From NCBI GenBank assembly GCA_031291445.1, contig JARLJA010000098.1, positions 51,963-115,962 of the forward strand: DNA of 64,000 bases, read 5' to 3'. This document shows positions 1 through 64,000 of the stretch, one piece after another. The notes under the pieces were generated by a model that did not search any database, was not told the origin of the DNA, and was given only the letters and a program-made list of their open reading frames with translations. The stretch is from Xanthobacteraceae bacterium. Its GTDB lineage: Bacteria > Pseudomonadota > Alphaproteobacteria > Rhizobiales > Xanthobacteraceae. The translations under genes were made by a program, and so were the position numbers. Each line of letters begins with the position of its first letter. Position 1 is the stretch's first letter.

Positions 1-573
1 GTGACGGACAACGGCGGCGGCCGCGAGGCCTACGACCATGCCGTGCTCGCCGTGCACAGCGATCAGGCGCTCGCGATGCTGCGGGACGCCGATGCGCAGG
101 AGCGCGCTGTGCTCGGCGCCCTGCCCTATGCGCCCAACGAAGTCTACCTGCACCGCGATCCGCGCCTGATGCCCCGCCGCAGGCGGGCGTGGGCATCGTG
201 GAATTTCCTGCGTTGGGAGCGCCAGGGCGAGGCGCTGAACGACGTCGCGGTGACCTACTGGATGAACCGCCTGCAGGGCATCGCCGGGGACAAGCCGCTG
301 TTCGTCAGCCTGAACCCGCCCGTTGCGCCCGATCCGGCGCTGACCTTCGGCCGCTACCTGTGCCACCATCCGAGTTTCGACGCTGCGGCGTTCGCGGCAC
401 AAAAACGCCTCGGCCAGATCCAGGGGCGGCGCCACACCTGGTTCTGCGGCGCCTGGACCGGCTATGGCTTTCACGAGGACGGGCTGCGCTCGGGCCTCGC
501 CGTGGCCGAGGCGCTCGGGGCCGCGATCCCCTGGCGACCGCAAGTCCCGGAGCTGGCGCAGGCTGCGGAGTAG
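1..573 (+). CDS. FAD-dependent amine-oxidase-like protein, C-terminal part
   Basis: The reading frame is open from the first base and ends at the TAG just before the DUF1365 gene, so this is the last 190 residues of a longer protein whose N-terminal FAD-binding half lies outside the window. The GTG at base 1 should not be taken as the start. The C-terminal pattern 'WFCGAWTGYGFHEDGLRSG' is the FAD-contacting end typical of flavin amine oxidases (COG2907-like), where the final helix follows a G-x-x-x-E/D-G-x-x-S-G motif. It sits 3 bp upstream of a DUF1365 gene and then a cyclopropane-synthase-like gene. That trio is a recurrent bacterial cluster linked to membrane fatty-acid modification. Its substrate is not known from the sequence. 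Confidence 0.85.
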   Translation: MTDNGGGREAYDHAVLAVHSDQALAMLRDADAQERAVLGALPYAPNEVYLHRDPRLMPRRRRAWASWNFLRWERQGEALNDVAVTYWMNRLQGIAGDKPLFVSLNPPVAPDPALTFGRYLCHHPSFDAAAFAAQKRLGQIQGRRHTWFCGAWTGYGFHEDGLRSGLAVAEALGAAIPWRPQVPELAQAAE

Positions 574-576
574 CCC

Positions 577-1434
577 ATGACAGCAGCTCCCATCCCCCCT
601 CACGGTCTCCAGGCCAGCACCACAACCGCGCCGGCCGCCGCGCTCTATGTCGGCGATGTCATGCACGCCCGGCTCAAGCCAGTCGGCCATCGCTTCCGGT
701 ACCGGGTGATGAGTGTCCTGCTCGATCTCGACCGCCTCGGTGAGGCCGACCGGCTGTCGCCGCTGTTCGGGGTCAACCGCCCGGCGCTCTACAGCTTCCA
801 TGAGGCCGACCACGGCGACCGCGACGGCACGTCGCTGCGGGCCTTCGCCCAGCGGCGCGGCGCAGAATGCGGCATCGACCTGGGCGACGGGCGGGTCGTG
901 CTGCTGTGCTACCCGCGCCTGCTCGGCTACGGCTTCAACCCTCTCTCGGTCTATTTCTGCCACGACGCCGGCGGCCGCCTGGCGCTGGTGCTCTACGAGG
1001 TCCGCAACACCTTCGGCGACAGCCACTGCTACCCGATCGCCGTTCGCGCCGGCGACCAGAGCCCGGGCGGCCTGCGCCAGCACCACGACAAGATGTTCTA
1101 CGTTTCGCCCTTCATCGGCATGGCGATGCGGTACCATTTCCGGGTCGCGCCGCCGGCCGACACCGTCAAGCTGCGCATCCTGGAGACCGACGCGAGCGGG
1201 CCGCTGCTGGCGGCGACCTTCTGCGGCCGGCGCCGCGATCTGACCACGGCCGCGTTGTTGCAGTCGCTGGCGGCACTGCCGCTGGTGACCTTCAAGATCA
1301 TGGCGGCGATCCACTGGGAGGCCCTGCGGCTCTGGCTCAAGGGGGTGCCGCTGGTGCCGCGACCGAGCGCCGCAGATCATGGCCGGCGAGCCGACGGCGC
1401 GCGCGGGGCTCTTGCGGTGAAACCGCCGCGGTGA
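577..1434 (+). CDS. DUF1365 family protein
   Basis: A 285-residue protein of the DUF1365 (COG3496) family. It is recognised from the N-terminal 'YVGDVMHARLKPVGHRFRY' stretch, the central 'YPRLLGYGFNPLSVYFCHD' block and the later 'HDKMFYVSPFIGMAMRYHF' block. The biochemical activity of the family is not established. Its constant partners, a flavoprotein upstream and a cyclopropane-fatty-acid-synthase-like methyltransferase downstream, suggest a role in making or using modified acyl chains. The start ATG is 3 bp after the stop of the upstream gene, so the genes are almost certainly co-transcribed. A soluble or peripheral protein is likely; no signal peptide is seen. Confidence 0.9.
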   Translation: MTAAPIPPHGLQASTTTAPAAALYVGDVMHARLKPVGHRFRYRVMSVLLDLDRLGEADRLSPLFGVNRPALYSFHEADHGDRDGTSLRAFAQRRGAECGIDLGDGRVVLLCYPRLLGYGFNPLSVYFCHDAGGRLALVLYEVRNTFGDSHCYPIAVRAGDQSPGGLRQHHDKMFYVSPFIGMAMRYHFRVAPPADTVKLRILETDASGPLLAATFCGRRRDLTTAALLQSLAALPLVTFKIMAAIHWEALRLWLKGVPLVPRPSAADHGRRADGARGALAVKPPR

Positions 1435-1477
1435 AACACTGCCATCGCTTGTTGATTTGGGATCGACGGACTTGCCG

Positions 1478-2707
1478 ATGCGTCAGCCGCTCGTCATTAC
1501 CCCGCAGAATGTCGCCACCGTCCTTGCAGACCTGCCACGGATGGCGCGACTGGCATTCCGCTATGCCTGCAACCTGCGCCGCGGCACGCTCGACGTCAGC
1601 CTCCCCGATGGCCGGACGATCCGCCTTGGCGGGATGGAGACTGGTCCCGCGGCGGCGATGACAATTCACAGCTTCGGGTTTGCGCGACGCCTGCTGAGCG
1701 GCGGCGACATCGGCATTGCCGAGGCCTATCTGCGGCGGGAATGGGATACGCCGGACCTGACGACGTTTCTCTATCTCTTCTGCATCAATCACGAACTGTT
1801 CCAGGCGATGGTGTCGAGCAAGCCGCTGGTGCGGCTGGTGCACTCGGTGCGCCACTGGTTCAAGCGCAACACCCGCGGCCAGGCGCGGCGCAACATTCAT
1901 GCCCATTATGACATCGGCAACGCGTTCTATTCCGCCTGGCTCGATCCGAGCATGACCTATTCGTCGGCGCTGTTCGAGGACGGCACCAACGACCTGACCG
2001 CAGCGCAACACAACAAGTATCGGCGGCTTGCCGAGGCGATCCATGTCGGGCCCGACCATACGGCGCTGGAGATCGGCTGCGGCTGGGGCGGCTTTGCGGA
2101 ATACGTCGCCAAGAACTTCGGTGCCCGGGTCGTCGGCCTGACCATCAGCCGCGAGCAGTACGACTTCGCGCGGCGGCGCATGCACGAGGCTGGTCTCGCC
2201 GAGCGGGTCGAGATCCGGTTTCAGGACTATCGCGACGAGCGCGGCCAGTACGACCGCATCGCATCGATCGAGATGATCGAGGCGGTCGGCGAACAATTCT
2301 GGCCGCGGTATTTCGCCCAGCTCAGCGACCGGCTGCGGCCGGGAGGCTTTGCCGGCATCCAGGCGATTACCATCCAGGATCGTTTTTTCGAGGCCTACCG
2401 GCGCGAGGTCGATTTCATCCAGCGCTATATTTTCCCGGGCGGCATGCTGCCGTCCCCGGCGGTGCTGAAATCGCTCGGCGAGCGGTTTGGAATTCCTGTC
2501 ATCCGCGAGCGTGTTTTCGGGCTAGATTATGCTCGAACGCTGGCCACATGGAGAGAAAGCTTCCACGCGTCGTGGCCGAATCTGACCTCGCTCGGTTTCG
2601 ACGAGCGGTTTCGCAGGCTGTGGGAATACTATCTTGCCTACTGTGAAGCCGGGTTCAGGTCCGGAAACATCGACGTGCGCCAGGTGATTTTCGCCAAAGC
2701 CGGCTGA
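1478..2707 (+). CDS. cfa: cyclopropane-fatty-acyl-phospholipid synthase-like SAM methyltransferase
   Basis: A class I SAM-dependent methyltransferase of the cyclopropane fatty acid synthase family (about 409 residues, usual length). It carries the SAM-binding loop 'LEIGCGWGGFAEYVAK' near residue 195, the family block 'IEMIEAVGEQFWPRYF' and 'YIFPGGMLPS'. These enzymes transfer a methyl group to the double bond of an unsaturated phospholipid acyl chain at the membrane. The ORF track begins at a TTG (1457); I prefer the ATG at 1478, which gives MRQPLVITPQ, though neither start has a strong ribosome site. It is the third gene of the flavoprotein-DUF1365-Cfa cluster. The exact product (cyclopropane or another methylated lipid) cannot be read from the sequence. 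Confidence 0.9.
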   Translation: MRQPLVITPQNVATVLADLPRMARLAFRYACNLRRGTLDVSLPDGRTIRLGGMETGPAAAMTIHSFGFARRLLSGGDIGIAEAYLRREWDTPDLTTFLYLFCINHELFQAMVSSKPLVRLVHSVRHWFKRNTRGQARRNIHAHYDIGNAFYSAWLDPSMTYSSALFEDGTNDLTAAQHNKYRRLAEAIHVGPDHTALEIGCGWGGFAEYVAKNFGARVVGLTISREQYDFARRRMHEAGLAERVEIRFQDYRDERGQYDRIASIEMIEAVGEQFWPRYFAQLSDRLRPGGFAGIQAITIQDRFFEAYRREVDFIQRYIFPGGMLPSPAVLKSLGERFGIPVIRERVFGLDYARTLATWRESFHASWPNLTSLGFDERFRRLWEYYLAYCEAGFRSGNIDVRQVIFAKAG

Positions 2708-2889
2708 GCCACGCAACGGCGCGATGCGCGATTTCCCATTTATGGCGTAATGATCTAGGCTGCGTCAAAAGGCGCTTGGCCGCGGGATCGCGGTTGAAGA
2801 TCACGCCTGGAAACGCTGTCCTGTTGGAATCGATCGTGACCCCAGTCTCACCCGCCACGCCGCTCCGCGTGGCCTAGCACCAGTCCGCC

Positions 2890-3933
2890 ATGTCCATCCC
2901 TCGCAACGTCGTCGAAGCGATCGGCAATACGCCGCTCATCAAGCTCAGGCACGCCTCCGAAGCCACCGGATGCACGATCCTCGGCAAGGCCGAGTTCATG
3001 AATCCCGGACAATCCGTAAAGGATCGCGCTGGAAAATGGATGATCCTGGAGGCCGAAAAGCGCGGTGAGCTCAAGCCGGGAGGACTGGTGGTCGAAGCCA
3101 CCGCCGGCAATACGGGAATCGGACTTGCGATCGTGGCAAGTGCACGTGGTTACCGCACCTTGATCGTCATTCCGGAAACCCAGAGCCAGGAAAAGAAGGA
3201 CATGCTGCGGCTGTGCAGCGCAGAGTTGGTCGAGGTACCGGCGCTGCCGTACGCCAATCCGAACAACTACCAGCATGTCGGGAAGCGGCTCGCCGATCGC
3301 CTGCGCCAGAGCGAGCCCAACGGTGTGTTGTTTGCCGACCAGTGGAACAATCTCGACAATCCCAAGGCGCATTTCGAATCCACAGGCCCTGAAATCTGGG
3401 AGCAGACCGGCGGCAGGGTCGACGGCTTCATCTGCTCGGTCGGTACCGGCGGGACGCTCGCGGGCATCAGCGCCTATTTGCGCGAAAAGAAACGGGACAT
3501 TGTGATCGGCTGCGCCGATCCGCATGGGGCATCGATGTACGATTGGTTCAAGCATGGCGAAGTCAAGAGCTCGCCCGGCGGATCGATCACCGAAGGTATC
3601 GGGCTCGGTCGCGTCACGCCGGTCATCAGCAGCGCCGCAAAAGTAGACGAGGCCTATCTCATTCCCGACGAGGAAGCGGTGCCGGTGATCTACGAACTCT
3701 GCGAGCACGAGGGCCTCTGCCTCGGCGGTTCGACCGGCATCAATGTCGCAGGCGCCATCCGGCTTGCGCGCCAGATGGGTCCTGGCCACACCATCGTGAC
3801 GATTCTTGCCGACTCCGGCAATCGCTATCAGTCGAAGCTGTTCAATCCGGAATTCATGCGTTCCAAAAACCTGCCGGTGCCTGCCTGGCTGGAGAGGCGC
3901 ACGAAGATAGACGTGCCGTTCGAACAAGTCTGA
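2890..3933 (+). CDS. cysK: cysteine synthase A
   Basis: A PLP-dependent O-acetylserine sulfhydrylase (347 residues), the last step of cysteine synthesis from sulfide. The PLP lysine lies in 'NPGQSVKDRAG', the substrate loop is 'TAGNTGIGLA' and the phosphate-binding loop is 'SVGTGGTLAG'. Length and order are typical of the CysK/cystathionine beta-synthase fold, without a C-terminal CBS regulatory domain. The gene stands alone, 182 bp after the fatty-acid cluster. A cystathionine beta-synthase-like activity cannot be excluded, but the catalytic pattern fits CysK best. Confidence 0.9.
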   Translation: MSIPRNVVEAIGNTPLIKLRHASEATGCTILGKAEFMNPGQSVKDRAGKWMILEAEKRGELKPGGLVVEATAGNTGIGLAIVASARGYRTLIVIPETQSQEKKDMLRLCSAELVEVPALPYANPNNYQHVGKRLADRLRQSEPNGVLFADQWNNLDNPKAHFESTGPEIWEQTGGRVDGFICSVGTGGTLAGISAYLREKKRDIVIGCADPHGASMYDWFKHGEVKSSPGGSITEGIGLGRVTPVISSAAKVDEAYLIPDEEAVPVIYELCEHEGLCLGGSTGINVAGAIRLARQMGPGHTIVTILADSGNRYQSKLFNPEFMRSKNLPVPAWLERRTKIDVPFEQV

Positions 3934-4072
3934 TCCGCCGGACGCCGCCGGCATTCCTTCGCCGCGCTCCGCGCGATGACAGTCGCGCATGTCACTGACA
4001 ATTCGTCGTCTCGGCGCCGTGAGGACGCACGACCGCGCGCACGATCCGGACGAGAGCTCGCACGAGAGCGAC

Positions 4073-4109
4073 TTGACAGGTCTGGCGCAATAACTACAAT
4101 AATTGTAGT
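4073..4109 (+). promoter_or_regulatory. promoter with overlapping 17-bp palindromic operator
   Basis: A TTGACA hexamer at 4073-4078 is followed 16 bp later by TACAAT (4095-4100), a good sigma-70-type pair. The -10 box lies inside a perfect inverted repeat, ACTACAAT-a-ATTGTAGT (4093-4109), just upstream of the iron-sulfur protein gene. A repressor bound there would block RNA polymerase. The HxlR regulator encoded by the second gene of the unit is the obvious candidate, because HxlR proteins bind short AT-rich inverted repeats of this style. The assignment to HxlR is inference. Confidence 0.7.
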
Positions 4110-4129
4110 GAGTGAAGCGAGGCGAATGC

Positions 4130-5452
4130 ATGTCGACCCTTCATCCGACCATCGCGCGGTTGCGCGAGGTGCGTCCCCCGGCGCCGCCGACCATCCTGTC
4201 GGCGGCGTGGTTGAAACAGCTCGCCCTGGACTGCGGGGCCGATGATGTCGGAATCGTCGAGGTCGAGCGGCCCGCGCTTGCCGACCAGCGGCCCTACATC
4301 CATCAGGTTTATCCCGACACCAAGGTGTTGCTCGCCTTCGTCAAGCGGACGAATCCCGAACCGGTCCGGGCCGTGGCGCGGTCGGTGTCGAACCAGGAAT
4401 TCCACGCCGTCTACGACGAGGCCAACGACACCGCGCGCGCCATCGTGACGGCGTTGAGGGAGGCGCATATTCCCGCCTGCAACGCCGTCGCGGCCTTCCC
4501 GATGGAGGTGCAACTGCCGGCGCGCGGCTGGCTGGTCGCCCACAAGCCGGTAGCGGTGGCGGCAGGCCTCGGCCACATGGGGCTGCACCGCAGCGTCATT
4601 CACCCGAAGTTCGGCAGCTTCGTGCTGCTCGGCACCGTGCTGATCGGGGTCGATGCCGACGCCTACGACCAGCCGATCGACTACAATCCGTGTCTCGAAT
4701 GCAAGCTGTGCGTGGCGGCGTGCCCGGTCGGCGCCATCAAGCCCGATGGCGGGTTTGATTTTCTCGGCTGCTACACTCACAACTATCGCGACTTTCTCGG
4801 CAATTTTACCGACTGGGTCGACGCCATGGTGGAGTCGAAGTCGATGAGTGCGTATCGCGAGCGCTTTACTGACGGCGAAACGGCTTCGATCTGGCAATCG
4901 CTCTCGTTCAAGCCGGGCTACAAGGCTGCCTACTGCATTGCGGTCTGTCCCGCAGGAGAGGACGTCGCGAACCCCTTCCTCGAGGACCGTCCGGGCTTCG
5001 TGCAGCGGCACGTGAAGCCGCTGACGGACAAGCCGGAGACGGTCTACGTGCTTCCCGGCTCCGACGCCGAGGAGACCGTGGCGCGACGCTTTCCCGCCAA
5101 GACCGCAAAACGCGTCCGGCGGGCCACGCGGCTGGGTTCGGTTCGCGCGTTCGTGGGATTTTTGCCGCTCGGTTTTCAGCGCGGCCGCGCCAAGGGGGTG
5201 ACCGCAACCTTCCACTGGACCTTTACGGGTTCGGAACAGGTTGAAACCACCGTGCGGATCGACCGCGGCAAGATTGCCGTGCGACCAGGTCTCCACGGCG
5301 AGGCCGATGTCCGCGTCCATGCCGACGCCGACACCTGGATCCGGGTGATGAACAGGGAGTACGGGATGATCCCTGCGCTGATCCTGCGGAAAGTGCGCGT
5401 CAAGGGTTCGATGGCCCTGTTCCGCGCCTTCGGCCGCTGCTTCGCGAGTTGA
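4130..5452 (+). CDS. iron-sulfur protein with epoxyqueuosine-reductase-like core and C-terminal SCP2-like domain
   Basis: The ORF track starts at a GTG inside the promoter palindrome region; the ATG at 4130 (MSTLHPTIAR) is the likelier start and gives 440 residues. The middle of the protein has a CxxCxxCxxxCP ferredoxin motif ('CLECKLCVAACP') and a second cysteine cluster ending 'CIAVCP'. This arrangement resembles the corrinoid/iron-sulfur reductases of the QueG (epoxyqueuosine reductase) group. The last ~110 residues resemble an SCP2 sterol-carrier fold (pattern around 'GEADVRVHADADTWIRVMN'). It is not QueG itself: the SCP2-like tail and the HxlR partner suggest a redox enzyme acting on a hydrophobic substrate. 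The HxlR gene follows after 4 bp. Confidence 0.75.
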   Translation: MSTLHPTIARLREVRPPAPPTILSAAWLKQLALDCGADDVGIVEVERPALADQRPYIHQVYPDTKVLLAFVKRTNPEPVRAVARSVSNQEFHAVYDEANDTARAIVTALREAHIPACNAVAAFPMEVQLPARGWLVAHKPVAVAAGLGHMGLHRSVIHPKFGSFVLLGTVLIGVDADAYDQPIDYNPCLECKLCVAACPVGAIKPDGGFDFLGCYTHNYRDFLGNFTDWVDAMVESKSMSAYRERFTDGETASIWQSLSFKPGYKAAYCIAVCPAGEDVANPFLEDRPGFVQRHVKPLTDKPETVYVLPGSDAEETVARRFPAKTAKRVRRATRLGSVRAFVGFLPLGFQRGRAKGVTATFHWTFTGSEQVETTVRIDRGKIAVRPGLHGEADVRVHADADTWIRVMNREYGMIPALILRKVRVKGSMALFRAFGRCFAS

Positions 5453-5456
5453 CGTC

Positions 5457-5954
5457 ATGAAAGCCAAGAGCTTTGCCGACATGGCTTGTTCGATCGCCGG
5501 CGCGCTGGAAGCGATCGGCGACCGCTGGTCGCTCCTCATCGTCCGCGATCTCTCGATCGGCCTGTCGCGCTATGACGAACTGCAGACCTCCACCGGCATG
5601 CCGCCGACGACGCTCGCCGACCGTCTGCGGCACCTGGAGTCGACTGGACTCGTCGAGAAGCGGCGTTATAGCCAACGCCCGCCGCGGCACGAGTATGTGC
5701 TCACCGCCGAGGGCCGCGATCTCTGGGTCGTGACCATGGCGCTGGCGCAATGGGGTGACCGCTGGGACGCCAGCGGACGCGGAGCACCGCCGGTGGACTT
5801 CATCGACCGGGGATCCGGACATCCGATCCGGCTCGCCTGCGTCGACGCGCAGACCGGGGAACCGGTCGCGATCGATCAGGTGCGGCTGCGCCCGGGACGG
5901 GGCGCCGACGACCTGGTGCGTTGGCGGATCGCCCAGGGTGCCAAACGGCCGTGA
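5457..5954 (+). CDS. HxlR-family transcriptional regulator
   Basis: A 165-residue winged-helix regulator. The N-terminal ~100 residues show the HxlR pattern: a cysteine near the start in 'MACSIAGALEAIGDRWSLLI', then the recognition region 'RYDELQTSTGMPPTTLADRLRHLESTGLV' and the wing. Members of this family often sense thiol-reactive or quinone-type electrophiles through that N-terminal cysteine. The extra C-terminal ~55 residues are longer than in minimal HxlR proteins. It is translated 4 bp after the iron-sulfur protein, so it probably autoregulates the shared promoter through the palindrome at 4093-4109. The ligand is unknown. Confidence 0.85.
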   Translation: MKAKSFADMACSIAGALEAIGDRWSLLIVRDLSIGLSRYDELQTSTGMPPTTLADRLRHLESTGLVEKRRYSQRPPRHEYVLTAEGRDLWVVTMALAQWGDRWDASGRGAPPVDFIDRGSGHPIRLACVDAQTGEPVAIDQVRLRPGRGADDLVRWRIAQGAKRP

Positions 5955-6036
5955 TCGATGGCGCCCCCTGTTTCGGCCAGGTCTCTGGATCATGATGCGA
6001 CCAGATTGAATCATACCTGATCTCCCCTGTTCGTTT

Positions 6037-6084
6037 GAGCATGATCTTTTCGGAAAACCGGCTTCCACTTTCCGGGTCATGCTC
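6037..6084. repeat. palindromic intergenic repeat (GAGCATGA...TCATGCTC)
   Basis: An imperfect 48-bp inverted repeat with outer arms GAGCATGA and TCATGCTC and partly complementary inner segments (cggaaaacc / ccactttccg). I recognise it from memory as a high-copy intergenic palindromic sequence of Bradyrhizobium and Rhodopseudomonas genomes. Only this copy was noticed here. It lies between the converging HxlR and TMEM175-like genes and may act as a bidirectional terminator or RNA-stabilising hairpin. Confidence 0.65.
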
Positions 6085-6689
6085 TAACGCGATGTCTCGA
6101 GAGCTGCCCTGCGTGTCCGGCGTCCGAGGATATATGCCAGCACCGGGGTACCGAAGGCGAGGTACCAGACATATCTGGCCGCCGACGGAGACACGGTCGC
6201 AACCGCTGTCCCGCAAACAAAGATGGCCACGCCGGTTGCGGCCGACACCAGTTCTGGACGGGCGTGCAACCCGACCGCTCTCACCCAGAGCAACGCATTG
6301 AGCGCACTGATCATCGTGAGGTGCGCGCCGTAGATGACCACGATCATGCTGCTGTCGGAGAACGCGCCGTAGAGGCTGTTGGTCGCTGGCAGGATGATGA
6401 TCGACATCAGGAACAAAAGGTTGATGAATACCGTGCCGCGGGTGCCGTGCGGCGCCAGGGCCAGACGGCGATGATGGCTGATCCAGAACAGTCCGGCGAT
6501 GATGAAGCTCAGCATCAGCGCGATCAGCCGTGCGCGGTAGGCGCCGAACAGTTCGGTCCAGCCCGGGACCCCGGCGAACTGGCCGGCGCGCGGCAAGTCG
6601 TAGGCGAGCAAGGTCATCGCCACGCCGAAGATGGTGTTGCTCAGAGCCTCCAGCCGGCGCATTTCGAACAAGTCGCGTTGGTCGGTCAT
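6084..6689 (-). CDS. TMEM175-like potassium channel family protein (DUF1211)
   Basis: A 201-residue membrane protein with about six hydrophobic segments. The N-terminal 'RRLEALSNTIFGVAMTLLAYDL' matches the DUF1211/TMEM175 signature RxxxFSDxxFAIxxTLL, in which the first helix forms the selectivity pore of bacterial TMEM175 potassium channels. The later 'FIIAGLFWISHHRRL' also fits the family. Here the usual phenylalanine-serine-aspartate is Leu-Ser-Asn, so channel selectivity may differ. It is transcribed with, or just downstream of, the amino-acid transporter genes (gap 39 bp), without an obvious functional link. Confidence 0.8.
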   Translation of the reverse strand: MTDQRDLFEMRRLEALSNTIFGVAMTLLAYDLPRAGQFAGVPGWTELFGAYRARLIALMLSFIIAGLFWISHHRRLALAPHGTRGTVFINLLFLMSIIILPATNSLYGAFSDSSMIVVIYGAHLTMISALNALLWVRAVGLHARPELVSAATGVAIFVCGTAVATVSPSAARYVWYLAFGTPVLAYILGRRTRRAALETSR

Positions 6690-6728
6690 TTCAGCCTCGT
6701 TCGGTACGGCAGTGAGCTACTCCGCGCG

Positions 6729-7472
6729 TCAGGAGCGCAGGATCTGACTGAGGAACAGCCTGGTGCGGGCATGCTGTGGATTGGCGAAGAACTCCCGCGG
6801 CGTGTTGGCCTCGATGATCTGACCGGCATCCATGAAGACGACCCGACTGGCGATTTCCCGGGCAAAACCCATTTCGTGGGTCACCACCAGCATGGTCATG
6901 CCCTCCTTCGCGAGGTCGACCATGGTGTCGAGCACCTCCTTGACCATTTCGGGATCGAGCGCCGAGGTCGGCTCGTCGAACAGCATGACCTTGGGATTCA
7001 TGGTGAGCGCCCGCGCGATCGCGACGCGCTGCTGCTGGCCGCCGGAGAGCTGACCGGGAAACTTGTCGGCCTGGTCCGGGATCCGCACCCGCTCGAGGTA
7101 TTTCATCGCCGCAGCCTCGGCGGCCTTCCGGGGAATGTTGCGCACCCAGATCGGCGCCAGCGTGCAGTTGTCGAGCACCGACAGGTGCGGAAACAGATTG
7201 AAGTTCTGGAACACCATGCCGACTTCGCGGCGCACCTCGTCGACGCGACGCAGGTTCGGCCCGAGCTCGATGTTGTCGACGCTGATGCGGCCTTCCTGGA
7301 ACTCCTCCAGCGCATTGATGCAGCGGATGAAGGTCGACTTGCCGGAGCCCGAGGGGCCGCAGATCACGATGCGTTCGCCGCGCCCGACCTCGAGGTTGAT
7401 GTCGCGCAGCACGTGAAACTCGCCAAACCATTTATTGAGGCCCGCGACCGTGACCACCGCTTCTGTCGTCAT
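6729..7472 (-). CDS. aapP: general L-amino acid ABC transporter, ATP-binding protein
   Basis: A 247-residue ABC ATPase of the polar amino-acid uptake family. It has Walker A 'GPSGSGKST', signature '[15 protein letters not shown]', Walker B '[12 protein letters not shown]' and the H-loop region '[10 protein letters not shown]'. It is the last gene of the aapJ-Q-M-P order, which is the conserved order for the broad-specificity L-amino acid transporter of rhizobia. It powers uptake from the cytoplasmic face together with the permeases AapQ and AapM. The gap to aapM is only 13 bp. Confidence 0.95.
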
Positions 7473-7485
7473 GCAAATCTCTCGA

Positions 7486-9009
7486 TCAGGTCCGCCGGTT
7501 CGGATTCAGGCGATGCTCGGTGAACAGCGAATAGCGCGACATCCCGAAACAGAAAACGAAGTAGATCAGGCCGGTGAAGGCAAAGCCGGTGAACAGCGTG
7601 GTCGGCGTCGCCCAGGCCGGATCGGAGAACGCGGCCCGCAGCGATCCCAGCAGATCGAAGATCGCCACGATCAGGACCAGGGTGGTGTCCTTGAACAAGG
7701 CGATGAAGCTGTTGACCAGCCCCGGAATGACGTGGCGCAGCGCCTGGGGCAGCACGACGAGGCTCGTCGTTTTCCAGTAGGACAGGCCGAGCGCGCTTGC
7801 AGCCTCGGCCTGGCCGCGCGGAATCGCCTGCAGGCCGCCGCGGATCACCTCGGCGTTGTAGGCGCCGGAAAACAGCGCCACACCGATCAGCACGCGCACC
7901 AGGCCGTCGACCGTGACATTGCCGGGCAGGAACAGCGGCAGCATGTAGGTGGCGAAGAACAGCACGGTGATCAGCGGCACCCCGCGCCAGAACTCGATGA
8001 AGATCACCGAGCCGATCCGGATCAGGGGCAGGCTGGCGCGCCGGCCCAGCGCCAGCGCGATGCCGACCGGCATCGAGGCGACGATCCCGGTGACCGACAC
8101 CACCAGGGTGACCAACAGTCCGCCCCACTGGCGGGTGTCGACCACGGGCAGCCCGCCGCGGTCGAGCCCCATGACGGCGATCGCGACGGCGACGCCGGCA
8201 AAGCTCGCGAGGCTGACCGCCAGCGCCCGCCATCCGGTTCGCAGCGCGCCATTGCCCACGAACAGCGCGACGGACACCACCAGCGCGGTGACGCCGAGGT
8301 CCAGCCACACGGCATGGGGCGACGACCGGATCAGGTCCCGCAGAGCGACCAGCGGACGGATCGCGACGGCGAGCCCGTAGGCCAGCAGGCTTAGCAGTCC
8401 CCCCGCCCCGGCCGGCACCAGATGCGCCAGGCCGTCGCTCGCGCCGGCCTGGTTGAGCTGCGCGGCGACTGCGGCGAGGCTGTCCGCCACCGCGGCCGCG
8501 CCGTCGGCCGTCCAGGTCACGCCGACGCCGCGGATGCCGCCGCCGTACAGCAGGAAAAACGCCAGGAACGGAAACGCGGCGAAGAACAGGATCGCGTTCA
8601 GCGCCTTGCCCGGGACCTTCGGCATCAGCAGCGGCACCAGCAGCAGCGCGGCAATCAGGAACGCCAGGTTGACCCGCCAGCGCTCGCCGGCCGGATAGAA
8701 GCCGTAGATGAGCTGGTCGAATTTCGCGGCGATGAAGGGCCAGCAGGCGCCGACCGGGTGACCGGCGTTGTCGGCAAGGCAGGCGTCGCGGCTGCTCCCC
8801 TGCCACACCGCGTCGACCAGCAGGAAGCGGATGGCGGGAACCAGCGTGATCCACAGCACGGCGAGACTGGCGAGCGTGAGCGCGATATTGGCCGGCGAAT
8901 TCAACAAGCGCGTCCGTACGAAGCCGACGATCCCGGTCGTCACCACCGGCGCCGGCCGCGGCGCGACCAGGTCCTGGCGGACAAAGGCAGGCGTCGCGGT
9001 CCCGGTCAT
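7486..9009 (-). CDS. aapM: general L-amino acid ABC transporter, permease AapM
   Basis: An inner-membrane permease of the HisM type. The C-terminal ~220 residues hold the conserved membrane core with the EAA loop '[19 protein letters not shown]' that contacts AapP. At 507 residues it is longer than the roughly 380-400 residues usual for AapM. The extra length lies in the region before the core, with additional hydrophobic segments and a stretch around '[19 protein letters not shown]' that looks periplasmic. The start overlaps the end of aapQ by 4 bp (ATGA), so translation is coupled. Confidence 0.9.
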
Positions 9010-10214
9010 GTCGCGCCGAGGCCCATGCCGACGCGCCAGCCGTAGAAGCTCATCGCCGCGCTGGTGATGAGCGAGATCAGCAGATAGACCCCCATGGTGA
9101 TGACGATGATTTCAACGGCCTGCCCGGTCTGGCTCAGCGTGGTCCCCGCGAATACGGAAAACAGGTCGGGATAGCCGACCGCGACCGCGAGCGACGAGTT
9201 CTTGGTCAGATTGAGATACTGGTTGGTGAGCGGCGGCAGGATCACCCTCAGCGCCTGCGGCACCACGATCAACCGCAGCGTGGCGCCGCAGCTCAGGCCC
9301 AGCGAGCTGCCCGCCTCCATCTGTCCCCGGTTGACCGCGAGGATGCCGGCGCGGACGATTTCGGCGATGAAGGCCGCGGTGTAGATCGACAGCGCCAGCG
9401 TCAGCGCGACGAATTCGGGAATGATGCGCAGCCCGCCGACGAAATTGAAGCCCTTGAGCACCGGCGCCTCGAAGCTGAGCGGTGCGCCGAGCGCGAGGGC
9501 GACGACGAGCGGCAGGCCGACCAGCGATCCCAGCACCACCGGCCAGATCCTGAGCACGCGGCCGTTGTCGAACAGCGCCTTGCGCGCAAGGGCGTGCGCG
9601 GCGAATGCGATCCCCACGCCGATCCCAAGTGCGAGCGCAACCGGCCAGAAGCTCGCGTGGGCAACGGGCTCGGCAACCACGAAGCCACGATTGTTGAGGA
9701 ACACCCAGCCGAGCAGCGTGATGCTCTGGCGCGGATTGGGCAGCGTTGCCAGCACGGCCAGATACCAGAACAGCAGCTGGAACAGCAGTGGCAGGTTGCG
9801 CACGATCTCGACATAGGCGCCGGCGAGCCGCGCCAGCAGCCAGTTCGGCGACAGCCGGCCGAGACCGATGGCAAATCCGATCACGGTTGCCAGCGCGACG
9901 CCGATCGCGGAAACGAGCAGCGTATTGAGGAGGCCGACCACGAAGACGCGGGTGTAGCTGTCGGACTCCGAATAGGGGATCAGCGCCTGGCTGACCCCGA
10001 AGCCGGCGGTCTGGGACAGGAAGCCGAAGCCGGAGGCGATGCGTTGCGCCTGCATGTTGGCGCGGGCGTTGGCGACGATTTCGTAGCCGAGCCAGACCAC
10101 GAACGCGACCAGCACGAGCTGGCCCAGCACTCCGCCCCACCCGGTCTGCCCGCCCAATACCCGTCGCAGCTTGGGCCAGAACTGCGGCGGTGGAGGTCTG
10201 GACCCGATGGCCAC
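9006..10214 (-). CDS. aapQ: general L-amino acid ABC transporter, permease AapQ
   Basis: A 402-residue integral membrane permease of the HisQ type. It has an N-terminal transmembrane helix, then the conserved core with 'VEIVRNLPLLFQLLFWY' and the EAA loop 'AGILAVNRGQMEAGSSLGLS'. It pairs with AapM to form the membrane channel for the AapJ-delivered amino acid. The gene lies between aapJ and aapM in the standard order and overlaps aapM by four bases. Confidence 0.93.
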   Translation of the reverse strand: MAIGSRPPPPQFWPKLRRVLGGQTGWGGVLGQLVLVAFVVWLGYEIVANARANMQAQRIASGFGFLSQTAGFGVSQALIPYSESDSYTRVFVVGLLNTLLVSAIGVALATVIGFAIGLGRLSPNWLLARLAGAYVEIVRNLPLLFQLLFWYLAVLATLPNPRQSITLLGWVFLNNRGFVVAEPVAHASFWPVALALGIGVGIAFAAHALARKALFDNGRVLRIWPVVLGSLVGLPLVVALALGAPLSFEAPVLKGFNFVGGLRIIPEFVALTLALSIYTAAFIAEIVRAGILAVNRGQMEAGSSLGLSCGATLRLIVVPQALRVILPPLTNQYLNLTKNSSLAVAVGYPDLFSVFAGTTLSQTGQAVEIIVITMGVYLLISLITSAAMSFYGWRVGMGLGAT

Positions 10215-10232
10215 GGCGCGGGCGTCCGGGTG

Positions 10233-11246
10233 CTAGCGGATCGGCGGTGCGTACTGCACGCCGCCCTGATTCCACAGCCGGTTGAGACCCCGCGAAATTC
10301 CGAGCTTCGATCCGGGGCCGACGTTGCGATCGAACGACTCGCCGTAGTTGCCGACGCCGCGGACGATGCGGACCACCCAGTCCTTGGTCAGACCGAGCTG
10401 TTCGCCGAGATTGCCGTCGCTGCCGAGCACGCGCTTGATCTCCGGATTGTCGGTCCGCAGCTTGCTCTCGACGTTCTTCTGGGTAATGTCGAGCTCCTCG
10501 GCGTCGATCATGGCGAACAGCGTCCACTTGACGATGTCGAACCACTGGTCGTCGCCGTGGCGCACCACCGGCCCGAGCGGTTCCTTCGAGATCACCTCGG
10601 GAAGCACGGCGTGGTCGCTCGGCGCGGCGAGCTTGAGCCGCTCCGAATAGAGCTGCGACACATCGGACGTGAAGGCGTCGCAGCGTCCGGATTCGTAGGC
10701 CTTCACGGTCTCGTCGGCGGAGGCGAAGGCGATCACCTCGTAGCGCATGTTGTTGGACTTGAAGTAGTCGGCGAGGTTCTGCTCGTTGGTCGTGCCGGTC
10801 TGAACGCATACCGACGCGCCATTCAATTCGAGCGCGGAATTGACCTTGAGCGACTTGCGGACGAGAAATCCCTGGCCGTCATAATAATTGACGCCGGTGA
10901 AGTTGAGGCCGAGCGAAGTGTCCCGCGACGAGGTCCACGTGGTGTTCCGCGACAGCACGTCGATCTCGCCCGACTGCAGCGCCGTGAAGCGGTCCTTGGC
11001 CGACAGCGGAACGAATTTCACCTTGGTCGGATCGTCGAAGATCGCGGCGGCGACCGCGCGGCAGACATCGACGTCGAGCCCGGTCCAGTTGCCCTTGTCG
11101 TCGGGAGCGGAAAAGCCCGGCAATCCCTGGCTCACGCCACAGGACAGGCTGCCGCGGTCCTTCACCGTCTTGAGGGTCTGCGCACCGGCGGATTGCGAAA
11201 CGGTGGCGGCAACGAAGGCGAGCATGGCGACGAGCAGGCGTTTCAT
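10233..11246 (-). CDS. aapJ: general L-amino acid ABC transporter, periplasmic binding protein
   Basis: The ORF track extends to 11486, but the real start is the ATG at 11246: it begins a clear signal peptide (MKRLLVAMLAFVAATVSQSAGAQ) and has a GAAAGG ribosome site seven bases before it. The mature protein is about 315 residues with the binding-protein patterns 'GSLSCGVSQGLPGFS', 'WTGLDVDVCRAVAAAIF' and 'LSRNTTWTSSRDT' of AapJ. It captures amino acids in the periplasm for AapQMP. It heads the leftward operon; the 281-bp gap to the divergent metC should hold its promoter. Confidence 0.93.
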   Translation of the reverse strand: MKRLLVAMLAFVAATVSQSAGAQTLKTVKDRGSLSCGVSQGLPGFSAPDDKGNWTGLDVDVCRAVAAAIFDDPTKVKFVPLSAKDRFTALQSGEIDVLSRNTTWTSSRDTSLGLNFTGVNYYDGQGFLVRKSLKVNSALELNGASVCVQTGTTNEQNLADYFKSNNMRYEVIAFASADETVKAYESGRCDAFTSDVSQLYSERLKLAAPSDHAVLPEVISKEPLGPVVRHGDDQWFDIVKWTLFAMIDAEELDITQKNVESKLRTDNPEIKRVLGSDGNLGEQLGLTKDWVVRIVRGVGNYGESFDRNVGPGSKLGISRGLNRLWNQGGVQYAPPIR

Positions 11247-11527
11247 GACACAGCCTTTCAAGATGACGCGGCACTGCGGATGCCCCCGCGCCCCAGGCCG
11301 GATCCGGCCGCGCGGGAGGTCAACCGTGCCGCGCATAACAGGATGGTGCGGCAGGCAGGTCAAGGGGTTGACGGCCACCATCCCCGGGCCTCTTATCGTC
11401 CGGCATCCCCTGCTCCGCCACGTCTGTCGACCTCGCCGGTCGCCGTCGCCGTGGGGCAGACCGCCGCGACCCGTTTCCGCGCCCATGTGTTCTCACGTTC
11501 TGTCTCGAGCTCCTGGCATCCGTCCCG

Positions 11528-12718
11528 ATGGCTTCCTCAAAGGACATTCCGCTCTCCCCGGCGACCCGTCTGGTGACCTCGGGGCGCGACACCGAGGCCC
11601 AGAAGGGTTTCGTCAATCCCCCGGTGGTTCATGGATCGACCGTGCTTTACGCGTCCGCCGAGGATCTGCACGCGCACCGCGGCGAATACCAATACGGCCG
11701 CCACGGCACGCCGACCACGCGCGCGCTGCAGAAGGCGCTGACCGATCTCGAGGGACCGCAGTGCCGGGGCGTCGGTCTGGCGCCGTCGGGCCTGGCGGCG
11801 ATTTCCACGGCGCTGCTTGCGACGCTCAAGGCCGGCGATCACCTCCTGGTCTGCGACAACGTCTACCGTCCGACCCGGCTGTTCTGCGACGGCCTGCTGC
11901 GTCGCTACGGCATCGCGACGACCTATTTCGATCCGCTGATCGGCGAGCGGATCGCCGAGCTGTTCACGCCCGCCACCCGCGCCGTGATGGTGGAAGCGCC
12001 GGGCTCGCAATCGTTCGAGATGCCCGACGTCCGCGCCATCGCCGAGGTCGCGCACGCCCGCGACGCGCTGGTGATCGACGACAACACCTGGGCGACGCCG
12101 CTGTTTCGCCGCGCGCTCGATCAGGGCGTCGACATCAGCATCCAGGCCGCCACCAAATATATCGGCGGCCATTCCGACATCATGTTCGGCACCATCGCAG
12201 CCAATGCCCGCGCCTGGCCGGCGATCTCCGAGGGCATCCGGCTGCTCGGCGTCTGCGCCGGCCCCGACGACGTGTTCCTGGCGCTGCGCGGCCTGCGCAC
12301 GCTGGGCGTGCGACTGGCGCAGCACCAGACCGCCGGGCTTGCGATCGCGCGCTGGCTGGAGGCCCGTCCCGAAGTCGCCCGCGTGCTGCATCCGGCGCTC
12401 GACGGCGACCCTGGACACGCGCTGTGGACGCGCGACTTCACCGGCGCCAGCGGGCTGTTCGGCGTGGTGCTGAAGCCCGCGCCGGCGGCCGCGGTCGATG
12501 CCTTCCTCGACGCCGTCAGCCTGTTCGGAATGGGCTATTCCTGGGGCGGCTTCGAAAGTCTCGTCATCCCGTTCGATTGTTCGTCGTACCGCACGGCGAC
12601 GACCTGGGCGCCGGGCGGACCGACGCTGCGCTTTCACGTCGGGCTGGAGGACGTCGAGGACCTCAAGGCCGATCTCGACCGCGGCTTTGCCGCCTTCAAC
12701 GCGGCGCTCCGCGGCTGA
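11528..12718 (+). CDS. metC: cystathionine beta-lyase
   Basis: A 396-residue PLP enzyme of the Cys/Met metabolism family, which cleaves cystathionine to homocysteine, ammonia and pyruvate. The PLP lysine is in 'AATKYIGGHSD', preceded by the conserved 'VIDDNTWATP'. Other family blocks are 'YQYGRHGTPTTRALQKALTDLEG' and 'FGMGYSWGGFESLVIP'; the last is typical of MetC rather than cystathionine gamma-synthase. It is transcribed alone, divergent from aapJ and convergent with the lipid A-type genes. No methionine riboswitch was recognised upstream. Confidence 0.92.
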   Translation: MASSKDIPLSPATRLVTSGRDTEAQKGFVNPPVVHGSTVLYASAEDLHAHRGEYQYGRHGTPTTRALQKALTDLEGPQCRGVGLAPSGLAAISTALLATLKAGDHLLVCDNVYRPTRLFCDGLLRRYGIATTYFDPLIGERIAELFTPATRAVMVEAPGSQSFEMPDVRAIAEVAHARDALVIDDNTWATPLFRRALDQGVDISIQAATKYIGGHSDIMFGTIAANARAWPAISEGIRLLGVCAGPDDVFLALRGLRTLGVRLAQHQTAGLAIARWLEARPEVARVLHPALDGDPGHALWTRDFTGASGLFGVVLKPAPAAAVDAFLDAVSLFGMGYSWGGFESLVIPFDCSSYRTATTWAPGGPTLRFHVGLEDVEDLKADLDRGFAAFNAALRG

Positions 12719-12735
12719 ACGTCCGGACCGAAACG

Positions 12736-13077
12736 CTAGTTGCCTTCCGTCGCGGCCTCGCGCTTGTGCGCGGCGATGAAGTAGAGATTGCGCAGGTAGA
12801 CCACGAGGCCGAGCCCCTGTCCGGCGATGAAGACCGGATCGCGGCGGTACAGCGCGTAGATCAGCAGCAGCGCGCCTCCGCCCACGGAAAAGAACCAGAA
12901 TGTGGTCGGCACCACGCTCCTGCGGGCGCGCTCGGAGGCGATCCACTGCACCACGAAGCGCATGGTGAACAGCCCCTGCGCAGCGAAACCGAGAATCACC
13001 CAGGCGTCGAAATGAATGACGAAGACGTCATTGAGATAGGCGGCGACGCGCGCCATCAGGTCAGCCGGCATGAGCAT
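12736..13077 (-). CDS. lipid A biosynthesis N-terminal domain (LABN) membrane protein
   Basis: A small protein (113 residues) with three hydrophobic helices and the LABN-domain pattern 'GFAAQGLFTMRFVVQWIASERARRSVVPTTFW' followed by 'GQGLGLVVYLRNLYFI'. Its start overlaps the end of the upstream glycosyltransferase by 17 bp. In rhizobia and enterobacteria such small proteins accompany polyprenyl-phosphate sugar synthases and GT39-type transferases that decorate lipid A, where they are thought to help flip the lipid-linked sugar. That role is inferred from context. Confidence 0.85.
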   Translation of the reverse strand: MLMPADLMARVAAYLNDVFVIHFDAWVILGFAAQGLFTMRFVVQWIASERARRSVVPTTFWFFSVGGGALLLIYALYRRDPVFIAGQGLGLVVYLRNLYFIAAHKREAATEGN

Positions 13078-13840
13078 TCACCTCGGAAGCAACGGGCGTC
13101 GACTTCTTGCGCCGGATCAGCCACCACACCCCGGCGAGGTCCATGATGCCGATCCACAGTCGATCGAAGAAGCCGTAGTTGGAAACGCCGGCATAGCGGG
13201 CGCGGTCGATCACGTCCACATAGGCGATGTCGAAGCCCTCGCGCCGCACCAGCGCCGGCAGGAAGCGGTGCAGCCCGTCGAAATACGGCAGCGACAGGAA
13301 CACATCGCGCCGGAACGCCTTCAGCCCGCAGCCGGTGTCGCGGGTGCCGTCGTGCAGGATCAGGTTCCTGACCCGGTTGGCGATCTTCGACTGCAGCCGC
13401 TTGAAGCCGGTGTCCTTGCGTCCCACCCGCTGCCCCGCGACCAGACCGATGCGCTCGCCACCCCGCTCGATGGTGGTGATCAGATCCGGCAGGAAGGCCG
13501 GATTGTTCTGGCCGTCGCCGTCGAGGGTGGCCACGATCGCGCCCCGCGCGTAGCGGACGCCGGTGCGAACCGCGGCCGACTGTCCGCAGGATTTGATGTG
13601 GCGGACCTGCCGCAACTGGGGACAGGTCTTGCGTAGCGCCGCGATCCGGTCCGGCGTGGCGTCGCTCGAGCCGTCATCGACGTAGACGATTTCGTAAGCC
13701 CAGCGGCCGTCGAGCGCGGCGACGATCTCCGCAACCAGCGGGGCGATATTGTCCGCCTCGTTGCGGACCGGCACCACGATGGAAACCGCCGGGGGAGCCC
13801 CACGGGCCCCCTCGGGCAAGCTGGAAATGACGTCGGTCAA
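13061..13840 (-). CDS. glycosyltransferase family 2, polyprenyl-phosphate sugar synthase-like
   Basis: A 259-residue GT2 enzyme. The nucleotide-sugar site is visible as 'SIVVPVRNEADNI', 'IVYVDDGSSDATPD' and the DxD-type 'ATLDGDGQNNP'. The later 'RDTGCGLKAFRRDVF' and 'GLHRFLPALV' fit the dolichyl-phosphate mannose synthase / ArnC group. It most likely loads a sugar onto polyprenyl phosphate in the cytoplasm. The neighbouring LABN protein, PAP2 phosphatase and ArnT-like transferase suggest transfer to lipid A or another envelope glycolipid. The sugar itself (mannose, galacturonate or other) cannot be deduced. Confidence 0.88.
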   Translation of the reverse strand: MTDVISSLPEGARGAPPAVSIVVPVRNEADNIAPLVAEIVAALDGRWAYEIVYVDDGSSDATPDRIAALRKTCPQLRQVRHIKSCGQSAAVRTGVRYARGAIVATLDGDGQNNPAFLPDLITTIERGGERIGLVAGQRVGRKDTGFKRLQSKIANRVRNLILHDGTRDTGCGLKAFRRDVFLSLPYFDGLHRFLPALVRREGFDIAYVDVIDRARYAGVSNYGFFDRLWIGIMDLAGVWWLIRRKKSTPVASEVNAHAG

Positions 13841-14006
13841 GTGGCCAAGGCCCCGCGCTGAGACGGGCTACGGCATCGCGTAGCCGCCGAAAGCCCTTTG
13901 TGTTACAATGGTTTGATTGGAAGGCCGGGGCGATTTTAGCCGCCGCCTTCCGCCGCTCCGGTCGCTTCTTAGGAGGCCGGCGCGCCGCCGGCAACCCCTT
14001 TGCTGG

Positions 14007-14795
14007 CTACGGCAATTCCGCGACCGCGCCGTCCGCATCGATGGCGAAGCCGAGCTGCCGGGTCGCGAACCAGTAGCGGACCACGAGCGTCCCCGCGACG
14101 CCGACCAGCGCGCCGGCAACGACGTCGCTTGGATGATGGGCGAGCAGCGCGACGCGCGAGACGATGATGGCGAGCGCATAAGCGGCCATCACAAACCGGC
14201 TGCGCGGCCACGCCATCGCCACCGCGCCGGCGAGCGCGACCGCGGTGATCGCGTGCGCCGACGGCAGGCTCTCGAACGGCTCGTGCCAGGTGCCCGGCGA
14301 GAACTGGAAGACGTCGGCCCGTCCGCCGACGAAGGGCCGCGCCCGTCCGATCGCGCCCTTCAGCCCCTCGCCGATCAGGTCCGCGAGGCCCACCGACAGG
14401 AAGACGAAGGCCAGACGGACGTCGAGCCCGGACATCGCCAAGCGGACACGACCGCGCAGCAGCGGCGTGATGACCAGGGCCGCGAGCACCGCGAGCCCGC
14501 TCGCCCACAGCACGTAGGCCGCCTTGCCGAAATCGGTGATCCAGCGGAACGGCCAGAGCTGCGGCGCACCGCGCGACGGCATCATCATAATGACGGGGGC
14601 ATCGGCCACGACCATCAGGCCGATGACGACGACGGCGCCCAGTCCTGCCACCAGGGCCAGCTGCCGCATCAGCCGCCGCGTGGCAGCGCGCCGGTTGGGC
14701 GCGGTCGGGGCACCGATGAGGCGCGCGCAGGCGTGCCACAGGCTGTCGTCAGGGGCGTGAGCCGCGCCCGGGCGGTCCGGACTGGTCATGGTCAC
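14007..14795 (-). CDS. PAP2-family lipid phosphatase
   Basis: A 262-residue membrane protein with about six hydrophobic segments and the three PAP2 motifs: K-x6-RP as 'KGAIGRARP', PSAH as 'SLPSAHAITA' and SR-x5-H-x3-D as 'SRVALLAHHPSDVVAG'. The active site faces the periplasm in this family. Placed between the GT2 and ArnT-like genes, it could dephosphorylate lipid A or recycle the polyprenyl pyrophosphate carrier. Its start lies 1 bp after the end of the ArnT-like gene, so translation is probably coupled. Confidence 0.88.
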   Translation of the reverse strand: MTMTSPDRPGAAHAPDDSLWHACARLIGAPTAPNRRAATRRLMRQLALVAGLGAVVVIGLMVVADAPVIMMMPSRGAPQLWPFRWITDFGKAAYVLWASGLAVLAALVITPLLRGRVRLAMSGLDVRLAFVFLSVGLADLIGEGLKGAIGRARPFVGGRADVFQFSPGTWHEPFESLPSAHAITAVALAGAVAMAWPRSRFVMAAYALAIIVSRVALLAHHPSDVVAGALVGVAGTLVVRYWFATRQLGFAIDADGAVAELP

Positions 14796-14796
14796 G

Positions 14797-16545
14797 TCAC
14801 TCGGTTCCTTCGGAACTGAAGACGGCGACCGCGATCTGGCGACCCTGGGAGAAGTTGTAGCCCTCGACGCGGCTGTTGATGTTGTAGCGCAGGCCGATCG
14901 CTTCGGCGCGCTGGGCGAAGGCCCGGGCCTGGCGGGCTTCGACCAGCGCGAAGCGGCAGCTGCCCTGGCCGAGGAAGTCGGCAGCGCCCGAACCGTCGGT
15001 CAACACGGTCGAAGTCCCGATCATGAACACGAGGCTCGGCTCCTGATAGCCGGCGGCGGCGGCCTCCGGTCCGACGCACTGCACGTTGCGCAGGACCCGC
15101 GCCAGTTCGACGCTCGGAAACAGCGGCGTCAGCGCCGGCAGCACGACGCCGTAGGCGACCACGCCCAGAAACCATGAACCCGCGACGGCGCTGAGCAGCG
15201 ACCGCTCGGCTTCGTTGTCGTCATAGAGCCACCACGCGAACAGGCTGAAGATCATCGCGCCGGCGGCGAACGGCCAGGCCGAAAACACCGGCTGCAAGGT
15301 GAGCGCGATCGCCAGCACGATCAGGGCGACCGAGATCACCGCCGGCGCCACGAACCACCACGCGGTGCCGCGCACCACCCACGCCGTGCGCGACAGCACG
15401 CGGCGCTCCAGCGCGCCGGTGATCAGGATGGCGATCGCCGGATAGAGCGGCAGCACGTAGTGCGGCAGCTTGGTGGGAACGGCCTCGAACACGATCCATG
15501 ACGGGACCAGCCACGCCAGCAGGAACTGGGCGCCGGGCTCCCATCGCGCCCGCCAGATCGCCGGCGCGGCGAGCCCGGCGAGCGCCGCGCCCGGCCAGAA
15601 CGTCACCCAGAACAGGGCGAAATACAGTCCCGGCGGCGCGCCGTGGGATTCCTGCCCGCCGGCCAGCTTGGTGAACATGTCGCCGCCGACGGAGTTGGCG
15701 AAGAAGCTGTCGCCGGAGCGCAGCGCGATCAGCACGAACCACGGCAGCACCAGCACCAGCATCCACATCAGGCCCCACAGCGGCCGCAGCTGCCACAGCC
15801 AGGCGCCGGTCCGGTCGGCAATGGCGAGCGCGCCGATGGTCAGCAGTGCGAACATCAGGATCAGCGGGCCCTTGAGCAGGATGCCGACGGCGATGGCGGT
15901 CCAGAACACCGCGGGCAGCGCCCACGATGGATGCAGGCGGTCCTCGCCGCGCTGCCAGGGCACATAGATCCGCGCCAGCGCGCCCATCACGGCGACGGAC
16001 GTGCACAGCAGCATGGCGTCGGTCTTGGCGAGCCGCGCCTCGACGCTCAGCAGGATGCTGGCGCATATCATCAGGGCCGCGAGCAAGGCGCCGCGGCGGG
16101 TGACGAACGCCAGCGCCGCCCAGTAGGTCAGCAACACGGCGCCGATGGCGCCTGCGAGTGACGGCACGCGGTACAGCCAGATGCGCAGCTGGGCGCGCGG
16201 AACGCCGAGCGCCGTTGCGGTTTCCACCGCGGCCGCCTGGAGCCAGTAGATGCCGACCGGCTTCTTGTAGCGCACCTCGTCCTGGAAGCGGATGTCGACG
16301 AAGTCGCCGGTCTCGACCATCTGCTTGGTCGCCTGGGCGAACCGCGCCTCGTCGCGATCGACGGGAGGAATGGTGAAGAATCCCGGCAGGTAGAACAGCG
16401 CGCCGACCACGATCAGAAACAGCACGGCGCGAAGGTGACTGGCGACGGCAAAATCGATCACGCGCGCCAGCGCGCGGCCCGGATCGGCCCGGGTCGCGGG
16501 CTCACGCGGTTCACCAAATCGGCGACGATAGACGGGGTCGGTCAT
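14797..16545 (-). CDS. ArnT-like glycosyltransferase (GT39/PMT family)
   Basis: The ORF track runs back to 17064, but the ATG at 16545 (MTDPVYRRRFGEP) is the credible start because upstream residues are anti-coding arginine- and glycine-rich. The 582-residue protein has about twelve transmembrane segments. The first periplasmic loop carries 'PPVDRDEARFAQATKQMVETGDFVDIRF', the catalytic-loop signature of ArnT and protein O-mannosyltransferases, with 'KKPVGIYWLQ' behind it. Such enzymes move a sugar from a polyprenyl-phosphate donor to lipid A in the periplasm. The donor is probably made by the GT2 enzyme two genes downstream. Confidence 0.9.
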   Translation of the reverse strand: MTDPVYRRRFGEPREPATRADPGRALARVIDFAVASHLRAVLFLIVVGALFYLPGFFTIPPVDRDEARFAQATKQMVETGDFVDIRFQDEVRYKKPVGIYWLQAAAVETATALGVPRAQLRIWLYRVPSLAGAIGAVLLTYWAALAFVTRRGALLAALMICASILLSVEARLAKTDAMLLCTSVAVMGALARIYVPWQRGEDRLHPSWALPAVFWTAIAVGILLKGPLILMFALLTIGALAIADRTGAWLWQLRPLWGLMWMLVLVLPWFVLIALRSGDSFFANSVGGDMFTKLAGGQESHGAPPGLYFALFWVTFWPGAALAGLAAPAIWRARWEPGAQFLLAWLVPSWIVFEAVPTKLPHYVLPLYPAIAILITGALERRVLSRTAWVVRGTAWWFVAPAVISVALIVLAIALTLQPVFSAWPFAAGAMIFSLFAWWLYDDNEAERSLLSAVAGSWFLGVVAYGVVLPALTPLFPSVELARVLRNVQCVGPEAAAAGYQEPSLVFMIGTSTVLTDGSGAADFLGQGSCRFALVEARQARAFAQRAEAIGLRYNINSRVEGYNFSQGRQIAVAVFSSEGTE

Positions 16546-16595
16546 CGGCCTCGCATACGATGAAACCACCGTCCCGACAACAGCTTGAACCGGTG

Positions 16596-18710
16596 TTATT
16601 GAAATCTCACCACAACTGTGTCCGCGGCGCCCGAGGCGTCCATCACGGTGAGGCGGGCGAAGCCCGGACCGGGCGGATCGATCAGGCTCTGGCGCCGGCC
16701 GTCGAGCGCGCCGACGGCAATGCCGTTGACCAGCACGGTCAGCGGCATGACCCCGCCCACCACCTTGACCGGCACCGGCGCGGCGCTGTCGCCGGTCGCC
16801 GCGGTGTCGATCCGCGAGCCGTTCAGCGGGAACTGGATGTGCAGCGCCTGGGCGCCGTCGCCGCGCATCAGGTCGCCCGCGGCCCGGAACCGGCGCAGCG
16901 GCAGCGGCAGCTTGGCGTTGCTGGCGATCAGGGTGCCCTTGGGCGCCCGCGGCAGCGGCGCCGGGAGCTTGCCGGTGCGGGCGAAGGCGTCGAACAGCAC
17001 CGGCGCGGCGGCGCTGCGTCCGACCAGGCCCGGCACCGGCGCGCCGTCCGGCCGCCCGATCCACACACCGATGGTGTAGCGGCCGTCGAACCCGATCGAC
17101 CAGGCGTCCCGGTAGCCGTAGCTGGTGCCGGTCTTGAACGCGATCCGGCCATGAACGGCGTTCTCGGGCGGCGGCGTGCCGATCAGGACATTGCCGACCT
17201 GCCAGGCGGCGGCGGCGTCGAGCAGCCGCCGCGGCTCGGACGCCGCGCCCGCGTCCTCGACCAGCTCGCGCAGCGGCACGCTCTCGCCGAGCCTGGCGAT
17301 CCCGGCATACAGACCGACCAGATCGCGCAGGCTGACCCCGACCCCGCCCAGGCCCATGGCGAGACCTGGCACTTCGTCCCTCGGCAGGATCAGCGATGCT
17401 CCCGCCTGCCGCAGCCGCGCCGCCAGCCGGCTCGCGCCGACCCGGTCGAGAAGCGCGATGGCCGGAACATTGAGCGACAACTGCAGCGCGCGGCGCACCG
17501 GCACCGTGCCCTGAAACGTCATGTCGAAGTTTTCGGGCGCGTAGCTGCCGAAGCGGATCGGCCGGTCGTCGATCAGGCTCTCCGGCGCGACGAAGCCGTC
17601 CTCGAAGGCGAGCCCATAGATGAACGGCTTCAGGGTCGAGCCCGGCGAGCGGATCGCGCGGGTGATGTCGACCTGCCCTGCCCGACGGTCGTCGAAATAA
17701 TCCGCCGAACCGACATGGGCGAGGATGTCGCCGCTGTCGTGGTCGACCACCAGGATGCCGATCGACAGGCGGGGACCCAGCGCGGTGGCGCGGTCGTGCG
17801 CCAGCGCCTCGATGGTCTTCTGCAGCGTCAGGTCGAGCGTGGTGCGGATCACCGCGGTGTCGGGATGGCTCGCCACCAGCTGGTCGGCCGCGTGCGGCGC
17901 CAGCAGCGGCATCGCCCGGCGGAACTGGGGCACTGCTTCCGCCCGTGCTGCGTCGGCATCGGCGAACGCGACCACCCCCTCGCCGACCATGCGATCGAGC
18001 ACGCGGTCGCGCGCCACATGGGCGGCCTGCGGGAAGCGGTCGAGCCGGCGGCGCTCCGGCGATTGCGGCAGCGCCACCAGCAAGGCGGCCTCCGCCAGCG
18101 ACAGCCGTTTCGGCTCCTTGCCGAAATAGGCCAGCGACGCCGCGCGCACGCCTTCGAGATTGCCGCCGAACGGCGCCAGCGTCAGGTAGAGGTCGAGAAT
18201 TTCGTCCTTGCTGAAGCGGCGCTCGATCTCGACCGCCCGCACGATCTGGCGCAGCTTGGCGGCGAACGAGCGCCCCTGCCGCGGCTCAAGCAGCCGCGCC
18301 AGCTGCATCGTAATGGTCGAGCCACCCGACACGATGTGGCCGGTGGTGGCGAGCTGATAGGCCGCGCGGACCAGCGCCAGCGGATCGACGCCGGCGTGGC
18401 TGCGGAAGCGTTGGTCCTCATAGGCCAGCAGCAGCTTCACGTAAGTCGGGTCGACGGCGGTCGCGGCCTTCGCCGGCAGGCGCCAGCGTCCGTCGGCCAT
18501 GGCATAGGCGCGTAGCAGCCTGCCGCCGCGATCGACCACCGCCGTCGAGGTCCGCTGGGTCTCGGCGAGCGGCAGCGGATCGATGACGACGACGAAGGCC
18601 GCGGCCGCCGCCAGCGTGGCCCCGAGCCCAAGACCGAGGGCGGCGATCACCGCCGCGCGCCGGAACCGGCGTGCGGGGCGTGTCGCCGTCTCTGGCTGAG
18701 GGCACGTCAT
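16596..18710 (-). CDS. pbpC: penicillin-binding protein 1C
   Basis: The true start is the ATG at 18710, overlapping the stop of the alpha-2-macroglobulin gene by 4 bp; the ORF track joins the frame to an unrelated antisense stretch. The 704-residue protein has an N-terminal membrane anchor, a GT51 transglycosylase domain ('AYEDQRFRSHAGVD', 'GGSTITMQLARLL') and a transpeptidase domain with STLK in 'RSPGSTLKPF', SLN and KTG in 'FKTGTSYGYRD'. A short C-terminal PBP1C domain follows. It polymerises and cross-links peptidoglycan in the periplasm. Pairing with alpha-2-macroglobulin is widely conserved. Confidence 0.95.
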   Translation of the reverse strand: MTCPQPETATRPARRFRRAAVIAALGLGLGATLAAAAAFVVVIDPLPLAETQRTSTAVVDRGGRLLRAYAMADGRWRLPAKAATAVDPTYVKLLLAYEDQRFRSHAGVDPLALVRAAYQLATTGHIVSGGSTITMQLARLLEPRQGRSFAAKLRQIVRAVEIERRFSKDEILDLYLTLAPFGGNLEGVRAASLAYFGKEPKRLSLAEAALLVALPQSPERRRLDRFPQAAHVARDRVLDRMVGEGVVAFADADAARAEAVPQFRRAMPLLAPHAADQLVASHPDTAVIRTTLDLTLQKTIEALAHDRATALGPRLSIGILVVDHDSGDILAHVGSADYFDDRRAGQVDITRAIRSPGSTLKPFIYGLAFEDGFVAPESLIDDRPIRFGSYAPENFDMTFQGTVPVRRALQLSLNVPAIALLDRVGASRLAARLRQAGASLILPRDEVPGLAMGLGGVGVSLRDLVGLYAGIARLGESVPLRELVEDAGAASEPRRLLDAAAAWQVGNVLIGTPPPENAVHGRIAFKTGTSYGYRDAWSIGFDGRYTIGVWIGRPDGAPVPGLVGRSAAAPVLFDAFARTGKLPAPLPRAPKGTLIASNAKLPLPLRRFRAAGDLMRGDGAQALHIQFPLNGSRIDTAATGDSAAPVPVKVVGGVMPLTVLVNGIAVGALDGRRQSLIDPPGPGFARLTVMDASGAADTVVVRFQ

Positions 18711-21700
18711 TTGGCGGCTTTGACCTCGACGCCGCCGGTGGTGGTGCGGCCATAACGCGAGGGATTGTACATGTCCTCGATATAGGCCTGCGGCAGCACG
18801 TATTTGCCGGGCGTCACCGCGCGCACCACATAGGCCACGGTGAAGACCGGACTGTCGTTGCTCGCCCGCTCGATCGCCGCGCTGAAGCGGTCGTCGCGGA
18901 ACTGGGTGTCCTCCGGCTCCTCGCCGTCCTCGATCCAGTCCAGCGTGCCGGTATCGCCCGACGACACCAGATGCGGATTGTCGATCTCGAGCCCGGCCGG
19001 CAGATAGTCGACCACCATGATGCGACCGAACTCCGGCTGCGCCTCGGTGATCTTCAACACCACCGCGAAGCGGTCGTTCTGGCGGGCGTGGCTGATGTCG
19101 GCCGGCTTGCCGTCGAGCGTGAAATAATTGCGCTCGATCTTGAAGCCGTTGGCGGCCGCGGGCTCCGGCGTGACCGGCGCTCCGCTCACCGCAACCACCG
19201 CCTGCATCGGCGTGTCGCCGGTGTTGGTGATCTTCACCGGCTTGGCCGTGACCTCGGCGGAGGTGAAGCTGCGGTAGAGCGCGGTCTTGACCGGGCTGCC
19301 GTCGACCTCGAGGGAGACACCGCCGTCCCTGGCGATCGCCCGCGACGCCAGCACCAGCCAGGCGTTCTCCTGGGTGGAGGTGTACGGGGTGAGCCCGCGC
19401 GCGGCCTCGACCCGTTCGACCGCGGCGGTGATGGTGGCGTGCGGGGCACTGCCCTCGCTCGCCAGCGACACCAGCGCGGCGGCGTCGCGCAGCGCCGAGC
19501 CGTAGTCGGTGCGGCCGAACACCAGCACCGGCTTCGGCATCAGGCTGTCGAGCGCGGCGGCGTAGACCCGCTCCGCCCGGGCCCGGTCGCCGACCAGCGC
19601 CAGCGCCGCGGCGAGCTGGGCCTTGGCGATCGGGGTGGCCAGGTTGCCGAGCTTGGTGTCGGCGAGGTAGCGCAAGTCGCCGATCGGCGCGACGCCGTTG
19701 CGCGCCAACACGTAGAGCCCATAGGCGAGCTCGCGGCCGCCGTTCTTTTCCGGCTCCTCCGCATTGACGACGGCATTGTGGATGCGGTCGAGCGCATTGC
19801 GGAACAGGACGTCCGGCACCGCGAAGCCCTTCTCGCGCGCCCGGCTCAGGAAGTCGGTGACGTAGGCATCGAGCCAGGCGTCGTCGCCGCCCGCCGACCA
19901 CAGCCCGAACGAGCCGTTGGAGCCCTGGCGCGCCAGCAGGCGCTCGATGGCGTCGCGGATCCGCTGGTCGACCGCGCCGTCCATCGCCAGATGGGCCTCG
20001 GCGGCGAGATCGTTGAGGTAGAGCAGCGGCATCGCCCGGCTGGTGATCTGCTCCGAGCAGCCGAACGGGTAGCGATCGAGCGCCTTGAGAATGGTCGCGG
20101 CGTCGAGCGCCGACGACATGCTGACGGACACCGACACCCCGGCGGTGCCCGGCACCAGGTCGCTGAACATGTCCGGCGTGAGCGTCAGGCTCTCGCCCTT
20201 GGCGAGCGTCCGCACGGTACGCCGCGCCAGGATCTGGGTCGCCGGCTTGACATCGAGGACGTAGTGCCGTGCCAGCGCCAGATTGTTCGGCCCCTTGATG
20301 CTGACGTCGACGCTGGCGGACCCGGCGCCGCCGGCATCGAGCGCAACCGCCGTCGAACTGCGTTGTTTGGCCGCGAGGTGCATCACCGTCGGCGCCGTGC
20401 CGCCGAGGCGGACCGGCCCCGCGGTGGTGACCGCAATAGTGTAGTCGCCTGCCGCGCCTTCGACGTTGTCGAGCTCGAGCGTCATCGAGCCGTGGTCGCC
20501 GTTGAGCAGGAAGCGCGGCAGCGTCGCCGTCAGCACCACCGGATCTCGGATGGTGACGTCGGCGGTGGCGCGGCCGAGCTTGGTGGCGCTCCACGCCACC
20601 GCCATGACCCGCGCGGTGCCGGCGAACTCCGGAATCTCGAAGCTGACCTCGGCGCTGCCGTCGGCGGCCACCGTGACGATGCCGGAATAGAGCGCAAGCG
20701 GCTTCTGGGTCGGCGGGCTGCCCTGCAGCTCGGCCCCGCCGCTGTCGCCGCCGGAGCGGATCTGGCCGACCGAGCCCTGCATGCCGTCGATCAATTGGCC
20801 GTAGAGGTCGCGGATCTCCGAGGTCAACCGGCGCTGCCCGAGATAGTAGTCGTCGGGAGCCGGCGGCTTGTAGTTGGTGAGGTTGAGGATGCCGACGTCG
20901 ACCGCGGCGATCACGACCTTGGCGTCCTCGCCGGGCGACAGCCCCGCGATCTTGACCGGCAGCTTCAAGGTCGAGCTCGGCCGCACCAGGGCCGGCGGCG
21001 ACAGGGTCACCGCCAGCGTGCGGGCCTTCTTGTCGATGCCGATCCATTTCAGGCCGATGGCGCGGCCCGGCATGCGGCGGGCGGCGGCGTCGAGCGGCCG
21101 GCGCAGCGTGGTGACGACATAGGCGCCGGTGCCCCAGTCCTTGCCGACCGGGATCTTGACCTGGGCGGTGCCTTCCTTGACGTCGACCGCTTGCGTGGTC
21201 AGCAGCCGGTCGCCCAGCACGTTCACGGTGAGGCGTCCGGCGCTGCGCGCGTTGACCGACACCGTCATGGTCTCGCCGGAGGCGTATTCCGGCTTGTCGA
21301 CCGAGGTCTCCAGCAGGTCCGGGGTGTCGGCGCTGCCGTCGGAGTACCAGCCGACGTCGAACTGCACCGAGGTCAGCGGACCGTCGGCGTCGGCGGTCTT
21401 GACGTCGAGCCGGTAGCGGCCCGCCTGCGGGTTGAGCTGGATGTGGGCCGGGGCGTCGGCCGCGACCGTCAGGTCGCCGTCGGCGACGCGCTTGGTGGAC
21501 TTGACCGGCTCGAAGTCCCAGGACGAGCCCTGCCGGTACCACTGGTAGCGGCTCTCCAGCTTCATCAGCTCGTAGTGCAAGCCGTTGCGCGCCAGCGCCT
21601 TGCCGTCCGGCGCGACGAACACCACGTCGAACTTGGCGGCCTCGCCCTCGGCGACGTTGCGGTCGGCGAACAGCGGCTTGACGCCGATCATGTTGCCGTC

Positions 21701-23920
21701 CGGCGCGACCGGCAGCGTCAGCTTGCGCTCGACCGCCCGGCCCCCGGTCTCGACCATGCGGATGAAGATCTGGGCCTCCTGCGGCCGCGTCGAGGTCGGC
21801 GGCTTCGGCAGGCTGACCGACAGGGTCGCCTTGCCGGCCTGGTCGGCGTCGGGAAGGTTTTCCAGCGGCGTGCGTTCGTTGCTGGTGGCCTCGGTGTCGG
21901 CGACGCCGAACTGGTAGCCGGCATAGCCAGGCCGGTTGTCGGCCGGCGCCACCAGCACGTCGCCCTCGATGCCGAGCCCCGCGGCCGGGGCGCCGTAGAG
22001 GAAATGGCCGTCGACCTTCACTTCAACCGAAGCATTGGCGGAGATCGCCTTCGCATTGGTGGTCAAGTCGAATTCGATCCGGTCGGGCACGTAGTCCTCG
22101 ACCATGAAGGTGGTCTCGCCGATCGACGGTCCCTTGGGATCGGTGAACGCCCGCACCCGCCACGTCCCGGTCGGCACCGCCGAGTTGAGCGGCAAGGTCA
22201 GCGATCGGCCGCCGGCGCCCTGGTCGGGCAGCACCGCGCGGCGGAATTCGACGCCGTCGGGTCGCTCGACCACCAGGGTCAACGGGCTGCCGGTCGCCGC
22301 GTTGCCCTGCCCGTCGCGCAGCAGCGCGGTGAGGTAGACGGTCTCGCCGGAGCGGTAGACCCCGCGCTCGGCATAGACGAAGGCATCGAGCCCCGCCGGC
22401 ACGGCGCGGCCCGCGACGCCGCGGTCGGTGAGGTCGAAGGCGTTGGACTTCAGGCTGAGGAAGGCATAGTCGGCGGCCTCGGTGCTCGCCGTCAGCAGCG
22501 CCGGCGACAGGCCGCCCTCGCCGCGCGCCAGCCCAGCCTCGAACAGCACGTGGCCGCTGTCGTCGGTCTTGCGGCTCGCCAGGACCTCGTTGCTGCGGGA
22601 CACCAGACGGATCTCGGCGGCCTTGACCGGCGCGGCCGAGGCCAGCGAATTGACGAACACGTGGATGCCGTCGTTGCCGGAGAACGCGGTGAGGCCGAGG
22701 TCCGAGACGATGAACCACTGGGTCGCCAGCTGGTCGGAGTCGTCGGCGCTGGCGCCGGGGCCCTTGGCCGCCGCGGTCATGGCGTAGACCCCCGGCTGCA
22801 ACGCGCCGACCGCCTGGTCGACCGGGAACGCGGTGGTGACGTCCTCGTTCAGCCGGGTCTCGGTGGCGATCTCGCCCGACCACACCTTGACCCCCGTCTC
22901 GTCGCCCAAAGCGGTGGCGCTGTAGCTGCTCAGCGAGCCCTGGAAGTCGTCGCCGAGCACGGTGTTGATCAGGTTGCGATCGCCGATCCGGTAAATCGTG
23001 ACGGCGACCGCCGGGGTGTTGACGCTGACCAGCGGGATGCCGCGCTGGCCGGTGCGCGGCAGCACATAGGCGCGCCCGGTGAAGTGCACGAACGGCTTGC
23101 GGTCGCGGACATAGATGTTGAATTCCGCCGACTTGGGCAGGGTTTCCTTGACCGCCGACGGCAGGCCGGCGCGCAGGTTCACGGTGTAGCGCTCGCCGTG
23201 GGTGAGGCCCTCGACGCAGAGCTGCTGGTCCTCGGTCGAGAGCGCCGGCTTGTCGGTGCCGCCGAGCGCGACGAACGGCGCGAAGTCGACCCGCTTGGCG
23301 AGGTTTTCCGAGAACTGGAAGCAGACCCGCGGCGACGCCGCATCGGAATCCACCGAATAGTCCAGCAGCCGGAAGCCGTGGTCGTCGCGCAGCTTCTCGT
23401 AACTGGCGCGGACCTCGGCGACCTCGCGCAGGTCGAGCGAGGTGCGCAGCGAATCCAGCGCCGGGCGCCACAGCTTGCGGTCGGCCAGCGCCTGGCCGAG
23501 CGTCGCGAGCGCATCGGCCTCCTCGCCCGGATTGCCGGCGCGCTGGTAGGCGATGTAGGCGGCGGTCGAGGCGCGCTCGAGCAGGAAGGTCTGTTCCTTG
23601 CTGTCGACCGGGCGGACCTGGAAAATGGCGCGGGCGATCCGCAGCCAGTTGCTGGCATCGTCGGGGGCGATGGCGGCGATCTGCCCGAGCGTCTGCAGCC
23701 CGGAGCGCGTGTCGTTGCGCCGGAACGCGGCGTCGGCGTCGGACTTCAGCGTGGCCAATGGCTTGGCCACCGGCCCGGCGTCCTTTTTCATCTGGGCTTC
23801 GAGGCGGATGGCGGCGTCGCCCAGGTCGTCGCGCCGGAACGACTTGTCGGCGGCGAGAGCGGACACGAGGCCGAACACCAGCGCGGCGACCAGCGCAGCG
23901 GCGCGAACCAGACCCAGCAT
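18707..23920 (-). CDS. bacterial alpha-2-macroglobulin family protein
   Basis: A very large periplasmic protein (1737 residues from the ATG at 23920, which has a strong GGGGGGAAG ribosome site and starts the signal peptide 'MLGLVRAAALVAALVFGLVSALA'). The track's start at 24052 is not supported. The middle holds repeated beta-sandwich macroglobulin domains with an MG2-type block 'AYVLPRTGQRGIPLVSVNTP'. A thioester motif of the CxEQ type, 'PFGCSEQI', lies near residue 1285. Proteins of this kind are thought to trap foreign proteases that breach the outer membrane, with PBP1C repairing the wall. The pbpC gene follows directly. Confidence 0.93.
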   Translation of the reverse strand: MLGLVRAAALVAALVFGLVSALAADKSFRRDDLGDAAIRLEAQMKKDAGPVAKPLATLKSDADAAFRRNDTRSGLQTLGQIAAIAPDDASNWLRIARAIFQVRPVDSKEQTFLLERASTAAYIAYQRAGNPGEEADALATLGQALADRKLWRPALDSLRTSLDLREVAEVRASYEKLRDDHGFRLLDYSVDSDAASPRVCFQFSENLAKRVDFAPFVALGGTDKPALSTEDQQLCVEGLTHGERYTVNLRAGLPSAVKETLPKSAEFNIYVRDRKPFVHFTGRAYVLPRTGQRGIPLVSVNTPAVAVTIYRIGDRNLINTVLGDDFQGSLSSYSATALGDETGVKVWSGEIATETRLNEDVTTAFPVDQAVGALQPGVYAMTAAAKGPGASADDSDQLATQWFIVSDLGLTAFSGNDGIHVFVNSLASAAPVKAAEIRLVSRSNEVLASRKTDDSGHVLFEAGLARGEGGLSPALLTASTEAADYAFLSLKSNAFDLTDRGVAGRAVPAGLDAFVYAERGVYRSGETVYLTALLRDGQGNAATGSPLTLVVERPDGVEFRRAVLPDQGAGGRSLTLPLNSAVPTGTWRVRAFTDPKGPSIGETTFMVEDYVPDRIEFDLTTNAKAISANASVEVKVDGHFLYGAPAAGLGIEGDVLVAPADNRPGYAGYQFGVADTEATSNERTPLENLPDADQAGKATLSVSLPKPPTSTRPQEAQIFIRMVETGGRAVERKLTLPVAPDGNMIGVKPLFADRNVAEGEAAKFDVVFVAPDGKALARNGLHYELMKLESRYQWYRQGSSWDFEPVKSTKRVADGDLTVAADAPAHIQLNPQAGRYRLDVKTADADGPLTSVQFDVGWYSDGSADTPDLLETSVDKPEYASGETMTVSVNARSAGRLTVNVLGDRLLTTQAVDVKEGTAQVKIPVGKDWGTGAYVVTTLRRPLDAAARRMPGRAIGLKWIGIDKKARTLAVTLSPPALVRPSSTLKLPVKIAGLSPGEDAKVVIAAVDVGILNLTNYKPPAPDDYYLGQRRLTSEIRDLYGQLIDGMQGSVGQIRSGGDSGGAELQGSPPTQKPLALYSGIVTVAADGSAEVSFEIPEFAGTARVMAVAWSATKLGRATADVTIRDPVVLTATLPRFLLNGDHGSMTLELDNVEGAAGDYTIAVTTAGPVRLGGTAPTVMHLAAKQRSSTAVALDAGGAGSASVDVSIKGPNNLALARHYVLDVKPATQILARRTVRTLAKGESLTLTPDMFSDLVPGTAGVSVSVSMSSALDAATILKALDRYPFGCSEQITSRAMPLLYLNDLAAEAHLAMDGAVDQRIRDAIERLLARQGSNGSFGLWSAGGDDAWLDAYVTDFLSRAREKGFAVPDVLFRNALDRIHNAVVNAEEPEKNGGRELAYGLYVLARNGVAPIGDLRYLADTKLGNLATPIAKAQLAAALALVGDRARAERVYAAALDSLMPKPVLVFGRTDYGSALRDAAALVSLASEGSAPHATITAAVERVEAARGLTPYTSTQENAWLVLASRAIARDGGVSLEVDGSPVKTALYRSFTSAEVTAKPVKITNTGDTPMQAVVAVSGAPVTPEPAAANGFKIERNYFTLDGKPADISHARQNDRFAVVLKITEAQPEFGRIMVVDYLPAGLEIDNPHLVSSGDTGTLDWIEDGEEPEDTQFRDDRFSAAIERASNDSPVFTVAYVVRAVTPGKYVLPQAYIEDMYNPSRYGRTTTGGVEVKAAK

Positions 23921-24179
23921 GACTTCCCCCCTGCAAAGGCGGGCAATGCCGCCGTCATCAGACAATGCGCGAATCGTGACAGCCTCATGGCTACACGAAC
24001 CGCGGCCAAAAGGCGTTGCGGCCAAGCAATCAGCGCCGTCCCGCGACCGCACGTCGCGGCCGCGCCGGCTAAGGAGCCTGACCTGCCCGCCCCTTGGTCG
24101 CCCCCGCCCGCCGGGCGGTTCGGCCGGGGGTTGCCAAAGGTCGAATTCTTTCAGTATTTGCTGGTATATTGGCCGGCAC

Positions 24180-24256
24180 GGTCCCGTAGCTCAGTTGGAT
24201 AGAGCAACAGCCTTCTAAGCTGTGGGTCACAGGTTCGAATCCTGTCGGGATCGCCA
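24180..24256 (+). tRNA. tRNA-Arg (anticodon TCT)
   Basis: A 77-base cloverleaf with the acceptor stem GGTCCCG/CGGGATC, D-loop 'agctcagttggatagagc', anticodon stem ACAGC/GCTGT around the loop CTTCTAA (anticodon TCT), and T-loop 'ggttcgaatcc'. The 3' CCA is encoded. It lies between the alpha-2-macroglobulin gene and the multiheme cytochrome gene. No integrase or duplicated 3' end was noticed beside it. Confidence 0.95.
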
Positions 24257-24400
24257 GCCGCGACACGCCAAAAACCCCCACAAAATCAGCACTTGCCGCG
24301 ATCTTGCGGACCGTCGAAGTCGGCTCGGGACGAAGAACATTCAGGGATCAAAGAGCATCTTCGGGGATATTCCGGGACAGCAAGTCCCCTCGTCGCCCGG

Positions 24401-26842
24401 TCATCGTGCCGGCCCGCCGACCTGCGCACGAAGGCTGTCCACGAATGCGGCGACCGACCGGTCGTCCGGCGCGACCTTGGCAAGCCGTTGCGCATAGTCC
24501 AGCGCCGCCGCAGGATCACCGGCGTCGCGGCTGATGCTGGCGAGCGCCATTAGCGTGTCCCGGTCGGCAGGATGCCTGGCGAGGTTGTCCCGCAACGCGC
24601 CGAGCGCGTCCTCGCGCTTTCCAGCGGAGTTGAGCGCGACGGCATAGACGTAGGCGTATCTCGACTGCTCCGGCGCCAGCTCGGCAGCGCGGCGCAATTC
24701 GCCCAGTGCCGTGTCGGACTGTTTGGCCCGCACCAAAGCGAGACCCAGCGCGTGATGCAGACCCGCATCCCGCGCCGAGGCTTCGACCCCGCGGCGCAGC
24801 ACCTCAATCGCGTCGCCTTCGCGTCCCGACTGCCGGTAGAGATCGGCGAGATTGATCGTCGCCGCCGTGTCCCGCGGGCTGAGCCGCAGCGCCGCCCCGT
24901 ATTCCGCCTCGGCCTCGGCGGTCAGGCCGCGCCGCGCCAGGAAATTCGCCAGCGTGGCGCGAGCCTCGGGCCGGTCGGCATTAAGGTGCTGCGCCGCGAC
25001 GAACTCGTCCGCGGCGCTGGCAAAGCGCTCGCGATCCGCCGCCGGTTGGCTGACGGACGGCATCGCCGCCAGCAGCGCCACCGCCCTGATGCGGACGCCC
25101 CGCACCGGGTCGGACAGCCGCGGGGCCACCAGCGGCCAGAGCTGGTTTGCGGGGATGCCGTCCAGCATGTCGAGCGCGCCGATGCGCACCATTGGGTCAG
25201 GGTCGGCAAGTCCGACACGCGCCGCTGCGAGACTCGCGGGCGACAGGTGGGAGGCCAGTTCGTCAAGCGCGCTGGCGCGCGCAACCGCCGGCGCCTTTCC
25301 GTCCTGCGCGAGCGCGGCGAGCCGCGTGGCGGCGTCCGCCGTATCGGTCCGCGCCGCGTGGAACGCCGCCGCATAGGTCTGGAAGCCGCTGCGCTTCGGC
25401 CCGAACCAGCGCTCGATCGCGGCCGCCGCCCACTGCGGCGGCCTGGCGGCGTGGCAGTCGTTGCAGGTGTTCGGCGTCCCGAGCGTCACCGACAGGTCCG
25501 GCCGCGGGATCCGGAAACTGTGATCGTGGCGGCGGTCGACCGTCATATAAGTGCGCACCGGCATGTGGCACGCCACGCAACCCGGCACGGGATCGGCGCC
25601 GGCATGGTGCGTGTGCGTCACGCTCCCGTAGCTGTCGGCCGCGTGACACTGGGCGCACACGCCGTCGCCGGGCGCGCGCAGCGCTGCGCCGTGCGGCTCG
25701 TGGCAGTCGCTGCAGGTCACGCCCGCGGCAAACATCCTGCTCTGCTTGAACGGGACGTAGTTGTAGGGCTCTTCCACGTCGCGGGCCTGACCGTCGGCGG
25801 TGTAGGTGCCGCGCGAAAGCGGTGCGACCACATGGGTCTGCGACAGCCACCGGCCGGGGACCCAGTCCTCGGCAAAGCCGGCCCGGCGCGCGTGGCACAA
25901 CCCGCAGGTCTCGACCTCCTTGCGCAGCAGCGCCGGCTTCACGCTTCGCTGCGGCTTTCCGGTTTCCGGATCGGCCCGCCACGCGATGCCGGCGCGTTCG
26001 TCGAGATGCGCGACGAGCCCCATGGAGTCGTCCAGCGCCTTGCGGAACGGCCACAGGCTTTGCCGATCATGCGCCCAGCCCACATGCCGCGAGCCCTGGC
26101 CGTGACAGGCCTCGCAGCCGACGCTGATTTCCGACCATGTGGTGTGGAAGCGGTCGCTGGAGGAATCGTAGTTCTTCCGCACGCCGGTCGAATGGCACTC
26201 GGCGCACATGAAATTCCAGTTCTGGTTGAATTTGGTCCAGTGCAGCTCGTCGTCGTGCTTGATGTCATCGTCGGGATAGAGGTGAATCCAGCGTTGGCCG
26301 CCCTTATCCTTTGCCCGGCTGTCCCAGGCCAGTGAGAGCGCCTGGATACGTCCGTCCGGGAATTCCACCAAGTATTGCTGCAGCGGATCGATGCCGAACG
26401 TGTACTTCACTTCGAAGTCGGCGAGCTTGCCGTCCGGCCCGTCCGTCTGAACCAGGAATTTGCCGTCCTTGCGGGAGAAGCGGGACTTGACGCCGTAATA
26501 CTCGAACGTCGCGTCGGCGAAATCGCCGAGCACGGTGTCAGCGGTCGCGTGCTGCATCGCCGCCTTGTGTTGCGATGCACGCCACAGCTTGGCTTCCGCC
26601 TGGTGGCAGGCCCCGCACGTGTCGCTGCCGACAAAGGTGGCGGCGGTCGTTTCGGGCGATCGTGGCGCGAAACCGCCGCCGAGATAGCTTGCTCCCAACC
26701 CGATGGCAACAACGATCGCCGCGGCGACGGCGGCCGCAATCCAGATACCGCGTCTCGATAGCAGGCCGGCATTCGCTGCGCCCGAGGCTCCGTCCACTGG
26801 CGGAGAATCTGCAGGCGCGAATCGGGATCGCTTGCGTGTCAC
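24401..26842 (-). CDS. membrane-anchored octaheme cytochrome c with TPR repeats
   Basis: An ~813-residue protein with an N-terminal transmembrane anchor ('IWIAAAVAAAIVVAIGLGASYL') and then eight CxxCH haem sites: CGACH, CAECH, CEACH, CGLCH, CSDCH, CAQCH, CVACH and CNDCH. After the haem region come short alpha-helical repeats and a run of tetratricopeptide repeats (for example 'PRDTAATINLADLYRQSGREGDAI'). The layout matches periplasmic multihaem cytochrome-TPR proteins, some related to the NrfA/hydroxylamine-oxidoreductase fold, but no specific enzyme is identified. The GTG at 26842 has GGGGAGG before it; the track's GTG at 26884 is the alternative. The substrate or redox partner is unknown. 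Confidence 0.85.
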   Translation of the reverse strand: MTRKRSRFAPADSPPVDGASGAANAGLLSRRGIWIAAAVAAAIVVAIGLGASYLGGGFAPRSPETTAATFVGSDTCGACHQAEAKLWRASQHKAAMQHATADTVLGDFADATFEYYGVKSRFSRKDGKFLVQTDGPDGKLADFEVKYTFGIDPLQQYLVEFPDGRIQALSLAWDSRAKDKGGQRWIHLYPDDDIKHDDELHWTKFNQNWNFMCAECHSTGVRKNYDSSSDRFHTTWSEISVGCEACHGQGSRHVGWAHDRQSLWPFRKALDDSMGLVAHLDERAGIAWRADPETGKPQRSVKPALLRKEVETCGLCHARRAGFAEDWVPGRWLSQTHVVAPLSRGTYTADGQARDVEEPYNYVPFKQSRMFAAGVTCSDCHEPHGAALRAPGDGVCAQCHAADSYGSVTHTHHAGADPVPGCVACHMPVRTYMTVDRRHDHSFRIPRPDLSVTLGTPNTCNDCHAARPPQWAAAAIERWFGPKRSGFQTYAAAFHAARTDTADAATRLAALAQDGKAPAVARASALDELASHLSPASLAAARVGLADPDPMVRIGALDMLDGIPANQLWPLVAPRLSDPVRGVRIRAVALLAAMPSVSQPAADRERFASAADEFVAAQHLNADRPEARATLANFLARRGLTAEAEAEYGAALRLSPRDTAATINLADLYRQSGREGDAIEVLRRGVEASARDAGLHHALGLALVRAKQSDTALGELRRAAELAPEQSRYAYVYAVALNSAGKREDALGALRDNLARHPADRDTLMALASISRDAGDPAAALDYAQRLAKVAPDDRSVAAFVDSLRAQVGGPAR

Positions 26843-26938
26843 CGGCCTCCCCTGCTCCGAGCTTCGCCGCCGCGCGACTGGCACACCGGACGACGCGGCA
26901 GCGGTCGAAACGGGATGGTATCCTTGGCTGGACGCCGA

Positions 26939-27424
26939 TCAAGTCAAATGGGGCGATCCGGGCTGCGGCGGCACGAATTGATCACGCGGGGCGCGGCGCT
27001 GCCTTCGGAACGCCGCTGCCCTTCGTGGCAACGAAGGACCGCTGCGGCGCGACTTGAACGTTCCGAGTATCTTCTCGTCCTTCAGCAACTCATCGATCGC
27101 CGACATGATCGTCCTGCCGGGGTTGGCTTTGCACGTCAGGATGATCTCGTGCTCGAATATCTTGAGGCGCGCGACGTTGACCTAGTGCTTTTTCGCCAGA
27201 CCGTTATACCAGCCGCTGTACCAGGTCGAGAGCATGTCGGCGTCCTCCTGGAAGGTGCCGGCGAGCTGCGCGCAGGTCAGCGTCTGCACATCGATGTATC
27301 CGTTCGCATCCGCATAGGCGGTGAGCGGCACCTGGGCCCGGGCGCCGGAGCCCGCGAGCAGCAGGCCCGTCGCCGTGAGAAGAAGGAATTTGCTGATGTG
27401 AGGCAGGGAAATGGAAATCGTCAT
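26939..27424 (-). pseudogene. HdeA-like periplasmic protein interrupted by an amber codon
   Basis: The gene starts at the ATG at 27424, 1 bp after the stop of the HAD/2H gene, with a signal peptide ending '...GSGARAQ' and an HdeA-type block 'IDVQTLTCAQLAGTFQEDAD'. A TAG codon at 27182-27184 stops it after 80 residues ('GWYNGLAKKH'). The same frame then stays open for 80 more codons and continues with a plausible HdeA C-terminus, 'FEHEIILTCKANPGRTIMSA', which supplies the second conserved cysteine. One base change would restore a full-length protein. HdeA proteins are small periplasmic acid-stress chaperones with a disulfide; the truncated form would lose the second cysteine. Confidence 0.7.
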
Positions 27425-27425
27425 C

Positions 27426-29102
27426 TTACCTGAATTCCTTGAGTTTCTTCGCCGCCGTGCCATACGGCCCGAGTTGGTAGACAGCCGCGCCCGCGGGCGA
27501 GAACGTGAACGGCGTAAACGGCTCGGCGATGAACTTGTCCAGATCGGCGAGCGGGGCGGCGCCGGTGGAGACGTGCGGATTGAATTTCTCGCCCGCGCCG
27601 ATTTGCACGAAGGTCGACACGTAGCCGATCATCATCGCGTCGATCGCCGGACTTTCGTGCCTGGCGGTGAACGCCTCGATTGGGCCGGTCGGGGTCGTGA
27701 ATGGCGCGGCGGCGGCAATGATGTCCGCCTGCAGCTTGAGCAGTTCGGCGGTCGGCCTGGCGACAATGCCCGCGACGCCGACCTGCCCGGCCGGAAGGTA
27801 GTAGCGCTTGGTCGCCTCCAGTCTCATGGCGTTCACATTGGCACTCGCGAGCACCTTGCCCACCGCGGCATAGACCTTGCCGAGGTCCGCGGTGCGGACG
27901 AAGCACTGCAGCATCGTGATGTGCGGACGGTGGCTCGCATCGAGGGCGAAGCCCTTTGGGAAGATCTTGAGCAGGCTCGCGTTGTCGGCGGCGGAATGCC
28001 GGAGCATCGTCGCGTCCGGCTGGAGCAGAACGTCGATGGCCGTGACCGTGTTCTGCACGACTGGGAACACCTGTTTCCAGTCGTCCTTCATGCTCACGAC
28101 GGTCCAGCCGTTCTTCTTCGCAAGTTCGTCGAGCTCGGAGGTGAAAGAACCGTATTTGACGTCCGGCAATCCGCGCGCGGGGCCGTAGGCGAATTCCCGC
28201 GATGCGTCGTCGTGCAGCACGAGCAGCCCAAGCCGCGCCCCGCCGCTGCCCTGCGCGTATTCGAGCATCTGCTGGTCGCCGACGGAGTTGCCGAACGCGG
28301 CAATGGGCCGGCGGCCGATATGCTGGTTGATGCCGACTGGCTTGTCGGCCTTGTCATCGTTGAAATTCAGTGCGGCCAGACGCACCAACGCGGCCTTGCC
28401 GTCGCGCAATTCGAACTTCGTCTTCACGCTGCTGCCGATGACCTGCTCGGGCGGGATGCCATATGCCTTTTCGGTCCACGGGCGCATGAATTCGATGCCG
28501 CCGCCGGAGACGATGAAATTCTTGAAGCCGTTCGCCCGCAGATAGGCGAGCAACTCGAGCATCGGCTGATAGGTCATGTCGAGGAAGCGCCTGCCGGTCT
28601 GCGGATGCCTCGCGGTGGCGATCCAGTCCGCCACCATCTGCGCAAACTCATCCGTGGTCATGCCGGTGTGCGTGGCCATGAAAAGTTCCATGAGGCCGTG
28701 GTCGCCCCCTTCCAGCGCCGCCTTCACATCGCCCTTCAGCAGCGATGCAAACGGCTCCTGGTCTTTCCACTCCGGATGCTGCGGCGCCAGCGCCTTCACG
28801 CGGTCCGCCACGAAATAGAACTGAACGGGCGCCGGCTGCTCGCTCCAGAGCGTGCCGTCGTTGTCGAAGGTTGCGATCCGCTCGGGGATCGGCACGAAGT
28901 CCGGCGAGCCGGGGGTCGTGACCTTCCCGACAAAGCTGATGATGGCTCGCTTCGCCGGCCCGTCATGCCACGACGGCAAGGGATCGGCCGCGCGCGCAGG
29001 TGCCGTGCAGAGAAGCAACCCGCCGAGGAGCGCGACGGCCACGGGCAACAGCCTGAGCGCGGCCCTTGGCAAAGACAGCCCTGCGGTTCGCATCAAACGC
29101 AT
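27426..29102 (-). CDS. secreted HAD phosphatase fused to a 2H-phosphoesterase-like domain
   Basis: A 558-residue protein with a signal peptide ending near 'TAPARA' (residue 38). Residues 70-300 form a HAD hydrolase of the phosphoserine-phosphatase type: DxD as 'ATFDNDGTLWSEQP' (D80, D82), motif II at 'FIVSGGG' and motif IV 'FGNSVGDQQM'. The C-terminal part has two H-x-[T/S] motifs about 116 residues apart, 'HRPHITMLQ' (H394) and 'FNPHVSTGA' (H510), the hallmark of 2H phosphoesterases such as cyclic nucleotide phosphodiesterases. A GGAG ribosome site precedes the ATG. The combination suggests stepwise attack on a phosphodiester in the periplasm. It lies downstream of the broken arylsulfatase. 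The 2H assignment is my motif reading. Confidence 0.75.
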   Translation of the reverse strand: MRLMRTAGLSLPRAALRLLPVAVALLGGLLLCTAPARAADPLPSWHDGPAKRAIISFVGKVTTPGSPDFVPIPERIATFDNDGTLWSEQPAPVQFYFVADRVKALAPQHPEWKDQEPFASLLKGDVKAALEGGDHGLMELFMATHTGMTTDEFAQMVADWIATARHPQTGRRFLDMTYQPMLELLAYLRANGFKNFIVSGGGIEFMRPWTEKAYGIPPEQVIGSSVKTKFELRDGKAALVRLAALNFNDDKADKPVGINQHIGRRPIAAFGNSVGDQQMLEYAQGSGGARLGLLVLHDDASREFAYGPARGLPDVKYGSFTSELDELAKKNGWTVVSMKDDWKQVFPVVQNTVTAIDVLLQPDATMLRHSAADNASLLKIFPKGFALDASHRPHITMLQCFVRTADLGKVYAAVGKVLASANVNAMRLEATKRYYLPAGQVGVAGIVARPTAELLKLQADIIAAAAPFTTPTGPIEAFTARHESPAIDAMMIGYVSTFVQIGAGEKFNPHVSTGAAPLADLDKFIAEPFTPFTFSPAGAAVYQLGPYGTAAKKLKEFR

Positions 29103-29215
29103 GGTAGATCTCCGATGACGGTTGGAGCACGGGGCGAGACCAATGCTCCGTGCATTGCCCGGGCACTCGCAGCCCGTGCGGTCTCAAGCGCAGCGTGTCG
29201 GTGTAGAAGAATGAC

Positions 29216-29239
29216 GGCCGCATCCCGTGGGATGCGGCC
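29216..29239 (-). terminator. hairpin after arylsulfatase 1
   Basis: A perfect 10-bp stem, GGCCGCATCC/GGATGCGGCC, with a 4-base loop lies 22 bp downstream of the stop of the leftward arylsulfatase frame. In the direction of transcription it is followed by only a weak T-rich tract (GTCATTCTTC), so it may be an inefficient terminator or an RNA-stabilising hairpin before the HAD/2H gene. Confidence 0.5.
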
Positions 29240-29260
29240 ACCCTGTCGCGGGCAACGCGC

Positions 29261-30866
29261 TCAGTCTTTTGCGGGACCATCGCTTAGCTTGGCGAGAACC
29301 TCGTCCAGGTTGAAGCTCGCCGCTTTCTGCCGCTGCGGGTATTCCTTAAACGTCGTCAGGAAGCCACCCACGTAGCCTTGGGCGGGGACGAACAGATAGG
29401 CATGATCAATCAGCCAGTCGTAGTAGGTATTGGAGGTGACGTCCGCACGCTCATAGGGGTCGGTGCGAAGGTTAAAGATCTTCGGCAGTCGCAGGGTGAC
29501 GAACGGCTCCGACCAGACCCGCATCGTTCCCGGAGCGCGCTGTTCCATGAACACGAACTTCCAGTTGTCGTAGCGCAGGCCTGTCAATTGCTGGTCGTCG
29601 TTGATGTAGAAGAACGACTCGCGCGGACTCTTCGGTGCCTGCCCGGTCAGATAGGGCACGAGGCTGTCACCGTCGAGATTGACCTTGTAGGTCATGTCGC
29701 CAACCTTGTAGCCCTTGAGCAGCTTTTCCTTGACCTCGGTGTCGCCTGCCACCGCGAGCAGCGTCGGCAGCATGTCCAGATGGGCTACGATGTCGTTGGA
29801 CACCGTTCCGGGCTTAATCTTGCCCGGCCAGCGGAACATCGCGGGCACGCGGTAGGCGCCTTCCCAGTTCGAATTCTTCTCGTTGCGGAACGGCGTCATA
29901 GCGCCGTCCGGCCACGAATTCATGTGGGGGCCGTTGTCGGTGCCGTACATGACGAAGGTATTGTCGGCGATTTTCAGATCGTCCAGCACCTTGAGAACCG
30001 TGCCGACGTTCTTGTCATGGTCGATCATGGCGTCGTGATAGGGGCTCTGCCAGCGCCCCGACTGGCCGATGCTCTCCGGCTTGGTATGGGTGCGGAAATG
30101 CATGTGGGTGAAGTTCACCCAGACGAACGCCGGCTTGCCCGCTGCATTCTGCCGTTTGATGAAATCCACCGCGCGGTCGGCGATGTCGTCGTCGGTCGTT
30201 TCCATTCGCTTTTTGGTCAGTGGCCCCGTATCGATGCAGACCTGTTTGCCGACCTTGCCGAAACGCGGGTCGACGGTCGGATCGTCCTTGTCCGAAGCCT
30301 TGCAGTCCATCACCCCGCGCGGTCCGAACTTGGCGTGGAACGCGGGATCCTTCGGATAGTCCGGCAGCTCCGGCTCTTCCTCGGCGTTCAGGTGATAGAG
30401 GTTGCCATAGAATTCGTCGAAGCCGTGCACCGTCGGCAGGAATTCGTTGCGATCACCCAGGTGGTTCTTGCCGAACTGACCGGTCGCATAGCCGAGTGGT
30501 TTGAGCAGTTCGGCAATCGTCGGATCTTCCTTCTGGAGTCGCGGCACCCGGGAGACCTACCTTGGTCATGCCGGTCCGTAGACCGGATTGACCGGTGATG
30601 AACGAGGCTCGCCCGGCCGTGCAGCTCTGCTCGGCGTAGTAGTCGGTGAACATCGCGCCTTCGCTGGCGACACGATCGATATTTGGGGTCTGATAGCCCA
30701 TCAGCCCGCGCGAATAGGCGCTGACGTTGGATTGCCCGATGTCGTCACCCCAGATGATGACGATATTGGGCTTCTTTGGCTGCTGGGCCGCTGCCGGGCT
30801 GCATATCGCCGTCGCGGCCGCGAGCGCTCCCGTGGCTGCCATCAATAAAGCGCGTGACAACATCAT
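29261..30866 (-). pseudogene. arylsulfatase 1, frameshifted
   Basis: The N-terminal frame encodes a signal peptide and '[20 protein letters not shown]', '[15 protein letters not shown]' (CxAxR formylglycine motif) and '[10 protein letters not shown]', then runs into nonsense. The rest of the enzyme continues in another frame from '[17 protein letters not shown]' to the stop at 29261. Compared with the intact paralogue at 34162 ('GLPGAPEGIKKEDP'), exactly five bases are missing between 30539 and 30540: 'GCG (GAGGG)A CTC' would restore A-E-G-L. I place the start at the ATG at 30866 rather than 30881, since a GGAGAAG ribosome site lies in front of it and the sigma-54 promoter would leave too short a leader for the upstream ATG. 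The frames are otherwise intact, so the lesion is recent or a sequencing error. Confidence 0.85.
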
Positions 30867-30901
30867 GATGGTCTTCTCCATTTCACATCTGTGGCTTGTC
30901 T

Positions 30902-30917
30902 CGCAAGAACCGCGCCA
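30902..30917 (-). promoter_or_regulatory. sigma-54 promoter of arylsulfatase 1
   Basis: On the minus strand this reads TGGCGCGGTTCTTGCG, with GG and GC separated by 10 bases as required for the -24/-12 elements. Transcription would start about 11 bases further left, giving a leader of ~26 bases before the ATG at 30866. An upstream palindrome (31017-31030) is centred 114 bp away. Confidence 0.75.
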
Positions 30918-31016
30918 GCGGCCCGGGACTCCCGCCGCCATAAGAATCGTCCGCGATGTCAGCTGGTTTGTCCGAAGTCCGCGCCACCGCGATGGCGAAC
31001 TCTGGAATTTGCAGTA

Positions 31017-31030
31017 TCCGAAATATCGGA
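31017..31030. promoter_or_regulatory. palindromic activator site upstream of arylsulfatase 1
   Basis: TCCGAAATATCGGA, one copy of the palindrome repeated six more times in this region. It lies 2 bp beyond the stop of the sigma-54 activator gene and 114 bp upstream (centre to centre) of the arylsulfatase 1 promoter. Unlike the other three clusters no strong partner sits 19 bp away; a degenerate half (TCCGAAGTCC, from 30971) is 46 bp nearer the promoter. Confidence 0.75.
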
Positions 31031-31032
31031 GA

Positions 31033-32640
31033 TTACTCCTTTTGCGTAATCCCGAGCTTCTTGATGCGCGAGTCCAGCGTGGTGGGCTTGATATCGAGTT
31101 CCCTCGCCGCGCCGTTGGGCCCACGAATCCGCCAGTTGCATCGCTCGAGCACGCGCAGGATGTGGGCACGCTCGGCCTGGACCAGCGTGCCGTCCGACGG
31201 TCTGACGGCCTGCAACTGGACCGGCTTGTGGGCGAGCTTGACCTGCAATACCGGGCCGCTGGCGAGAATCATCGCGCGTTCGATCACGTTGCGAAGTTCG
31301 CGGATATTGCCCGGCCAGGAATAGTCCGTCAGCGTGGCCATGGAGTCGACCGCGATCTTCTCGATCCGCTTGCCCATCGAAACGCTGAATTCCTTGACGA
31401 AGGTCCACGCCAGAAGCGGAATGTCCTCGCAGCGTTCACGCAGCGGCGGCACCTCGATCGGGAACACGTCCAGCCGATAGAACAGGTCCTCCCGGAACCT
31501 GCCCTCGACGACCGCCTGCGCGAGATTCCTGTTGGTCGCCGCGATGACGCGCAAATCGACCTTGATCACCCGCGAGCCGCCCAGGCGCTCGAACTCGCCC
31601 TCCTGCAGCACGCGCAGCAGCTTCGGCTGAAGTTCGAGCGGCAGCTCGCCGATCTCGTCGAGGAAGATGGTCGAACCGTCGGCAATTTCGAAGCGGCCGG
31701 CTTGCCGGGCGTTCGCGCCGGTAAAGGCGCCCTTTTCGCGACCGAACAGTTCGGACTCGATCAAGGCCGCGGGCAACGCCGCGCAATTGACCTTGATCAT
31801 CGGACGAGCTTTCCTGGCGCTTGCATCGTGAATACACTGGGCCACGACCTCCTTGCCGCTGCCGGTTTCGCCAAGCAGCAGAACCGTGGCGTTGGTGTGC
31901 GAGACCTGGGCGACCTCCTCGATCACGGCCTGGAAACGCGGCGAATGGCTCGTCAATCCCGGCGAAGGTCTGCCACGGACCACCTGTCGCAGATAGGCAT
32001 TCTCGTGCTCGAGGCGGTCCTTGAGACTCTTGACCTCGGCCAGCGCGGCCTTGAGCTGCTGGTCGGACCGAGTGCGTACGTGTGCCTGCGCGATGATTTC
32101 GCCCATCAGCCTGGCTCGATCGATCATCGCGGCTGGCCAGCGCCGGGTTTCCCGGAAAGCTTCCAGGCAGATCAGCCCGTATGGACGTCCGTCGATACGA
32201 AGCGGAATGCTCGCGTGGGAACGAAGACCAAAGCGTAGCGCATGCGCGGCTTCGGGGGCGGCCTCGGGCGGAAGGTCGTCGAACGATTGACGCAGGATCA
32301 TCTCGCCCGCGATCATCTTGCTATAGTACCAGGGAAAACTTGGGGACAGCTTTCCGAGCCGCACCGGCGGGATACCCTCCACTGCGTTCGAGGACAGCAC
32401 GCCGATGGAGCCATCTTCCCAGAATTCGCAAAAGGAGCCCCGGTCGAACCCGAGGAATTCCCGAATTTTCAGCAACGCATTCTGGAGTCTGCTCTCGAAC
32501 TCCTCGCCCGGGAAGTTCGCGAATTGCGACGACAGTTCGACAAGCAGGCGCTCGAAAGCGATGCGCTCGTCGACCGGCACTTCTGATCCGGCGCTTGATT
32601 TCGCCGGCTTGTTGAAGGGAATGGCGTCCGCCATGTGCAC
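31033..32640 (-). CDS. sigma-54-dependent enhancer-binding protein with GAF sensor domain
   Basis: A 535-residue activator. Residues ~25-190 form a GAF-type sensory domain ('[16 protein letters not shown]', '[17 protein letters not shown]'), followed by a coiled linker. The AAA+ domain has Walker A '[14 protein letters not shown]' (about 255-268), the sigma-54-contacting loop 'GAFTGA' (304-309), Walker B '[11 protein letters not shown]' and the arginine-finger block '[14 protein letters not shown]'. The C-terminal Fis-type helix-turn-helix is '[20 protein letters not shown]', close to the FhlA type. It is flanked on both sides by genes with sigma-54 promoters and a shared palindrome, so it is the likely activator of all four. 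Its signal is unknown. The start is a GTG at 32640 or the ATG at 32634. Confidence 0.93.
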
Positions 32641-32672
32641 TGCACTGTCGACATGAATGCGACGAAGCCCGA

Positions 32673-32701
32673 GATAGGCGTCGTCGCCGTTTATCTGTCA
32701 A
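32673..32701 (-). promoter_or_regulatory. possible sigma-70 promoter of the activator gene
   Basis: On the minus strand TTGACA (32696-32701) is followed after 17 bases by CCTATC. The -35 box is perfect and the -10 box poor. No copy of the palindrome lies here, so the activator gene is probably expressed independently of its own regulon. Confidence 0.35.
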
Positions 32702-33013
32702 CTATAATTCCAACCGATCGCGCTGAACAGCTTGACGCAGATCAAGCAGATGCATGGCCCGGCGATGAACACGAATGCCGGTATCCCGCGGCAGGCTAGC
32801 CGCTGTAAGCAACGTCGACGGACATGCCCTACATCCAGGTGAGGCCGCGTGCCCGCATGGGGTCTGTTCAGCAGCCATCGCCTCGACCTTCTGGATAGCT
32901 TCCGCGCATTCCTTCGAGGCGGTCGATCGGTTGGCCACCAGGCACGCGGCGATCCGGCCCTTGCCCGGCTGGAGTGTCCCGCAAACGCCGGCGATCTCGG
33001 TCTTGCAGGCCAT
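32702..33013 (-). CDS. cysteine-rich-repeat protein fragment
   Basis: An ATG at 33013, preceded by AAGGA seven bases before, opens a 103-codon frame. Its first ~50 residues, 'ACKTEIAGVCGTLQPGKGRI' and 'ACLVANRSTASKECAEAI', match the cysteine-rich repeat (GLG1-like) of small secreted bacterial proteins. There is no signal peptide because the frame starts directly in the repeat. The remaining residues (about 'MHLLDLRQAVQRDRLEL') look non-conserved. The fragment overlaps the dead end of the DUF2092 frame, so it appears to be the remnant of a separate gene whose 5' part was deleted. It may still be translated. Confidence 0.5.
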   Translation of the reverse strand: MACKTEIAGVCGTLQPGKGRIAACLVANRSTASKECAEAIQKVEAMAAEQTPCGHAASPGCRACPSTLLTAASLPRDTGIRVHRRAMHLLDLRQAVQRDRLEL

Positions 33014-33293
33014 GACCCCGTCCTTGCTTGCCGTCGAAATAGACGTCGGCGTAGCCGCCGTGCCGGGTGACATGGATGTTGTTCGGACGATCAAGCAGCA
33101 CCTGGCCCGAACTCGAGAACTGCAGATTCTGCAGCTGCGGCGTGATGACCTCGGTATCCGATTCGAACAGCAGCGCGATCGACTGCTGCGCATCGACGTA
33201 GTCCGACATCTTCTTGAGGATGGCCATTGCATCGTCGCTGCTATCCGCACGCGCTGGCAGAAACGGAATCGTCGCCAGCCCAGCGGCAAGCAT
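33010..33293 (-). pseudogene. DUF2092 family protein, 3'-truncated
   Basis: A signal peptide ('MLAAGLATIPFLPARA') leads into the N-terminal part of a DUF2092 lipoprotein/periplasmic protein: 'AILKKMSDYVDAQQSIALLF', 'SSSGQVLLDRPNNIHVTRHG' and 'YADVYFDGK'. Intact members continue for another ~130 residues ('TLTLL...' and 'ADLL...' regions). Here homology ends at 'FDGK' and the frame passes into arginine- and glycine-rich nonsense up to 32868, while a cysteine-rich-repeat frame begins at 33013. A deletion that removed the rest of DUF2092 and the start of the next gene explains both. It lies 75 bp downstream of the ABM gene, probably the same transcript. Confidence 0.6.
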
Positions 33294-33368
33294 CGTCAGG
33301 ATCGTCTTGCAGCGTCGCCGCCATCCGGTTCGACTTGATTCGATCGCTTCACGCCGTGCCTGTTGGAG

Positions 33369-33698
33369 CTAACTGCCGGCGCTGCGGTGAAGGGCTAGCA
33401 CGTCGACCCCCTCCTCGCGTTCCACCGTATCGACGCGGACCACCGGTGCCTCGCTGGAAAGCTCGATCGCCCCTACCAGGGCGCTGAGCTTTGCGGAATC
33501 GAGATTTCGGTCGAACTGGTCCCTCGTCTCCCACTCCTCGATCAGCAGAACGGACTTTCGCCGGTCGAGGTCCGAGAAAAGACGGGCGGAAAGACAGCCC
33601 GGCGAAACGCGTGTCGGCTCAAGAACCGATACCAGCGCACGCAGCAGCGCTGTCCGCACCTGGTCCGGCGCCACGATCTCCAGCGAAAACACGATCAA
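33369..33698 (-). CDS. ABM-domain (antibiotic biosynthesis monooxygenase-like) protein
   Basis: A small dimeric alpha/beta-barrel type protein of 109 residues; 'KSVLLIEEWETRDQFDRNLD' is the conserved ABM segment. The ORF track starts at 33884, which would run through two regulatory palindromes. I choose the TTG at 33698: it gives the standard ABM N-terminus (M-I-V-F-S-L-E-I), has a GAAGGA ribosome site eight bases upstream and lies ~23 bases after the predicted start point of a sigma-54 promoter. ABM proteins include quinone monooxygenases and haem-degrading enzymes; no haem-binding or catalytic residue singles out a function. Confidence 0.75.
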   Translation of the reverse strand: MIVFSLEIVAPDQVRTALLRALVSVLEPTRVSPGCLSARLFSDLDRRKSVLLIEEWETRDQFDRNLDSAKLSALVGAIELSSEAPVVRVDTVEREEGVDVLALHRSAGS

Positions 33699-33731
33699 GG
33701 CAGAGTCCTTCAGTGGTCGTGCAGTCGGCGT

Positions 33732-33747
33732 CGCAAGAAGCGCGCCA
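33732..33747 (-). promoter_or_regulatory. sigma-54 promoter of the ABM gene
   Basis: Minus-strand sequence TGGCGCGCTTCTTGCG, with GG-N10-GC spacing, nearly identical to the arylsulfatase 1 promoter (TGGCGCGGTTCTTGCG). It is 34 bases before the TTG start at 33698 and 111 bp from the centre of the palindrome pair at 33835-33867. Confidence 0.8.
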
Positions 33748-33834
33748 ATCGCGAATGCGCACGGACAAAGTAGAAAACTCGTATGAAACCATCGGAGTAT
33801 CGAACCCGTTCCGAAGCCGCATCGGCGGCCGGAC

Positions 33835-33867
33835 TCCGAAATATCGGACTTTGTCCGAAATGTCGGA
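33835..33867. promoter_or_regulatory. tandem palindromes upstream of the ABM gene
   Basis: TCCGAAATATCGGA (33835-33848) and TCCGAAATGTCGGA (33854-33867), 19 bp centre to centre, about two helical turns, so two activator dimers could sit on the same DNA face. Position relative to the ABM promoter is typical of sigma-54 enhancer sites. Confidence 0.82.
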
Positions 33868-33964
33868 GCCGGTCGGGAATTCATTGGCGAGGTCTGCCTG
33901 GCGCCACCGACAATGGCAGCGAGTTACGGTTGCCGGCCGCGAGCGATGGGCCGCAATTGTAATC

Positions 33965-33997
33965 TCCGATATTTCGGAGCATCTCCGAAATGTCGGA
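33965..33997. promoter_or_regulatory. tandem palindromes upstream of arylsulfatase 2
   Basis: TCCGATATTTCGGA (33965-33978) and TCCGAAATGTCGGA (33984-33997), again 19 bp apart and centred 121 bp upstream of the arylsulfatase 2 promoter. Together with the pair at 33835-33867 they fill the 463-bp gap between two divergent genes, each pair lying on the far side from its own promoter. Confidence 0.82.
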
Positions 33998-34094
33998 TAC
34001 GAAAACGTCGGCGCTCACCATCGCGGTCGTTCATCGTTCCGGTAACCGCTGATTTCACAAGGCGTTTTCATTCGATGGCGCGATTCCGACCGGC

Positions 34095-34110
34095 TGGCCT
34101 GTTTCTTGCG
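34095..34110 (+). promoter_or_regulatory. sigma-54 promoter of arylsulfatase 2
   Basis: TGGCCTGTTTCTTGCG with GG-N10-GC spacing. Transcription would begin near 34121, leaving a 40-base leader with an AGGAGG ribosome site before the ATG at 34162. Confidence 0.8.
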
Positions 34111-34161
34111 ACGCCAGCGCCAAGTTGACGTGGCGCACCGCGAACACAGGAGGAGCGGCCG

Positions 34162-35784
34162 ATGAAGCATGCGATACGAAAAACGACAAAAAATATGGTC
34201 CTTGGAGGGATTGCGGCGGTCGCTGCAGTTGTTCTCGCTGGCGCTCCGGCGAGCGCCCAGCAGTCAAAAAAGCCGAACATCCTGATCATCTGGGGCGACG
34301 ACATCGGCCAATTCAACCTCAGCGCCTACAATATGGGGATGATGGGCTACAACACGCCGAATATCGACAGCATCGCTCAACAGGGCGCGATCTTCACCGA
34401 TTGGTATGGTCAGCAGAGCTGCACCGCCGGACGCGCGGCGTTCATCACCGGGCAGTCGCCGATTCGGACCGGCCTCACCAAGGTCGGCCTGCCGGGCGCA
34501 CCCGAGGGCATCAAGAAGGAAGATCCCACGCTCGCCGAGCTGCTCAAGCCGCTGGGCTACGCCACCGGCCAGTTTGGCAAGAACCATCTGGGCGACCGCA
34601 ACGACATGCTGCCCACCGTTCACGGGTTTGATGAGTGGATGGGCAATCTCTATCACCTCAATGCCGAGGAGGAGCCGGAGAACGTCGACTACCCGAAGGA
34701 TCCGGCGTTCAAGGCGAAATTCGGCCCACGCGGCGTATTGCACTGCTTCGCCACCGACAAGGACGACCCGACCGACGATCCTCGTTTCGGCAAGATGGGC
34801 AAGCAGAAGTGCGATGACACCGGCCCGTTGACCAAAAAGCGCATGGAGACGGTCGACGAGGAGGTGACAGCGGGGGCGATCAACTTCATGGACAAGGCGG
34901 TGAAGGAGCAGAAACCGTTCTTCGTCTGGTGGAACTCGTCTCGCATGCACGTCTTTACGCACCTCAAGAAGGAAAGCGAAGGCAAGACCGGCCTGGGCAT
35001 CTTCGCCGACGGCATGGTCGAGCATGATGGCCAGGTCGGTCAATTGCTGGCCGAGCTCAAGGCGCTGGGCGTCGATAACAACACCATCGTCATGTATTCC
35101 AGCGACAATGGTGCCGAGTCACTGACCTGGCCTGACGGCGGCACGACGATGTTCCGCAGCGAGAAGAACACGCCATGGGAGGGCGGCTTCCGCGTTCCCA
35201 CGATGATCCGCTGGCCCGGCGTCATCAAGCCCGCCACGGTCATCAACGATTTGGGCGCCCACGAGGACATGCTTCCGACTTTGCTCGCGGCGGCCGGCGA
35301 CACCACGGTCACCGAAGACCTGCTGAAGGGCCGGAAGATCGGCGACATGACCTACAAGGTCCACCTCGACGGCTATAACCTGCTGCCTTTCTTCAAGGGC
35401 GACGTGAAGGAAACACCACGCCAGGCGTTCATCTACTGGACCGACGATGGCAGCGTCGCCGCCCTGCGCTACCGCAACTACAAAGTATTGTTTCTGAAGC
35501 AGAATGCCGTCGGTCTTCGGGCCTGGCAGCATCCCTTCGAGGAACTGCGCGCGCCGCTTCTGACCAATCTGCGCATGGATCCGTTCGAGCGCGCGGAAGA
35601 AGAGAACGCGATGGACTATCAACGATGGTACATCGAGCACATGTACGCGTTTGCGCCCTCGGCGGCATATGTCGCCGGCTGGCTGCAAAGCTTCCGGGAG
35701 TTTCCACCGCGCATGAAGCCCGGCAGCTTCAGCCTCGACCGAGTGATGGAAGCAGTGACGGCACCCGCCAAAGGAAGCAATTAG
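34162..35784 (+). CDS. arylsulfatase 2 (periplasmic, intact)
   Basis: A 540-residue sulfatase with a signal peptide ending 'AGAPASAQ'. The metal-binding aspartates are in '[10 protein letters not shown]' (D46, D47). The formylglycine motif is C87 in '[10 protein letters not shown]' (CxAxR), to be modified by a formylglycine-generating enzyme not present in this window. The block '[20 protein letters not shown]' carries the conserved lysine and histidine, and 'VMYSSDNGAE' supplies the later metal aspartate and asparagine. It is the intact paralogue of the frameshifted gene at 29261-30866. It probably releases sulfate from aryl or alkyl sulfate esters; the substrate is unknown. A sigma-54 promoter and a palindrome pair lie upstream. 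Confidence 0.92.
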   Translation: MKHAIRKTTKNMVLGGIAAVAAVVLAGAPASAQQSKKPNILIIWGDDIGQFNLSAYNMGMMGYNTPNIDSIAQQGAIFTDWYGQQSCTAGRAAFITGQSPIRTGLTKVGLPGAPEGIKKEDPTLAELLKPLGYATGQFGKNHLGDRNDMLPTVHGFDEWMGNLYHLNAEEEPENVDYPKDPAFKAKFGPRGVLHCFATDKDDPTDDPRFGKMGKQKCDDTGPLTKKRMETVDEEVTAGAINFMDKAVKEQKPFFVWWNSSRMHVFTHLKKESEGKTGLGIFADGMVEHDGQVGQLLAELKALGVDNNTIVMYSSDNGAESLTWPDGGTTMFRSEKNTPWEGGFRVPTMIRWPGVIKPATVINDLGAHEDMLPTLLAAAGDTTVTEDLLKGRKIGDMTYKVHLDGYNLLPFFKGDVKETPRQAFIYWTDDGSVAALRYRNYKVLFLKQNAVGLRAWQHPFEELRAPLLTNLRMDPFERAEEENAMDYQRWYIEHMYAFAPSAAYVAGWLQSFREFPPRMKPGSFSLDRVMEAVTAPAKGSN

Positions 35785-35793
35785 GGACCTGCC

Positions 35794-35825
35794 GGGCCGC
35801 GTCTGTCCCCGGACAGGCGCGGCCC
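35794..35825 (+). terminator. hairpin after arylsulfatase 2
   Basis: A 15-bp stem, GGGCCGCG(T)CTGTCC pairing with GGACAG(G)CGCGGCCC with one T-G wobble and a two-base loop, starts 9 bp after the arylsulfatase stop. There is no T-run, so it may be a Rho-assisted or RNA-stabilising structure. It separates the sulfatase from the adenylate cyclase gene. Confidence 0.6.
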
Positions 35826-35872
35826 GAGACGCCGAGGTTCGCAAGGTTCGACCCACTGGCCATGATGCTCGC

Positions 35873-37606
35873 ATGATCCGGCTCTCCATCCAGCGAAAGA
35901 TCATGGGCATCGCCGTGACGCTCGTCATCCTGATGGCGGTGACGGCGGTGCTCTCCATGGTCTCCGTGGTGCAGGTCAGCGACCGCCTCAACGCGCTCGC
36001 GCAAAGCTATATCCCGGCCTATGCGGACCTGGCGCGGGCGAATGTCCGCTCGCTGGAGCGGGCGCTTTTCATGCGCCGGATGCTGATCGAAAAGACCGCG
36101 TCGCCGTCGGGGAACAGCGAGAAATTCGCGGCGCTGCGCAAGGAGTTCGACGCCAAGGGCGCGGCGGCTGCGCGGGAGGGGCAAGCCGCCATCGAGCTGC
36201 TCAACGGCCTCGTCGAAAGCGGAACGACGTTCGGCGACGCCGCCGCGCTCGTTCGCCTCGAAACCCGCATCGAGACGCTTCTGAACGACAGCCGCCGCCA
36301 GCTCGGCGCCGAACAACAGCGTCTTTTCGCCGATCTCGACGCCGGCAACGCCACCGCGGTTGCCGACGACATCGCGCGGGTCGACGCGCTTCGCGACGAA
36401 GTCGATGAGAAGATGGACTCGGCTCGATCGAGCATGCTGGCACTGTTGCAGGCCGACGTCGCCACGACGGTGCGCAAGCAGCGCAACGCCATGCTGATCG
36501 CCGCGGCCCTGACGGTGCTCGCCGCCATCCTGGGCCTGGTGTTCTCGACCCTCGTCAGCGGCGGAATGACCCGCCCGGTCCGCCGCCTGCTCGAGGGCAC
36601 CCGTGCGGTCGAGGCGGGCAATCTCGACGGAACACTGGTGGCCACGACGCAGGACGAGATCGGCCAGCTCACCGCCGCCTTCAACCGCATGGTCGAACAG
36701 CTGCGCCTCAAGGAGCGCATCCGCGAGACGTTCGGCAAGTACATCGATCCGCGGATCGTCGAAGGGCTGATCGATCAGCCGGTGCTGGCGGCCGAGGGGC
36801 AGCGGCGCGTCATGACCGTGCTGTTCTGCGACGTCAGGGGATTTACCAGCGCCAGCGAGGGGATGACCCCGCAGGGACTGGTCAAGGTCATGAACCGGTA
36901 CTTCTCGGTGATGTCCGCGCCGATCCACGATCATGAGGGTGTGATCGATAAATACATCGGCGACTCCATCATGGCCTATTGGGGGGCACCTTTCGTGCAG
37001 GACAAGGACCAGGCCCGGCTCGCCAGCCTTGCCGCGCTGGAGATGCTGGACCGCGTCGCGCCGCTGCGCGCCGAGTTCCCTGAACTGCTGGGCGTGCGCA
37101 GCCTGCCGGTCGAATTCGACGTCCGCATCGGCATTGCCACCGGCGAAGCGCTGGTCGGCAGCATCGGGTCCGACCTGATGATGAGCTACACCGTGATGGG
37201 CGAAACCGTGAACCTGGCATCGCGCCTGGAAGGCGCCAACAAGTTCTATGGCGGCCACATCCTGGTGTCGGAGGCGACCGTCGCCGGCGCGGTCGACGCC
37301 ATCGAGGTGCGCGAGATCGACCGCGTAGCGCTGCTGGGCCAGGCTCAGCCGCAAGCCGTGTTCGAGATCATGGGGCGCAAGGGCGAACTGACCCCCGCCC
37401 AGGTCGAGCTCTGCGCCCGTTTCGCGGAAGGGCTTGCGGCCTACCGCGCGCGCCGGTGGGAGGACGCAAGGCGTGCATTTGCCGCGGCCCTCGATGCTGT
37501 GCCCGGCGACGGACCGTCAAAGACGTTCATCGAACGCCTCGAAGGCTTCGAGACGTCGCCGCCCGACGACAGCTGGGATGGCTCTTGGCACCTCGATAAG
37601 AAATAG
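35873..37606 (+). CDS. membrane adenylate/guanylate cyclase with HAMP domain
   Basis: A 577-residue class III nucleotidyl cyclase. A transmembrane helix (about 10-32), a ~170-residue periplasmic sensor, a second helix (about 202-225) and a HAMP domain ('TRPVRRLLEGTRAVEAGNLD') precede the cyclase domain. The cyclase has the metal aspartates in 'LFCDVRGFTS' and 'IDKYIGDSIMAYWGAP', and the late block 'TVMGETVNLASRLEG'. It would make a cyclic nucleotide in response to a periplasmic signal. There is no link to the sulfatase genes apart from position. Confidence 0.92.
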   Translation: MIRLSIQRKIMGIAVTLVILMAVTAVLSMVSVVQVSDRLNALAQSYIPAYADLARANVRSLERALFMRRMLIEKTASPSGNSEKFAALRKEFDAKGAAAAREGQAAIELLNGLVESGTTFGDAAALVRLETRIETLLNDSRRQLGAEQQRLFADLDAGNATAVADDIARVDALRDEVDEKMDSARSSMLALLQADVATTVRKQRNAMLIAAALTVLAAILGLVFSTLVSGGMTRPVRRLLEGTRAVEAGNLDGTLVATTQDEIGQLTAAFNRMVEQLRLKERIRETFGKYIDPRIVEGLIDQPVLAAEGQRRVMTVLFCDVRGFTSASEGMTPQGLVKVMNRYFSVMSAPIHDHEGVIDKYIGDSIMAYWGAPFVQDKDQARLASLAALEMLDRVAPLRAEFPELLGVRSLPVEFDVRIGIATGEALVGSIGSDLMMSYTVMGETVNLASRLEGANKFYGGHILVSEATVAGAVDAIEVREIDRVALLGQAQPQAVFEIMGRKGELTPAQVELCARFAEGLAAYRARRWEDARRAFAAALDAVPGDGPSKTFIERLEGFETSPPDDSWDGSWHLDKK

Positions 37607-37696
37607 CACGGTCTCGCCTGGGATTTTAACCACGCTTGGCGACGACATCGGGTACGGTGATGTTGCATTCGGTAACAAGGAACCCGCGACAGCCAC

Positions 37697-38785
37697 ATGA
37701 TACCGGCGAAGGTTGCCACAGCAGTTGCTTTAGCGTTCGTGTCGCTTGCGTGTTTCGGATGCAGCAATCGGCCCTTGCGTGGCGTACTCGTTCCTGTCGC
37801 CGAAGCGCCGGTGGGAACATCACGCGTCCCCATTCTGGTCGCGACGACGCGCCAGCGCTCCGCTCCCAACGATGGAGAAATGTTCAGCGGCGAGCGCGGC
37901 GAAACCTCATATGCCGCGATCTCCATTTCCATCCCCCCGGACTCGGCGCGGGAGATCGGCCAGATCCAATGGCCCACGACCCTCCCCGGCGATCCGCAGC
38001 GCAATTTCGTGACCCTGTCGGCAAACTACATCGACAAGCCGGCCTTCCTGGCGTCGCTTTCCGCTGAAGCGAAGCAGTCCCGCCACGGCAAGGTTCTCGT
38101 CTTCGTGCACGGCTTCAACAATCGCTTCGACGACGCGGTCTATCGCTTTGCCCAGATCGTTCACGATTCGAAATCACCTGCCGTTCCGGTGCTGTTTACC
38201 TGGCCCTCGCGGGGCGAGACCCGGCTGCGCGCCTATACCTACGACCGCGAGAGTGCAAATTATTCGCGCGACGCGCTGGAAGAGCTTCTCGACACGCTGG
38301 GCCGCAATCCCAATGTCACCGAGATCAACGTTCTGGCGCACTCCATGGGAAACTGGGTTACGCTGGAGGCGCTGCGCTCGCGCTATATCCGCCCAGGCCG
38401 ATTTACCGACAAGCTCAAGAACGTGCTCCTGGTCGCCCCCGACGTCGACGTCGATGTGTTCAGGACCCAGATTCGCCGGATGGGTCCGCAGCGACCGCGG
38501 TTCTCGCTTTTCGTCTCGCAGGATGACCGGGCCCTGGCCCTGTCGAAGACCATCTGGGGCGACGTGCCGCGCCTCGGCGAGGTCAACCCGGAGCAGGAAC
38601 CCTACCGCGAGGAATTCGCGCAGGACCGCATCGAGGTGTTCGACCTGACCGCATTGAAGAAGCCCGGCGACGACGCGCACGGCCGCGCCTTCGAGGACAT
38701 TACATCCGTCTCGGCCATGCTCAAGCAGCGGCTTTACGAGGGGCAGACCATGTCCGAGACTTCGCCGGCAAACTTGATCGAGTGA
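37697..38785 (+). CDS. alpha/beta hydrolase of the DUF900 family, probably exported
   Basis: A 362-residue protein with an N-terminal hydrophobic export signal ending in a possible lipobox-like cysteine ('SLACFGCSNRP'). The hydrolase core shows the oxyanion block 'VLVFVHGFNNRFDDA', 'VLFTWPSRGE' and the nucleophile elbow 'VLAHSMGNWV' with serine in A-H-S-M-G. It fits DUF900 (COG4782) esterase-like proteins. The substrate is unknown. It converges with the barrel protein gene at 38819. Confidence 0.88.
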   Translation: MIPAKVATAVALAFVSLACFGCSNRPLRGVLVPVAEAPVGTSRVPILVATTRQRSAPNDGEMFSGERGETSYAAISISIPPDSAREIGQIQWPTTLPGDPQRNFVTLSANYIDKPAFLASLSAEAKQSRHGKVLVFVHGFNNRFDDAVYRFAQIVHDSKSPAVPVLFTWPSRGETRLRAYTYDRESANYSRDALEELLDTLGRNPNVTEINVLAHSMGNWVTLEALRSRYIRPGRFTDKLKNVLLVAPDVDVDVFRTQIRRMGPQRPRFSLFVSQDDRALALSKTIWGDVPRLGEVNPEQEPYREEFAQDRIEVFDLTALKKPGDDAHGRAFEDITSVSAMLKQRLYEGQTMSETSPANLIE

Positions 38786-38818
38786 TGGCGCCGCGAGATT
38801 GCGTTACCCTGAGTCGTC

Positions 38819-39757
38819 TTAAAACGTCAGGTTCAGCCGGGCGGCGGTCTTGAAGTCGTAGACCGGGTAGTCCTTGATGATCGGCACGCTCAGTTCCAGC
38901 GACACCGTGAGATTGTCGGCAAGCTTGCGGCCGAGCTGGAAGTCGAACGGAAGGAACAGCCGCCCGGTCTGGCCGAATATCGGATCGCCATAGTTCACGC
39001 GAATGTCCGGGCTCGGGTAGAAGGTGACGAACCAGCGGTCCGGGAGTGCGATGCGCCAGACCGGCGCGAACCGCAGGTTGCTGATGTTCTTCTTCGACGG
39101 ATCTCCTGCGAAGCTCTGGTCGTACCAGAGCTGGGGCTCGAAATAGCTGCCATCGCTGATCTCCGGCATCGCATAGCGCACGCCGACCACCGGCATGATC
39201 TGCCATTTGCCGCTGCCGAGGCCGAGGCTGGAGTCGCCGGTCGGGGCGTAAAGCCGGGTGCCGAAACCGATGGTCCAGCGCGCATCGATCTCGCGGATGA
39301 GCACAGCCTGGGCATGGACGTCGCCGATGCCATTGACGTACTCCCCGGACGGATTGGCGGCGCTGACGGGGTTTTTCGCGTCGAACGGCAGATCCTCGCG
39401 CAGCGCCAGCTTCCAGGGACCGGGGAGATCGATCCTCTGGTCCGCGCGCAGCTTCAGGGTCACGGTCGTGACCTCGTGGGTCGTGCCCAGCTGGCCGCCG
39501 CTGCGCGGTGCGGTGACGTATTGATCGTACAACTGGATGGTATTCACCGGCCGGGCGAAGTCCTCACCGGTGTTGTCGCCCCGGTCCGTTGGGGCCGTGG
39601 ATTGCACCGCGGCCACAGCGGACGACGCGGCCGCAGCATCCTGTCCGGCAGCAGCCGGGTGCAACGGCCACGCCACCAGTGGCGCCAACGCGAGGACGCT
39701 GCGCAAGCGCAATACGCGCGCGATACCGGGGCCCTGCATCCTGTATCCTGCCACCAC
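38819..39757 (-). CDS. outer-membrane beta-barrel-like protein
   Basis: A 312-residue protein with an export signal ending near 'HPAAAGQ'. The rest alternates short amphipathic stretches such as 'WTIGFGTRLYAPTGDSSLG' and 'RWFVTFYPSPDIRVNY', and it ends in phenylalanine ('ARLNLTF'), the usual outer-membrane insertion signal. The pattern resembles transporter-like proteins annotated as 'MetA-pathway of phenol degradation'. The palindrome pair at 39913 lies upstream, but no acceptable sigma-54 promoter was found on this strand, so membership of the regulon is doubtful. Confidence 0.65.
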   Translation of the reverse strand: MVAGYRMQGPGIARVLRLRSVLALAPLVAWPLHPAAAGQDAAAASSAVAAVQSTAPTDRGDNTGEDFARPVNTIQLYDQYVTAPRSGGQLGTTHEVTTVTLKLRADQRIDLPGPWKLALREDLPFDAKNPVSAANPSGEYVNGIGDVHAQAVLIREIDARWTIGFGTRLYAPTGDSSLGLGSGKWQIMPVVGVRYAMPEISDGSYFEPQLWYDQSFAGDPSKKNISNLRFAPVWRIALPDRWFVTFYPSPDIRVNYGDPIFGQTGRLFLPFDFQLGRKLADNLTVSLELSVPIIKDYPVYDFKTAARLNLTF

Positions 39758-39912
39758 CTTGCCTCACAAGCGCATCATCCTCATCCAGCATAGCTTTTAG
39801 CGCCAAATGAGCCAAATGAAGCGGCCCTCGGACTTCGCCATCTGGTCGCTCTGGCTCGATCAGCGGAGCGCACAAGGCTGACTCCAACAAATGTCTCATC
39901 GCGGGTCGCTGC

Positions 39913-39945
39913 TCCGATATGTCGGAGAGGCTCCGACATATCGTA
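39913..39945. promoter_or_regulatory. tandem palindromes upstream of the His-rich peptide gene
   Basis: TCCGATATGTCGGA (39913-39926) and TCCGACATATCGTA (39932-39945, one mismatch in the last arm), 19 bp centre to centre. Their centre is 123 bp upstream of the sigma-54 promoter at 40045. This cluster is 6 kb from the others, showing that the pattern is not a local duplication. Confidence 0.8.
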
Positions 39946-40044
39946 GTTTCCCGTCGAGACAGGCCATCGGGGATATTTCGTTGCGACCCGTCCACCTCAT
40001 TGGTTTTGAGAACGTTTTGAACATCGGCGATGTTGCTTCGCAGT

Positions 40045-40060
40045 TGGCCTGCTTATTGCA
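40045..40060 (+). promoter_or_regulatory. sigma-54 promoter of the His-rich peptide gene
   Basis: TGGCCTGCTTATTGCA with GG-N10-GC spacing, the copy closest to the consensus -12 box (TTGCA). The predicted start point is near 40071, about 22 bases before the ATG at 40093. Confidence 0.8.
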
Positions 40061-40092
40061 ATCCAAAGGGCGCAACTTGGCGGGAGATCATC

Positions 40093-40272
40093 ATGAAACT
40101 GATTGGCGTAGGACGTATTATCCTGGCGGCTGCAGTGCTGTATGCAGCGTCGTCTTCGCTGTCGATCGACAGTGCCCAGGCAAATATCGGTACGACGCAA
40201 GGCCATGGGGGCATTAGCCACCATCACAAGCATCACCATCCACAGCATCATCTGCCGAAGGCTGCCCGCTAG
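40093..40272 (+). CDS. small secreted histidine-rich peptide
   Basis: A 59-residue product starting at the ATG at 40093, with GGGAG nine bases upstream; the track's earlier start at 40030 would precede the promoter. A signal peptide ends near 'IDSAQA', leaving a mature peptide of about 29 residues with nine histidines, including 'HHHKHHHPQHH'. No other domain is present. Such a run can bind Zn, Ni, Cu or haem, so a periplasmic metal buffer or delivery role is possible, but this is inference. It is under the same sigma-54/palindrome arrangement as the arylsulfatases. The OpgC gene starts 236 bp downstream and could be co-transcribed. Confidence 0.75.
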   Translation: MKLIGVGRIILAAAVLYAASSSLSIDSAQANIGTTQGHGGISHHHKHHHPQHHLPKAAR

Positions 40273-40508
40273 AGTCTCCTGGAGTGCACGTCGGTGGTCA
40301 TTGATCAACGTCGATGTCGAACGCGGCACTACTCCGAACCTGAGGAACGCATCGTGAAGGGCGGCCTCAACGGTCGGTACGAAGAGGTGTTGTCCCGGTC
40401 TCACATACGCGATTGGCCGCACAGGCAGTCGCAACAGGTCTTGCGATAGGCGCTCGATCGGTTGTTTCAAAATCGATCGGGCGCTGTTGCGCGTCAACGG
40501 AGTGCGCA

Positions 40509-41696
40509 ATGGAAGTGATTCTTCCTCCCAAGGGTCGCGATCTGCGGCTCGACCTGTTTCGTGGCCTGGCGAACTGGGTCATCTTCATCGGTCACATCCC
40601 CAACAACGTCGTCGCCTTGCTGCTGCTCGGCACGGGACGCTACGGCTTCAGCGACGGGGCCGATATGTTCGTGTTCATTTCGGGTTACACCGTGGCATTT
40701 GCATTTGCGCGAATGATGATGGACCGCGGCATGGTGATCACTGCCACGCGGATCATCAAGCGAACCTGGCAGATCTACGTCGCGCACGTGCTCCTGTTCG
40801 TCATCTATCTGGTGGAGATCGGCTATTTCGGCCAGAAATTCGGCGAGGCGGAGTATGCCAACACCTTCAACGTCCAGATTTTTCTCGATCACCCGGCGGA
40901 GGTCCTGTTCGAGGGCCTGATCCTCAAGTTCAAGCCCGTCAACATGGACGTGCTTCCGCTCTACATCGTGCTGATGCTCGCCAGTCCCCTGCTGCTGCGG
41001 GCGATGCTGCGCTCCCGCAACATCACCCTGCTGGCGTCGATCGCCCTCTACTTCGCGGCCCGGCAGTTCGGCTGGAATCTGCCGTCCTATCCGGCCGGGG
41101 GCTGGTACTTCAATCCGTTCACATGGCAGCTCCTGTACGTCACCGGCGCCTGGTTTGCCGTCGGCGGCGCGGTCGACCTGCTGCCGTTCATCCGCTCGCG
41201 CGCGCTGCTGGTCCTGGGCGTGGGCTACCTGGTGTTTGCCTTCCTGATCGCCGTGGCCAGCCGGCACCCCGACCTCGCGCAGCTGTTTCCGGCCGGGCTC
41301 GTCAGCCATTTCAATCCGGCCGAAAAGCCCAGCCTTCCGCCCTATCGTTTCCTCCACTTCATTGTCATCGCGTTGCTGCTGGTTCGGCTCATCCCCCGCG
41401 GGTGGCCTGGGCTCGAGTGGCGCATGTTCCGGCCCGCCATTCTTTGCGGACAGCGGTCGCTGGAGGTCTTCTGCGTCGGGATCTTCCTGTCCTTCGCAGG
41501 ACACTTCGTGCTGCTCGAGGTGTCGGATACGATCTGGATGCAGATCGTCGTCAGCGTGGTCGGCGTCGTTTTGCTGTCGTTGCTGGCGTGGTACCGGTCC
41601 TGGTCGATGCAACAGGAAAAGGCGCCGAGGCTGGCAATCCCGCCGGATCCGGCGCGTAGCGAGGCCGGGCTGCCTCCGGCGGCAGCGCGCAGCTGA
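40509..41696 (+). CDS. opgC: OpgC-family membrane acyltransferase (copy 1)
   Basis: A 395-residue integral membrane protein with about ten hydrophobic helices, starting at the ATG at 40509 (MEVILPPKGRDLRLDLFRG). The N-terminal 'RDLRLDLFRGLANWVIFIGHIPNN' carries the conserved histidine of the acyltransferase-3/OpgC group; 'MFVFISGYT' and 'PYRFLHFIVIA' follow. OpgC succinylates periplasmic osmoregulated glucans. A clear paralogue lies at 56789-57982. The copy here differs in its C-terminal tail and lies next to the sigma-54 regulon. Confidence 0.9.
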   Translation: MEVILPPKGRDLRLDLFRGLANWVIFIGHIPNNVVALLLLGTGRYGFSDGADMFVFISGYTVAFAFARMMMDRGMVITATRIIKRTWQIYVAHVLLFVIYLVEIGYFGQKFGEAEYANTFNVQIFLDHPAEVLFEGLILKFKPVNMDVLPLYIVLMLASPLLLRAMLRSRNITLLASIALYFAARQFGWNLPSYPAGGWYFNPFTWQLLYVTGAWFAVGGAVDLLPFIRSRALLVLGVGYLVFAFLIAVASRHPDLAQLFPAGLVSHFNPAEKPSLPPYRFLHFIVIALLLVRLIPRGWPGLEWRMFRPAILCGQRSLEVFCVGIFLSFAGHFVLLEVSDTIWMQIVVSVVGVVLLSLLAWYRSWSMQQEKAPRLAIPPDPARSEAGLPPAAARS

Positions 41697-42004
41697 GGCC
41701 GAGCCGAAAGCAGTCTCTCGCAAACCTCCTAGTGAGACAAATTGACCAGCCGTGCCCTGGAGCGACTATTCGGGATCAGTTGTTCCCCTCTTCATGGCGT
41801 TCGGACCAAGGGGTATTCGGGTTCACGCCATCTGGCCTGGTTCGCTTGGGCATTAAATTCTGCGCCGATCTTCACCACGCGGAAACCAATCGGCCCGGCT
41901 TCGCGAGCAGAGACTGTCGTCTAAATCTCATGTTCACATCTCAACCCCAGATTCACGGTGTTCATTGGCATATTGGATCGCTCGTCATTACCGAATTACC
42001 GCAC

Positions 42005-43969
42005 ATGCACGCCATCAGCAGCGATCCAAAAGCGACGGCGGTTGCCAAGGCGCAGGCCAGCAGCGCGCTCCAGAACATCTATCTGACGTTGCTCTCCAAC
42101 GTCGTGATCGCGGTCTCGCTTGCGATCCTGCTCTATCTCGATGACGGCAAGACCCTCATCTTCCAGTGGCTGGGCGCCGTCATCGCGATGGCATTGCTGC
42201 GCGCCTGGTGGGTGTCGCGAATGGTGTCTGCGGGTCTCGAGAGGCGCGATCCCCAGCGCGTGCTGCGCCACCTCACCGTCGCGGCATTTGCGAGCGGACT
42301 TCTGTGGAGCGCCATTCCGCTGGCGTTCTGGGCCTTTTCCGAAAAGCAGAACATCGACTACATCGCGTTCATCATGGCCGGTACGACGACCGGTGCCATC
42401 ATCCAAAGTCTCGCGTGTTCCCGAATAGGCCTCGCGTTCGGCGCGCCGGTCATGATTGCGACGCTGGTGCGGATGGTGGTTTCCGGCAGCGGCACCGGCT
42501 ACATCATCGCACTGGACGCCATATTCCTGACGTTCATGCTGTTCCGTGCGGCGGTGATCGGCGAACGGAGCTTCATCACCAGCCAGGTCACCGCGTTCGA
42601 TGCCACCGACCTCGCGAACTCGCTCGCCGACGCCAACAGCGAGGTGCTGAACTCGAACCGCGCGCTGGAAACCCTCGCCCGCGCCGATCCGCTGACGGGG
42701 CTTGCAAACCGCAGCCACTTCCGGGACGCTGCTCAGGCGGCATGCAGCTCAGGACGTGGCGTCGCGTTCGTGCTGTGCGACATCGACAGCTTCAAGACCA
42801 TCAATGACACCCGCGGTCATGACGCGGGCGATCGCGTCATCGAGGCGGTGGCCAACCTGCTTCGAGCCGTCTGCCACGCGGACGATCTGCCTGTTCGGCT
42901 GGGCGGCGACGAGTTCATCGTGCTGCTCCAGGGCGACGGCGTGACCGAGCGGTCGCTCGCCCTGGCCGGGCGGTTCACGGCCGCGCTCAAGGCGCCCCTG
43001 ACGATCGCGGGCAACGCGCTGACCATGACCTGTTCGATCGGCATCGCCGCGCACGAAGGCGGCCCGATCGATGTCGAGGACCTGTTCGCCCGGGCCGACG
43101 CAGCACTGTACCATGCCAAGGCCGACGGCCGGGCCTGCACCCGCATCTTCGATGCGCGGATGCACGACCAGCTCGCCCTCCAGCGCTGCATCGATCTCGA
43201 TCTGCCGCAGGCGCTGGCGCAAGGCGGACTTCATGTCGAATTCCAGCCGCAAGTCGCCATGGCCACCGGCGAGGCGATCGGCTTCGAGACGCTTCTGCGG
43301 TGGCGTCACCCGAAGGCCGGCATGATCCCTCCGCCGGACATCGTGCGGGCCGCGATTCGACTGAAACTTTCGGATCAGTTGCTGAGCTTCATCGGCGAGC
43401 GCGCTTGCGCGCTGCTGCGCGCGGTTGACCACACCAACGCCGCACCGGTCAACGTCGCGATCAATGTTTCCCCACGCGAGCTGTCGATCCATTCGCCTGC
43501 ATCCATTCTCAAGGATCTCGCGGACCGATACGGTGTCGATCCCCGGCGGATCGAGATCGAGATCACCGAGGAAGCGCTGTTCGATCCGAAGCAGTGTGCG
43601 CGCGAGCTCCAGCGGATCGATCAATTCGGCTTCGGACTGGCGATCGACGATTTCGGCGTGGGCCACACCTCGATCACCAATCTCATGACGATGGAGCTCG
43701 ACACCATCAAGATCGACCGCTCCTTCGTTCACGGCATCACTGCCAATCGCCAGAACCAGCAACTGATCGCCGCGATTGCCGCTGTCGCACGGCCGCTCGG
43801 GCACCGGATCATCGCCGAGGGCGTCGAGACCGAGGACGAGGCGCAGGCCCTGCGCATGCTCGGGTGTTCCTACGGCCAGGGATGGCTCTTCGGCCGGCCG
43901 ATGGTGGAAAACGAAGCGGTCGCCTGGCTGACGCGCAGCGCCCGCCCCGCGGTGAAATCGGCGGGCTAG
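42005..43969 (+). CDS. membrane GGDEF-EAL protein (c-di-GMP synthase/phosphodiesterase)
   Basis: About 654 residues from the ATG at 42005 (an ATG at 41930 and the track start at 41732 are alternatives; no start has a clear ribosome site). Five or six N-terminal hydrophobic segments form a membrane sensor. The GGDEF domain is intact ('LPVRLGGDEFIVLL') with 'DPLTGLANRSHF' before it. The EAL domain reads ETL at the signature position ('GFETLLRWRHP'), and keeps 'IAIDDFGVGH', 'IKIDRSF' and 'IIAEGVETEDEA', so phosphodiesterase activity is plausible. It would tune the cyclic di-GMP level from the membrane. Confidence 0.9.
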   Translation: MHAISSDPKATAVAKAQASSALQNIYLTLLSNVVIAVSLAILLYLDDGKTLIFQWLGAVIAMALLRAWWVSRMVSAGLERRDPQRVLRHLTVAAFASGLLWSAIPLAFWAFSEKQNIDYIAFIMAGTTTGAIIQSLACSRIGLAFGAPVMIATLVRMVVSGSGTGYIIALDAIFLTFMLFRAAVIGERSFITSQVTAFDATDLANSLADANSEVLNSNRALETLARADPLTGLANRSHFRDAAQAACSSGRGVAFVLCDIDSFKTINDTRGHDAGDRVIEAVANLLRAVCHADDLPVRLGGDEFIVLLQGDGVTERSLALAGRFTAALKAPLTIAGNALTMTCSIGIAAHEGGPIDVEDLFARADAALYHAKADGRACTRIFDARMHDQLALQRCIDLDLPQALAQGGLHVEFQPQVAMATGEAIGFETLLRWRHPKAGMIPPPDIVRAAIRLKLSDQLLSFIGERACALLRAVDHTNAAPVNVAINVSPRELSIHSPASILKDLADRYGVDPRRIEIEITEEALFDPKQCARELQRIDQFGFGLAIDDFGVGHTSITNLMTMELDTIKIDRSFVHGITANRQNQQLIAAIAAVARPLGHRIIAEGVETEDEAQALRMLGCSYGQGWLFGRPMVENEAVAWLTRSARPAVKSAG

Positions 43970-44286
43970 CCGCAATCTCACGGGATGCCGAATGCCGCTA
44001 CCCCACCCCGCTCCGCTTGATCTCGAGACCGAGCGTCTCGTGATCCCACGTATCGGCCGTCGGCCACTCCTGCGAATCGTGTGATTTCGATCCATTCGGC
44101 CCGCAAACGCGGTGATAGGGCTTGCCGCTTGCGCGCAAGGACGCGTAGTTTGGCGCCGACCGGGAAAGCGACGTATCAGGCGAACCGCCGCGCTCGCGCG
44201 CGTCATCGTCGGCACCGTCCGCGGCCCGTATGGCACGGTTACGACGATCGCCCACCCGCCATTCAATCCGGAAAGGCTGCCTGACC
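43970..44286. other. 317-bp gap between GGDEF-EAL and GlsB-like genes
   Basis: Contains a candidate small leftward reading frame (43998-44138, listed separately). Otherwise no hairpin, repeat or promoter that I could defend was seen. Confidence 0.4.
43998..44138 (-). CDS. possible small protein (46 residues), unrecognised
   Basis: This frame ends in a stretch with a natural-looking composition, 'KPYHRVCGPNGSKSHDSQEW' followed by 'PTADTWDHETLGLEIKRSG', rich in W, Y, H, D and E. That is unlike the R/A/G/P-rich shadow frames that fill this GC-rich window. There is no ATG; the only in-frame start-like codon near the beginning of the sensible part is a TTG at 44138, without a clear ribosome site. 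It may be a small gene or the 3' remnant of a lost one. I do not recognise the family. Confidence 0.3.
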   Translation of the reverse strand: MRASGKPYHRVCGPNGSKSHDSQEWPTADTWDHETLGLEIKRSGVG

Positions 44287-44568
44287 ATGCAAACCGTACC
44301 CCCCGCCGTGACGTTTCTCGTGGTTCTGGTGATCGGCATCGTCGCCGGCTTCCTGTTCGATCGGATTGCCGGTCCATCGTGGTTTGCCCGCCAGTTCACG
44401 GGCTCGACCCGCGCCATCATCACCAGTGCCCTGGTGGGTGTGGCCGGCGCATTGGTCGGCTTTCACGTCGCCATTCTGCTCGCCCTCGGCAGCGGGCTCA
44501 TCACCGCGGTGATCGCGGCAGCGGCCGGCGCCGCCGTGGTGCTGTTCGGCTGGCGGGCGGTCAAGTAG
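44287..44568 (+). CDS. GlsB/YeaQ/YmgE family small membrane protein
   Basis: A 93-residue protein with three transmembrane helices; the ATG at 44287 follows an AAAGG site. The glycine-rich pattern 'VIGIVAGFLFDRIAG' and 'LVGVAGALVGFHVAILLALG' is that of the transglycosylase-associated (DUF1471-unrelated) YeaQ family, usually induced by general stress. The molecular role is not established. Confidence 0.8.
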   Translation: MQTVPPAVTFLVVLVIGIVAGFLFDRIAGPSWFARQFTGSTRAIITSALVGVAGALVGFHVAILLALGSGLITAVIAAAAGAAVVLFGWRAVK

Positions 44569-44773
44569 GGAGCCGTGCGGAGCGGACGCACCGTCGGGCC
44601 GCCGCTGCGCCGGCCTGGCAACGCTCTGCCGTCGGACCCAAGCCTTGCGGCGAGAGTCGGGGACGCGATCAGCCGCAATTCGGCCCGACGCGCCTCGCAA
44701 TTCGCCCTCCCCGTCCCCATATGTTGGGTTGACGGCATCGCGCGTACGCTAGTGCCGAGAAAGGCCATTCGTC

Positions 44774-45034
44774 TTGGAACATCAATTCGCCGTCGGGCAG
44801 ATCGTGGCGCTCGCGCCGAGCAGATTTCAGGCGGCAGCTCCCGGCGATTACGAGATCCTGCGCCTGATGCCGGCATCGGACGTCAGTACGGACAGCCCGC
44901 GCTATCGCGTCAAGAGCGTCAACGAGAGGCACGAACGCGTCGTGCGGGAAAGCGAGCTGAAGCTGTCGGTGGAAGGTTCGCCACGGGAAGCGCAGCCTGA
45001 GGATCGCATCAGTCTGCCCGCGATCGAGCCGTGA
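44774..45034 (+). CDS. conserved small hypothetical protein
   Basis: An 86-residue protein starting at a TTG with AGAAAGG eight bases before it. The sequence 'FAVGQIVALAPSRFQAAAPG' then 'YEILRLMPASD' and 'YRVKSVNERHERVVRESELK' has a natural composition and resembles small cytoplasmic proteins I recall from Bradyrhizobium. No function is known. It has a beta-rich, SH3- or KOW-like feel, but this is only an impression. Confidence 0.65.
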   Translation: MEHQFAVGQIVALAPSRFQAAAPGDYEILRLMPASDVSTDSPRYRVKSVNERHERVVRESELKLSVEGSPREAQPEDRISLPAIEP

Positions 45035-45463
45035 CGCCTCTGCTCTGCATCACCGCGCCAACCGGATGGTCCCGATGGACTGCTTTGAGTTGATCGCCCG
45101 CGCGCTTTAGCGCGGTCCCGTAACCCGGGTTTGTCTACGCCTCTCGAGAACTCCGTCGATGACGGGTGTCGCAACGGCGCAACCCCAGAGCGATTGCGTC
45201 GGCCGCGGCATGCGGATCCGAAGCTGGTCCGACGGCTTCGACGCATCGGCGGCTTGACGCCATTGCCGATGGAACTGTGCAGGGGGCGGAAACAGCGAGC
45301 GCTGTGCCGTATCCCTCGCCAGCAAAGTTCAGGCCCGATCGCATCCCAGCCATGCCCGCCGCGGAGCCAGGTGGCCCGACAAGTTCATGCGACTGACAAG
45401 CATTCCCAGCAGGATCATTGGGGTCGGTAACGACCGCAAATGTCAAACAACTGGGAAAGTGTC
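45035..45463. other. 429-bp gap before the first PEP-CTERM gene
   Basis: No reading frame with natural composition was found on either strand. The last ~60 bases are less GC-rich (for example 'gacaagcattcccagcaggatcatt') and probably carry the promoter of the PEP-CTERM gene, but no hexamer pair is convincing. Confidence 0.4.
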
Positions 45464-46018
45464 ATGAAACTTCTCAAAACGGCTGCCGTGGCGGCTGGTG
45501 TCCTCCTTCCCCTCGCAGCAGCTGTGGTGCCCGCCGCCGCAGCGACAGTCACCTATGACTGGTCGCTCAGCGGACCGGCGGCCAGTCTTGGCGGCGTGCC
45601 GTATCCGGGCAGCGGCACCATCACGGCGACGCAGTCGACCGGTGGCGCGTGGACGGTGGACTCCATCACCGGAAGCATCGACGGCAGCTCCATCACGGGC
45701 CTGACGACGTTCGATGGCAGCGACAACCTGCTGTTCCCGACGGGCACAGCGCCGCTCGACACCCACGGCATTGCGTTCCAGACGGCAGCGGGCCAGACCA
45801 TCGACATCTTCAGCTTCTTCGCTGAGGGATCGAAGCCGTCCGGTAACGCCTATGGCGAGATCGCCAGCAATCCGGGCGGCTTCGGCGTCGGCACCTTCGC
45901 GCTGACGGCGGCGGTGCCGGAGCCGTCGACCTGGGCGATGATGATGCTCGGCTTCGCCACGCTCGGTTACCTCGGCCTTCGCCGCGGCAAGACCGGCACA
46001 GCGCTGTCGGCCGCCTGA
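45464..46018 (+). CDS. PEP-CTERM sorting-domain protein 1
   Basis: A 184-residue exported protein starting at the ATG at 45464 (GGGAAAG before it) with a signal peptide ending 'VPAAAA'. The C-terminus is a textbook PEP-CTERM tag: 'VPEPSTWAMMMLGFATLGYL' followed by a basic cluster 'GLRRGK'. The body is a low-complexity beta-rich region without a known domain. An exosortase, not encoded here, would process the tag. A second such protein lies 0.7 kb away on the other strand. Confidence 0.88.
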   Translation: MKLLKTAAVAAGVLLPLAAAVVPAAAATVTYDWSLSGPAASLGGVPYPGSGTITATQSTGGAWTVDSITGSIDGSSITGLTTFDGSDNLLFPTGTAPLDTHGIAFQTAAGQTIDIFSFFAEGSKPSGNAYGEIASNPGGFGVGTFALTAAVPEPSTWAMMMLGFATLGYLGLRRGKTGTALSAA

Positions 46019-46037
46019 CGGTCGCCGTCGAGAACGT

Positions 46038-46063
46038 CGAAGGCCGCCTTCGGGCGGCCTTCG
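46038..46063 (+). terminator. hairpin after PEP-CTERM gene 1
   Basis: An 11-bp stem, CGAAGGCCGCC/GGCGGCCTTCG, with a TTCG tetraloop, 19 bp after the stop. The T-tract is poor, but the stable UUCG-type loop is typical of terminators. Confidence 0.65.
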
Positions 46064-46191
46064 CGTGTCCGCACCGCCCGTGGAGCTTTCCCTGCCGCGA
46101 GCTTGGTCGCAGGCGCGTGCTTCATCTCGGCGCACTGGAGAACGGAACGCAGATCCGCGATGGGCGCCGTGCAGCGTCGAGCCGCCCGCCA

Positions 46192-46455
46192 TCAATTGCA
46201 GGCCCGGACCCGGCCGATGTAGTTGCCGTAGGCGTCGAACTGGCGGACCCAGCCGCAGCGGCGATAGCCGTCGTAATAGTAGCCGTCGTTGGCGGCGATC
46301 GCGCTGCCGACCACGGCAGCACCGATGATCCCGGCCGCGATGCCGGCGCCGAGCCCGAAGCCCTTGGCCTCTGCCGGCCGCGTCGAGGCCGTAACGGTAG
46401 CGGTGGCGGCAAGCGTCGCGAGCGCGAAAGCGGCAATCCTGATCCTGGTCGACAT
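46192..46455 (-). CDS. small exported glycine-rich protein
   Basis: An 87-residue product from the ATG at 46455, with GGAG eight bases upstream. A signal peptide 'IAAFALATLAATATVTAS' is followed by a hydrophobic glycine-alanine helix ('GLGAGIAAGIIGAAVVGSAIA') and a C-terminal cysteine-containing tail 'RRCGWVRQFDAYGNYIG'. Small proteins of this design (tyrosine-rich, ending near 'RVRAC') are common in Bradyrhizobium and are usually annotated as hypothetical. Function unknown. Confidence 0.7.
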   Translation of the reverse strand: MSTRIRIAAFALATLAATATVTASTRPAEAKGFGLGAGIAAGIIGAAVVGSAIAANDGYYYDGYRRCGWVRQFDAYGNYIGRVRACN

Positions 46456-46690
46456 GGAAGTCTCCATCCGTTGTGCAGCGACCGAAATGGCCCGCATGCC
46501 ATTTGGACGGAGCGCCCCGACATCCGGTTCGGCCGTCGGCACCAAATTCGCCCCAAACGCCGTTCACGGTCGGGTGAGCAGAGCCCGACCGCTTGTGTCG
46601 ACCGGCTCGGCAGGCGGGAACATCATTCGGCAGACGCCTCGGCGGCCCCCTCCCCGACGCTGCTTGCGGTCGAAGGCAATCATAAAAAAA

Positions 46691-46714
46691 ACGAGCCGCC
46701 CGAGGGCGGCTCGT
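46691..46714 (-). terminator. Rho-independent terminator of PEP-CTERM gene 2
   Basis: A 10-bp stem, ACGAGCCGCC/GGCGGCTCGT, with loop CGAG. On the minus strand it is followed by a run of seven Ts (AAAAAAA at 46684-46690 on the plus strand), a complete intrinsic terminator 35 bp after the stop of the gene at 46750. Confidence 0.9.
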
Positions 46715-46749
46715 GTCTCTTTCAAAGTGGACCGACCGCGCGAGCCGGC

Positions 46750-47334
46750 TCAGGCCGCCAGCGCGCGCCGCGAGCGCTTGTAGGTGACGAAGCCGATCCC
46801 GGCGAAGCCGAGCAGGATCATCGCCCAGGTCGAGGGCTCCGGAACCGCGCTGATCGCAAAGGCGCCATCGAAATAGGTCGACGGCACGGCCGTCGCCTCG
46901 ATGGTGATGACGTCGCCGGCATTCACGCCGAACACGGCCTTGGCGAAGGCGTTGGGGCCCGTGGTGCCGAAGGCGGCATCCGGATTGCTGGTGTAGTAGG
47001 GCAAGCCCAGCGCCTGCAGAGCCGACGGATCGCTCGGCGCGCCAGCCAGCGAAGCCCAGTCCTTCGACGTCGCCGTGGCGACGAGAACGTTGTTGACGAA
47101 GACGTCGAACTGGTTGCCGAGCGCGTAGATGCCGGTGACCCGGACATCCTCCTTGCCGGCGGCGGTGAACGTCTCCGAGAAGAAGCTCAGGTTGCCGTTC
47201 CCGTCGTAGGGATAGTCATCGACGATGGTCCAGCCGGCATTCGACACCAGAGTGGTGGCGTTGGCCGAGGAGACCGCGGCGCAGGCGAGGATGGCCGCGA
47301 GCGCGGATCCGATCAGAACTGAATTGATACGCAT
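46750..47334 (-). CDS. PEP-CTERM sorting-domain protein 2
   Basis: A 194-residue exported protein with a signal peptide ending 'AVSSANA' and the C-terminal tag 'VPEPSTWAMILLGFAGIGFV' plus 'TYKRSRR'. The body ('LSFFSETFTAAGKEDVRVTG', 'YALGNQFDVFVNN') is of the beta-sandwich type seen in many such proteins. The next gene upstream on the same strand, at 47362, ends only 27 bp before this start, so they probably share a transcript. Confidence 0.88.
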   Translation of the reverse strand: MRINSVLIGSALAAILACAAVSSANATTLVSNAGWTIVDDYPYDGNGNLSFFSETFTAAGKEDVRVTGIYALGNQFDVFVNNVLVATATSKDWASLAGAPSDPSALQALGLPYYTSNPDAAFGTTGPNAFAKAVFGVNAGDVITIEATAVPSTYFDGAFAISAVPEPSTWAMILLGFAGIGFVTYKRSRRALAA

Positions 47335-47361
47335 GATGTTGATCCTGTGTTCGGCTGGAGA

Positions 47362-48933
47362 TCAGAACGGCGCGACGTAGCCGGCGGGGAACTGGAGCTG
47401 GAAGCGGCCGATGGTGCGATAGTCGCCGAGGTTGTTGCTCGGCTGCGGTGTGTTGTAACCCGCGAACACGATGGTGACCGTCGAACTGTCGGTGTACAGC
47501 GCCTGCGGGTCGTAGACCCGGCCGCTGAAGAAGTTGGAGTTGTAGCCACCGGTCGGCGTCAGATAACCCGTCGGCGCCACCGCCGGAACGAACGGGGCCA
47601 CCTGCGCGGCCGTCAGCGCATCGGCACCGGTGACGTTCACGACCGGAGCGCTGAGCGGATAAGGCCGCGGGCCGACCGGGTTGATCACGGTGTCGGTCGA
47701 CAGGATCGGATTGTCGAAACCGTAGATGACCCTCCAGGCCAGCAGGTCGCTCGCCTGGCTGACGACATTGACGGTCTCGGCATAGCCGATGAAGTGGAAG
47801 CCGTCGGAGTCGTTGTCCAGGCAGTTGCCGGCGCCGAAGAACATGCCGTAGTGGCCGTTCGACAGGGGCAGGATGCTGCCGCTACCGAGATAGCGGATGC
47901 CGTTCAAGGCCACCGTCGTCGGGTCGTTGAGGCCCGTGGCGGGCCCGACGTCGGTGAAGTTGATGCCGTCGGTGGTGGTGGCGATGCGCACGACGGTGAC
48001 ATCGTCGTTGCGCTTGCGCGCCTTGCCGTTGACGAAGTTGGTCAGGGCGTAGGCCGGCGTGCTCGGGCACTTCTGCGCGCTGGGATAGCTGGTGTCGCCG
48101 TTGAGGGTCTTTTCAACATAGACGCCGGCGGTGATCCCGCCGGGCAGCGGCACCGAGCCCATGAAGGCGTCCGGGTTGATCAGGCCGGTCGTCGCGGTCG
48201 CCGTCGAGTCGAGCGCCGGATAGACCGGAGCGAGCGGGCTCTGGTAGCCGTAAGCTGGAAGACCCGCGAGCGAGCCCGGGGTCGCCACCGGCAGCGGATG
48301 CACCACCAGCTGGTCCGAATCGATGTGGTTGGTGGCGCGGTTGAGGTGGTAGATGTACTGGTTGCCGTTGACGTTCAGCACCACCGGATGGCCGAGGCCA
48401 TTGTCCGCCGCGTTGGTGGCATCGATGCCATACCGGGTCTGTACGCCGCCGACGCTGACGTAGAGATTGTCAGGATCGGTCGCATCCCACGGGCAATAGG
48501 GGTTCAACGCCAGCGCCATGCCGGTGAACTGCCAGGTCTTGCCCCAATCGCTCGACACCGCGGCGACCGTTGCTTCCTGCTGGTTGCGCGGACGATAGTC
48601 GAAGAAGCCCTCGATCACGCTGCCGTTGCGGCGGACGAACGGGAAATAGAAGGGCTGCATCACGCTGGTGCCGACGTTGGTCGCAAAGACCCCCGACTGC
48701 ATGCAGATGCCGCGGTACGGAACACCCGAGCCGGCGTAGGGCGGGCCGGAGGCGGTCGGGACGATGCCCGACGCATCGCGCTTGAAGACGCTCTCATGGA
48801 GCGTCCACGGACCAGTGGTGATCTTGGACTGGGCCAAGCTGCCCGGGACGTAGCCGATCGTCGGATCGGCAAAAGCAGGAGCAGCCACGGAAACGGCGAC
48901 CGCCGCAGTCGTGGCAAGGAGCAGGTGCTTCAC
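47362..48933 (-). CDS. secreted beta-propeller-like protein with an Asp-box motif
   Basis: A 523-residue protein starting at a GTG with a signal peptide 'HLLLATTAAVAVSVAAPAFA'. A sialidase-type Asp-box S-x-D-x-G-x-T-W is present in 'AAVSSDWGKTWQF'. A related repeat 'ATTTDGINFTDVG' occurs later; both fit blades of a five- or six-bladed propeller as in glycoside-hydrolase-like proteins. No catalytic set could be assigned. It is followed by PEP-CTERM protein 2, which may be a surface partner. Confidence 0.65.
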   Translation of the reverse strand: MKHLLLATTAAVAVSVAAPAFADPTIGYVPGSLAQSKITTGPWTLHESVFKRDASGIVPTASGPPYAGSGVPYRGICMQSGVFATNVGTSVMQPFYFPFVRRNGSVIEGFFDYRPRNQQEATVAAVSSDWGKTWQFTGMALALNPYCPWDATDPDNLYVSVGGVQTRYGIDATNAADNGLGHPVVLNVNGNQYIYHLNRATNHIDSDQLVVHPLPVATPGSLAGLPAYGYQSPLAPVYPALDSTATATTGLINPDAFMGSVPLPGGITAGVYVEKTLNGDTSYPSAQKCPSTPAYALTNFVNGKARKRNDDVTVVRIATTTDGINFTDVGPATGLNDPTTVALNGIRYLGSGSILPLSNGHYGMFFGAGNCLDNDSDGFHFIGYAETVNVVSQASDLLAWRVIYGFDNPILSTDTVINPVGPRPYPLSAPVVNVTGADALTAAQVAPFVPAVAPTGYLTPTGGYNSNFFSGRVYDPQALYTDSSTVTIVFAGYNTPQPSNNLGDYRTIGRFQLQFPAGYVAPF

Positions 48934-49445
48934 GGGGAAAATGTCCTTTGGTTCACGCGCCGGATGGCGCGCAGGTTAAATAATGGTCAATTTATCAGCA
49001 GGTATTTAATGAATTTAAGACAGTTCAAATACAGTTCACCGGCGCGTGATTTTTCGTGATTTGTTTCCATTCATTTCAGAGGCGGCATTGTTTCTCTTTA
49101 ATTTATTGCGGAGGCGGCGCGCGGACGCGATCGCTCCGCATCGAGGCCGATACGGAGCGATTGGCGGGCGCAGGACTTGGGACCGAGGGACTCGAAAACC
49201 GATGGCGCCGCAATTCGCGGGCGCTCGGCCTCGGACCGCCTCGTTGCCGGCCTTTGGCGAAGCGGCCGCCCTGCGCGCCAGGACGGCGGCTGGGCGTACA
49301 GGGCTGGCTGCCTGGACTCTCGGCGGTCTACTCGCAGACCCAGGTGCGCCGCCAGCGCCAGCCATGACGAGTGTGGATGCCGGCGCGCAGCGCAACGGTC
49401 CGACCCGGTCGGGGACGACCGTTGCGCGCGCTGATGACGGGCGTG
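48934..49445. other. 512-bp gap with an AT-rich half
   Basis: The first ~170 bases are markedly AT-rich for this genome (for example 'taaataatggtcaatttat' and 'tatttaatgaatttaaga') and probably hold the promoter of the leftward propeller gene; the remainder is GC-rich. No gene with natural composition was found. Confidence 0.5.
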
Positions 49446-49697
49446 TCAGTGCTTCATGTCGTCCTTCTTCATGCTGTCCTTCGACATCGTGTCCTTGGAC
49501 ATCGAATCCTTCGACATCGTGTCCTTGGACATGCTGTCCTTGGCCATGGTGTCCTTCTTCATGCCATCCTTGCTCATGGAATCCTTGGACATCGAGTCCT
49601 TGCTCATGTCGTCGGCAAAGGCGGCGGGGGCGAAGGCAAGGCCGAGCGCGAGAACCGCGGCCGAAATGCCGAGCGAGATGCGGGTGGCGATGGTCAT
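49446..49697 (-). CDS. pentapeptide MXKDX repeat protein
   Basis: An 83-residue exported protein from the ATG at 49697 (GGAGGA upstream). After a signal peptide ending 'PAAFA' nearly the whole mature part is a run of ten M-x-K-D-x pentapeptides (MSKDS, MSKDG, MKKDT, MAKDS, ...), ending 'MKH'. This is the MXKDX-repeat family, small secreted proteins rich in methionine and charged residues; their role is unknown, with metal binding or stress sometimes suggested. Confidence 0.9.
   Translation of the reverse strand: MTIATRISLGISAAVLALGLAFAPAAFADDMSKDSMSKDSMSKDGMKKDTMAKDSMSKDTMSKDSMSKDTMSKDSMKKDDMKH
49449..49606 (-). repeat. 15-bp tandem repeat coding for MXKDX units
   Basis: About ten imperfect 15-bp units (plus-strand form 'catcgtgtccttgga') encode the pentapeptides of the protein at 49446. 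Several adjacent units are almost identical, so copy number could vary between strains by slippage. Confidence 0.8.
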
Positions 49698-49993
49698 GAT
49701 CGAAATTCCTCCAGAAGCGGGTTGCGGCGACATCTGCCGCCTCCTCTGCTACGGCCCCGGAACATGATTGTTACGCGGCAGCTGCCGCTCCTCCGACCGG
49801 CTCGATAACGACTTCGTGAAGGCGTCTGGCGGCGTGCCGCGATGAAGTGGCGCGCTCCCTGCTTTGCAATTGAACCTCATTTCCGCCAGAGGCAGGGTGC
49901 AAAGCTCAATCTTCGTGTCCCGCCCCCGGTTTCCTCCGGAAAGCGCCGACGCGGAGACCACCAGCGGACATAAATCCTCATGCATCGGCGGGC

Positions 49994-51394
49994 ATGATGG
50001 ACTCTCTCGGACGGACGGACATCACGATGGCGAAAGCGGCAGAGGCCCACACCTTCCTGAACGACTGGATGCAGACGCTCACCGAGCGCAGCCGCTCCCT
50101 GCTCAGCCGGGTGCGCGGCCGGGCGGACAACACCGACCTGGTCGAACTCGCCGACATGCTGCTGTCACGCCGCGGCGAGGCCTCGGGCGTCGCGTTGGCG
50201 CAGACCCTGCTGGCCGGCTACGACCGCGCCTCCGCCGAGGTCCGGCTGCAATTCCTCAAGGAACTGGCGGCCAAGTTCGGACCGGACCAGCAGCGGCTGG
50301 CCGTCGCAATCCAGGCCTATCAGGCGAGCCCGGAGGCGGCGACCATGAGCGCGCTGCACGCCGCCAGCGAGCCGCGCCGGCAGGAGCTGTTTCGCCGTCT
50401 CAACCTCGCACCGGGCGGCACCTTCGCGCTGGTGCGAATGCGCGAGGACCTGGTCGACCACATCAAGGCCAACCCGGATCTGGCCGATGTCGACGCCGAT
50501 TTCGGCCATCTGTTCACGTCCTGGTTCAACCGCGGCTTCCTCACTTTGCAGCCGATCCGGTGGTCTACGCCGGCCAACATCCTGGAAAAGATCATCCGCT
50601 ACGAGGCGGTCCACCCCATCTCCGGCTGGCCCGACCTGAAGAACCGCCTGGAGCCGCCGGACCGCCGGTGCTTCGCCTTCTTCCATCCGCAGCTCGCCGA
50701 CGAACCGCTGATCTTCGTCGAGGTGGCCCTGACCACGGACATTCCGGGTGCCGTGGGTCCCTTGCTCGTCCACGACCGCGGGCCGCTCGACCCGACCGCC
50801 GCGACGACCGCGATCTTCTATTCCATCTCCAACACCCAGCGCGGCCTCGCCGGCGTGTCGTTCGGCCATTTCCTGATCAAGCAGGTGGTGGAAGACCTCA
50901 AGCGCGACCTGCCGGGCCTGAAGACTTTCGTCACGCTGTCACCGGTGCCGGGCTTTGCCGCGTGGCTGCGGCGCGAGCGCGACAATCCGGACTCCCGGCT
51001 GCTCGATGCCGAGAAGAAGGAGATCCTGGCGCTCCTCGACGAACCGCGCTGGTTCGACAATGCCGAGCACCGTGAAGCGCTCGAGCAATTGCTGACGCCG
51101 GTCGCGGCGCATTATTTCCTGTCCGCCCGGACCCCGGCCGGACGGCCGGTCGATCCGGTGGCGCGCTTCCATCTCGGCAACGGCGCGCGGCTCGAGCGGC
51201 TCAACTTCCTCGGCGATCCCTCGGACAAGGGCCTCCGCCAGGCCCACGGGCTGATGGTGAACTACCTCTACGACATCTCGGCCATCGAGCGAAACCACGA
51301 GGCGTTCGCGGAGAACGGCGAGGTCGTCGCCTCGGCGGCGATCCGCCGTGCCGCCAAGGAATTGACGCGGCGCGAAATCACTGTGATCCCGTAA
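49994..51394 (+). CDS. malonyl-CoA decarboxylase
   Basis: A 466-residue enzyme that converts malonyl-CoA to acetyl-CoA and CO2. An N-terminal helical domain is followed by the GNAT-like catalytic domain; family blocks are 'LLVHDRGPLDPTAATTAIFYSISNTQ' (shown in part), 'GVSFGHFLIKQVVEDLKRDLP' and 'FVTLSPVPGFAAWL'. The late 'HYFL' and 'VARFHLGNGARLERLNF' fit too. In rhizobia such enzymes (MatA-like) serve malonate use, but no malonyl-CoA synthetase or carrier gene is adjacent. It converges with the HMG-CoA lyase gene after 12 bp. Confidence 0.92.
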   Translation: MMDSLGRTDITMAKAAEAHTFLNDWMQTLTERSRSLLSRVRGRADNTDLVELADMLLSRRGEASGVALAQTLLAGYDRASAEVRLQFLKELAAKFGPDQQRLAVAIQAYQASPEAATMSALHAASEPRRQELFRRLNLAPGGTFALVRMREDLVDHIKANPDLADVDADFGHLFTSWFNRGFLTLQPIRWSTPANILEKIIRYEAVHPISGWPDLKNRLEPPDRRCFAFFHPQLADEPLIFVEVALTTDIPGAVGPLLVHDRGPLDPTAATTAIFYSISNTQRGLAGVSFGHFLIKQVVEDLKRDLPGLKTFVTLSPVPGFAAWLRRERDNPDSRLLDAEKKEILALLDEPRWFDNAEHREALEQLLTPVAAHYFLSARTPAGRPVDPVARFHLGNGARLERLNFLGDPSDKGLRQAHGLMVNYLYDISAIERNHEAFAENGEVVASAAIRRAAKELTRREITVIP

Positions 51395-51406
51395 GGCGGC
51401 GCGCTC

Positions 51407-52315
51407 TCAGCGCGCGGCGCGGGCCTTGGCGTTGAGCGCGGCGGCGACGCGGCTGACCGGCGCCCGGCCGATCGCCGCGCTGATGGTGTTGGTGGCCGCG
51501 AGCAGCCGGGGCAAATCGATGCCTGTCGGCTCGCCCAGCCCATCGAGCATGTAGACCACATCCTCGGTCGCGACATTGCCGGTGGCGCCGGGCGCGTAGG
51601 GACAGCCGCCGAGACCGCCGGCGGCGCTGTCGATGACGCGGGCGCCCTCCTCCAGGCCGGCATAGAGATTGGCCAGCGCCTGGCCGTAGGTGTCGTGGAA
51701 ATGCATGGCCAGCGACGCCATCGGCACCTCGGCGGCGACCGCGCGCAGGAGCCGCCGGGCCTTGACCGGCGTGCCGACACCGATGGTGTCGCCAAGCGAC
51801 ACCTCGTAGCAGCCCTGGTCCCACAGCGCGCGTGCCACCCTCGTGACCGCCGCCGGAGCAACCTCGCCGTCAAAGGGGCAGCCGAGCACGCACGACACGT
51901 AGCCCCGCACCTTGACGCCATCGGCCCGGGCGCGCGCGAGCACCGGCCGAAACCGCTCCAGCGACTCCGCGATGGTGCAGTTGATGTTGGCGCGGGAGAA
52001 CCCTTCGGAGGCCGAGGCAAACACCGCGATCACCCGCGCGCCCGCGGCCATCGCTGCGTCGTAGCCCTTCTCGTTCGGCACGAGCACGTGGAATTCGCGG
52101 CCCGGATGGTGGTCGACGGCGCGCAGCACCGCGTCCGAGCCCGCCATCTGCGGCACCGCCTTGGGCGACACGAAACTGCCCACCTCGACGGTGCGGCAGC
52201 CGGCCGCGACCAGCGCCTCGACGAAGGCGATCCGGGTCTCGACCGAGACCGGGGTCTTTTCGTTCTGCAGCCCGTCGCGCGGGCCGACCTCGACGATGCG
52301 GACGGCCTCACTCAT
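51407..52315 (-). CDS. mvaB: hydroxymethylglutaryl-CoA lyase
   Basis: A 302-residue TIM-barrel lyase from the ATG at 52315 (MSEAVRIVEVGPRDGLQNE). It splits HMG-CoA into acetoacetate and acetyl-CoA, the last step of leucine breakdown. The DRE-TIM signature 'VGPRDGLQNE', the metal-binding 'MHFHDTYGQALAN' and the flexible-loop cysteine block 'GGLGGCPYAPGATGN' are all present. The start is 5 bp after the stop of the biotin carboxylase gene, so it is the last gene of a leucine/isovalerate operon. Confidence 0.95.
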   Translation of the reverse strand: MSEAVRIVEVGPRDGLQNEKTPVSVETRIAFVEALVAAGCRTVEVGSFVSPKAVPQMAGSDAVLRAVDHHPGREFHVLVPNEKGYDAAMAAGARVIAVFASASEGFSRANINCTIAESLERFRPVLARARADGVKVRGYVSCVLGCPFDGEVAPAAVTRVARALWDQGCYEVSLGDTIGVGTPVKARRLLRAVAAEVPMASLAMHFHDTYGQALANLYAGLEEGARVIDSAAGGLGGCPYAPGATGNVATEDVVYMLDGLGEPTGIDLPRLLAATNTISAAIGRAPVSRVAAALNAKARAAR

Positions 52316-52320
52316 CGCGC

Positions 52321-54336
52321 TCACCCCGCGTCGGGCTCGACGTCGGCGAGTTCGACGCCTTCCTGGACGATGTCGCCGACCTTGCACTTGATGGCCGTGA
52401 CGGTGCCGTCGAACGGCGCGCGCAGGGTCTGCTCCATCTTCATCACTTCGAGGGTCAGGATCGGCGCGCCCTTGGCGATGCGCTCGCCTTCGCGCGCCAG
52501 GATCGCGACCACGGTGCCGGGCAGCGGCGCCACGATGCGGTCGTCGCCGGCATGCTCCTGCTCGTCGACGCCGAACGGGTCGACCCAATGCAGGTCGAAC
52601 CGGCCGTTGCGGGTGCGGACGTAGAGTTCTTGGCCCTCACGGATCACGAGCGCCTGGCTGCGCAGGTCGCCGAGCTCGACGTCGACCATGCCGCGGGCGC
52701 GGGTGACGGATGCAAGGCGGATGACCTCGCCAGCGATCTCGACCGACGCCGTGCGGTTGTCGTGGGTGTTTTCAAGGACGGTTGCAGTGAATTCGGTCGC
52801 GCCCTGCCGGAACGTGAACTTGCGCTTGCGGCGGCCAACCTGCATCCAGTTGGCAAAGAACCACGGCGAGTCCGCCTCGTTCTCGGTGTCCCGCGCCTCG
52901 TCGCGGAAGATCCCGGCGATCGCCGCTGCGAGTTCGAGCGGCGTCGGCGCGGGCGGCGCCGGCGTCAGCGCCGCGAGCTCGCGCTCGATGAATCCGGTAT
53001 CGATTACATTGTCGGCGACGTCCGGGTGCGCCAGCAACGCGGACAGGAAGGGGATGTTGGTGACCACGCCGCGGATATCGGACTGATCGAGCATGTCGCT
53101 CAGCCGGTCGATCGCCTCCTCGCGCGAGTGGCCCCACGCGATCGCCTTGGCGAGCATCGCGTCATAGTTCGGCGACACTGTGTCGCCCTCGCGGTAGCCC
53201 TCGTCGACGCGCCGACCATAGCCGCGCTCTTGCATCCGCCAGGTCTTGATGGTGCCGACCGACGGCATGAAATTCTTCGCCGGGTTCTCGGCGTAGATCC
53301 GCGCCTCGATCGCATGGCCATGGCACTTGACCTGGCTCTGAGTACGCGGCAGCGGCTCGCCGAAGGCGACGCGGAGCTGCCATTCCACCAGATCGATCCC
53401 GGTGATGTACTCGGTGACCGGGTGCTCGACCTGCAGGCGGGTGTTCATCTCGATGAAGAAGGTGTCGCGGCCGTCGGACACGAATTCGATGGTGCCGGCG
53501 CCCACGTAGTTCACGGCGCCTGCGGCCTTGCGCGCCGCGGCGCACACCGCCTCGCGCTGGTCGTCGTCCAGCGTCGGCGACGGCGCTTCCTCGATCACCT
53601 TCTGGTGGCGGCGCTGCAGCGTGCATTCGCGCTCGAACAGCGACACCAGGTTGCCGTGGCTGTCGCCGATCACCTGCACCTCGATGTGGCGCGGGTTCTC
53701 GATGTATTTCTCGATCAGCACGCGGTCGTCGGAAAAGGCGGCGAGCGCCTCGCGCTTGGCGCTGGCGATCGCGGCCCCCAGATCGCTGGCCTGGCGGACG
53801 ATGCGCATGCCGCGGCCGCCGCCGCCGGCGGAGGCCTTGATCAGCACCGGAAAACCGATCTTCTCGGCCTCCCGCTGCAGGGTCGCCTCGTCCTGGGCCT
53901 CGCCGTGATAGCCCGGCACCAGCGGCACCCCGGCCGCTTCCATCAGCGCCTTGGAGCCGGACTTCGACCCCATGGCGCGGATCATCCCGCCGGTCGGCCC
54001 GACGAAGATCAGGCCCTCGGCCTGGCAGCGCTCGGCGAACTCGGCGCTCTCGGACAGGAAGCCGTAGCCCGGATGGATCGCCTCGGCGCCGGTCTTCCTG
54101 GCGGCGTCGATGACGCGATCGATGTTGAGATAGCTGTCGCGCGCGCGCGCCGGACCGAGCAGCACGGCATCGTCGGCCTGGGTGACGTGCAGCGCATTGC
54201 GATCGGCTTCGGAGAACACCGCGACGGTGCGCAGGCCGAGGCTCTTCGCGGTGCGGATGACGCGGCAGGCGATCTCGCCGCGATTGGCGATCAGGAGGGT
54301 GCGAAACGAACCGTACAGCGCAGGGGTTTCGATCAT
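52321..54336 (-). CDS. mccA: methylcrotonyl-CoA carboxylase biotin-containing (alpha) subunit
   Basis: A 671-residue acyl-CoA carboxylase alpha subunit from the ATG at 54336 (MIETPALYGSFRTLLIANRG). It has the biotin carboxylase domain ('ANRGEIACRVIRTA', ATP-grasp loop 'KASAGGGGRGMRIV', 'EMNTRLQVEHPVTE'), a linker and a C-terminal biotinyl domain with lysine in 'LEVMKMEQ'. The next gene order (beta subunit upstream, HMG-CoA lyase downstream) identifies methylcrotonyl-CoA as the likely substrate. Two bases separate it from the beta-subunit stop. Confidence 0.93.
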   Translation of the reverse strand: MIETPALYGSFRTLLIANRGEIACRVIRTAKSLGLRTVAVFSEADRNALHVTQADDAVLLGPARARDSYLNIDRVIDAARKTGAEAIHPGYGFLSESAEFAERCQAEGLIFVGPTGGMIRAMGSKSGSKALMEAAGVPLVPGYHGEAQDEATLQREAEKIGFPVLIKASAGGGGRGMRIVRQASDLGAAIASAKREALAAFSDDRVLIEKYIENPRHIEVQVIGDSHGNLVSLFERECTLQRRHQKVIEEAPSPTLDDDQREAVCAAARKAAGAVNYVGAGTIEFVSDGRDTFFIEMNTRLQVEHPVTEYITGIDLVEWQLRVAFGEPLPRTQSQVKCHGHAIEARIYAENPAKNFMPSVGTIKTWRMQERGYGRRVDEGYREGDTVSPNYDAMLAKAIAWGHSREEAIDRLSDMLDQSDIRGVVTNIPFLSALLAHPDVADNVIDTGFIERELAALTPAPPAPTPLELAAAIAGIFRDEARDTENEADSPWFFANWMQVGRRKRKFTFRQGATEFTATVLENTHDNRTASVEIAGEVIRLASVTRARGMVDVELGDLRSQALVIREGQELYVRTRNGRFDLHWVDPFGVDEQEHAGDDRIVAPLPGTVVAILAREGERIAKGAPILTLEVMKMEQTLRAPFDGTVTAIKCKVGDIVQEGVELADVEPDAG

Positions 54337-54338
54337 GA

Positions 54339-55943
54339 TCACATCCTGAACACGCCGAAGGTCGTCGGCTCGATCGGGGCGTTGGCCGCCGCCGAGAGGC
54401 CGAGACCGAGCACCAGGCGGGTATCCGCGGGATCGATCACGCCGTCGTCCCACAGCCGCGCGGTGGCGTAATACGGGTGCCCCTGCTGCTCGTACTGGGC
54501 ACGGATCGGGGCCCTGAACTGGTCCTCCTCCTCGGCCGACCAGGTGCCGCCCTTGGCCTCGATATTGTCCCGGCGCAGCTGGCTCAGCACCATGGCGGCC
54601 TGCTCGCCGCCCATCACCGAGATCCGGGCGTTGGGCCACATCCACAGGAAGCGCGGGCTGTAGGCGCGGCCGCACATGCCGTAATTGCCGGCGCCGTACG
54701 AGCCGCCGATCACCACCGTGAACTTCGGCACGTTGGCGGTCGCCACCGCCGTCACCAGCTTGGCGCCGTCGCGGGCGATGCCGCCGGCCTCGTATTTCTT
54801 GCCGACCATGAAGCCGGTGATGTTCTGCAGGAACACCAGCGGGATCCTGCGCTGGCAGCACAGCTCGATGAAATGCGCGCCCTTGAGCGAGCTTTCGCTG
54901 AACAGGATGCCGTTGTTGGCGATGATGCCGACCGGATAGCCCCAGACATGGGCGAAGCCGCACACCAGGGTCTGGCCGTAGAGCTTCTTGAATTCCTCGA
55001 ACTCCGAGCCGTCGACCAGGCGCGCGATGATGTCGCGGACGTCGAACGGCTTGCGGCCGTCGGCGGGCACCACGCCGTAGATCTCCTCGGCCGTGTACAG
55101 CGGCTGGCGCGGCGGCCGGCGGCCGGTCGCGGCGCTGACCGCCGGATTGAGGTTACCGACGATGCGCCGCGCGATGCCGATGGCGTGGGCGTCGTTCTGG
55201 GCGTAGTGGTCGGTCACGCCGGACTGGCGGCTGTGGACATCGGCGCCGCCGAGCTCCTCGGCGGTCACCACCTCGCCGGTCGCGGCCTTCACCAGCGGCG
55301 GGCCGCCGAGAAAGATCGTGCCCTGGTTGCGCACGATGATGCTTTCGTCGGACATCGCCGGCACGTAGGCGCCGCCGGCGGTGCAGGATCCCATCACGAT
55401 CGCGATCTGCGGAATGCCCTGCGAGGACAGCTGGGCCTGATTGTAGAAGATGCGACCGAAATGGCGCTCGTCGGGAAAGATATCGTCCTGCTGCGGCAGG
55501 AAGGCGCCGCCGGAATCGACCATGTAGATGCACGGCAGGTTGTTCTGGCGCGCGATGTCCTGGGCCCGCAGATGCTTCTTCACCGTCATCGGATAGTAGG
55601 TGCCGCCGCTGATGGTGGCGTCGTTGGCGACGATGACGCATTCGCGCCCGGCGACCCGGCCGATGCCGGTGATGATGCTGGCGGAATGGACGTTGCCGCC
55701 ATACAGGCCGTTGGCGGCGAGCGGCGAGAGCTCGAGAAAGGCGGTGCCGGGGTCGATCAGAAGATCGACGCGGTCGCGCGCCAGCATCTTGCCGCGCGCG
55801 GTGTGGCGCGCGCGCGAGCTCTCCCCGCCGCCGCCGGCGACCTCGTCGAGCTTCTGGCGCAGGTCCGCCACCAGCGCGCGCATGGCTTCGGAATTGCGGG
55901 CGAATTCGGCCGAATTCGGATCAATGCTGGACTGAAGCGCCAT
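54339..55943 (-). CDS. mccB: methylcrotonyl-CoA carboxylase carboxyltransferase (beta) subunit
   Basis: A 534-residue carboxyltransferase subunit from the ATG at 55943. The acyl-CoA-binding block '[19 protein letters not shown]' and the biotin-site blocks '[18 protein letters not shown]' and '[20 protein letters not shown]' are characteristic of MccB/GCD-type enzymes. It transfers the carboxyl group from carboxybiotin to methylcrotonyl-CoA. An isovaleryl-CoA dehydrogenase gene, often first in this operon, is absent from the upstream ~300 bp; this gene may be first in its transcript. Confidence 0.93.
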
Positions 55944-56244
55944 AGCCTCCCCAATGCCGTGTCTTGCCAAATCTTGTGGCTGGCAAGCCTTGTCGGTCTT
56001 GACGTTTTCTCGGTCTTGTTCGCGGTCGCTGCCGTTGCCCCGAGCGCTGGGCGAGCGCGCGGTCCGCCAGTCGCCGTGAACTAAATCAAGCCGTTGCCGG
56101 ATGTCCAGCGTCACGTCCGTGGACTGTCGCCTCGGCGACGCTTGGGGCGCGCCACCGGCCCGGCTCGCCCCCCCGCGCGGCCGGCTGTCTGCGCCGGCGC
56201 GGTCAGTGGTGGCTGGTCAAAGGCGGCGGCTCAAAGGCGGCTGG
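55944..56244. other. 301-bp gap upstream of the leucine-degradation operon
   Basis: Holds the putative promoter of mccB-mccA-mvaB and the 3' flank of the NDUFS4-like gene. Short imperfect repeats occur ('ggtcttg' three times; 'aaggcggc' twice near 56220), without a clear regulator site. Confidence 0.4.
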
Positions 56245-56550
56245 TCAGTGGCTCCAGGGCTCGCCGCGCCGGAACGCAAAATTGTCGGAATAGGCCGCGA
56301 TCCGCCTGACCGGATCCTTGGGCTCGATGACCTGGTAGGGAATGCCCTCGCGCTCGCAATAGGCCACGGCGTCTTCCCGGGTGTGGAAGCGCAGGGTCAG
56401 CTGCTGTTTCATGTCACCGCTGGCGGTCCATCCCATCAGCGGTTCGATCGCACGGGGCTGCTCCGGCTCGAATTCGAGCTGCCATTCACGCGACCTGGCC
56501 TTGCCGGATTGCATCGCGTTCTTGGCGGGCTTGTAGATGCGGGCGGTCAT
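56245..56550 (-). CDS. NDUFS4-like accessory subunit of respiratory complex I
   Basis: A 101-residue protein matching the ETC complex I subunit family (NDUFS4/AQDQ). It is recognised from 'ARIYKPAKNAMQSGKARSREWQLEF', 'PLMGWTASGDMKQQLTLRF' and 'EGIPYQVIEPKDPVRRIAAY' followed by 'YSDNFAF'. Alphaproteobacteria carry this accessory subunit away from the nuo operon, as here. It binds at the junction of the hydrophilic arm. The gene is monocistronic. Confidence 0.92.
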   Translation of the reverse strand: MTARIYKPAKNAMQSGKARSREWQLEFEPEQPRAIEPLMGWTASGDMKQQLTLRFHTREDAVAYCEREGIPYQVIEPKDPVRRIAAYSDNFAFRRGEPWSH

Positions 56551-56788
56551 GGATTGCGTCTGCTCCTCGGAACCGTCACGATCGCCTGGGGAAACCGAAC
56601 CATTGCAGTGACGTGGACGTGAGTTTTATTGTACGATTCTGACGTTTAACAGAGCTATTTTTAGCCCTCTTGACAACGGTCCGCGGCGTCCCGGTCTGGC
56701 CCCTGGGCCGTCAGCCGCCTGCCACAGCCTTCCGGCACACTACGGGGCGTTCCGAGCCACATACCAGCTGACGTGACTGACGGGTGAC

Positions 56789-57982
56789 ATGAGCGACTTG
56801 GGCATCAGAAACATGGGCATCAGAGCCAAACTCCCCGACGGGGGTCGCGACCTGCGGCTCGACCTGTTCCGCGGCGTCGCCAACTGGGCGATCTTCCTCG
56901 ACCACATTCCCAACAACGTGGTCAACTGGGTGACGACCCGGAATTACGGCTTCAGCGACGCGGCCGACCTGTTCGTGTTCATTTCCGGCTACACCGCGTC
57001 GTTCGTCTACGCCCGCATGATGATCGAGCGCGGCTTCATCGTCGGCGGCACGCGGCTGATGAAGCGGGTCTGGCAGCTCTATGTCGCCCACGTCTTCCTG
57101 TTCGTGATCTACATCGTCACCATCGGCTATATCGCGCTGAGGTTTCACGACCCCGACATCATCAACGAGTTCAACGTCTCCGGCATGATCGAAAACCCGA
57201 TCGAGACGCTCGGCCAGGGCATGATGCTGAAGTTCAAGCCGGTGAACCTCGACGTGCTGCCGCTCTACATCGTGCTGATGGGCACCTTCGCGCCGATCCT
57301 GTGGGTGATGCTGCGCCTTCCCCATACGGTCATGGTGGCGTCGCTCGTGCTGTATTTCGCCGCGCGGTATTTCGACTGGAACCTGTCGGCCTACCCGCAG
57401 GGCACCTGGTATTTCAACCCGTTCTGCTGGCAGGTCCTGTTCGTGTTCGGGGCCTGGTGCGCGCTGGGCGGCGCCGCCGTCGCGAAGGCCTACCTGCAGT
57501 CGAAGGCGTTCGTGGTCGCCGGCGTGGCCTACCTGGCGTTCGCCCTGGTGATGACCTTCGCCGGCCGGTTCGAGGACTTCGGCGACATGTTCCCGCAGTG
57601 GCTGTACGACGCGTTCAATCCCAACGACAAGACCAACCTGGCGCCCTACCGCTTCCTGCATTTCATCGTCATCGCGTTCCTGGTGACGCGGTTTCTGCCC
57701 AAGACCTGGTCCGGCCTCGAATGGCAGATCTTCGATCCGATGGTGAAATGCGGCCAGCAGTCGCTGGAGGTGTTCTGCGTCGGCGTATTCCTGTCGTTCG
57801 TCGCGCACTTCCTGCTGACGCTGAGTTCGGGGTCCTTCCTGGTGCAGATCATCGTCAGCATTCTCGGAATCGCGGCGCTGGTCGGCGTCGCCTACTATCG
57901 CAGCTGGTCGAAGGCGCAGGACAAACCGCCGACGCGCGCGCGCCCGGCGGCCGCCAAGCCGGCCGTGGAGCCGGCAGCCTGA
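56789..57982 (+). CDS. opgC: OpgC-family membrane acyltransferase (copy 2)
   Basis: A 397-residue membrane protein clearly paralogous to copy 1 at 40509, sharing 'RDLRLDLFRG', 'HIPNNVV', 'FVFISGYT', 'LKFKPVN', 'LDVLPLYIVLM' and 'PYRFLHFIVIA'. The differences are spread over the protein, so this is an old duplication. It probably adds succinyl or a similar acyl group to periplasmic glucans. An ATG 24 bases further in (MGIRAKLPDGG) is an alternative start. Confidence 0.92.
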   Translation: MSDLGIRNMGIRAKLPDGGRDLRLDLFRGVANWAIFLDHIPNNVVNWVTTRNYGFSDAADLFVFISGYTASFVYARMMIERGFIVGGTRLMKRVWQLYVAHVFLFVIYIVTIGYIALRFHDPDIINEFNVSGMIENPIETLGQGMMLKFKPVNLDVLPLYIVLMGTFAPILWVMLRLPHTVMVASLVLYFAARYFDWNLSAYPQGTWYFNPFCWQVLFVFGAWCALGGAAVAKAYLQSKAFVVAGVAYLAFALVMTFAGRFEDFGDMFPQWLYDAFNPNDKTNLAPYRFLHFIVIAFLVTRFLPKTWSGLEWQIFDPMVKCGQQSLEVFCVGVFLSFVAHFLLTLSSGSFLVQIIVSILGIAALVGVAYYRSWSKAQDKPPTRARPAAAKPAVEPAA

Positions 57983-57987
57983 CATGC

Positions 57988-58018
57988 GAAGCCCCCGCCG
58001 GGTCTCGGCGGGGGCTTC
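57988..58018 (+). terminator. terminator after opgC copy 2
   Basis: A 12-bp stem, GAAGCCCCCGCC/GGCGGGGGCTTC, with a 7-base loop six bases after the stop, followed by a modest T-tract (CGTTTTAG). Confidence 0.8.
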
Positions 58019-58081
58019 CTGGGACGTTTTAGCCGGCGTCAGTCGGCGAACCGACGCGACGACGACGTCGGTGGTCAGGCG

Positions 58082-58762
58082 TCAGACGTCGAGGACCGCA
58101 ATGATCCGCAGCGTATCGGGCTCGACGATCACGACCTGATCGTTGACCACGAAATAGCGATAGCCGCGCCATTCCGGATGAATGTCGACGATCACGGTCG
58201 GCACTTCGACCACGCGGACGTCGCGCGGCACCACGGTGCCGACATTCAGCGCGAAGTTGACGCTGGTGACGCGGGGGCCCGTCTCGACCACCTGCTGCCG
58301 GATCTGGGCGCGCTGCTCGGTCGTGAGCCTGGCCTGGCCCGCCGGCGCCGCGCCGACGGTCTTGCCGGCATTCGGAGCGGCGCGGTCGGCTGCCTTGTTG
58401 TCGGGTGCCGTCTTGCCGGTGTCCGAACTCATGCGGTTGCTGCCGGCGGGCTGTCCGGCGCCCTGGGCCGCCTTGTTGTCCATCTTGCTGTCGCTCTTGC
58501 CTTCGGCGGCGCGGTTCTGCGGCTTCGCCATGTCGGAGCCCTGGGCGTGCTGCCCCGCGGGCGCAGCCTTCGACTTCTCCGTGGTGCTGGAGCCGTGCTG
58601 CGGCATCGACGGCGACCGCTCCTCGCCCGCCGGGGCGCTCTTTTCCATGGCGCCGCCGGGCGCGCCTGCGGCGCCCTTTTCCATCGTGGTTTGCGCCGAC
58701 GCCGCGGCAAAGCCCAATGCCAGCGACGAGATGGCGACAGCCGACAACAACTTCGTCCTCAT
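58082..58762 (-). CDS. DUF1236 domain protein, exported
   Basis: A 226-residue protein from the ATG at 58762 with a signal peptide 'LLSAVAISSLALGFAAASA'. A long low-complexity linker rich in K, A, P, G and M follows, and the last ~80 residues form a DUF1236 domain ('VPTVIVDIHPEWRGYRYFVV' and 'VNDQVVIVEPDTLRIIAVLD'). DUF1236 proteins are common in bradyrhizobia; the role is unknown, possibly cell-envelope binding. No partner gene is obvious. Confidence 0.82.
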   Translation of the reverse strand: MRTKLLSAVAISSLALGFAAASAQTTMEKGAAGAPGGAMEKSAPAGEERSPSMPQHGSSTTEKSKAAPAGQHAQGSDMAKPQNRAAEGKSDSKMDNKAAQGAGQPAGSNRMSSDTGKTAPDNKAADRAAPNAGKTVGAAPAGQARLTTEQRAQIRQQVVETGPRVTSVNFALNVGTVVPRDVRVVEVPTVIVDIHPEWRGYRYFVVNDQVVIVEPDTLRIIAVLDV

Positions 58763-58961
58763 GATGGTCTCCTCGAAATTGGTCACACCCCTGCGCGCCC
58801 AACACCTCGGGCGGTGGAGCGTTCCGGCTCGACGGCGTGGGAGGCGCGGAGCGGCGGTTTGACGCGCGCGCGGAACTGAGCGCCCGCATGGATTCCGCAA
58901 CCGGCCTGATCTCGGTCCCGCGACCGAACTCGCTGAAATTGAAGGCGAACTGAAGGGCGAG

Positions 58962-59038
58962 TGGTCGGGGCAGCAGGATTTGAACCTGCGACCCTCTGCT
59001 CCCAAAGCAGATGCGCTACCGGACTGCGCTATGCCCCG
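58962..59038 (-). tRNA. tRNA-Pro (anticodon TGG)
   Basis: Minus-strand cloverleaf of 77 bases: acceptor CGGGGCA/TGCCCCG with encoded CCA, anticodon loop TTTGGGA (TGG), T-loop 'GGTTCAAATCC'. It is followed by the DUF192 gene in the same direction. Confidence 0.95.
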
Positions 59039-59124
59039 ACGGGCCTAAAGGCCACGAAATCCTTACGATTTTGCATCTGCGGGCGCAAGGTCGAAACGCT
59101 TGCAGGGACGCCTGCAGGCGGTGC

Positions 59125-59601
59125 TCAGCCGTGGCTGTCGAACAGCGGATGCGCCACACGGTCGCCCGGCTTGATGCCGAGCTTCTTGGCGGTGCCGGCG
59201 ATGACTTCGAGCACACCGCGGACCGGGCCGCCGGACGGAATGATCTTCTCCGACTGCACCTCGGTGTTCTCGGCGATGCGAAGGATCCGGCCGTCGCCCT
59301 GAATGAAGATCATGTCGAGCGGGATCAGCGTGTTCTTCATCCACATCGAAACGCTCTGCTCGGGACGGAAGTCGAACAGCATGCCCCTGCCTTCGGGCAA
59401 CTCCTTGCGAAACATCAGGCCCCTCTCGCGCTCCTGGTCGGTCCGCATCACCTCGACCGAGAACGGCACCACGCCAGCCGCGGTGATGATCTCGAGGGAC
59501 TCCAGCGGCGCGGCCTGCGCGCGGCCTGCGGAGCCGGCAATTGCGAATGCGATCAGCGCCCAGGCGCCGACCATGAACCTGACACAGCCACTGAATTTCA
59601 T
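59125..59601 (-). CDS. DUF192 family exported protein
   Basis: A 158-residue protein from the ATG at 59601 with a signal peptide ending 'GRAQA'. The DUF192 fold is shown by 'RTDQERERGLMFRKELPEGR', 'MLFDF...MWMKNTLIPLDMIFI' and 'VLEVIAGTAKKLGIKPGDRV'. The function of DUF192 is unknown. The track start at 59667 lacks a signal peptide at the right place. Confidence 0.88.
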   Translation of the reverse strand: MKFSGCVRFMVGAWALIAFAIAGSAGRAQAAPLESLEIITAAGVVPFSVEVMRTDQERERGLMFRKELPEGRGMLFDFRPEQSVSMWMKNTLIPLDMIFIQGDGRILRIAENTEVQSEKIIPSGGPVRGVLEVIAGTAKKLGIKPGDRVAHPLFDSHG

Positions 59602-59737
59602 TGAAAGATCCTGGAACGACGAGCCTCGGGCCGCCGCATCATAAGACATCCCGCCACCGCCCACCAAGCCGCAAGCGGATCGGAAAAGCCCGTCACGCCC
59701 TCGTCATCAAGGGGAGGCTTGGGATGCGGGTGACGAC

Positions 59738-60499
59738 CTAGTGCGGCGAGATTCCGGGCACGCCGGTTTCGGGCTGGATTTCCGCCGCCATCATGCCCTT
59801 GGAACCGGGCCCGTAGCGCACCAGGACGTACTGCCCGGGGCGCAGCTCGGTCATGCCGTACCGCCGCAACGTCTCCATGTGCACGAAGATGTCGGGCGTG
59901 CCTTCGCCGCAGGTCAGGAAGCCGAAACCGCGCAAGCGGTTGAACCACTTGACCTGGGCCCGTTCGAGTCCGCTGGTCGGCGTCACGCTGGCGTGGGTCC
60001 GGGGCGGCGGCAGCTGCGCGGGATGGATCGCAGTGCTCTCATCCATCGAAACGACGCGGAACGCCTGATAACCCTTGGCCCGTTGCAGGCATTCGACCAC
60101 TACGCGGGCACCCTCGTAGGCGGTCTGGTAGCCGTCACGCCGCAACACCGTCACGTGCAACAGCACGTCCGGCCAACCATTGTCCGGGATCACGAAGCCG
60201 TAGCCCTTGGAGGCGTCGAACCATTTGATGACGCCACTGACTTCGACGAGATTGGCGGCGCCGCCCTCGGCGGCACCGAGGAACGGATCGGGCCCGCCGC
60301 GCCGGTCATGGAAATCGGGGGACCGCATTTCGCCTGCCCGAAACCCGGGCTGGCCTTCCGACCCCGCGCCCAGATGTCCAGGGCCGAGTCGCGGGCCTTG
60401 TCCACGCTGATCTGGGGGCCGTTGCTCACCACCGCGCGTACCGGATCCGCCAGCGCCGGATCCACTCAACCGCTTCGTGTCAAAACTGTCCGACCCCAT
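59738..60499 (-). CDS. double cold-shock-domain protein
   Basis: A 253-residue protein with two cold-shock domains at residues ~85-150 ('VIKWFDASKGYGFVIPDNGWPDVLLHV') and ~180-245 ('VKWFNRLRGFGFLTCGEGTPDIFVHM'). Both keep the RNP1-like F-G-F and RNP2 (V-F/L-V-H) segments. An ~80-residue glycine-, arginine- and proline-rich N-terminal extension precedes them and may help bind nucleic acid. Two-domain forms are typical of alphaproteobacteria. The ATG at 60499 was chosen; the GTG at 60514 is also possible. Confidence 0.9.
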   Translation of the reverse strand: MGSDSFDTKRLSGSGAGGSGTRGGEQRPPDQRGQGPRLGPGHLGAGSEGQPGFRAGEMRSPDFHDRRGGPDPFLGAAEGGAANLVEVSGVIKWFDASKGYGFVIPDNGWPDVLLHVTVLRRDGYQTAYEGARVVVECLQRAKGYQAFRVVSMDESTAIHPAQLPPPRTHASVTPTSGLERAQVKWFNRLRGFGFLTCGEGTPDIFVHMETLRRYGMTELRPGQYVLVRYGPGSKGMMAAEIQPETGVPGISPH

Positions 60500-60867
60500 C
60501 TCTCCGGACCTCACACCCCACCGCGGCCGACACCGCGATCACTGCCGCGTCCGCGGACCCAACATTGGGAACTACCGCCAGATCACGCGAATCTCTGTGA
60601 TTCGACGATAACACTCCCGGACAGGTCGCAAAGACAAAAAACAAACACGATCGCAGCTATGAACAGCCTTGCGTCAACCCGAATCAGATTGGCAGGCGGA
60701 CGATGAAGCGGCGAGCCGCCGACTTCATCGCGATAGCGCCGGCGTTCCTCAGTTCGCGAAACGGCTCCGGCACCTCTGCCAACTGATTGCGAAAGCAGAG
60801 AGCGCGATCAGAACTTCGTGCATTCGGGGCTGCCGCGAACTGCTCCGCCCACCACTGAAACGGCGCA
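60500..60867. other. 368-bp gap between cold-shock and Sir2 genes
   Basis: Probably contains the promoter and 5' leader of the cold-shock gene; a locally AT-richer segment around 60620-60670 ('aaagacaaaaaacaaacac') is visible. No other gene was found. Confidence 0.4.
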
Positions 60868-61629
60868 CTAGTTGTGAACGAATGGCGAGAGGCTCTCGCC
60901 GATATCGTGGCGGATGACGAGATCCGCGAGGTCGTCCTGTTCGGTCGGTTCGTTGTTGATGATGACAAGCCGCGCGCCGGCCTGTTTCGCCATGACCGGG
61001 AAGCCAGCCGCCGGCCACACCACCAGCGACGACCCGATCACGAGGAAGAGATCGCAACTGCGCGCCAGATCCGCCGCGCGGCGCATCTCGTTTTCCGGCA
61101 TCGACTGACCGAAGGAGATGGTCGCGGTCTTGACCGGTTCGCCGCAGGCGCTGCAATCCGGCGCATGGCCGCTCGCCTGCATCAGTTGCCTGACGCGCGG
61201 CAGCTCGACCCTCAGACCGCATCCGATGCAGCGGGCGTAGGTGGTGTTGCCGTGGAGCTCGACCACGGCATCGGCCGCGATGCCCGAGGCCTGGTGGAGG
61301 TTGTCGATGTTCTGGGTGATCACGGCGGGAATCTTGCCCGCCCGGTAGAGCGACGCCAGCGCACGATGTCCCCTGCCCGGTCTCGCCGCCGACAGCGTTT
61401 CTTCCATGGCGAAGCGGCGCCGCCAGGCCTCGTCGCGCGCCTCCTGGCTGGCGACGAATTCATCGAACGGGATCGGCCGGTTGCGCGTCCACAAACCGCC
61501 GGGCGAGCGGAAATCGGGAATCCCGCATTCGGTCGAGATTCCGGCACCGGTAAAGGGAACGATCGCCGAGGCGTCAGCGATCATGTCCCCCAGTTGCGCG
61601 ATGGCGTGGCTGAGGTCGGAGGCAATCAT
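60868..61629 (-). CDS. NAD-dependent protein deacylase (Sir2 family)
   Basis: A 253-residue sirtuin. The NAD site is 'FTGAGISTECGIPDFRSPGG', the catalytic histidine is in 'VELHGNTTYARC', and 'TQNIDNLHQ' and the Zn-ribbon pair 'CIGCG'/'CSACG' are intact. It removes acyl groups from lysines using NAD. I use the ATG at 61629 (MIASDLSHAIAQL); the track's ATG at 61662 is the alternative. Confidence 0.93.
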   Translation of the reverse strand: MIASDLSHAIAQLGDMIADASAIVPFTGAGISTECGIPDFRSPGGLWTRNRPIPFDEFVASQEARDEAWRRRFAMEETLSAARPGRGHRALASLYRAGKIPAVITQNIDNLHQASGIAADAVVELHGNTTYARCIGCGLRVELPRVRQLMQASGHAPDCSACGEPVKTATISFGQSMPENEMRRAADLARSCDLFLVIGSSLVVWPAAGFPVMAKQAGARLVIINNEPTEQDDLADLVIRHDIGESLSPFVHN

Positions 61630-61745
61630 CGGAATGTGGGCTCGAATGGGAACATGGCCCAATCTAGTCAGGCCACGCCCACCGGCAAGATCCTGCCGTG
61701 AAGCCGGCGGTCAAATCGTCCGCGCCGAGTCGTCCGCGCCGACGA

Positions 61746-62003
61746 TCAAGCCGCTTCGCGCGCCGCCTTGGCCGCCGCCTCGAGCTTGGCATTGTCGCGG
61801 GTCGCAGCCTCGACCTTGAGCGTCTTCGGCACGGCTGCCGCCGGCGCCTTCTTGACCGGACGGCCGTACTGCGCGAGGCGCTCCAGCTCGGCCTCCAGTT
61901 CGGCCTGGCGTGCCGCCACCTTCTCCGCGAGCTTCTCGATCGCGCCGTCGCGCAGAGCCGCCAGTTCCTCGATGCTCAAGCTGTCCAGATCAATCTTGGC
62001 CAT
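61746..62003 (-). CDS. H-NS-like small protein without DNA-binding C-terminus
   Basis: An 85-residue product, 'MAKIDLDSLSIEELAALRDG' followed by a coiled-coil 'AEKVAARQAELEAELERLAQYG', which resembles the N-terminal dimerisation half of H-NS-type proteins in bradyrhizobia. The usual C-terminal DNA-binding loop (Y-x-x-P-x-G-x-T-W-x-G-R-G) is missing; the end is alanine- and lysine-rich instead. I checked the next ~90 bases and found no displaced domain. It could act as a dominant-negative partner or simply be another coiled-coil protein. Confidence 0.5.
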   Translation of the reverse strand: MAKIDLDSLSIEELAALRDGAIEKLAEKVAARQAELEAELERLAQYGRPVKKAPAAAVPKTLKVEAATRDNAKLEAAAKAAREAA

Positions 62004-62215
62004 GTTCGGTCTCCATCCCAGGCTTCGGACGTAACGTGAACGCGGCGGCTCCACAAGCAAGTCACCCGCGTTATCCACGGATGGATGTCGCTCGGACGGC
62101 CTCGGCGGCTGCCGGCGCCAGACCCAGAGCCCGATCATCGCAGTTGCGACTGCATCTCGTCGCATTAAATTGGTAAGCATGGGCGCCGCTCGTCATCCGG
62201 AAAGGGCCAGAGCTC

Positions 62216-62662
62216 ATGCGATATCTCCACACCATGCTGCGCGTTCACAACCTCGACGCCGCGCTCAAGTTCTACCGTGATGCCCTGGGCCTGCAGGAAG
62301 TCCATCGCATCGACAACGACAAGGGACGGTTCTCGCTGGTGTTTCTCTGCGCGCCCGACGACGTCGCGACCTGCAAGGCCAAGGGACGCCCGGCGCCGAC
62401 GGTCGAACTGACCTACAACTGGGACGAGGAGCGCTACGGCGAGGATCGCTTCTTCGGGCACCTCGCCTACGAGGTCGACGACATCTACGCCACCTGCGCC
62501 CGGCTGCGGGAGCTCGGCATCACCATCAACCGGCCGCCGCGCGACGGCATGATGGCATTCATCCGCTCGCCGGACCTGCATTCCATCGAGCTGTTGCAGA
62601 AGGGCGAGGCCAAGCCGCCGCAGGAGCCGTGGCTGTCGATGCCCAATACCGGCCACTGGTAG
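62216..62662 (+). CDS. gloA: lactoylglutathione lyase (glyoxalase I)
   Basis: A 148-residue vicinal-oxygen-chelate enzyme, starting 'MRYLHTMLRVHNLDAALKFYRDALG'. The metal ligands are visible as the first histidine (H5), the glutamate in 'PTVELTYNW', the histidine in 'FGHLAYEVDD' and the glutamate in 'LHSIELLQKG'. It detoxifies methylglyoxal with glutathione. The gene stands alone with a terminator behind it. Confidence 0.95.
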   Translation: MRYLHTMLRVHNLDAALKFYRDALGLQEVHRIDNDKGRFSLVFLCAPDDVATCKAKGRPAPTVELTYNWDEERYGEDRFFGHLAYEVDDIYATCARLRELGITINRPPRDGMMAFIRSPDLHSIELLQKGEAKPPQEPWLSMPNTGHW

Positions 62663-62694
62663 CGCGCCGCGGCCACAACAGGCTGCGATACCCG

Positions 62695-62724
62695 GCAATG
62701 CCCCGCGTGCGGGGCATTGCTTTG
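62695..62724 (+). terminator. terminator after gloA
   Basis: An 11-bp perfect stem, GCAATGCCCCG/CGGGGCATTGC, with a CGTG loop and a short TTTG tail, 32 bp after the gloA stop. Confidence 0.8.
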
Positions 62725-62890
62725 CCGCGAGCCAACCGCCGGCGCGCCGCGGCCCCGGCGCCATGCAGGGCACGCGCGGTGGTATGCGCCCTCCAAATGC
62801 GGCTGGACCTTCCCACCACCGCCGTGGAAGGGTAACCGGAACACCAAAGCCAACAGGGCCCGGGGGGCCGGATCGGGAGAACGCTCAACC

Positions 62891-63304
62891 ATGTCGACCC
62901 CTGCGCGCGCGCGACCGAAACCGACGCCCGAAACCCAGCATTTCTGGGACGGCACCGCCGTCGGCGAACTGCGGCTGCAACGCTGCGACGCCTGCGCCAA
63001 CGTCTATTTCCCGCCGCGGCCGTTCTGCCCGTCCTGCGCCTCGCGCAAGGTCAGCGTCTTCAAGGCGAGCGGCAACGCCACGCTCTACAGCTACGTCATC
63101 AACCATCGCCCGCTGGCGCCGGGCTTCACGGCGCCCTACGCGATCGCGGTGGTGCAGCTGGACGAGGGCCCGCGGATGATGAGCAACATCCTGGAGTGTC
63201 CGCAGACGCCGGAGGCGCTCGAGCTCGACATGAAGCTGGAAGTCGCGTTCGAAAAGCTCGACGACGCCATCACCCTTCCCCAGTTTCGTCCGGCGAAGGG
63301 CTAG
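62891..63304 (+). CDS. Zn-ribbon/OB-fold protein (DUF35)
   Basis: A 137-residue protein with an N-terminal rubredoxin-like zinc ribbon ('RCDACANVYFPPRPFCPSC') and a C-terminal OB-fold ('TLYSYVINHRPLAPGF', 'PYAIAVVQLDEGPRMMSN'). DUF35 proteins form tight complexes with thiolase-like enzymes and shape their acyl-CoA channel. The thiolase gene begins 5 bp downstream, so a complex is likely. Confidence 0.92.
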   Translation: MSTPARARPKPTPETQHFWDGTAVGELRLQRCDACANVYFPPRPFCPSCASRKVSVFKASGNATLYSYVINHRPLAPGFTAPYAIAVVQLDEGPRMMSNILECPQTPEALELDMKLEVAFEKLDDAITLPQFRPAKG

Positions 63305-63309
63305 GCGTC

Positions 63310-64000
63310 ATGCGGAGAAATCAGGTCGCCGTCGTCGGCGCCGCCGAGACCACTGAACTCGGCGTCATCCCCAACATGTCGCAGCTTCAGCTGCACGCGG
63401 ACGCGGCGCTGAACGCCATCGCCGATGCCGGGCTGAAGCTGTCCGACATCGACGGCATCGCCACCGCGGTGGAGACGCCGCAGCAGATCGCGCACTACCT
63501 CGGCATCACTCCGACCTGGGTCGACGGCACCTCGGTCGGCGGCTGCTCATTCATGCTGCATGTCCGCCACGCCGCCGCCGCGATCGAAGCCGGGCTGTGC
63601 AAGACCGTGCTGATCACCCATGCCGAGAGCGGCAAGTCGATGATCGGCAAGCTGCCGCGCTTCACTCCGCCGGACAGCCTGAACGGCCAGTTCGAGGCGC
63701 CGTTCGGCGTGTTCGGGCCGCCGAGCATGTTTCCGATTCCGGTGCTGCGCTACATGAAGACCCACGGCATCACCCACGAGCAGATCGCCATGGTCGCCGT
63801 GGTGCAGCGCGAATGGGCCGCCCGGAATCCGCGCGCCACCATGAAGGCGCCGATCACGGTCGAGGACGTCCTGAACTCCAAGATGATCGCCTATCCGTTC
63901 CGGATCCTGCAGTGCTGCCTCGTCACCGACGGCGGCGGTGCGCTGATCCTGACCTCGGCCGACCGCGCCAAGGATTTCCCGCAGAAGCCGGTCTACGTTC
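63310..64000 (+). CDS. thiolase/SCP-x family protein, 3' end beyond window
   Basis: From the ATG at 63310 the frame is open to the last base (230 codons). The start 'NQVAVVGAAETTELGVIPN', 'WVDGTSVGGCSFMLHVRHAA' and 'CCLVTDGGGALILTSAD' match the non-decarboxylating thiolase/lipid-transfer family that pairs with DUF35 proteins, probably in steroid, fatty-acid or aromatic side-chain degradation. The ORF track misses it because it has no stop. Note 'VGGCSF', where related thiolases usually have GGSSF. Confidence 0.9.
   Translation, partial: MRRNQVAVVGAAETTELGVIPNMSQLQLHADAALNAIADAGLKLSDIDGIATAVETPQQIAHYLGITPTWVDGTSVGGCSFMLHVRHAAAAIEAGLCKTVLITHAESGKSMIGKLPRFTPPDSLNGQFEAPFGVFGPPSMFPIPVLRYMKTHGITHEQIAMVAVVQREWAARNPRATMKAPITVEDVLNSKMIAYPFRILQCCLVTDGGGALILTSADRAKDFPQKPVYV

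Follow-up and report, generated by a model that had tools for sequence, protein, structure and literature searches.

The window, by which we mean the whole 64-kb stretch of DNA that was analysed, carries a gene for an enhancer-binding protein (bEBP), two arylsulfatase genes, a gene with an ABM domain (PF03992) and a gene for a small secreted peptide that is followed by one for an OpgC-family membrane acyltransferase. Four clusters of a short palindrome lie among these genes, each with a predicted sigma-54 promoter at its side. The features are listed in Table 1.

Table 1. Genes, palindromic sites and promoter elements of the proposed regulon in the window
Feature	Position	Strand	Basis or remark
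TPR/multihaem cytochrome, DUF900 hydrolase, PF13557 protein (window members of the recurring neighbourhood)	24401-26884, 37697-38785, 38819-39757
Arylsulfatase 1, proposed target	29261..30866	-	frame broken near codon 110
Sigma-54 -24/-12 element TGGCGCGGTTCTTGC, arylsulfatase 1	30903..30917	-	0 mismatches; 100 bp from 31017
Single palindrome TCCGAAATATCGGA, candidate enhancer site (UAS) of arylsulfatase 1	31017..31030		2 bp past bEBP stop
bEBP gene (GAF - sigma-54-activation AAA+ - Fis-type HTH), proposed activator of four promoters	31033..32640	-	domain matches
ABM (PF03992) gene, proposed target	33369..33698	-	promoter footprint
Sigma-54 -24/-12 element TGGCGCGCTTCTTGC, ABM gene	33733..33747	-	perfect match; kept in 7 aligned ABM promoters
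IHF-like element, weaker, before ABM promoter	33782..33794	-
Candidate tandem UAS pair, 33835-33848 + 33854-33867	33835..33867		88 bp from ABM sigma-54 promoter
Candidate tandem UAS pair, 33965-33978 + 33984-33997	33965..33997		98 bp from arylsulfatase-2 sigma-54 promoter
IHF-like GTAACCGCTGATT + TTTTC tract, between UAS and arylsulfatase-2 promoter	34042..34069	+	position-aware test
Sigma-54 -24/-12 element TGGCCTGTTTCTTGC, arylsulfatase 2	34095..34109	+	perfect match
Arylsulfatase 2, proposed target	34162..35784	+
Candidate tandem UAS pair, 39913-39926 + 39932-39945 (1 mismatch)	39913..39945		100 bp from 40045 promoter
IHF-like element, weaker, before 40045 promoter	39993..40005	+
Sigma-54 -24/-12 element TGGCCTGCTTATTGC, small His-rich peptide and OpgC	40045..40059	+	perfect match
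59-aa secreted His-rich peptide (SHHHKHHHPQHH), first gene after 40045 promoter	40093..40272	+
OpgC-family membrane acyltransferase, gene next after peptide	40413..41696	+

Palindromic pairs and predicted sigma-54 promoters in the window

With at most one mismatch, the 14-bp palindrome TCCGAnATnTCGGA starts at positions 31017, 33835, 33854, 33965, 33984, 39913 and 39932 and nowhere else in the 64 kb; the copy at 39932 deviates from it at a single position. Allowing two mismatches raises the count to 12, where 2.7 are expected, and none of 100 shuffles reached 12. These counts exclude chance as the origin of the palindromes. Six of the seven copies are arranged as three pairs whose members repeat at exactly 19 bp, as the original prediction had it, and on the scale of the whole genome 19-bp pairs with no more than one mismatch are confined to this cluster. 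Two pairs stand back to back in the 463 bp between the start of the ABM gene (33698) and that of arylsulfatase 2 (34162), and each of these divergent genes has a pair of its own, again in agreement with the prediction. The further claim that a pair spans nearly two helical turns and presents two dimers on one face of the DNA holds as to the nearness and fails as to exact alignment: at 10.5 bp per turn, 19 bp makes 1.81 turns, approximately 69 degrees short of two. Two dimers so placed would be rotated against each other by about 70 degrees, and "one face" is thus only approximate. The paired sites may be bound cooperatively, as the original prediction proposes from their strict spacing.

The sigma-54 -24/-12 pattern TGGCnnGnnnnTTGC is matched perfectly at five places in the window. 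All four palindrome clusters have such a match that points outward, at distances of 100, 88, 98 and 100 bp (clusters in coordinate order), and in 200,000 random placements never more than two clusters were served in this way (three of the four were reached in none). The fifth match, at 39661 on the minus strand, was taken as chance; it lies 238 bp from the pair, apparently where the PF13557 gene encodes its signal peptide. Judged by their sequence, the other four are predicted to be sigma-54 promoters, a component that the original prediction had missed, as it had the bEBP of the cluster as the likely activator, the IHF-like element and the fixed gap between pair and promoter. Given these outward elements and the adjacent bEBP gene, the palindromes match what would be expected of bEBP UASs in where they stand, how many there are and what accompanies them, and their placement is not that of sigma-70-type operators.

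Since palindromes alone do not reveal the class of protein that binds them, they might instead be operators of another dimeric regulator, with the sigma-54-like elements being coincidental or independent. We regard this as very unlikely: perfect outward elements accompany four of four clusters at a fixed gap, the module recurs in seven other genomes, and the one gene shown to follow the motif from genome to genome encodes a sigma-54 activator. Sites some 90-100 bp upstream of the promoter would also be too far away for a classical repressor or a class I/II activator.

The adjacent enhancer-binding protein

The bEBP encoded next to the single palindrome has an N-terminal-to-C-terminal order of GAF, AAA+ and HTH domains. 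Its GAF domain matches PF01590 (E=3.6e-8, residues 49-186; a GAF domain is likewise present in the ortholog from genome G588), its AAA+ domain matches PF00158 (Sigma54_activat, E=1e-70) and its C-terminal Fis-type HTH matches PF02954 (HTH_8, E=5e-6, residues 486-529). The GAFTGA loop is intact here; of seven aligned proteins, six have it and the one from G588 reads GAYTGA instead. The KPTTL segment of the HTH is invariant in all seven. The best NCBIfam match is FhlA, through the AAA+ and HTH domains. Scores stay far below the curated equivalog cut-offs for FhlA (385 against 830 bits), NorR (347 against 476 bits) and NifA (371 against 529 bits). By its domain architecture the protein is assigned to group 3 of the bEBPs, yet it is, as far as these profiles tell, none of FhlA, NorR and NifA.

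Co-occurrence of motif and regulator in relatives

Among 200 genomes of the family, searching with the bEBP sequence identified, besides the window, one full-length ortholog (G040, 70% identity), and a class-level search added one more from another family (G588, 47-48% identity). Protein searches at the genus, order and phylum levels detected no further ortholog, and a search of plasmids returned only paralogs with less than 60% identity. Searching 399 family genomes for the pattern of the pair detected several pairs in each of G000 (the genome of the window), G040, G1403, G1433 and G1461 and one exact pair in G1453; the control with the reversed pattern gave three single matches. Full-length orthologs of the bEBP (63-70% identity) are encoded in all four of the newly found pair-positive genomes (G1403, G1433, G1461 and G1453). 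No ortholog was detected in any of the four genomes with a single weaker pattern match (G1293, G1318, G004 and G124). One of the latter, G1293, has one module without a detected ortholog, in an assembly that is 81% complete. Motif and bEBP appear to track each other both ways, the protein search having covered part of the 399-genome set.

Since the genome has no fewer than nine strong sigma-54 activators, two others of which lie on the same contig, a different bEBP might bind these sites, the neighbour at 31033-32640 being incidental. This we consider very unlikely, given orthologs in four of four pair-positive genomes tested later and in none of four weak-match genomes. At several loci, furthermore, a pair starts approximately 10-13 bp after the bEBP gene (within about 20 bp overall), and G1433 has two copies of the bEBP gene with pairs beside each. 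It is very likely, on this pattern of co-occurrence, that the cluster-encoded bEBP is the activator acting at these sites. Its ortholog in G040 (L047:12324-13940, minus strand) is interrupted by an in-frame TAA at Walker B (FLD*IGELP); the four enhancer modules of that genome look intact.

In total, 24 distinct promoter-linked pairs were collected from eight genomes, including one pair in G588 that was found by reading, and all have the 19-bp period. The refuting condition that the original prediction set itself, a spacing that is not kept in orthologous regions, is not borne out: 21 of these pairs lie outside the window, in six alphaproteobacterial genomes with a bEBP ortholog (47-70% identity) and in one without, and the spacing is kept in each. 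G040 contributes four pairs, each 98 bp from a sigma-54 promoter, and the pairs of G588 lie 87-89 bp from promoters that read TTGGCACGnnTCTTGA. Five genomes (G1403, G1433, G1461, G1453 and G1293) were located by the 19-bp pattern itself and the spacing there is partly ascertained. The unbiased sample consists of the eight pairs in the window, G040 and contig L169 of G588, which were located by protein and show 19 bp only, together with a scan of the loci at all distances. A free-spacing pair scan of 84,980 species, which did not address orthologs, gave scattered, apparently unrelated matches with no 19-bp excess among the matches listed.

When seven ABM promoters are aligned, conservation is concentrated in the pair, the -24/-12 element and the start of the ABM gene, and the sequence between them is largely unconserved. 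In the window, and again in relatives (L204, L205 and L207), the neighbourhood of the regulon includes genes for a TPR/multihaem cytochrome, a DUF900 hydrolase and an outer-membrane-like protein with a PF13557 match.

Proposed target genes

The recurrent core of proposed targets across genomes consists of ABM and arylsulfatase genes. In G040 the proposed targets are ABM, OpgC, DUF308 and an 82-aa secreted protein upstream of an arylsulfatase; the OpgC homolog there, 44% identical to that of the window, has a pair and a sigma-54 promoter of its own. Those in G588 are an ABM gene with an arylsulfatase gene after it, a secreted protein and a periplasmic protein that, read by eye, resembles toluene-tolerance proteins. 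In G1403 they are a periplasmic binding protein, two DUF992 proteins, ABM, arylsulfatase, DUF2092 and a PAS histidine kinase. ABM and arylsulfatase are targets in both G1433 and G1461, as is PF13557 in G1433. Arylsulfatase 2 and its homolog in G1461 (L208:13273-14883) are 93% identical, while the bEBPs are only 70% identical; either the enzyme evolves far more slowly than the regulator or it has moved separately.

The arylsulfatase-1 unit departs from this pattern. Its reading frame is broken near codon 110 (window positions 30540-30560, minus strand, with GLPGAAT on one side), and since the remainder is 89% identical to the ortholog in G1433, the break would be either recent or a sequence error. 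The original prediction had seen one strong site and a degenerate half upstream of this gene. The single site is there, and is perfect; the half was rejected because it is out of register (only 3 of 12 positions agree at +19 and 1 of 12 at -19). The site at 31017 begins where several other loci begin a full pair, and its 100-bp gap to the promoter is that of a proximal site. The unit appears to be incomplete, in the way that losing one 19-bp repeat through recombination between the copies would leave it.

Geometry of the candidate enhancer modules

When the loci were scanned for pairs at every distance between 12 and 62 bp, 26 were counted at 19 bp, three at 21 bp and one or two at each other distance; two of the three 21-bp cases (L205 2019/2040 and L209 7314/7335) look real. 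The oriented pair consensus is CTCCGAnATTTCGGAG-nnn-CTCCGAnATnTCGGAG. The spacer hardly varies, reading GnnnC in most copies, and this makes the pair a larger palindrome, CTCCGAnATnTCGGAGnnnCTCCGAnATnTCGGAG, and bEBPs act as higher oligomers. Each 33-35-bp pair might accordingly be one composite operator for a tetramer or higher oligomer, a reading that is compatible with the sigma-54 part of our proposal. We think it unlikely: the single palindrome at arylsulfatase 1 and the two 21-bp pairs make the halves look separable, and the conserved G and C that flank each 14-mer may just extend the site to 16 bp.

The gap between the pair and the TGG of the promoter falls into two groups, 87-89 bp in seven modules and 94-101 bp in 21 modules (98 bp in 12 of them), and the two values differ by about one helical turn. 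Three pairs (L181 2330, L204 7549 and L205 13043) lie between divergent sigma-54 promoters with both gaps of a permitted length; in relatives, one pair can apparently serve two divergent promoters. The pair in L181 (2304-2372, in G588) is part of a far longer, almost perfect inverted repeat (gataccgaagtccacgacatttcg ... cgaaatgtcgtggacttcggtatc) that is flanked by the divergent promoters. In G1403, three palindromes stand in a row with spacings of 19 and 21 bp (L205:1990-2065), with no sigma-54 element within 300 bp, and a single site on contig C185 (L048) likewise has no sigma-54 element nearby.

Sigma-54 promoters are marked by GG at -24 and GC at -12 with fixed spacing. Nearly all of the 28 modules have at most one mismatch to TGGCnnGnnnnTTG(C/A), and the one at L207:12139 has two. 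In the G588 modules (L169 and L181) all sigma-54-like promoters read TTGA rather than TTGC at -12, possibly a lineage-specific preference of sigma-54.

The intervals between pair and promoter in these 28 modules contain an IHF-like element, YAAnnnnYTGATY, followed about 8-10 bp later by a TTTTC-like tract. It starts 50-53 bp before the TGG in 18 of the 28 modules, where the best of 2,000 shuffles gave nine, and the best match averages 7.07 of 9 positions against 6.24 +/- 0.12 in shuffles. Most copies have one to three mismatches to the consensus, and the strict consensus finds only one. No IHF-like element is present at this position in the arylsulfatase-1 promoter. Overall, position and sequence are suggestive of IHF.

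Discussion

From the motif and its spacing, the promoter elements, the domains of the bEBP, the co-occurrence of regulator and sites and their conservation, we consider it highly probable that the window holds a local sigma-54 regulon, in which the bEBP of the cluster acts on tandem enhancer sites. The bEBP would bind each 16-bp palindrome CTCCGAnATnTCGGAG as a dimer, and two dimers 19 bp apart would assist the assembly of the AAA+ oligomer. DNA bent at the IHF-like site, approximately 52 bp before the promoter, would let the bEBP meet the sigma-54 polymerase at the -24/-12 element 88 or about 98 bp away, contact being made through GAFTGA and followed by ATP-driven opening. A ligand of the GAF domain would in this way trigger the arylsulfatases, ABM and OpgC with the peptide, and additional envelope and periplasmic genes in relatives. 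As a guess prompted by the target enzymes, the inducer is perhaps a sulfate ester or a similar compound, and the physiological role of the regulon is perhaps the use of sulfate esters.

Group 3 (GAF-domain) bEBPs such as NorR, NifA and FhlA use upstream sites and sigma-54 promoters, often with IHF, and IHF-assisted looping is usual for bEBPs in general (PMC7175178). The protein of the window shares with them the GAF sensor, the AAA+ domain with GAFTGA and the Fis-type HTH. A TGT-N10-12-ACA operator type has been reported for FhlA and NifA (PMC6615313), whereas the operator described here is not of the TGT/ACA type and the proposed targets comprise arylsulfatases, ABM and OpgC. Having more than one UAS, and a gap of around 100 bp, is common (PMC6615313, PMC4641369). 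The local sigma-54 regulons of Clostridiales and Desulfovibrio resemble that of the window in having the bEBP next to its targets, multiple UASs per target and UASs located 100 bp or so, or more, from the promoter (PMC6615313, PMC4641369). Unlike in those regulons, the UAS period (19 bp) and the gap (88 or about 98 bp) here scarcely change from promoter to promoter or from genome to genome.

SftR, AtsR and SfnR control sulfatase or organosulfur genes. SftR is a LysR-type regulator, and SfnR, also a sigma-54 activator, acts on sulfone/sulfonate genes in Pseudomonas. A literature search combining arylsulfatase with sigma-54 or bEBP returned nothing relevant, and no published sigma-54 activator for such an alphaproteobacterial cluster was found. 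The unit in the window is most likely an undescribed member of an ordinary kind of gene-control unit with an unusually regular geometry. More tentatively, and with the odds against it, the enhancer could be quantised, the 19-bp pair, the IHF-like bend at about 52 bp and the 88- or approximately 98-bp gap together specifying one geometry of bEBP oligomer and loop, in which the spacer would be a machine part. The 19-bp pair may also be the nucleus that seeds the hexamer.

The analysis proposes a regulator, an operator, a promoter type and a set of targets for an unnamed alphaproteobacterial arylsulfatase cluster. With approximately 24 natural pairs, two promoter distances that lie one turn apart and exceptions in the form of 21-bp pairs and a single-site promoter, these loci would offer a ready-made series for testing how strict enhancer geometry is.
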